Assembly: GCA_002746425.1 (NCBI GenBank)
Contig: NVXB01000001.1
Span: forward strand, 150,704-186,208
Reading direction: 5' to 3'
Length of the DNA: 35,505 nt
Origin: Hyphomicrobiales bacterium
Lineage (GTDB): Bacteria; Pseudomonadota; Alphaproteobacteria; Rhizobiales; GCA-2746425
This document shows, in pieces, positions 1 through 35,505 of the stretch. The notes under the pieces are model-generated. The model was not told the origin of the DNA, made no database searches, and saw only the letters and a program-made list of their open reading frames with translations. Within the stretch, counting starts at the first letter, position 1, and every line of letters starts with the position of its first letter. The position numbers and the translations under genes were made by a program.

Positions 1-8990: not shown

Positions 8991-9343
8991 CTGAAAAAAG
9001 GAAACCTTAAACCAGTAACTTTAACATCATAAGTTGTATTTAATTTTAATTCATTATAAACATCTGCAGAATTGAATTTAAAAAACAACCAGCTATCAGT
9101 GTTTTCAAATACTTCGCCATCAGTATAAATGATGTATTTACATTCATCGCGATTACATTCACGATCTTTTTCTGTGACAATGATTGTAATTTCTTTAGAA
9201 TTAGTGTATGGATTAATATAAAAAAATCCACCCATAATAATACTTATTACAAGGATATATCCAAGTGTTTTCATTTTAAAATTTCCTATGTTGAATGTGT
9301 GATTTCTTAGTAATTTTGCTTCATCTGCACATAATAGATCCAT
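8951..9343 (-). CDS. DUF1523-like membrane-anchored protein
   Basis: N-terminal TM after internal MKTLGYILVISIIMGG; YIIYTDGEVFENTDSWLFFKFNSADVYNEL. Confidence 0.6.
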   Translation of the reverse strand: MDLLCADEAKLLRNHTFNIGNFKMKTLGYILVISIIMGGFFYINPYTNSKEITIIVTEKDRECNRDECKYIIYTDGEVFENTDSWLFFKFNSADVYNELKLNTTYDVKVTGLRFPFFSWKRNIVKVESKT

Positions 9344-9368
9344 GTGCAGAGCATCATAAAACCTCTCT

Positions 9369-9665
9369 TTAAACTATATAATAATATGCCATGATTTTTT
9401 TACGTAGCGAGTTCGCTTCTGGATTATTCTTTAATCCTTCTGGATAAAATTTTAAAAGAGAATTTATTTCTTTAATTAAATACTTTGGTACTGTGTGTAA
9501 AATATTATCGCCAAGCATTGAATATTTACGCATTTCTTTTTCATTACTAGGATTATCATCATAATAAAACGAATCAACAATTTTATTAAATTTGACATAT
9601 ATGTCAAATTGATACTTATTATTAAATGCAATATAACCGTATTCTGGGTTTTGATAAATTAACAT
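9369..9665 (-). CDS. hypothetical protein
   Basis: 98-aa ORF with early promoter upstream. Confidence 0.55.
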   Translation of the reverse strand: MLIYQNPEYGYIAFNNKYQFDIYVKFNKIVDSFYYDDNPSNEKEMRKYSMLGDNILHTVPKYLIKEINSLLKFYPEGLKNNPEANSLRKKIMAYYYIV

Positions 9666-9686
9666 AATAAATTCCCTTTCATGAGA

Positions 9687-9716
9687 ATTATAATATAATT
9701 TAGCTTTAAAGTAAAC
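9687..9716 (-). promoter_or_regulatory. early promoter
   Basis: GTTTACT-N17-TATAAT. Confidence 0.75.
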
Positions 9717-10158
9717 TAGAAAGTTTTGATTTTATGAAAAATTTTGCGGCATCCATAGTATACTTTAATGGGATTTTAAACATATCACATATGAATTTAA
9801 CATTATCATATCGATAGAATTTTTTTGGACAAACAACTATAACTTTTCCTGATTTAGCAAATAAACCAAGTTCAAGTAGTGTTATTGGTGATTTTGAATC
9901 TTTTAAGAAATTATAGAGAATAATATCAGCTTTATTCTGTGCATCCATTTCCCACATAATTTGATCTGATAATTCTTTAGCACCTGCGTCAGGGTCCCAA
10001 TCTTTTCTTCTAGGATTTAGAATAGAAAAATTTTCTTCATTTAATTGATTAGCTAATTTATCCTGCCAATCGACTACTGTGCCATTATCAATAGAACCAC
10101 CCAAAAACACGGAAGGTCCTAATTTTTTGGGTAATTTATCCGGTGCTTCATAAATCAT
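9706..10158 (-). CDS. nucleoside 2-deoxyribosyltransferase-like protein
   Basis: VFLGGSIDNGTVVDWQDKLANQL...ILNPRRKDWD...ADIILYNFLKDSKSPITLLELGLFAKSGKVIVVCP. Confidence 0.75.
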   Translation of the reverse strand: MIYEAPDKLPKKLGPSVFLGGSIDNGTVVDWQDKLANQLNEENFSILNPRRKDWDPDAGAKELSDQIMWEMDAQNKADIILYNFLKDSKSPITLLELGLFAKSGKVIVVCPKKFYRYDNVKFICDMFKIPLKYTMDAAKFFIKSKLSSLL

Positions 10159-10175
10159 TCTTTAATCCTTTAATT

Positions 10176-10251
10176 TGGTGCCGATACCAAGATTCGAACT
10201 CGGGACCTTCGTATTACAAGTACGCTGCTCTACCAACTGAGCTATATCGGC
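10176..10251 (-). tRNA. tRNA-Thr(TGT), second copy
   Basis: GCCGATA/TATCGGC acceptor, anticodon loop CTTGTAA, encoded CCA. Confidence 0.9.
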
Positions 10252-10529
10252 TAAAATGGGATATCATCCCCTAAATCTATAGAACAATTGTATCGATGAA
10301 AAAATCCTAAACAAGTGCATTCACACCATTTCTCCTCATGTTCTATTTCTTTTTGTATTTCTTCAATGAAAATTCTTTTAGCTTCCTCAAATGATTTAGC
10401 TTCTATAAATTTCCCGCATTTAAATCGATAATACATTATAAAAATCCTAATATTGTGATAATTCGCTTTTTGCTTCTTTAATATTTCGATATAAACAATT
10501 CCAACACATTGATAAAACTCTAATAACAT
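10251..10529 (-). CDS. hypothetical protein
   Basis: ORF; the true start may be internal. Confidence 0.4.
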   Translation of the reverse strand: MLLEFYQCVGIVYIEILKKQKANYHNIRIFIMYYRFKCGKFIEAKSFEEAKRIFIEEIQKEIEHEEKWCECTCLGFFHRYNCSIDLGDDIPF

Positions 10530-10659
10530 CTTTATCTTTTTTAAATTTCTTTAGTACACTTCGAAGTTGTTTATTAGACAATTTATCTTTCGTCCAAGCC
10601 AACGGCTGATATTTGCCGTCATCAATTTCTAGTGCAAGAATAAAACAATTTTGTTCCAT
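10447..10659 (-). CDS. hypothetical protein
   Basis: 70-aa ORF. Confidence 0.5.
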   Translation of the reverse strand: MEQNCFILALEIDDGKYQPLAWTKDKLSNKQLRSVLKKFKKDKDVIRVLSMCWNCLYRNIKEAKSELSQY

Positions 10660-10675
10660 AATATATGTCCTCTAG

Positions 10676-10767
10676 TGGCGGAAGAAACAGGATTCGAACC
10701 TGTGGAAGCCTTAAGGCCTCGCCGATTTTCAAAACCGGTGCATTAAACCTGACTCTGCCATTCTTCC
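10676..10767 (-). tRNA. tRNA-Ser(TGA)
   Basis: GGAAGAA/TTCTTCC, long variable arm, loop with TGA anticodon, encoded CCA. Confidence 0.9.
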
Positions 10768-11054
10768 TAATTATAGTTTTCAATACATTCCCATATTGAT
10801 TTAATACAACATTTATCGATTTTAGGAAATGTATTGAATTTTAATATTTGTTGTAACATCCATTTCGGTGTTATATCTTCAACTTGCACGACTGTATCTG
10901 CGTCGGCATGTCCGCTATGAATAATCCAAATTGAGGGTCCGAGCCACCTAACTTCACAACCAATCATTTCTAATGCTATGAGGCATTTACGGTGATCTAC
11001 GGTTTTAAATTTAACATCTAAATCAAGTATGCTCATTTTAATTTCCTTGTTCAA
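10767..11054 (-). CDS. hypothetical protein
   Basis: 95-aa ORF. Confidence 0.5.
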   Translation of the reverse strand: MNKEIKMSILDLDVKFKTVDHRKCLIALEMIGCEVRWLGPSIWIIHSGHADADTVVQVEDITPKWMLQQILKFNTFPKIDKCCIKSIWECIENYN

Positions 11055-11375
11055 TTACCATATGTAATCTTTATAACTCTTTTTGTCACAAAAAGATATA
11101 TCATCACGATCTTTATTTATATATCTGTATAAGTCTTGTTTTGTTCTACGACGTATTTTTCTATTTGAATAGTGTTTCTCAACATCACCATACATCTTAA
11201 ATGTTACAGGACAGCCATCTCGTAATGATTCTGCATATTCCTTTATAACATCTTCCAGCGTGGTTTTACGTAAACGTAATCCAAATACATATTTTTCACC
11301 TACATTATGTTTTATGTAAGTTTCAATGTTACCATATCCTAAATCAATCCACGATTTTCTATAAGTTCTTGACAT
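11055..11375 (-). CDS. hypothetical protein
   Basis: 106-aa ORF. Confidence 0.5.
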   Translation of the reverse strand: MSRTYRKSWIDLGYGNIETYIKHNVGEKYVFGLRLRKTTLEDVIKEYAESLRDGCPVTFKMYGDVEKHYSNRKIRRRTKQDLYRYINKDRDDISFCDKKSYKDYIW

Positions 11376-11473
11376 TTCTTTCTCCTAATAATTAAATTAA
11401 AAGATGTCAAGCTCTTTGTAATGTTTCATATTATTTTCCTTTATAAAACAAATTGATTTATAAGTACACTCTT

Positions 11474-12250
11474 TTATTCGTCTATCAGTGTTATTTCAAT
11501 CTCTACTGACGTTTTAGTAGTACCAGTAGAGCCTCTTGAATATGCAGTAATTTCAGACATAGGCGGAAATGGACCGCTGGGAGCTTTAGGTCTAAATTCA
11601 GTATAATGTTCAACACCATCATAAAGTTGAATAACTTCATGTGCTTTATAAGGAGGTGCAGTTTGAGTGATATCTGCATTAAAGTAAAAAATAAAATCTG
11701 CAGTTTTATCAGTATCTGTTGTCATTAGAATATAATCAATAAATCCGCGTTTACCTTTTGGTATAACGAATGAACCAATATGTGCTTTAGCAAATGCTAA
11801 ATCATCAATATCAATTTCCGCCCAATCCTCTGATCCTGCTGCATCTTCAATTATAATTGTTCCTGCATGAGAATTTTCATAAGAACCAGAAGCATACACA
11901 TCAACATCATGTAATCTTAGAAAAGTATTTACTGTATTTGCTGAAGCTGAAGTTCCTGCTGTATCAATAATTTCATCAATTTCGTCTCCTGCGATATCAA
12001 TTCCTCTAAGTCTAATACTTCTAGCTCCTACACCTGCCACAGTATCTGCAGCATTTCCTGCCTTCACTCTAAGTTTAGTAGCTCCAGAAATTTGAGGAGT
12101 TCTATAAATTCCATTTTCACATATATGCTCAAATGATGTAGGAGTTTGAGTATTTCTACCAAATATATGGTAATCATCAATTCCTTTTAATCTTCCGTCA
12201 GCCATTAAGAGAGGATAATCAAAATTACTAATATTTCTTAGTTTAGCCAT
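11474..12250 (-). CDS. putative virion structural protein
   Basis: 258-aa beta-rich ORF with its own upstream late promoter TATAAATA at 12275-12282. Confidence 0.5.
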   Translation of the reverse strand: MAKLRNISNFDYPLLMADGRLKGIDDYHIFGRNTQTPTSFEHICENGIYRTPQISGATKLRVKAGNAADTVAGVGARSIRLRGIDIAGDEIDEIIDTAGTSASANTVNTFLRLHDVDVYASGSYENSHAGTIIIEDAAGSEDWAEIDIDDLAFAKAHIGSFVIPKGKRGFIDYILMTTDTDKTADFIFYFNADITQTAPPYKAHEVIQLYDGVEHYTEFRPKAPSGPFPPMSEITAYSRGSTGTTKTSVEIEITLIDE

Positions 12251-12274
12251 AAATTTATTCCTTTTTATTATTAT

Positions 12275-12282
12275 TATTTATA
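12275..12282 (-). promoter_or_regulatory. T4-type late promoter TATAAATA
   Basis: Exact octamer 25 nt upstream of the structural ORF; gp55 is encoded in the same contig. Confidence 0.7.
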
Positions 12283-12295
12283 ATAAAAAGGAATA

Positions 12296-12372
12296 TGGTC
12301 AGGGACTCGGGAATTGAACCAGCGTCCCAGGCTTCCAAGGCCTATACTTTCACCAGACTAAGCTATACAGAG
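12296..12372 (-). tRNA. degenerate tRNA-Pro(TGG)-like gene
   Basis: Anticodon loop CTTGGAA and encoded CCA, but acceptor CTCTGTA/GTCCCTG largely unpaired and the T-stem disrupted. Confidence 0.55.
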
Positions 12373-12378
12373 AAATAT

Positions 12379-12454
12379 TGGAGTTATTGACAGGACTCGA
12401 ACCTGCATAATACGGATTTGCAATCCGTTACCTAACCAATTCAGTCACAATAAC
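12379..12454 (-). tRNA. tRNA-Cys(GCA)
   Basis: GTTATTG/CAATAAC, loop TTGCAAA, encoded CCA. Confidence 0.9.
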
Positions 12455-12457
12455 AAT

Positions 12458-12534
12458 TGGTCCCGAGTATAGGATTTGAACCTATCCTTCCTGATCCACA
12501 ATCAAGCGTGCTAACCAGCTAACACTATCTCGGT
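12458..12534 (-). tRNA. tRNA-His(GTG)
   Basis: Loop TTGTGGA, T-arm ATAGG-TTCAAAT-CCTAT, encoded CCA; mismatch at 1:72; 5' end overlaps the end of the upstream CDS. Confidence 0.8.
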
Positions 12535-12773
12535 AATAATTTTATAACAAATGAACCTTTATGAAAATCTTCATGGATTTCTTTTATATACGGTTTAAAT
12601 ACAGGATTACTCATCCATCGTTCAAATTCTTTTTTCATTTTTCCACTTCTACCAGTAATAATTTTAACTGTTTTCTTACCACTCAGGGCATGAATTTTTA
12701 TGAAACTTAAAGTTAAATTATATCCTTGTTGCACTGTTTTACCATGTAAATCCATAATATAATGTAATGACAT
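12525..12773 (-). CDS. Smr-domain protein
   Basis: MDLHGKTVQQGYNLTLSFIKIHALSGKKTVKIITGRS. Confidence 0.8.
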   Translation of the reverse strand: MSLHYIMDLHGKTVQQGYNLTLSFIKIHALSGKKTVKIITGRSGKMKKEFERWMSNPVFKPYIKEIHEDFHKGSFVIKLLPR

Positions 12774-12801
12774 ATTATTCTCCTATTGTTGTTTCTAAAA
12801 T

Positions 12802-12831
12802 ATTATAATCAAATTTTCAGGGGAAGTACAC
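12802..12831 (-). promoter_or_regulatory. early promoter
   Basis: GTGTACT-N17-TATAAT. Confidence 0.75.
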
Positions 12832-12838
12832 TGATACT

Positions 12839-12926
12839 TGGTCCGTTTAGAGGGAGTCGAACCCCCACAGCATTAAGCCACTGATTTACAGTCAGCTAGT
12901 CTCGCCACATGACTAGGTGTAAACGG
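12839..12926 (-). tRNA. tRNA-Tyr(GTA)
   Basis: CCGTTTA/TAAACGG, long variable arm, loop CTGTAAA, encoded CCA. Confidence 0.85.
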
Positions 12927-12959
12927 TTATTTTCAAAGATCCTGTCCGAAGACATTAAA

Positions 12960-12992
12960 AAACCCTCTAAAATTTCTCTTAGAGGGTTGATT
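12960..12992 (-). terminator. Rho-independent terminator
   Basis: AACCCTCTAA-GAGAAATT-TTAGAGGGTT-TTTTAA. Confidence 0.8.
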
Positions 12993-13106
12993 TATTAGAA
13001 AGCTAACTTACTTAATCGCAGCCATCGTTCCCCTCTGTATGCCCTGTAGAGCACGGATATAAAGGATGTGATGTATAATTAAGCATATTTTTTCTTTCGT
13101 TTTATT

Positions 13107-13114
13107 TATTTATA
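13107..13114 (-). promoter_or_regulatory. late promoter TATAAATA
   Basis: Exact octamer in an intergenic region. Confidence 0.5.
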
Positions 13115-13240
13115 GTAAAAAACCAGTAATTGGTTTAATTATGTTGGATCAACTGGTGTTGGATCAAATGTCGGATTTTCACAGACAGCAAGAGCTGCAG
13201 ATGACATAAATAGTGCGTAGTGATTTCATTTTATTTAAAT

Positions 13241-13314
13241 TGGCAAGAATAATAGGACTCGAACCTATATTTGCGATTTTATAAATTGCTGTTCTTCCAT
13301 TGAACTATATTCTT
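13241..13314 (-). tRNA. tRNA with unusual anticodon (reads ATA by strict positions)
   Basis: AAGAATA/TATTCTT acceptor, disc G + CCA, loop TTATAAA; late promoter TATAAATA at 13323-13330. Confidence 0.65.
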
Positions 13315-13317
13315 ATT

Positions 13318-13716
13318 TTAATTATTTATAGACTTAGCGATAGTAGATGCTAATTTACCATCATAAAGTCCTCCATAATTCTCTTTTAAATACTTCATTC
13401 GCATTCCCATATTATTAAGTTCGGGGTTATCCTGAAATATTCTCATAATTCCTGCTTCATTCATTTGAGTAGGAATTAATTTCGTTAACAACTCTACTTC
13501 AAGAGTGTTATTCATTTCCTCTGATTTTGCTTTGATTGATTTAACTAAAGCAACAATTTTAATGTTTGGATATGTTTTTTTAACACCATCCATAGTCATT
13601 AATTTGTTTTCGATTTCACCAATTAAATAAGAATATAAAGCAATTTCTTCTTTATTCTTGTCTTTGCGTGCTTGTAAATATGTTTCTTTAATTATATTGT
13701 ACATTATATTCCTCAT
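13318..13716 (-). CDS. GatB/YqeY-domain protein
   Basis: KEEIALYSYLIGEIENK...LLTKLIPTQMNE...MGMRMKYLKENYGGLYDGKLASTIAK. Confidence 0.7.
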   Translation of the reverse strand: MRNIMYNIIKETYLQARKDKNKEEIALYSYLIGEIENKLMTMDGVKKTYPNIKIVALVKSIKAKSEEMNNTLEVELLTKLIPTQMNEAGIMRIFQDNPELNNMGMRMKYLKENYGGLYDGKLASTIAKSINN

Positions 13717-13862
13717 TATTTCATTAAATTAAAAACATAGCTCCTAAAATAATAAGACAAATTAATCCAAATATCATCTCAAACAAATTATTCTTCTTTA
13801 TCTTAGAAAGTTCAGATTTATAAAAGCTATACATTAATATGGCATTATCCCCAATAAATAGT

Positions 13863-14222
13863 GGAAGTTGATTTGGTTATAAGGTTCAACTTCCAAAACC
13901 TCAAACAATCAATTAAGATTAAGCAGCAAGAGCCACTGTTTCAAAATTATCATTACTTGCATTTAAGTTTGCATTTACGTTTTTAGAACTATTTCGCATT
14001 CTACGCGGTATTCTCCATTTTCCTATTCAATATCAATCGATCCCATGTCATCCCCATCAAAGATACACTGCTCAGACTCAATTCTCTGTTTTGACTAAAA
14101 AAAGATTTATACGTTAAACAATTACGTAGAATCTAAGAAACTTTCTTTAGACAGTGTATCCATGGTGGAGATGCCGGCTTCGAAGCCGGGTCTTGATCAT
14201 CTTTCAGTCTACTTCACTGAAT
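13863..14222 (-). ncRNA. ssrA: circularly permuted (two-piece) tmRNA; boundaries approximate
   Basis: Acceptor piece ending ...CCGGCTTCGAAGCCGG-CATCTCC-A-CCA (14163-14190), then coding piece starting GGGGATG (14055-14049) that pairs with CATCTCC, then tag ORF 13972-13919 ANLNASNDNFETVALAA*; hairpin 13863-13895 near the 3' end. Confidence 0.9.
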
Positions 14223-14228
14223 ACATAT

Positions 14229-14260
14229 TATTTATATACTACAATCATTCTAATGTAAAC
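14229..14260 (-). promoter_or_regulatory. overlapping early and late promoter for tmRNA
   Basis: GTTTACA-N17-TATAAA; the -10 is embedded in TATAAATA. Confidence 0.7.
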
Positions 14261-14359
14261 TAAATTATAAGCAAAAATAATAAAATAATCCAACCCCAGT
14301 GTAGTGTAATAACACTAGTCAATTTCAATATAATCAATATGATTAATAGTGTATTATAG

Positions 14360-14740
14360 TCAAATTGCATTATTTAAAATTTCCACTTTGTGAATATAAG
14401 AAGCAGGTACTTTGTCTAATTCATCTTTAGCCATTGTTGTTTCTACAATACTAATGGCCTGAAGGTTTTTATTTTCTTTACCGAGAAGAAGATAAGTAGC
14501 ATCATCAAATAAATGAACAAAGACTTTATATTGTTCTTCATATAAAGTTGTCAATCTAATGGCGAGATCTCCTAAACGAAATGATGCTGGCGAAACTACA
14601 TCATGGCGACTGATTTGATATTCAATAAGATTATTGTTACATAGATAAAGAGCATCAATAACATAAATGCTATTATTCATTAAAATTTTATCGCCCAATT
14701 GAATATTTTTAAGTTCATCATTAGTCATCATATTCTCCAT
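14360..14740 (-). CDS. hypothetical protein
   Basis: 126-aa ORF. Confidence 0.6.
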   Translation of the reverse strand: MENMMTNDELKNIQLGDKILMNNSIYVIDALYLCNNNLIEYQISRHDVVSPASFRLGDLAIRLTTLYEEQYKVFVHLFDDATYLLLGKENKNLQAISIVETTMAKDELDKVPASYIHKVEILNNAI

Positions 14741-15036
14741 TATAAATTATAAATCGCTTCAATAATTAAATCATCCATTAACGATTCAGTTTCACTATCA
14801 TAATAGTATTCTATTATTCCATCATCGTACACTGTTTTTTTACAATTTTTCACTAAACCTGATGCTGCTAAAGATTGATATAACTCAATTTGCCAACCAC
14901 TATTTCCAAATGGTCGTTTTGCAGAAAAACTCTCGCCTTGAATCCAAAGACTACATAAAAGTTTTTTAAGATAATCACGAATTCTTTCAGCCTCAGCATC
15001 ATTTTCTTCTATCATTTTAACATCTAAAATATTCAT
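14740..15036 (-). CDS. hypothetical protein
   Basis: 98-aa ORF. Confidence 0.55.
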   Translation of the reverse strand: MNILDVKMIEENDAEAERIRDYLKKLLCSLWIQGESFSAKRPFGNSGWQIELYQSLAASGLVKNCKKTVYDDGIIEYYYDSETESLMDDLIIEAIYNL

Positions 15037-15410
15037 CTTACATATTTCCCAATCACTTCTATTTCATCATCAGATAATTTATTTAAAATTTTATCAATTT
15101 CTTTGATATTCTTTTTCCAGGCTTTCATTCTTTGTTTATTTTTCTTTTTAATTTCTTTCCATTTATCCTTCAAGAACTTGTCTAAAATTACACCTGTACC
15201 TCCACATCTGTCACACGGGACTTTTCTTACACAGAGTTTATAGCCTTCATATGGGTCTCGTTCATTTTCATCATAATCTAAACCCTTGCCAAGGCAATGA
15301 GAGCAGACACGTTTTAATGTTTGTGGCAACACTGTCGTATGATTATTTTCTATTTGTTCGAATGTTTTAAAACAAATATATGGTGCTGGTGGATAAAATT
15401 TATTTCTCAT
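15033..15410 (-). CDS. DnaJ-type Cys-rich zinc-finger protein
   Basis: CSHCLGKGLDY...CDRCGGTG. Confidence 0.7.
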   Translation of the reverse strand: MRNKFYPPAPYICFKTFEQIENNHTTVLPQTLKRVCSHCLGKGLDYDENERDPYEGYKLCVRKVPCDRCGGTGVILDKFLKDKWKEIKKKNKQRMKAWKKNIKEIDKILNKLSDDEIEVIGKYVR

Positions 15411-16174
15411 TTTGGCTCAAATCCTCGTTTATTATGATCAAAATTGTTCGGAACACCGCCATTTAAACTTCCTGCATTTTTACGAGGTGGCAAATAATCA
15501 AACCGTGCTCTGCAAGTTTTAAGCATTTTACTTCTGTAAATGTCATTTACTAGAACACAATCGTGATGGTAAAACCTGCCATATAAATAATCATCAGAAT
15601 AATTTGAAAGAACATCACCAGCCTCGAGAATCATTTGAATACGATCTTGTGTATTTTTATCATTCAATTCCGAATGGGAATAATGTAATTGTGCAATGCC
15701 AGTAATACCATTTTTATAACAATCTAAATAACGCCATAAAAAAATTCTTTCTGCGTCTGCATATTCATGTATGCCAAAAACTCTACAATCAAAATAAGCT
15801 TTATTATAATCCAAAGCAAAGTTTGATGTAAAAATAGAAGCAATAATGCTATTCATTTTATGAAGTTTTCCACCACAATAATACTCAAAAAACTCATTAC
15901 CTGATGCTGCACATAGAAAAGTAATTTCGTCACTCTGTGAATAAATTGCACAAGCGCCAATTTCTTTAGCAGTCGCTAATGCAGCTTTATCTAAAGAATT
16001 TGCTAAATTTTCACTATAAGGTTTTTTAAAGTTTTTAGTAAATTTTGAAAACTTTTTGCCATCAATTCTGATAGCAAGAAAAGGTGATTCACCTGGATCT
16101 ACTCTGTAGGATGTATATTTTTCTTCTAGCGATTTACAATAATCACCTAACGATTGTCGCATCATAATCTCCAT
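15407..16174 (-). CDS. Thg1-like tRNA 3'-5' nucleotidyltransferase (TLP)
   Basis: AIRIDGKKFSKFTKNFKKPYSENLANSLDKAALATAKEIGACAIYSQSDEITFL. Confidence 0.9.
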   Translation of the reverse strand: MEIMMRQSLGDYCKSLEEKYTSYRVDPGESPFLAIRIDGKKFSKFTKNFKKPYSENLANSLDKAALATAKEIGACAIYSQSDEITFLCAASGNEFFEYYCGGKLHKMNSIIASIFTSNFALDYNKAYFDCRVFGIHEYADAERIFLWRYLDCYKNGITGIAQLHYSHSELNDKNTQDRIQMILEAGDVLSNYSDDYLYGRFYHHDCVLVNDIYRSKMLKTCRARFDYLPPRKNAGSLNGGVPNNFDHNKRGFEPK

Positions 16175-16248
16175 AATAAATTTAGTTTTTGATTATTGCT
16201 TCCTGTGTCACAACATTATCTCCAGTGACAATAGCAATTTGAGTAATT

Positions 16249-16324
16249 TGGTTGCGGTGCCCTGGATCTGCCCCAGGTCCTCCGGATAATGAGTCCGGCG
16301 ACTTATCTATTTGTCCTGCCCGCG
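16249..16324 (-). tRNA. tRNA-fMet(CAT), initiator-type
   Basis: CGCGGGC...GCACCGCAACCA with C1:A72-type end, anticodon arm CCGGA-CTCATTA-TCCGG, T-arm CCTGG-GGCAGAT-CCAGG. Confidence 0.8.
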
Positions 16325-16401
16325 TAATATTTATACCACTTTTCATCTCATTTAAGAGAAAAAATGAATATTTTCTTAATTTTATATAACGAATTATAGA
16401 A

Positions 16402-16662
16402 TTAATTATTGCTCTCATGTCGTTTGTTCCTCTTAATTTCTCGATAATTTTTATATACGACAATTGAAATAATAATCAATAAAATGACTATTAAAATTAC
16501 ATACCATGGCGATAATGTAATAAGAAACATAGTTCCTGATAGCAAAGCATAAATCGCTATAATGGCAAGAATAATACATCCAAAACAATATATAATATAC
16601 CCTGCTGTTTTGCTACAAAAAATAAGATCTTCAATTGTTTTCTTAAACACTTCTTTAAACAT
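16402..16662 (-). CDS. small membrane protein
   Basis: Two hydrophobic segments. Confidence 0.55.
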   Translation of the reverse strand: MFKEVFKKTIEDLIFCSKTAGYIIYCFGCIILAIIAIYALLSGTMFLITLSPWYVILIVILLIIISIVVYKNYREIKRNKRHESNN

Positions 16663-16680
16663 AATAAATTCCTAATTAAC

Positions 16681-16728
16681 TCTAGTGGAAGGAGTTGAAA
16701 CCCAACCCGTTGATTAAGCTACACTAGA
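16681..16728 (-). other. 48-nt tRNA-like remnant lacking an anticodon arm
   Basis: TCTAGTG-TAGCTTAATC...GGGTTTCAACTCC...CACTAGA, perfect 7-bp terminal stem; overlaps the end of CDS 16719-17090. Confidence 0.4.
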
Positions 16729-17090
16729 TCATTTTTCGCTACAAATTTTAAATCAACACTCTCTGAATAGTAACCGTTTGATTCGCCATACCATTTAATG
16801 GTTACAGAACCTTTGATGGTTCGAAATTCATAGAATGTCCATGTTGAAGAAACATATTCATTGGCATCACCATGACTAATGCGCTCTTCAGCAACTAAAA
16901 TTGGTGTATTCATTAAATCAATTAAGTCACCAGTAATATCATCGATGGTAACAGTTTCACAACAATCCTGATCATGATATTGAACATATCTATCGCCATT
17001 TTCAAGGACAAAATAAATTAGATTGTTGTACTCATTTTTATAAACATCGGTAAATGTTTTACCCTTAAGTTCTTTAATATTTAATCGCAT
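16719..17090 (-). CDS. hypothetical protein
   Basis: 123-aa ORF. Confidence 0.6.
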   Translation of the reverse strand: MRLNIKELKGKTFTDVYKNEYNNLIYFVLENGDRYVQYHDQDCCETVTIDDITGDLIDLMNTPILVAEERISHGDANEYVSSTWTFYEFRTIKGSVTIKWYGESNGYYSESVDLKFVAKNDLV

Positions 17091-17105
17091 TATATTATCC
17101 TTAAA

Positions 17106-17179
17106 TGGTCCAGGAGAGGGAGTTGAACCCCGACCGATGAGTTATCAGCTCATTACTCTACCACCTGAGCTATCCCTGA
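17106..17179 (-). tRNA. tRNA-Ile(GAT)
   Basis: ATGAG-CTGATAA-CTCAT anticodon arm, encoded CCA. Confidence 0.85.
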
Positions 17180-17180
17180 A

Positions 17181-17250
17181 TGGTGTTTGAGAAAGGTCTC
17201 GCACCTTTATTTCCCGCATCTCACGGGCGTTCTAATTAAACTACTCAAAC
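17181..17250 (-). tRNA. atypical tRNA-like gene, anticodon not assignable
   Basis: Perfect acceptor GTTTGAG/CTCAAAC + A + CCA, short D-loop without GG, anticodon arm CCCG-TGAGATG-CGGG lacking U33, T-loop TGCGAGA. Confidence 0.6.
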
Positions 17251-17305
17251 ATAAATTCCTAGTGATTAGAAGACTAATCCAACATCGCTAGGTCGCCTTG
17301 TTTAT

Positions 17306-17313
17306 TATTTATA
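17306..17313 (-). promoter_or_regulatory. late promoter TATAAATA
   Basis: Exact octamer upstream of the tRNA pair. Confidence 0.5.
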
Positions 17314-17317
17314 TGAA

Positions 17318-17521
17318 TTATACTAAATAAAATTCAAATTCTTCAAAATTGCCAGATTCCATCTTAATCCAATTTCGCAATTCATCTTCTGTTCCAGCGA
17401 CCTGGATTAATGTGTTGTCATTAATCCAGGTCGGATCAACTTGACGAAAGAAAAGATTTTCATAAATACTCGATTGATTATTAAAATCAACGTATGATAC
17501 TTCTAACTCTATAATTTTCAT
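17318..17521 (-). CDS. hypothetical protein
   Basis: 67-aa ORF with early promoter GTGTACA-N17-TATATT at 17549-17578. Confidence 0.6.
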   Translation of the reverse strand: MKIIELEVSYVDFNNQSSIYENLFFRQVDPTWINDNTLIQVAGTEDELRNWIKMESGNFEEFEFYLV

Positions 17522-17592
17522 AATATAATTCCTTTTGTTTCATAAGATAATATAATCAACTATCTAAAGAATGTACACTATTATTTCATAAA

Positions 17593-17940
17593 TTAATCTT
17601 GAACTCGGCGAAAGCCTTCAGGGGTGTATTCCCGTTGAATGCGGATTTCATACTCACCAGGTTCAAACTGGATAGCTTCATGAGTGTCATTATTACGCAA
17701 GTGTTCCAATGATGTGGTTTTTTCAACAATCAGATGCAGAATACGCATGCCTTCTGATACGTTTACGCGCTCCAATAACTGACAATCGCCAGCATTCATC
17801 ACATGATGGTGACCCGTCTCACTATGGGCAATAATATGCCTGCCATTTTCCGATTTTACTGGAATCAAATCATCGGGGCGATTATCAATTCGGCGGATAA
17901 AAGCCTCGCCTTGAGCCGCAATTTTATTAAATTTTTTCAT
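17593..17940 (-). CDS. hypothetical protein of higher-GC island
   Basis: 115-aa ORF, compositionally distinct. Confidence 0.65.
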   Translation of the reverse strand: MKKFNKIAAQGEAFIRRIDNRPDDLIPVKSENGRHIIAHSETGHHHVMNAGDCQLLERVNVSEGMRILHLIVEKTTSLEHLRNNDTHEAIQFEPGEYEIRIQREYTPEGFRRVQD

Positions 17941-17941
17941 T

Positions 17942-19030
17942 TTAAGTCCTCACTTCTGGTGGTTGGAATTCAGATAGGTCGATATCGACCATCCATGCTT
18001 GCGCCTGAATAGCGGTCTGCATGTCGGGGGGCACGGGCATGGCGTGATCTCGTCCAGTGCCACAGCGAACGCGCAGGAAGCGTTCACGCCCTATGTCAGG
18101 TATATCAACGGCAACAAGCTCGCCTATTAAGGGGTCCGCATCCTTGTCGATTGTCTCTGCGTTGAGTTCGTCCAGGATTCTATCCCAGCCAAGAATTTCG
18201 CAAGCTGCGCGGCGCTGTTCAACGTTTTTACATGTAAGCGCTTTGTGCGGCGTTAGTGTCTCTGGATCGGATATCCATTCATCGGGGATATTCTGACCAT
18301 GCCAGCAATAGATAGAATAGCCATCACGGAACGACAAGGCAGGGCCATGCTCGCAGTGAAGTCTATTCTCGTCATCTTTTTTGATAGTGTCGGGACGGTC
18401 TGAAACGATAGCAACATTTTTATATGCGTAAAGCCATCCGCTTGTTTTCGCATATTGGATATATGCTTCGAAGTGTTCTCTTTTGTCGTATTCTAACCCG
18501 ATTTTCTGGCCAAATTCATAGAATGCAAGCCAGTAAGCGTCCTGACCTCCCCAAAAATTAGTTGGCACCATTTTGAAATTTTGGTTGGCCCAGAGATTGT
18601 CCGATAGATTGGCCCCGAGATTGGCCCCGAGATTGCCCGATAGATTGTCCCTGAGATTGTCCGATAGATTGGCCCAGAGATTGGCCCAGAGATTGTCCCA
18701 GAGATTGTCCGATAGATTGTCCCAGAGATTGGCCGATAGATTGGCCGATAGATTGGCCGATAGATTGCCCCAGAGATTGTCCCTTTCATCATCGGGTAGA
18801 ATTTGAAATTTTCTCAAGAAATTGATCGCCATCACACATTGAGCAGGACTGTCGAAATGCATTACGGCCGGCGTTTCTTCGCCCGCTGCTTCGTATAACG
18901 CTTGAATGGCTTTTGTTGACGCTTCACGATCCACAGTCTGAGTGGACAGGCCTACCTTAAGCCATTCCTCTCGAAAGGCTGGCAGACGTTGTTCCTGCTC
19001 TGGTGTGAGTTTTTCAATTTTTTGTTTCAT
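17942..19030 (-). CDS. DUF6745-like protein with NLxx tetrapeptide repeats
   Basis: FWGGQDAYWLAFYEFGQKIGLEY...HCEHGPALSFRDGYSIYCWHGQNIP; about 16 NLSA/NLWD/NLSD repeats. Confidence 0.7.
   Translation of the reverse strand: MKQKIEKLTPEQEQRLPAFREEWLKVGLSTQTVDREASTKAIQALYEAAGEETPAVMHFDSPAQCVMAINFLRKFQILPDDERDNLWGNLSANLSANLSANLWDNLSDNLWDNLWANLWANLSDNLRDNLSGNLGANLGANLSDNLWANQNFKMVPTNFWGGQDAYWLAFYEFGQKIGLEYDKREHFEAYIQYAKTSGWLYAYKNVAIVSDRPDTIKKDDENRLHCEHGPALSFRDGYSIYCWHGQNIPDEWISDPETLTPHKALTCKNVEQRRAACEILGWDRILDELNAETIDKDADPLIGELVAVDIPDIGRERFLRVRCGTGRDHAMPVPPDMQTAIQAQAWMVDIDLSEFQPPEVRT
18593..18785 (-). repeat. in-frame 12-bp tandem repeat array (about 16 units)
   Basis: gattgtccgata/gattggcccaga variants, encoding NLxx. 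Confidence 0.9.
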
Positions 19031-19263
19031 AACGATGTTCCTTCTATATTTTGAATATAATTATTCCATTTGTCGATAGCCCCACTGCCTGTGTGATGAG
19101 AAACATCAGCACGAGGAGTTTCACTACTTCTGCTTATACATTTCCAATCACTACACTCGTACCAATAACTGTATGAACCAGCATGAAATCTGCCTTCGGG
19201 AGATTTTCCACAGTAACAATTGAGAATTTTTGTCATGTATTTCTTTCTACATGATAGAACCAT
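19027..19263 (-). CDS. small Cys-containing protein, Lar-like
   Basis: Internal start MTKILNCYCGKSPEG...WYECSDWKCISRSSETP. Confidence 0.45.
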   Translation of the reverse strand: MVLSCRKKYMTKILNCYCGKSPEGRFHAGSYSYWYECSDWKCISRSSETPRADVSHHTGSGAIDKWNNYIQNIEGTSL

Positions 19264-19520
19264 TCATCAATAGTATAAATTTCAGGTAAATTAATTACAC
19301 ATTTATCATCACTATCTCGATAAAAGTGATCAGGACATTCAAAAATCATTCCACCCAAATTGAAAATATATTCTTTTTTATTTGAATCAGCAGCAAGATA
19401 TGCTTTCATTTTATCTTCAAAATGTACAATAAAAGCTTCTGCTGATTCATATATAAATGGTGAAACATGATTCCAAGCTTCTACTTCGGTTGTTGTTTGA
19501 TATTCGCATATAAGTCGCAT
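19233..19520 (-). CDS. hypothetical protein
   Basis: 95-aa ORF; early promoter GTGTACA-N17-TATATT at 19547-19576. Confidence 0.6.
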   Translation of the reverse strand: MRLICEYQTTTEVEAWNHVSPFIYESAEAFIVHFEDKMKAYLAADSNKKEYIFNLGGMIFECPDHFYRDSDDKCVINLPEIYTIDEWFYHVERNT

Positions 19521-19583
19521 AATGTATCTCCATTGTTTCTAAAGATAATATAATCAAATTATCAAGTGATGTACACTGTTTAA

Positions 19584-19898
19584 TTATGATTTTTGAATAT
19601 CAGTTACAATTTTATGGGCACGGCGCAAATTTAATTGATCATATCCGTCTTGAGCTGTAACATGTCTCAATTCTTTAATTGCAGCAACAGTTTCGCCTTC
19701 ATGCGCCAACTCAATCCAAGTTTTCTTAGGAACAGGTTCTTCAAAAATGATATCTTCAATCAATGCAGGAATACTTATTTTTTGGTTGTCTGGTTCAAAC
19801 CATACTGACCGACCAGAATTAGATAGGCCATGAGTTTTTCCTGATAGGCCCAAATAAGTTGCACGTTTACCTGTATAAATGTTTTCCGAATTTTTCAT
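19584..19898 (-). CDS. hypothetical protein
   Basis: 104-aa ORF; early promoter TTGTACA-N17-TATATT at 19925-19954. Confidence 0.6.
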   Translation of the reverse strand: MKNSENIYTGKRATYLGLSGKTHGLSNSGRSVWFEPDNQKISIPALIEDIIFEEPVPKKTWIELAHEGETVAAIKELRHVTAQDGYDQLNLRRAHKIVTDIQKS

Positions 19899-19958
19899 AA
19901 TGTATCTCCATTGTTTCTAAAGATAATATAATCAAGTTATCAACTAATGTACAACACT

Positions 19959-21590
19959 TTATTCAATTATTTGAACTGCATCTAAAAACCACTCAGGTAT
20001 CTGTTTCTTCTGATACCATATCATACCATTAAATCTAGAATCTAATATATAGGTATCACAATGATCTTCTTTATTTCTAACTCCGCGACCGCACATCTGA
20101 ATAGTTTCTTTCAGTGTTCCATTAAAATAAAACTCTTTATTATATTTTAAAATAGCTTTCATCCATTTGGATTGTACTGGTTTATAGGGCATTTTAAGAA
20201 TGAGTTGAAATCTCGCTAATTCATTCTTAAAATCATAACCAGTTGAAAGGCTAGGTGATACTAAGATAGAATCATTTTTCGGTGGATTATTAATATAACT
20301 TTCAATATCAATTCTATTTTTAGGAATAATCATTCTTCTAGCATGTTTAGACTGCTTCACTAAATCATATGCTCTAGTGTATGATACGGTATGAATTATT
20401 CCTCTTTCGCCAATATGTTCCCCAATAATAGCATCAATATTCTTAGTTAATTTAGGTGTTACACTATCAGTTTTCTGTTGATTACAAAAATAAATTTGTC
20501 TATTTTCAATAGGAAAATCTGAAGTTAATGTGACTAATTTTACATCATCTAAATCCAAATCCTTTTTATATTGTTCTAACCCACAGAGTGTAGCGGTCAT
20601 ATGTAGAAAATGATCTGATTTCCTAAAAATACCAAACTGTGCAATATCACCAGGAAAAATGGCCTTAAGTTTATTATTCTCTAACACGAATTTTGAATTT
20701 ATTCTAGATTCTGCTAACATTTCGCACTGATCGCCCAGTTCTCCAGCTTCGCCAGTAGCTTCTATAAGAGATTTAATTGTTTTTTTGTCTTTATCTGGAA
20801 GAGTAGACATTTTTCTTCCATTAGCCACTTTCTTCGCAGCGTCCATAAAATATTCTCTTAAATTTTCGAAATAATCTTTTTCCTTTAAGAGCAAATTCCT
20901 ATCACTATTATTAGGAGAATAAATGTCATTATTAGAATTATTGTCAATCATTTCATTGATAAAACTCATATGATCGTCAATTTCTTCTTTAATTTTTCTG
21001 GAATATTTTGCCATAGAGGGTTCAAAAGAAATTAAAGATCTTTCTAATAATTCTTCAGGCAAGAGATGACATTCATCAATTATCATAACATTAGAACGAT
21101 TGCTGCCAGGTAAATTACATATCATACCACAGGCTTCGACCATAAACGCGAAATTAGTGAGTCTAAGATTAGATTTCATCCAAGCGCTTCTTGCTATCTG
21201 ATATTTGCAATTATATCTGCACGAATTATTCTTCTTCATAAAACAGGTTTGGTCATTATATTTAACAGAAAAATCACCTGTCACATTACATTCATAATTG
21301 CTCTTGCCATAAAGATTATCAATTTTAATCTTTTCGGCCATATATTGTTTCTGAAGGTTAATAGTTTTGGTAATAAGAGAAATTTTATTCTTATTTTTCT
21401 TATCTTTGGTAGGAATAATTTTGTTTGAAGTAGATTCTAATATTCTATGTGTAATATAAAGAGCAATAATAGATTTTCCGGTGCCTGTTGGTGCATCTAA
21501 AATAACATGTTTTTCACCGTCTTCAAAATATTTAATAATTTCGTCAGCAGCTTTTTGCTGGCGATCACTTAAAGTATATGGAAATTTCAT
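19959..21590 (-). CDS. DinG/XPD-like superfamily 2 helicase with putative Fe-S cysteines
   Basis: DAPTGTGKS, IDECHLLPEE, QMCGRGVRNKED; clustered cysteines C...C...C...C between motifs. Confidence 0.8.
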   Translation of the reverse strand: MKFPYTLSDRQQKAADEIIKYFEDGEKHVILDAPTGTGKSIIALYITHRILESTSNKIIPTKDKKNKNKISLITKTINLQKQYMAEKIKIDNLYGKSNYECNVTGDFSVKYNDQTCFMKKNNSCRYNCKYQIARSAWMKSNLRLTNFAFMVEACGMICNLPGSNRSNVMIIDECHLLPEELLERSLISFEPSMAKYSRKIKEEIDDHMSFINEMIDNNSNNDIYSPNNSDRNLLLKEKDYFENLREYFMDAAKKVANGRKMSTLPDKDKKTIKSLIEATGEAGELGDQCEMLAESRINSKFVLENNKLKAIFPGDIAQFGIFRKSDHFLHMTATLCGLEQYKKDLDLDDVKLVTLTSDFPIENRQIYFCNQQKTDSVTPKLTKNIDAIIGEHIGERGIIHTVSYTRAYDLVKQSKHARRMIIPKNRIDIESYINNPPKNDSILVSPSLSTGYDFKNELARFQLILKMPYKPVQSKWMKAILKYNKEFYFNGTLKETIQMCGRGVRNKEDHCDTYILDSRFNGMIWYQKKQIPEWFLDAVQIIE

Positions 21591-21999
21591 AATAATCCTT
21601 AATTCATATGTTCAAATAAATAATAAGCAGACATAATATGGTAATATGTAAAAATTAATGATGTAATTGCCATAGATAAATAATACCTCCTAAAAGAATA
21701 CTAATAGGCCATGTTAATGATATTAATATTGAAATCGATCTAGGTGCTTCAATTGTATTACACACAGATAATGTTAAAATAATGCCTATAACATACATCC
21801 ATATAAATGCAAAAATAATCATCTTCGCCACTCTATTAATTCCTGAATAATTTCAATCGCCACTATAATTGGAAATAATACAAACCAAAAAGTCGCAGTA
21901 AATAATTTACCTGTTTTATTCATATAAGCATCTTCAGCTAAGGTAAACACCGCCAATGCGCCGAATAAGTATAACCATATAATTAAAAATGTAGTCATT

Positions 22000-22392
22000 T
22001 TATTTTCCTATCGTATATTTAGATACTAATTGCCATTCGTTTTTTTCTTTAGAGGATAATACTTTTATTAGGGACATATCAATTTTAGTAAGATCCTCCA
22101 TTGATTCTAATAAATCCCATTCTTGTAATAAACTCACAATGGTATTACGTCTAAGAATATCTTGATCTGAGATATCTACAGTTTTACCATCAAAAGCAAG
22201 CATTTCTTTAAAATGCATAATAGCATAATTGCCCTGCTTATGAAATATATGGCACGATTGTGTTAATGTTTTGTTCTTAAAAGAAGCAATACCAATTCTT
22301 GTTAATGTTTCTCTTACAATATTAAAGTCATCTTTATCTTTTAGATTGATCGTAATGCCCATGTCTTTAAATAAATCATTCATCTTTACCAC
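22000..22392 (-). CDS. regA: RegA translational repressor
   Basis: ETLTRIGIASFKNKTLTQSCHIFHKQGNYAIMHFKEMLAFDGK...NEWQLVSKYTIG. Confidence 0.95.
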   Translation of the reverse strand: MVKMNDLFKDMGITINLKDKDDFNIVRETLTRIGIASFKNKTLTQSCHIFHKQGNYAIMHFKEMLAFDGKTVDISDQDILRRNTIVSLLQEWDLLESMEDLTKIDMSLIKVLSSKEKNEWQLVSKYTIGK

Positions 22393-22789
22393 CTCTGTTT
22401 TTTATTTTTATTAAATCATCATCTGTCATGAGGCTTAAATATTCAAGCGCTCTTTTTTTATTTATTTTATAATGTTCTGCCACTATAATCACATTTTTGT
22501 CGGTTTTAGGCGATTTATACCATCTATGTGGTCTTTTACATTTTCTTATAGTTCCCAGATAATAATCATATTGAAGCATGCTATCCAGACCATAATTTTG
22601 ATTCATTTCATTTGACTGTATTACAGTATCGTAATGAAATGAAAAAGCTTTATTTGTTAAAAAGGCGTTATAGTCAGATTCTCTGGAAGGATCTGATCTA
22701 ATAGAATGTTTACCCTGTTGAATTGCATTAATAAATGCAAACGGACTACTCACTATCGCCCCCATCGTACCTGATTTCTTGAATTTCAT
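22376..22789 (-). CDS. 62: clamp loader small subunit gp62
   Basis: YNAFLTNKAFSFHYDTVIQSNEMN...LQYDYYLGTIRKCKRPHRWYK and synteny. Confidence 0.85.
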   Translation of the reverse strand: MKFKKSGTMGAIVSSPFAFINAIQQGKHSIRSDPSRESDYNAFLTNKAFSFHYDTVIQSNEMNQNYGLDSMLQYDYYLGTIRKCKRPHRWYKSPKTDKNVIIVAEHYKINKKRALEYLSLMTDDDLIKIKNRGGKDE

Positions 22790-22916
22790 GTTCTTTTTCT
22801 AATAATTTGTAACAATCTGAACATACTGCTTCTTTGATTGTATAATCGCTTCCAACTACTTCAACATCTCCGGCCTTAAAAAACATGAATTTGTCGCACA
22901 TCCAACATTTCTTCAT
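22746..22916 (-). CDS. small zinc-ribbon-like protein (56 aa)
   Basis: MKKCWMCDKFMFFKAGDVEVVGSDYTIKEAVCSDCYKLLEKEHEIQEIRYDGGDSE; below ORF-track length cut-off. Confidence 0.5.
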   Translation of the reverse strand: MKKCWMCDKFMFFKAGDVEVVGSDYTIKEAVCSDCYKLLEKEHEIQEIRYDGGDSE

Positions 22917-23887
22917 AAAAATTCACAATCAACCATCACTTCAACTAAGAATGCTGCAGTATTAATTTCCTGGTCCATAACAAAAGCATTTTGATATTGA
23001 TATTTACCCAATGTAAGAACTAATTGAGGGATTGATTGTGGTTTTAAGAATGCATAAGCAAGATCATAAAATTCTCTGTAAAGATCCTGAGCACCTAACT
23101 CTGGGTGTTCTGTCAACCATTTTCTTGTAGAATTGAAATCCTTTTCTTTCAACATAGGCATCAATTCTTCTAGATGTTGTTGTGTTTGATTTTTAAGGCT
23201 TTCAGCATTAATTTCACCAAATTTAGAAGCCATTTGAATTTGGCCAATAAATTTTCTAAAATCAAGTGAATTTTTATTACTAGCCATGAAATCCACGATG
23301 TCTTTTTCGATATATGGAATTTCCTCTGTATCAAGAATTTCAAGAATTCTCTTATAGAAGGATTTCATAAGAATAGCACGTTCTTTAGGATTGACTGTAA
23401 AATCGATTAAATTCAGTCTAGAAAGAAGTGGTCCAGTTATCATAGATTTGATATTACATGTAAAAATGAAACCTGTCATTTTTGAATTTTCTTCAATGAA
23501 TGCTTTCATAGCATCCTGAGTAGCTGACGTCATTTTTTCAGCTTCATCAAAAATAACATATTTTCTTCCACCATCAAGGCTTACCTTAGTAACAAATCCT
23601 TGAACTAAATCACGTAATGTGTCAATATTACCATGTAAAGACGCATTTACAAAAATATATTCTGCATCTAATTCTTCCATCATTGCTTTAGCAATAGTAG
23701 TTTTTCCTAAACCAGGAGGGCCAGATAAAATAAGATTGTCTTCAATTACACCCTTTTCTAAATAAGTTTTGAAAATATGTTTAATACGAAATGGCAAAAT
23801 ACATTTATCTAATTTAGTTGGACGATATTTTTGGTCCCAAATTACTTCACTCTTCATCATAAGTAGATTTTCCCTCCGGTGATACAA
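22913..23887 (-). CDS. 44: clamp loader large subunit gp44
   Basis: QKYRPTKLDKCILP...LSGPPGLGKTTIAKAM...VIFDEAEKMT. Confidence 0.95.
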   Translation of the reverse strand: MYHRRENLLMMKSEVIWDQKYRPTKLDKCILPFRIKHIFKTYLEKGVIEDNLILSGPPGLGKTTIAKAMMEELDAEYIFVNASLHGNIDTLRDLVQGFVTKVSLDGGRKYVIFDEAEKMTSATQDAMKAFIEENSKMTGFIFTCNIKSMITGPLLSRLNLIDFTVNPKERAILMKSFYKRILEILDTEEIPYIEKDIVDFMASNKNSLDFRKFIGQIQMASKFGEINAESLKNQTQQHLEELMPMLKEKDFNSTRKWLTEHPELGAQDLYREFYDLAYAFLKPQSIPQLVLTLGKYQYQNAFVMDQEINTAAFLVEVMVDCEFL

Positions 23888-24533
23888 AATATGTCACATT
23901 CTCTGATTCAAATTTGGCTAGTCCTTTAAAGCACAGAGATACATTATAATCGCCGCTAATAAGCAATAAATCATTAATATCAAAAATCATATTAAAAATT
24001 CTATCAGTTTCACCAATTTTGATAGTAAATTCGTCTTGTTTTTTCTGGGCTTTTTTAGTTAATTTAATATCATATGTTGTTAGAAATAAATCATTTCCAT
24101 CACCACGAAAAGTAATATTTGGTTTTCCCAATGCTTTAGCAGATTTTACAATAGTTTTAATATCACCTGATGACACTTTAGTTTCGATTTCTGTAGATGG
24201 CAGTTTAAAACTTTTAGCATAATTTGGATGAGAAATGTGTTCTTCACTATCATATCTAAAAGTTGCCCGCTTACCACTTGAATCCGAAATCGCCAAATGA
24301 GCTTCATAAAATTCAATCTCGGGATCATCAAATAATTTTATGAGCTGCAATAATTTTTGTAACTCATAAATACCAAAATCGACTGTAAAATCTTCTTCTA
24401 CAGTTGCTATACAAGTGGGAGAATTACCTAATTCTGGTTTGGTTTTGATGACATTACCAGATTCAATCCAAATGGATTTATTAATCGTGGTAAAAGATGT
24501 TAAAATTTCAAGTGTTTTTTTACTTAATTTCAT
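23847..24533 (-). CDS. 45: sliding clamp gp45
   Basis: MKLSKKTLEILTSFTTINKSIWIESGNVIKTK and synteny. Confidence 0.95.
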   Translation of the reverse strand: MKLSKKTLEILTSFTTINKSIWIESGNVIKTKPELGNSPTCIATVEEDFTVDFGIYELQKLLQLIKLFDDPEIEFYEAHLAISDSSGKRATFRYDSEEHISHPNYAKSFKLPSTEIETKVSSGDIKTIVKSAKALGKPNITFRGDGNDLFLTTYDIKLTKKAQKKQDEFTIKIGETDRIFNMIFDINDLLLISGDYNVSLCFKGLAKFESENVTYFVSPEGKSTYDEE

Positions 24534-24584
24534 TCACTACTCCATTATTCTAATTATATTAACACATATTATTCTAAAAGTACA

Positions 24585-25391
24585 TCATGAATTTAGCGCA
24601 GCCATATGAGGGAGTGATCCTCTATATAAATATGTACCAAAATGTTGTAATTGCATCCAGGGTAATAGCCATACCTTTAGACCAGCAGTTCTGGCTTTTC
24701 TGCAGAACCAATAATCCTCACTTAGATATTGTTTAGTATCAGGATCGATTTCGCAATGAAAAAAAGCATTGATTTCTCTTTTGCCATCAAAATGTTCAGA
24801 GCGATTATGATCTGGTTTATAACTAGTTTCAGGATATGCTTTAGCAAATTTTTCAAACGTTTCACGCTTAATAACCATGAAACCAGTGCCACCATCTCGG
24901 ATTTCGACAGGTTGATCTACTTTAAACGAATCGCCATTCAGTTGAGAAAATACATAATCACCTACAAAATGTTCAAGATCATTAGGATTTTTGTCTGCAA
25001 AACCTTTATTGACGGCTTTTACAATCTTTTCCCATGCGATAGCTTTCTTAGGGTATGGAGCACAGACGATATCATAATCATCGTTTTCCATGGATAAATG
25101 CCATGCAGCTAGAACATCCTCTGGTTTAAATACAATATCTGCATCGATGAAAATCATTGTGTCGCATTTTGACCTAAGAAATTCATCTGCTACATAATTT
25201 CTAGCTCTTTGAACCAGACTTTCTTGGTAAAGAAAGTGAGGTTGAATTTTAATGCCATTGCTTGCAGCAAGAGCCATAAGATTTAAAAGCGCACCAGTTG
25301 TCACTCCTGTACAGACTCCGCCATACATAGGAATACCAATAAAAAGCCCATTGGATTTTCTTAGTTTATCTAAATTAATGTCTATTTTCAT
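24585..25391 (-). CDS. glycosyltransferase-like (GT-A) protein
   Basis: RNYVADEFLRSKCDTMIFIDADIVFKPEDVL. Confidence 0.75.
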   Translation of the reverse strand: MKIDINLDKLRKSNGLFIGIPMYGGVCTGVTTGALLNLMALAASNGIKIQPHFLYQESLVQRARNYVADEFLRSKCDTMIFIDADIVFKPEDVLAAWHLSMENDDYDIVCAPYPKKAIAWEKIVKAVNKGFADKNPNDLEHFVGDYVFSQLNGDSFKVDQPVEIRDGGTGFMVIKRETFEKFAKAYPETSYKPDHNRSEHFDGKREINAFFHCEIDPDTKQYLSEDYWFCRKARTAGLKVWLLPWMQLQHFGTYLYRGSLPHMAALNS

Positions 25392-25849
25392 AAATCATAC
25401 ACCGTAAATTCTATTGAGGGGTTTAATTCTTCGAAGTCTTCTATTAGTCTTTCAATGATATTCCAATCGCCACCGCCGAGACCAGCACCAATTCTAGGAA
25501 TAGCAACTGTAATAGATTCGCCACCATATTTAACTAAATTTTGTAAACAGCTAACAAGAGCAATATAATTAACATGTCTGCCAACAGAGCCAAAATGATC
25601 CTGGGTGATCATATTTACTATAGTTTTCCCACTAGTACCGCGCGCGGGTATAATATCGCCTAACATTACTTCAGTTGGCAATTCACCGGTTCTATGAATA
25701 TCACAATGTTCTTTATATTTTTTATATGCATATGGATGTTTTTTCTTAATTTGTAAAGCTACACCACTACCCATTACACCCTGAGCATTACATCCATGAG
25801 CAATATATGTTTCAGTAGCTTCTAGGAGATCGCCTCTTTTATATTTCAT
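25388..25849 (-). CDS. macro-domain protein (ADP-ribose-1''-phosphatase-like)
   Basis: Start at MKYKRGDLLEATETYIAHGCNAQGVMGSGVALQIKKKHP; IPRIGAGLGGGDW. Confidence 0.9.
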   Translation of the reverse strand: MKYKRGDLLEATETYIAHGCNAQGVMGSGVALQIKKKHPYAYKKYKEHCDIHRTGELPTEVMLGDIIPARGTSGKTIVNMITQDHFGSVGRHVNYIALVSCLQNLVKYGGESITVAIPRIGAGLGGGDWNIIERLIEDFEELNPSIEFTVYDL

Positions 25850-25859
25850 TTTCACCTCT

Positions 25860-26540
25860 TTAATAATTATGAGTAATATGATTAGCAGCAATTTCATCAA
25901 AAGGCTCTTCACCTTCTTTATCATTAGTGCATAACCATATTTCTGCTAAAAGCCCTTCAATTACAAATACTTCTGATTTGCTAAGCGTCCCTTTAAGATG
26001 ATATCTATTTACCATATCTAAAATCTTGTCACGATTATAGAGTGAAATTACGCTCTTATTATTAATATTTTCTACTAAAATTTTATAGAAATCAGCAATA
26101 TTAACATTTAATGCATTATAGATTTTTCTACCACTACAAAGTGTTTCTGTATAAGTTATCTTTCTAATTTTAGGTTCGATTTTCTTATTATTAGCTTCTT
26201 TAATAAGATCTGGAAAGTTACCAGCATTTTTAACATCGTCAACCAAAACACCCATCTGTTTAGCATCATATAAAATAGCGCAGCAAGCCATAATATGTCC
26301 TAAATGATCTACACCAGAATCTTCTGCAAATTCTTCACCATCAACACATGCAGCCCAATGGCGATAAATAGCGTCTAAATAAATAGATTTTACTACCTTA
26401 GATTCTCGCCAATTCATCCTTCCGTATTTTTTTGCGCCATCATCCATAGCTTGGGCTAATGGTACCAATGCAGACAAAGGAACTGACATAATTCCTTGTT
26501 TTTTACTTCCAGCGTCTAATTTTGGATTATTTGTTTTCAT
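25860..26540 (-). CDS. DUF5664-like (dATP/dGTP diphosphohydrolase-like) protein
   Basis: DDGAKKYGRMNWRES...AIYRHWAACVDGEEFAEDSGVDHLGHIMACCAIL. Confidence 0.75.
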   Translation of the reverse strand: MKTNNPKLDAGSKKQGIMSVPLSALVPLAQAMDDGAKKYGRMNWRESKVVKSIYLDAIYRHWAACVDGEEFAEDSGVDHLGHIMACCAILYDAKQMGVLVDDVKNAGNFPDLIKEANNKKIEPKIRKITYTETLCSGRKIYNALNVNIADFYKILVENINNKSVISLYNRDKILDMVNRYHLKGTLSKSEVFVIEGLLAEIWLCTNDKEGEEPFDEIAANHITHNY

Positions 26541-27150
26541 AATATTTTAAACCTTCTTCAAGCCATTCTTTTTCATAATTTTTCATCATTAACCAATCAA
26601 GTGTAGTATCATTATTATTTATGCGATTATCCCAAATAAACCACGAATAACTTACCATACCGCCAATTTGTTTTTTTCTTAAATCATTTTCAAAAGCACA
26701 ATTGACTCTATCAGAGAATGTTAATATTTTAGTTGGTGGATTTTCTTTAAAGAAATAATGGCGATTTCTACTTTCTAGAAAGGTTGTTCTTAAAAATATG
26801 CATAATAGTTCAACCTCTGGAACAACATGTTGAATAAATTTTAAGGGTATTTTACTGCTATAAGGCGGATTAGTAATTACCGTTCGCCCTTTATAATCCA
26901 AATCAAATGCATCTTTACCAAATTCAACACTTGTTATAGTATCATATTCATACAAATCGCTAGAAGAAACAATTTTATTATTTCTCTCTAATTCTTTGCT
27001 AATCCAGCCTTTACCTGCAAATGGTTCCATTACTTGTTTAGGTATATCATAATTCTTTAAAAGAGAATATGTCGCCAGAGGCGGTGTAGGATAGAAATCG
27101 TTGCTGTTTCTATCCTTAGATGCTTTTCGCATAATATGTTTATTTTTCAT
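26527..27150 (-). CDS. N6-adenine-type DNA methyltransferase-like protein
   Basis: DFYPTPPLATYSLLKN...EPFAGKGWIS...TNPPYSSKIP. Confidence 0.7.
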   Translation of the reverse strand: MKNKHIMRKASKDRNSNDFYPTPPLATYSLLKNYDIPKQVMEPFAGKGWISKELERNNKIVSSSDLYEYDTITSVEFGKDAFDLDYKGRTVITNPPYSSKIPLKFIQHVVPEVELLCIFLRTTFLESRNRHYFFKENPPTKILTFSDRVNCAFENDLRKKQIGGMVSYSWFIWDNRINNNDTTLDWLMMKNYEKEWLEEGLKYYENK

Positions 27151-27359
27151 ACATTATCCAACGCTATTTGTAGCATTTTAATACAAACTGCTTTTGATCT
27201 CCATTGATTACCCATGTCACATTCTGCTATAAAGCCAGTCGGTGCATGTGTGACACGAATTTTAGTTAAAAATGTCGTTATATGTTTTCTATCAACGTAT
27301 GTTTTTATATCTAAATCCTCATCTTTAATTTTAGTCAAATATTTCACCCAATCTACCAA
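27147..27359 (-). CDS. small RF-1-domain-like protein without GGQ
   Basis: KIRVTHAPTGFIAECDMGNQWRSKAVCIKMLQIAL resembles the post-GGQ segment of class I release factors. Confidence 0.4.
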   Translation of the reverse strand: MVDWVKYLTKIKDEDLDIKTYVDRKHITTFLTKIRVTHAPTGFIAECDMGNQWRSKAVCIKMLQIALDNV

Positions 27360-27846
27360 TATTATCTCTATGTGATGGTGCTTCCCATCCCTCGGGTTTA
27401 ATTAAATCAGGAAGACCTAATGGATTTGGTCGTGATGCTTTAATGCCAACCTCTTTAGACATATTGGCTTTATGCACTGCACTCCATGCCTTTTGAGCGT
27501 TAACTTCAAACAAATCTAAAGTACCAATAGCAACAACTACAAGATCAATCAATGCATCAACAACATCGTCTGCTGACTCACTATCTTTCATTTCATTCAA
27601 TTCTTCTTCTAAAAACGCAATTCGAAATTTTAAGAGAGCCTCAAGTTTTTCCTTATCAAATTCTTTCACTTTTTCGGGTATTTGATAATGATTATGCATA
27701 TCTTTAATATCATCAACCCAAGGCATATCCCATGGTAAACCATCATTCAGAAAAATCAATTCTGGGTCTGGCACAAAGCACCCATCGAATATTTCTTCGC
27801 CGTAAACATTTACAGGTTCGTCTATTACTTTTAATTTATCGCTCAT
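27331..27846 (-). CDS. MazG/PRA-PH-like nucleotide pyrophosphohydrolase
   Basis: FLEEELNEMKDSESADDVVDALIDLVVVAIGTLDLF. Confidence 0.75.
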   Translation of the reverse strand: MSDKLKVIDEPVNVYGEEIFDGCFVPDPELIFLNDGLPWDMPWVDDIKDMHNHYQIPEKVKEFDKEKLEALLKFRIAFLEEELNEMKDSESADDVVDALIDLVVVAIGTLDLFEVNAQKAWSAVHKANMSKEVGIKASRPNPLGLPDLIKPEGWEAPSHRDNIGRLGEIFD

Positions 27847-28910
27847 TCTTTATCCTTTTCTATATATTTAATTGCAGTTTGTAATCCTTGATTAATCGCC
27901 TGATCCATATCAATATAAGTATATTTGCCGCATCTACCAACATGTGTAACATTTTCGTCACCTTTAGCATATTCTACATATTTTTTATAACGTTCAGTAT
28001 TATAACCATCTGGATCTTTAACTGGATAATATCTTTCACCATTATTCATATCAGCATCACATGGATATTCTGCAATTGCAGATGCTCTCCATGTAATTCT
28101 ATCGCCCCTAATAAATTTATCCCACCATGAGTTATTGCTGGATAATTCAGTATAATAAGCAGTTCTTGTAGCACCAAGCACAGTTGTATTATTGATAACA
28201 AATACACCTTCAACAGGAGCTTCAGCATAATGAACTTCCCGAAATTTAACTGAACGCCATTCTAATGCGCTGAATCTGTTGTTGTAAAATTCATCAATTG
28301 GCATTGCGCTGAAAACATGATCATATTCCCACATAATTCTATGTTTACCCATACAATCGTTTTTAATGTTTGAATTAAGAAATAGTGTAATATTTTCATG
28401 GTTAAGCATATTTTCAACGAGTTTAGTATATCCCTCTTTAGGCATTCCCTGATATTTATCAGTGAAATACTCGTCCGAATCATCGTCTCTAAATTTTAGT
28501 CGATTTTTGACACTGCTGCTTAATTTATCCCATGAAATATTCCACATCTTTTTAGTATACGGTTTAAAAAATATATCAAGTATTTCATCGGTTGTAAATC
28601 GTTTTTTTAAATCTTTATTTGGTGGTAGAGTGAAATATTCACCATTAAATTCAGCTTTTACTTTATGTCTATAATTATCTAATTCACAAAATCTGTTAAT
28701 GAATTTATAAACTTTTTCGTTATTAGTATGAAAAATGTGTGGACCGTACTTATGCATTCTTAAACCATTTCCACTACATTTATAATCATAAGCATTTCCA
28801 GCCACATGGTCACGTTTATCTACAATTTCTACGCTATATCCAGCTTCAGCCAATGTTCTAGCAATAGTAGCACCAGTAAAACCAGCACCAATAATTAAGA
28901 TTTTTTTCAT
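27843..28910 (-). CDS. glf: UDP-galactopyranose mutase
   Basis: IGAGFTGATIARTLAEAGYSVEIVDKRDHVAGNAYDY...YGPHIFHTNNEKVYKFI. Confidence 0.92.
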   Translation of the reverse strand: MKKILIIGAGFTGATIARTLAEAGYSVEIVDKRDHVAGNAYDYKCSGNGLRMHKYGPHIFHTNNEKVYKFINRFCELDNYRHKVKAEFNGEYFTLPPNKDLKKRFTTDEILDIFFKPYTKKMWNISWDKLSSSVKNRLKFRDDDSDEYFTDKYQGMPKEGYTKLVENMLNHENITLFLNSNIKNDCMGKHRIMWEYDHVFSAMPIDEFYNNRFSALEWRSVKFREVHYAEAPVEGVFVINNTTVLGATRTAYYTELSSNNSWWDKFIRGDRITWRASAIAEYPCDADMNNGERYYPVKDPDGYNTERYKKYVEYAKGDENVTHVGRCGKYTYIDMDQAINQGLQTAIKYIEKDKE

Positions 28911-29998
28911 AATATAGCTCCTATTTCATCCTTTTGAGTATTTTTATCTAAAGGATGCGCCTCATATAAAGCTTCTTTTTGCATTGCAGCAAATTTAATT
29001 CTTCCCTCTTCAGACATTCCCTCGATATTTTCTGTAGTAATTTGAGCAATATTATTATTCTTGTAATAAACCTTCATTTCTGCTGGTTCACCAATAAGAA
29101 TAGATCCTGCATCAGCAACTTGATATGGTCTTGCACGCCACCATCCAGAACCAGTTTTAGTAATATTACCATCAGTATGGTAATATCCGGGCATGAGAAT
29201 ACCCCACTGGCTCATAAATTCTTCACACATATCTCCTTCTTTGAGACGTGGTGATTTATATTGTCCTCTAGCAGCACCATAACATTTGACAGGCCAAGTT
29301 GCATGTTGTTTTTTCAACCATTTGCGTGTTTTACCCTGTACTAGAGAAGCAAAATTAAATTCTTGCTTTTTCTCAATATTGTTAGTAAAATTACCCTCGC
29401 GGCCAAAATTGTTTTCTGGTTTACGATTAAGATGAAATGGATGTGGATTATAAACAAATAATTTATCTTCTCTCCAACCTAATTCCATGCGTGATAAATT
29501 GCCACCCTGATAAGCAGAAACAAGCATACGATTTTCACGTTCTTGTAAAATTTTCACTGCTTCAATATACGATTTACTATATAATTTGACTTCCGATAAA
29601 TCCTCAGTACCAGACCACATATTGAACAGATAATCTCTATAAGCAGATTCGTAATTTTTCTTTTCCAGTGTTTCACCATATTTGATAATGGATTTATAAA
29701 TTGAGTCAAATTGCCAATCATCAAATGAAATAATACAATCTGGCCGTTGTGAAATAGCATATAAACCACCCCAAAGCTGCTGACAAAAACCTGCAGGTGA
29801 ATGGATATACACAATAACTTCATCGTATTCATGAAGACTTTCGCCTAAAATTACTGGGCGCTGATCTACAGTCCATCCCATGGCTTCTAAACAATTAATA
29901 AGTGAATAATGAGATGGCACTACCTGAAGTTGTTGGTTTAAATAATGATCTCTCTTAGTTTGAAGAGTATTAAAACCTGTAATTAAAATTTTCTTCAT
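28907..29998 (-). CDS. conserved phage protein, possibly glycan related
   Basis: 363-aa ORF in operon with glf. Confidence 0.45.
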   Translation of the reverse strand: MKKILITGFNTLQTKRDHYLNQQLQVVPSHYSLINCLEAMGWTVDQRPVILGESLHEYDEVIVYIHSPAGFCQQLWGGLYAISQRPDCIISFDDWQFDSIYKSIIKYGETLEKKNYESAYRDYLFNMWSGTEDLSEVKLYSKSYIEAVKILQERENRMLVSAYQGGNLSRMELGWREDKLFVYNPHPFHLNRKPENNFGREGNFTNNIEKKQEFNFASLVQGKTRKWLKKQHATWPVKCYGAARGQYKSPRLKEGDMCEEFMSQWGILMPGYYHTDGNITKTGSGWWRARPYQVADAGSILIGEPAEMKVYYKNNNIAQITTENIEGMSEEGRIKFAAMQKEALYEAHPLDKNTQKDEIGAIL

Positions 29999-30207
29999 GG
30001 GTGATTATCCTCAAAAATTTCTATGATATCTTTCAAATCCTTTAATTCTCTATGAAATGCATCAATATTGCGCTCTTTTGATATAGGATGAGAGTGATTT
30101 GCCCCAAAGCGCTGCATTTTTGCATATGCCATAATTACTTCGGCACATTCTTCAGCAATATGCGCCATACGGCCTTCATAGGTTTTTGGTAAATATTTTT
30201 CAATCAT
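29995..30207 (-). CDS. MazG-like protein
   Basis: GRMAHIAEECAEVIMAYAKMQRFG. Confidence 0.6.
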   Translation of the reverse strand: MIEKYLPKTYEGRMAHIAEECAEVIMAYAKMQRFGANHSHPISKERNIDAFHRELKDLKDIIEIFEDNHP

Positions 30208-30430
30208 AAATTTTTAAATCCTTTAAACTATCTGGTAAAACAAATTCGTGGTCATAAAACAATTCTTTATATTCGGCGCCGGGAAATTTTTCACCCAGTG
30301 ATAATCCATCCTTAAAGGTAAGATGTTTATCCTCATCTGCAAATCTTAACAAATCATTTAGATACATACCAGTGTATCCAGTGGTTTTTACTACAGTGAT
30401 CACCATATGGTTTTTCTGAGTTTCAGACAT
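30200..30430 (-). CDS. hypothetical protein
   Basis: 76-aa ORF. Confidence 0.5.
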   Translation of the reverse strand: MSETQKNHMVITVVKTTGYTGMYLNDLLRFADEDKHLTFKDGLSLGEKFPGAEYKELFYDHEFVLPDSLKDLKIYD

Positions 30431-30891
30431 TTCTTTTGCGCCATTTCTCTATGATATCTAGTAGCTCTATCGGTATAGATAATTCCATTTAGATGATCAT
30501 ACTCATGTTGAATAATTCTAGATGTCATCCCAGTATATTTTTCTGTTTTCACTTCGCCATTGGGAAGAGTAAAACGCATTCTAATATGTTCCGGGCGTTT
30601 AATTTTAATTATAAGATTAGGAAATGATAAACATCCCTCATCCATGTAAACTTCTTTTTTACTATAATCTACAATAATAGGATTGTACATAACTAAAATA
30701 GGATTACTTCTAATTACAAAACATCTATGTGGTAAACCTACCTGATTTGCAGCTAAACCGACTCCACTAGTATTCATTAACGATTCAGCAATATCTTTAG
30801 CGAATTGAATCGGATCTATAGGAGGATTATTAAAATTAAATTCTGGAGAGATTTCTCTTAAAAGCTTGTTAGTTTCGTCTATCATGTACAT
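30400..30891 (-). CDS. def: peptide deformylase
   Basis: GVGLAANQVGLPHR, EGCLSFP, QHEYDHLNGI. Confidence 0.93.
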   Translation of the reverse strand: MYMIDETNKLLREISPEFNFNNPPIDPIQFAKDIAESLMNTSGVGLAANQVGLPHRCFVIRSNPILVMYNPIIVDYSKKEVYMDEGCLSFPNLIIKIKRPEHIRMRFTLPNGEVKTEKYTGMTSRIIQHEYDHLNGIIYTDRATRYHREMAQKKCLKLRKTIW

Positions 30892-31127
30892 ACTAATGCA
30901 TTCTTTTCTTCTAAAATTTCTACTTTGCTTAATAAGGTTATTTCATCGGATTTCAAATCATGATAACCATATTTTTTAACATCCATATCATAAAATAATG
31001 AACCACCCATATTTTGAGCAACTAAATGCATTGTATTTCTCATTATACTGCATTTTTCACTATTCTCTTCATTTAAAAATTTTTTCAATAATTTCTTAAT
31101 ATCTTCTGGCATTTTATACCTCTTCAT
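30882..31127 (-). CDS. hypothetical protein
   Basis: 81-aa ORF. Confidence 0.5.
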   Translation of the reverse strand: MKRYKMPEDIKKLLKKFLNEENSEKCSIMRNTMHLVAQNMGGSLFYDMDVKKYGYHDLKSDEITLLSKVEILEEKNALVCT

Positions 31128-32826
31128 ATGTGGTGAAATTCTTTACTAATTCTGCCTTTATAGTTTTATCAAACAACTGTCTATTCTTGATATCTTCGGA
31201 ATGTGAAATAATAATTGTATTAGTTTGATCGAATTCACTTAAAATATTTTCTAAATTATCAACATTGTCAACATCCAGGCCATCCATAAGTTCATCAATT
31301 ATCAAAAGATTACATGCTACTGAATTTTTCATTTTGGCTATATCTCTCATAGCAAGAAGAATAGAAAAATCAATACGTTTTTTCTGACCTTCAGAAAATG
31401 AATTGTAACTAAATTTGTCTCTATGTCTTGATTTAATAGTCTCATTGAACGATGAATCCAATTCAAATGAAACAAACATATCAAATTTCTCTAAATAAGA
31501 ATTAATATGTTGATTAAGAAGAGGAATATACTTATTGATAATTACACTCTTGATGCCATTATCTTTCAATATTTTTTGGCAATTGACATAATTTTCAGCA
31601 ATTCTTTTATGCTTATCATATTTTTTATTTTCTAATGTAATTTCCCTTTTTAATGCATCTAATTTGATTGTAGAAACTTCCGATTTTACTTTATTCTTAA
31701 GTTTATCAATACGCTCATTCATTTCTTCTACAGTGGTGATCATGCTGTTTAGCATAGTTTTTTTAACAGAAGTATTTGATTTTATTGCACTAATGTCATC
31801 TTTAGATTTTTTAATTTCGTCAAATATATTATTACACTTAGTAAGATTAGTGTCTATTTTTGGTATTTTTAAATCTAATTCAGATATTGATTTATTATTT
31901 TCCTCAACAATGGAAGCTTTATATTCAAATGTAATATCCTGTTTACATGTTGGACAGTCATCATTGCTATCAATAAATGTTATGGTTTTCTTAAGTATGT
32001 CTATTTTTGTAATAATAGCGGTTTTCTTTTTATTCAAAGCCAGAATTTTATCTACAACTTCTCCTTCAGATACAGGAAAAGAGTCTTTAATTTTTAGAAG
32101 CTCTTTTTCTTCTTCTACAAGTTTTTTAAGTTCGTTATTAAGAGCTGTTGTTTTGTCTCTTTTAATATCTCTAGCAGCAATAATAGATTGTATTTCTTCA
32201 TTAGAATTGATAGATTGTTCTTCAATCATTTCATTCATAGTTTTGATTGAACTTTTCAATGATTGAACTTTAATATTGATATCCGCTAATTCAGCCTTGT
32301 TAATATCATTTTTTGATTTAAGCAATAAAGACATTTTAGAAAAAACGTGAAGATCAAGAAGATCCTCAATGACTTCTCTCCTATGTGCAGCTTGTAATTT
32401 CATAAATGGCATGAACGCAGCAGAACCAAGAACTACAACTTGTGTAAAACTCTTATAATTCATGTTGAGAATGTTTTTTTCTAAGTTTTTCTGATAATCT
32501 CTTACATCTCCAGTTTGAGGAATAAGCTCGCCATCTTTATAAATTTCAAATAAGTTGGGTGAAATTCCTCTAATGACTTTATATTCATTAAATTCAAATT
32601 CAACAACTAAATTCTTCTTATTAATAGAATTTATAAGCTGTCCTTTATTCAAATCTTTATATGTTCTACCAAACAAAGCAAAAGTAATAGCATCAATAAT
32701 AGTAGATTTACCATGACCAGATTTACCTACTACCAAAAGATTACTGTTTTCTTTTAAATCGAATTCTTGAAATGTGTTACCAACAGAAAATAAATTCTTG
32801 AATTTAACACTTTTTGCATTAATCAT
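31114..32826 (-). CDS. 46: recombination endonuclease subunit gp46 (SbcC/Rad50-like)
   Basis: VVGKSGHGKSTIIDAITFALFGRTYKD, zinc-hook CPTC, FSEGQKKRIDFSILLA. Confidence 0.95.
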   Translation of the reverse strand: MINAKSVKFKNLFSVGNTFQEFDLKENSNLLVVGKSGHGKSTIIDAITFALFGRTYKDLNKGQLINSINKKNLVVEFEFNEYKVIRGISPNLFEIYKDGELIPQTGDVRDYQKNLEKNILNMNYKSFTQVVVLGSAAFMPFMKLQAAHRREVIEDLLDLHVFSKMSLLLKSKNDINKAELADINIKVQSLKSSIKTMNEMIEEQSINSNEEIQSIIAARDIKRDKTTALNNELKKLVEEEKELLKIKDSFPVSEGEVVDKILALNKKKTAIITKIDILKKTITFIDSNDDCPTCKQDITFEYKASIVEENNKSISELDLKIPKIDTNLTKCNNIFDEIKKSKDDISAIKSNTSVKKTMLNSMITTVEEMNERIDKLKNKVKSEVSTIKLDALKREITLENKKYDKHKRIAENYVNCQKILKDNGIKSVIINKYIPLLNQHINSYLEKFDMFVSFELDSSFNETIKSRHRDKFSYNSFSEGQKKRIDFSILLAMRDIAKMKNSVACNLLIIDELMDGLDVDNVDNLENILSEFDQTNTIIISHSEDIKNRQLFDKTIKAELVKNFTTYEEV

Positions 32827-33833
32827 ATAGACATCGCTTCCAAATAAATTTCATCAATTATTTTATGTACTTCTTCATGACGAATATCATCCATAGCTAC
32901 AATGTACTCTTTGATAATATCTGAAGTATCTTCTACTTCTACATTAGATAATTCTATATCAGAGACAGAGCTTTTTGTTTCAGAAGCTTTTATATTATAA
33001 CCCATTTCTTCTAAAGATGACACAGTTTTATCATAATGTGTTCTAGATTCTATGCCAGAAGAGTGAAGTTTAATCATTTTATTTTTAAATTTAGAAAAAT
33101 CAATATCTTCATTTTCATAATAAACATTTTCAAACATGGTATGAGGATTTTTGATAAATGTAAGTTCAAGAGTGTTGCTATCAAACACATGAAAGCCTTT
33201 TTGATCATCTACATCAATCCAAGTATGTTGAGTAGGCGCTCCTAAATATGTAATATTGTCTTTACTAGATTTAGTGTGATAATGGCCTGAAAATACCTTT
33301 TCAAATTTACTGAAAATTTTAGATTTCATACCATATTTAGCAGTCTGAGCTTTATTTAATTTGAAACCAGCTAGCTCCAGATGACCCATCAGGACAGTTT
33401 CTTTAGAACTCTTAATGATTTTATATGTAGCTTCAGCATTGTTCTTATGGATCCAGGGAAGTAATAAAATATTATCAATAACAGCAGCTTCTTCATGTAC
33501 GGTAATATTTTTATATTCACTTAATACCAACTTAGGCGTATTTACAGAGCTGCTATTTTTATAATAAATATCATGGTTTCCTAAAATAATATCCATCCGC
33601 AAACCAGTTTTTTCTAATGGTTTAAAGAAATATTCTTTAGCATTTGTTAATGTATCTGTATCAATTTTCTTTCTAGAATGAAACACATCACCTAGATGTA
33701 TAATCCCATCTATATCATTTTTTTCAATATATGGGAAAAAAATATCATTAAAAAAGAGTTTCATATTTTCATGAAACTCTTTAGAATCATTCTGTAAACC
33801 AAAATGAGTATCTGTTATAAGAATATATTTCAT
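32823..33833 (-). CDS. 47: recombination endonuclease subunit gp47 (SbcD/Mre11-like)
   Basis: ITDTHFGLQND, HLGDVFHSR, GNHDIYYKN, SGHYHTKS. Confidence 0.95.
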   Translation of the reverse strand: MKYILITDTHFGLQNDSKEFHENMKLFFNDIFFPYIEKNDIDGIIHLGDVFHSRKKIDTDTLTNAKEYFFKPLEKTGLRMDIILGNHDIYYKNSSSVNTPKLVLSEYKNITVHEEAAVIDNILLLPWIHKNNAEATYKIIKSSKETVLMGHLELAGFKLNKAQTAKYGMKSKIFSKFEKVFSGHYHTKSSKDNITYLGAPTQHTWIDVDDQKGFHVFDSNTLELTFIKNPHTMFENVYYENEDIDFSKFKNKMIKLHSSGIESRTHYDKTVSSLEEMGYNIKASETKSSVSDIELSNVEVEDTSDIIKEYIVAMDDIRHEEVHKIIDEIYLEAMSI

Positions 33834-33982
33834 AAGAACCTTTTCAAAATTTCTTCACAATATTTCTTAGTAGCTCTTAGACGAGCAATTAAATTGAATT
33901 TTTCAGTAGCATTGGCATTTTCAATTCTATCACCCATATCTCTGATCATTATAGGTACTAACTGTTTTTCATCATTTTTCAT
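33830..33982 (-). CDS. hypothetical protein (50 aa)
   Basis: MKNDEKQLVPIMIRDMGDRIENANATEKFNLIARLRATKKYCEEILKRFL*, stop overlaps the gp47 start. Confidence 0.5.
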   Translation of the reverse strand: MKNDEKQLVPIMIRDMGDRIENANATEKFNLIARLRATKKYCEEILKRFL

Positions 33983-34532
33983 TATTCACCTCAAAATTTG
34001 ACATTTCTTTTTCTTTTTGTTTCTGTTTCTGTTTCTTCTTTTTTTCTTTCTTTTTGCCCTCAAAATCATCTACAAACGATGTATCCATATCCGCTTGTGA
34101 TGATTCAGTGAATGTTTGTCCAGCAACACGGGCATCATGATTGTGATTTCTAAGAGATTTATATTTAAAATATCGCTGTTCGGCTTCAATATTTATAACA
34201 TTTATGAAAGCATTCCATGCGATTTGGCTAAAATATGCGAAAGGATTTGGCACTTCTACATTGATGTTATATTTCTTTTTATTTAAAGCATTAATACAAG
34301 CAATAGTAGCATCACCTTTCATGTCATCTAAATAACTATAACCAGCGAAATTGCCAGATGATCCTAATCTACGAATAATTTGTATAATAGCTGTAACGAC
34401 AATTTTTGGAATTTCTTCTTCATTTGAGGCATACCAGGCAACTAAATTACGATGCAATTCTTGTCCATTTACGTAATCTCTGGATTGATCTCTATTTTTT
34501 ATTCTTGTTCTTTTTTTCTTTACTACTGCCAT
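33972..34532 (-). CDS. 55: late transcription sigma factor gp55
   Basis: RNLVAWYASNEEEIPKIVVTAIIQIIRRLGSSGNFAGYSYLDDMKGDATIACINALNK...PFAYFSQIAWNAFIN. Confidence 0.92.
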   Translation of the reverse strand: MAVVKKKRTRIKNRDQSRDYVNGQELHRNLVAWYASNEEEIPKIVVTAIIQIIRRLGSSGNFAGYSYLDDMKGDATIACINALNKKKYNINVEVPNPFAYFSQIAWNAFINVINIEAEQRYFKYKSLRNHNHDARVAGQTFTESSQADMDTSFVDDFEGKKKEKKKKQKQKQKEKEMSNFEVNNEK

Positions 34533-34869
34533 TCATTTTCCCTTTAGACCATGTTAAATATGATTTATTAAAATCTTCTGAATATATTTGCATTGGATCT
34601 TTCCATATGAAATAATGTGATATATATTGCATGATGTTTTTATTTTTACACTCTTCCATGTAGGAAGGATTATTAATAATAAATTGAAATAATTTTGCAA
34701 AAAATACAGTTGATAGCAAATACGATACTATCAAGTTCATAATATATAACACAATTCCAAGCATTAATATACTATAAAAAGCGACTGGCAGAACTAATAA
34801 TCCTATCATATTAATAGCAACTAATATTACTATAGCAAATGGTGATACTAAATATTCAATATATTTCAT
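34492..34869 (-). CDS. small membrane protein
   Basis: Hydrophobic N-terminal segments. Confidence 0.5.
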   Translation of the reverse strand: MKYIEYLVSPFAIVILVAINMIGLLVLPVAFYSILMLGIVLYIMNLIVSYLLSTVFFAKLFQFIINNPSYMEECKNKNIMQYISHYFIWKDPMQIYSEDFNKSYLTWSKGKMNGSSKEKKNKNKK

Positions 34870-34936
34870 TATTTTTTCCTAAATTTATCAATTTATACTC
34901 CTTTTCAAATAAATAAATCAAATAGTTTAATTCTAT

Positions 34937-34975
34937 AGTGTACATTTATAAACTACTATGATATAAATGTACACT
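34937..34975. promoter_or_regulatory. symmetrical divergent early promoter in a perfect 14-bp inverted repeat
   Basis: AGTGTACATTTATA-N11-TATAAATGTACACT; reads GTGTACA-N17-TATAAA on both strands. Confidence 0.7.
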
Positions 34976-35420
34976 AATTAATATGTTTCTATCGGCTAGC
35001 TAGGCCAAATTATGATAGCATTGTAGTATTGACATACAGTCATAAGATATATGCAATTTATTCCTACGAAACGGGTCCTTAATTTATTAAGCAGAATGGG
35101 CAAAATAGATCAGCGCATTTTAAATAAAAAAATCTTTAAGAGATGGAAATACTTAAACCATCAGAAGCGATAATGTTGTGTAGTTATAGGCATTATCACA
35201 ATTGCTTCCGCGCTTATAGGCGGTAGATAAAAAGTTAAAACGCAAAGCCTAGCTTTTCCTAACGGTTCTACTTATAACACAGTGACCCTCTTGTAAGACA
35301 AGACCCACTTAATCTCTTGCCTCCGGGCAAGGGAAGTAACTTCTTGAAGACAATAGGTTGGCTTAGAGAAGTCGAGTAAGAGTATAGCTTGCTATTCCGA
35401 TATTAATTATAGATGTAAGT

Positions 35421-35505
35421 AATATAATATCAATAAGAATATAATATCAATAAGAATATAATATCAATAAGAATGTAATATCAATAAGAATATAATATCA
35501 ATAAG
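35421..35505. repeat. five tandem copies of a 17-bp repeat at the contig end
   Basis: aatataatatcaataag x5, one copy with a single substitution (aatgtaat...). Confidence 0.97.

Follow-up and report, generated by a model that had tools for sequence, protein, structure and literature searches.

Two-piece tmRNAs of phages have already been published, and the locus described here is a well-supported new example. According to the relevant passages of these papers, 53 two-piece forms were counted among 133 unique phage tmRNA structures (PMC9004378), a list of phage tmRNAs of every form runs to 79 sequences (PMC11915505), earlier cases have been listed (PMC4131195), and tmRNA genes occur in Bradyrhizobium phages, in passages that leave their form unstated (PMC12656738). 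The OM43 phage Melnitz is, like the phage studied here, a T4-like phage carrying a permuted tmRNA, which the passages on it tie to a glutamine riboswitch (PMC9004378); Rfam finds no such riboswitch in our window, that is, the whole 35,505-nt stretch of DNA that was analysed. Rhizobium phage RHph_I1_18 (MN988519.1) also has a permuted tmRNA inside a tRNA cluster, and its depositors annotate SsrA beside a tRNA gene. Unlike the gene in the window, it has a 7-nt GGCAGUA T-loop, a 6-nt spacer and a tag that reads ANDNSVQVRLAA or a few residues more. The Rfam family RF04321, which covers the two-piece tmRNAs of alphaproteobacteria, betaproteobacteria and cyanobacteria, shares with our locus the acceptor-then-coding order, the G3-U70 pair, the T-arm, the tag and the encoded CCA, whereas the phage gene differs by its 6-nt UUCGAA T-loop, 107-nt spacer, 17-aa tag and two resume-like sites. 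Neither 6-nt T-loops nor doubled resume sites of phage tmRNAs came up in our literature searches, which says little because these features were not named in them. Altogether, we consider it likely that the locus encodes a complete, functional permuted tmRNA of a T4-like myophage, which would supplement the host tmRNA and use the host machinery.

Location and architecture of the phage gene

The window corresponds to positions 11-35515 of contig C30 and also to positions 150704-186208 of the same contig, in a 4.14-Mb assembly. C30 is 186,208 bp long and begins with 35,515 bases that are found again 150,693 bp further on, the two copies disagreeing at 52 positions; among the 20 of these that were listed, one lies near the start and the others from position 35,386 on, and some of the disagreements, at the least, come from runs of N. 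Hence, the tmRNA is present twice probably because the ends of a single circular-mapping phage genome of about 150.7 kb overlap in the assembly. The contig codes for TerL, baseplate wedge, clamp-loader, sliding-clamp and SbcC/SbcD-like (gp46/gp47-like) proteins, a tRNA nucleotidyltransferase and NAMPT, and its GC content is 31.9%, compared with about 50% in two host loci. The tmRNA gene is therefore phage-borne, as an earlier sequence-only reading of the locus had stated: C30 is a T4-like myophage and not host chromosome.

The gene sits among tRNAs, a YqeY/tRNA-amidotransferase-like gene and Thg1. Around the tRNA cluster lies a set of RNA repair and tRNA genes, all on the minus strand: an RNA-repair RlaP-like nucleotidyltransferase (3153-4061), a weak 2H phosphoesterase match (5029-5448) and the Thg1-type tRNA-His guanylyltransferase (15407-16174). 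The minus strand also carries a tRNA-Tyr (13241-13314) for which ARAGORN reads AUA, an unusual anticodon, and a tRNA (12461-12534) that Rfam detects at 41.7 bits, is absent from the ARAGORN output and overlaps the end of an Smr-domain frame. The latter (12525-12773, minus strand), located 1.1 kb from the tmRNA, encodes an 82-aa protein (E 4.3e-7) with DLHG and TGRSG motifs. Smr nucleases act at collided ribosomes. A conserved module of Smr and tmRNA is unsupported, as Smr was found in 2 of the 42 other records searched, one of them above the cut-off.

The covariance model of permuted tmRNA (tmRNA_permuted, RF04321) matches the window at 14224-13919 on the minus strand, to which all elements below belong, with 86.9 bits against a gathering threshold of 47 (E 1.5e-15). 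This match bears out the permuted two-piece tmRNA that had been proposed from the letters, and so does the gene order, with the acceptor piece, including its T-arm and encoded CCA, preceding the coding piece. The acceptor piece (14163..14224), delimited by the RF04321 match and by T-arm and acceptor pairing, contains the T-arm CCGGC-UUCGAA-GCCGG (14189-14174), in which 5 of 5 stem pairs close the 6-nt T-loop UUCGAA. It continues with the acceptor 3' strand CAUCUCC (14173-14167), a discriminator A (14166) and CCA (14165-14163), a series that had been read correctly. The coding piece (13863..14055, from RF04321 and partial alpha_tmRNA alignments) begins at 14055 with GGGGAUG, which pairs at all seven positions with CAUCUCC to form a 7-bp acceptor stem, again as proposed. 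The third pair of this stem is G-U (G3-U70), the identity element for alanylation by AlaRS.

Downstream of the D-arm region, the RF04321 alignment and the tag reading place the tag frame and its stop, ANLNASNDNFETVALAA*, at 13919..13972. The coding piece ends in a 3' hairpin that forms a predicted H-type pseudoknot (13863..13902) from GAGGUU/AACCUU and GGAAGUUG/CAACUUCC, helices of 6 bp and 8-10 bp assigned from sequence and pairing only, and its loop ACCUUAUAACCAAA resembles the ACCUrGCAACAGAA of relatives. Between the two pieces lies a 107-nt intervening sequence (14056..14162), predicted to be removed, which forms a long helix adjoining the acceptor stem. The whole region folds better than its shuffles (z = -3.83), and so does the spacer, computed on 14056-14161 (z -3.00; 0 of 200 shuffles equally good), whose helix strands are conserved in part in the viral contig L367. 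The 3' hairpin region alone gives a moderate value (z -2.00; 6 of 200 shuffles equally good). Regarding the span 13863-14260 first assigned to the gene, its lower end coincides with the end of the pseudoknot, whereas the upper end precedes the first position of the model by about 36 nt. The lack of a covariance-model match, or of pseudoknots and a tRNA-like domain, had been named as grounds to abandon the tmRNA; the RF04321 match, the T-arm, the acceptor stem and the 3' pseudoknot are all present.

Upstream of the acceptor piece, at 14229..14236 on the minus strand, stands the octamer TATAAATA, which we take to match the octamer of T4 late promoters exactly and which can also be read as the -10 element of TTTACA-17-TATAAA. 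The octamer occurs 50 times in the phage unit, compared with 39.8 expected from 20 shuffles (range 30-55), and a promoter scan found 13 against 16.8 expected. Since the octamer count falls inside the shuffle range, we do not take it as firm evidence, and it hints only weakly at a putative T4-late-type promoter upstream of the tmRNA.

The check originally suggested for the locus, ARAGORN together with a covariance model, had a divided outcome: RF04321 scored above its cut-off, but ARAGORN reported no tmRNA in the window and alpha_tmRNA (RF01849) gave two sub-threshold partial matches (32.4 and 17.3 bits; gathering 50). Among the matches listed, ARAGORN missed 41 of the 94 viral candidates collected and found 28 of 28 host ones. 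T-loop size was considered as the cause and is unsupported: among these same matches, ARAGORN found 8 of 19 genes with a 6-nt T-loop versus 45 of 75 viral genes with a 7-nt one (Fisher p 0.20), and comparing the former with 13 viral UUC-type 7-nt genes gave p 0.075. Before duplicate removal, and with hosts included, the figures were 9/26 and 88/123. Because ARAGORN is the basis of the published phage count and misses viral genes, phage two-piece tmRNAs are probably undercounted in it.

Relation to host and viral tmRNAs

The phage contig is part of the draft assembly of a Rhizobiales bacterium, an aquatic alphaproteobacterium that we presume to be its host. This bacterium has a permuted tmRNA of its own (C9:19192-19414, 136 bits), with a 7-nt GGCGGUA T-loop, the tag ANDNYAEVRLAA and a coding-piece start that is also unlike the phage copy. 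Moreover, SmpB is found once in the assembly, on contig C125, outside the phage contig. Permuted tmRNAs occur in 57 of 61 related genomes, a set that includes the genome of the window, and the best matches in these genomes score 120.8-162.5 bits, well above the phage gene.

The sequence-only reading had suggested that the phage captured the gene of its host. The permuted form present in both, and a clade joining the window with all order-level cellular sequences, which is not rejected (p-AU 0.43), would fit such an origin. Nevertheless, we regard it as extremely improbable that the gene was recently copied from the ssrA of this host, because a clade of the window and its own host copy is rejected (p-AU 0.014), the T-loop, the coding-piece start and the tag are all different, and the closest block match is viral. 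The phage tmRNA may branch more deeply, beside alphaproteobacterial tmRNAs. A tree of 75 rows, comprising one third of the viral GGC/TGC-type genes and a limited host set (L194 was dropped because its T-arm failed), places the window among viral genes with weak support (80/86) and groups the host sequences apart from it with strong support (100/99). The window belongs to none of the starred sets, and L367 branches in another part of the tree, which therefore gives no link between the two by itself.

Homology to phage tmRNAs is evident from direct comparison. By sequence matching, the closest match appears to be that in L367 (IMGVR_UViG_3300007609_000003), another T4-like viral contig, of 201 kb, with a 51% identical TerL. 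The two genes have in common 36 identical bases running from the excised spacer into the coding start, and L367 differs by its 7-nt UUCAAUU T-loop and its tag ANANRAPAMAIAA. The exact 19-base coding start is present in four viral stretches. BLASTN of the phage tmRNA against named phages gave chance-level matches only, BLASTN of two viral tmRNAs gave none, and the TerL scans found one viral locus and zero genome loci. Among isolates, the nearest TerL proteins are those of RHph_I1_18 (57%), Pseudoalteromonas phage XG4 (51%) and Sinorhizobium phages (45-46%). When four near isolates were searched for permuted tmRNA, RHph_I1_18 scored 60.1 bits, phiM12 gave a partial sub-threshold match of 18.8 bits, and none was found in the genomes of XG4 and phiN3. 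This distribution suggests that the tmRNA is dispensable in the wider T4-like group.

Absence or partial presence in three of these four phages, together with a score weaker than those of the host copies, would also be expected of a decaying remnant, acquired in the past and no longer working. We find this very unlikely, given that the paired elements are all intact, the frame is unbroken, the stems have changed with pairing kept, and RHph_I1_18 and L367 also retain a permuted tmRNA.

A functional tmRNA agrees better with the pattern of conservation. We compared 122 unique permuted genes, obtained from 149 matches after duplicate removal; only genes with the acceptor pattern no more than 400 nt upstream were counted, so the set favours the canonical form. 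Among the matches listed, the two acceptor pairs that are not fixed are standard in 121 of 122 and in 122 of 122 genes, the other five acceptor positions being fixed by the search pattern. T-stem pairs vary in sequence across the set, and the phage stem has likewise changed with its pairing kept. The 3' pseudoknot and its loop motif, found in 39 of the 122 genes within the stretch examined, are also kept in the phage tmRNA despite a different stem sequence.

The usual 7-nt T-loop is absent from the phage tmRNA; seven nucleotides are not required by the RF04321 cut-off, and we did not count them as defining. Among the matches listed, 19 of the 122 genes have a 6-nt T-loop, all of them viral and the window counted; the scans of viral contigs yielded at least 120 matches each, so that viral counts represent a sample and not a prevalence. 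Across 299 genomes of the phylum, a search with a pattern that requires CANCTCC, and would therefore miss alpha-type CGCCTCC genes, detected 6-nt T-loops in this phage and, apart from it, in just two chromosomal genes, both from the same bacterial genus. These two genes rule out the short loop as a virus-only mark, and in our sample it seems mainly, not exclusively, viral. Both of them (L382 in genome G251, L383 in G248) are the sole permuted tmRNA of their genome and combine a viral-like 6-nt T-loop and a GGGGGTGAAATGG start with the ordinary alpha tag ANDNYAEARLAA, a combination that may have arisen when a mobile element replaced the gene in the past.

The tag frame and its doubled resume-like site

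The phage tmRNA has its own tag, as the sequence-only reading had seen. The Rfam alignment places the resume GCA at 13972, and the frame read from it, unlike that of the host, gives a 17-aa tag that closes with ALAA and a UAA stop. A second in-frame GCA at 13960 would yield ASNDNFETVALAA, of 13 aa, with the same C-terminus. According to passages of the work on the resume-codon context, the position equivalent to E. coli A86 is the key one, and the rule that we applied, U-5 A-4 before the resume codon, comes from the same source (PMC2481249). The first site has this context (UAAAU|GCA). Directly adjacent, GUAAAUGCAAAC and UUAAAUGCAAGU differ at 3 of 12 positions, a 12-nt near-repeat that gives the second GCA the same U-5 A-4 context. 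Such double in-frame resume-like sites occur in 3 of the 109 permuted genes that have a tag under this rule, among the matches listed; the 13 of 122 genes without one were left out of the tag statistics. The distance from the first GCA to the end of the coding piece is 83 nt, as it is in the host tmRNA and in L367, and this agreement favours the first site.

Read from it, the phage tag seems unusually long. Among the 109 genes, tags have 12-15 aa in 28 host genes and 10-14 aa in 80 viral genes, with two viral exceptions of 17 and 31 aa; the former was read from an early site, and its second candidate has 12 aa. Three IMG/VR genes (L171, L199 and L366) are permuted tmRNAs with an open tag frame of 29-31 aa (ANINNGEFTFVNFGALNDFAVNEDFALAA), far above the rest.

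Host and phage tags follow a common NDN(Y/F)-four-residues-LAA layout, and the NDN(Y/F) part is read here in the light of the adaptor roles of the tag. Because this layout is kept, the adaptor and ClpX ends of the phage tag look preserved. The idea that the longer tag alters proteolysis thus finds no backing in the sequence, as the tag is extended on its N-terminal side and retains both NDNF and LAA. An elaborated version would be speculative and seems quite improbable: both GCA codons would be used, so that one phage tmRNA writes tags of 17 and 13 aa that share the NDNF...ALAA end, adaptor handling would change with the longer tag, and the gene would belong to a branch of permuted tmRNAs adapted to phages, whose short T-loop is tuned to host SmpB.

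Proposed role during infection

In the role that we favour, that of a working tmRNA, host tRNA-processing enzymes would cut the transcript into acceptor and coding pieces that stay paired, and the host AlaRS would charge it with alanine through the G3-U70 acceptor stem. Host SmpB would then bind the phage tmRNA, which during infection would release ribosomes stalled on broken mRNA and add a tag ending in LAA, directing the products to ClpXP. Any benefit to the phage would come from supplementing the host tmRNA, as it would replace no missing one. Two departures from the host form, the 6-nt T-loop and a tag of unusual length, count against a working tmRNA.

A T-loop one base shorter than that of the host could also suit a decoy, that is, a phage RNA that occupies SmpB, AlaRS or EF-Tu and damps host trans-translation, with tagging being incidental. 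An inhibitory counterpart has been reported for the phage tmRNA of DS6A, which the passages on it describe as consisting of the tRNA-like domain only (PMC4131195, PMC11915505). However, a decoy would not need a tag frame, a stop, a resume context or a 3' pseudoknot, and all of these are kept. We therefore consider a decoy unlikely, and the retention of tag, resume context and pseudoknot makes both decoy and remnant less likely than a tmRNA that works.

The results of our analysis describe a phage-evolved permuted tmRNA that coexists with a separate, intact copy in the presumed host. Given this separate host copy, the question of why lytic phages carry a ribosome-rescue RNA becomes testable by the deletion of one gene.
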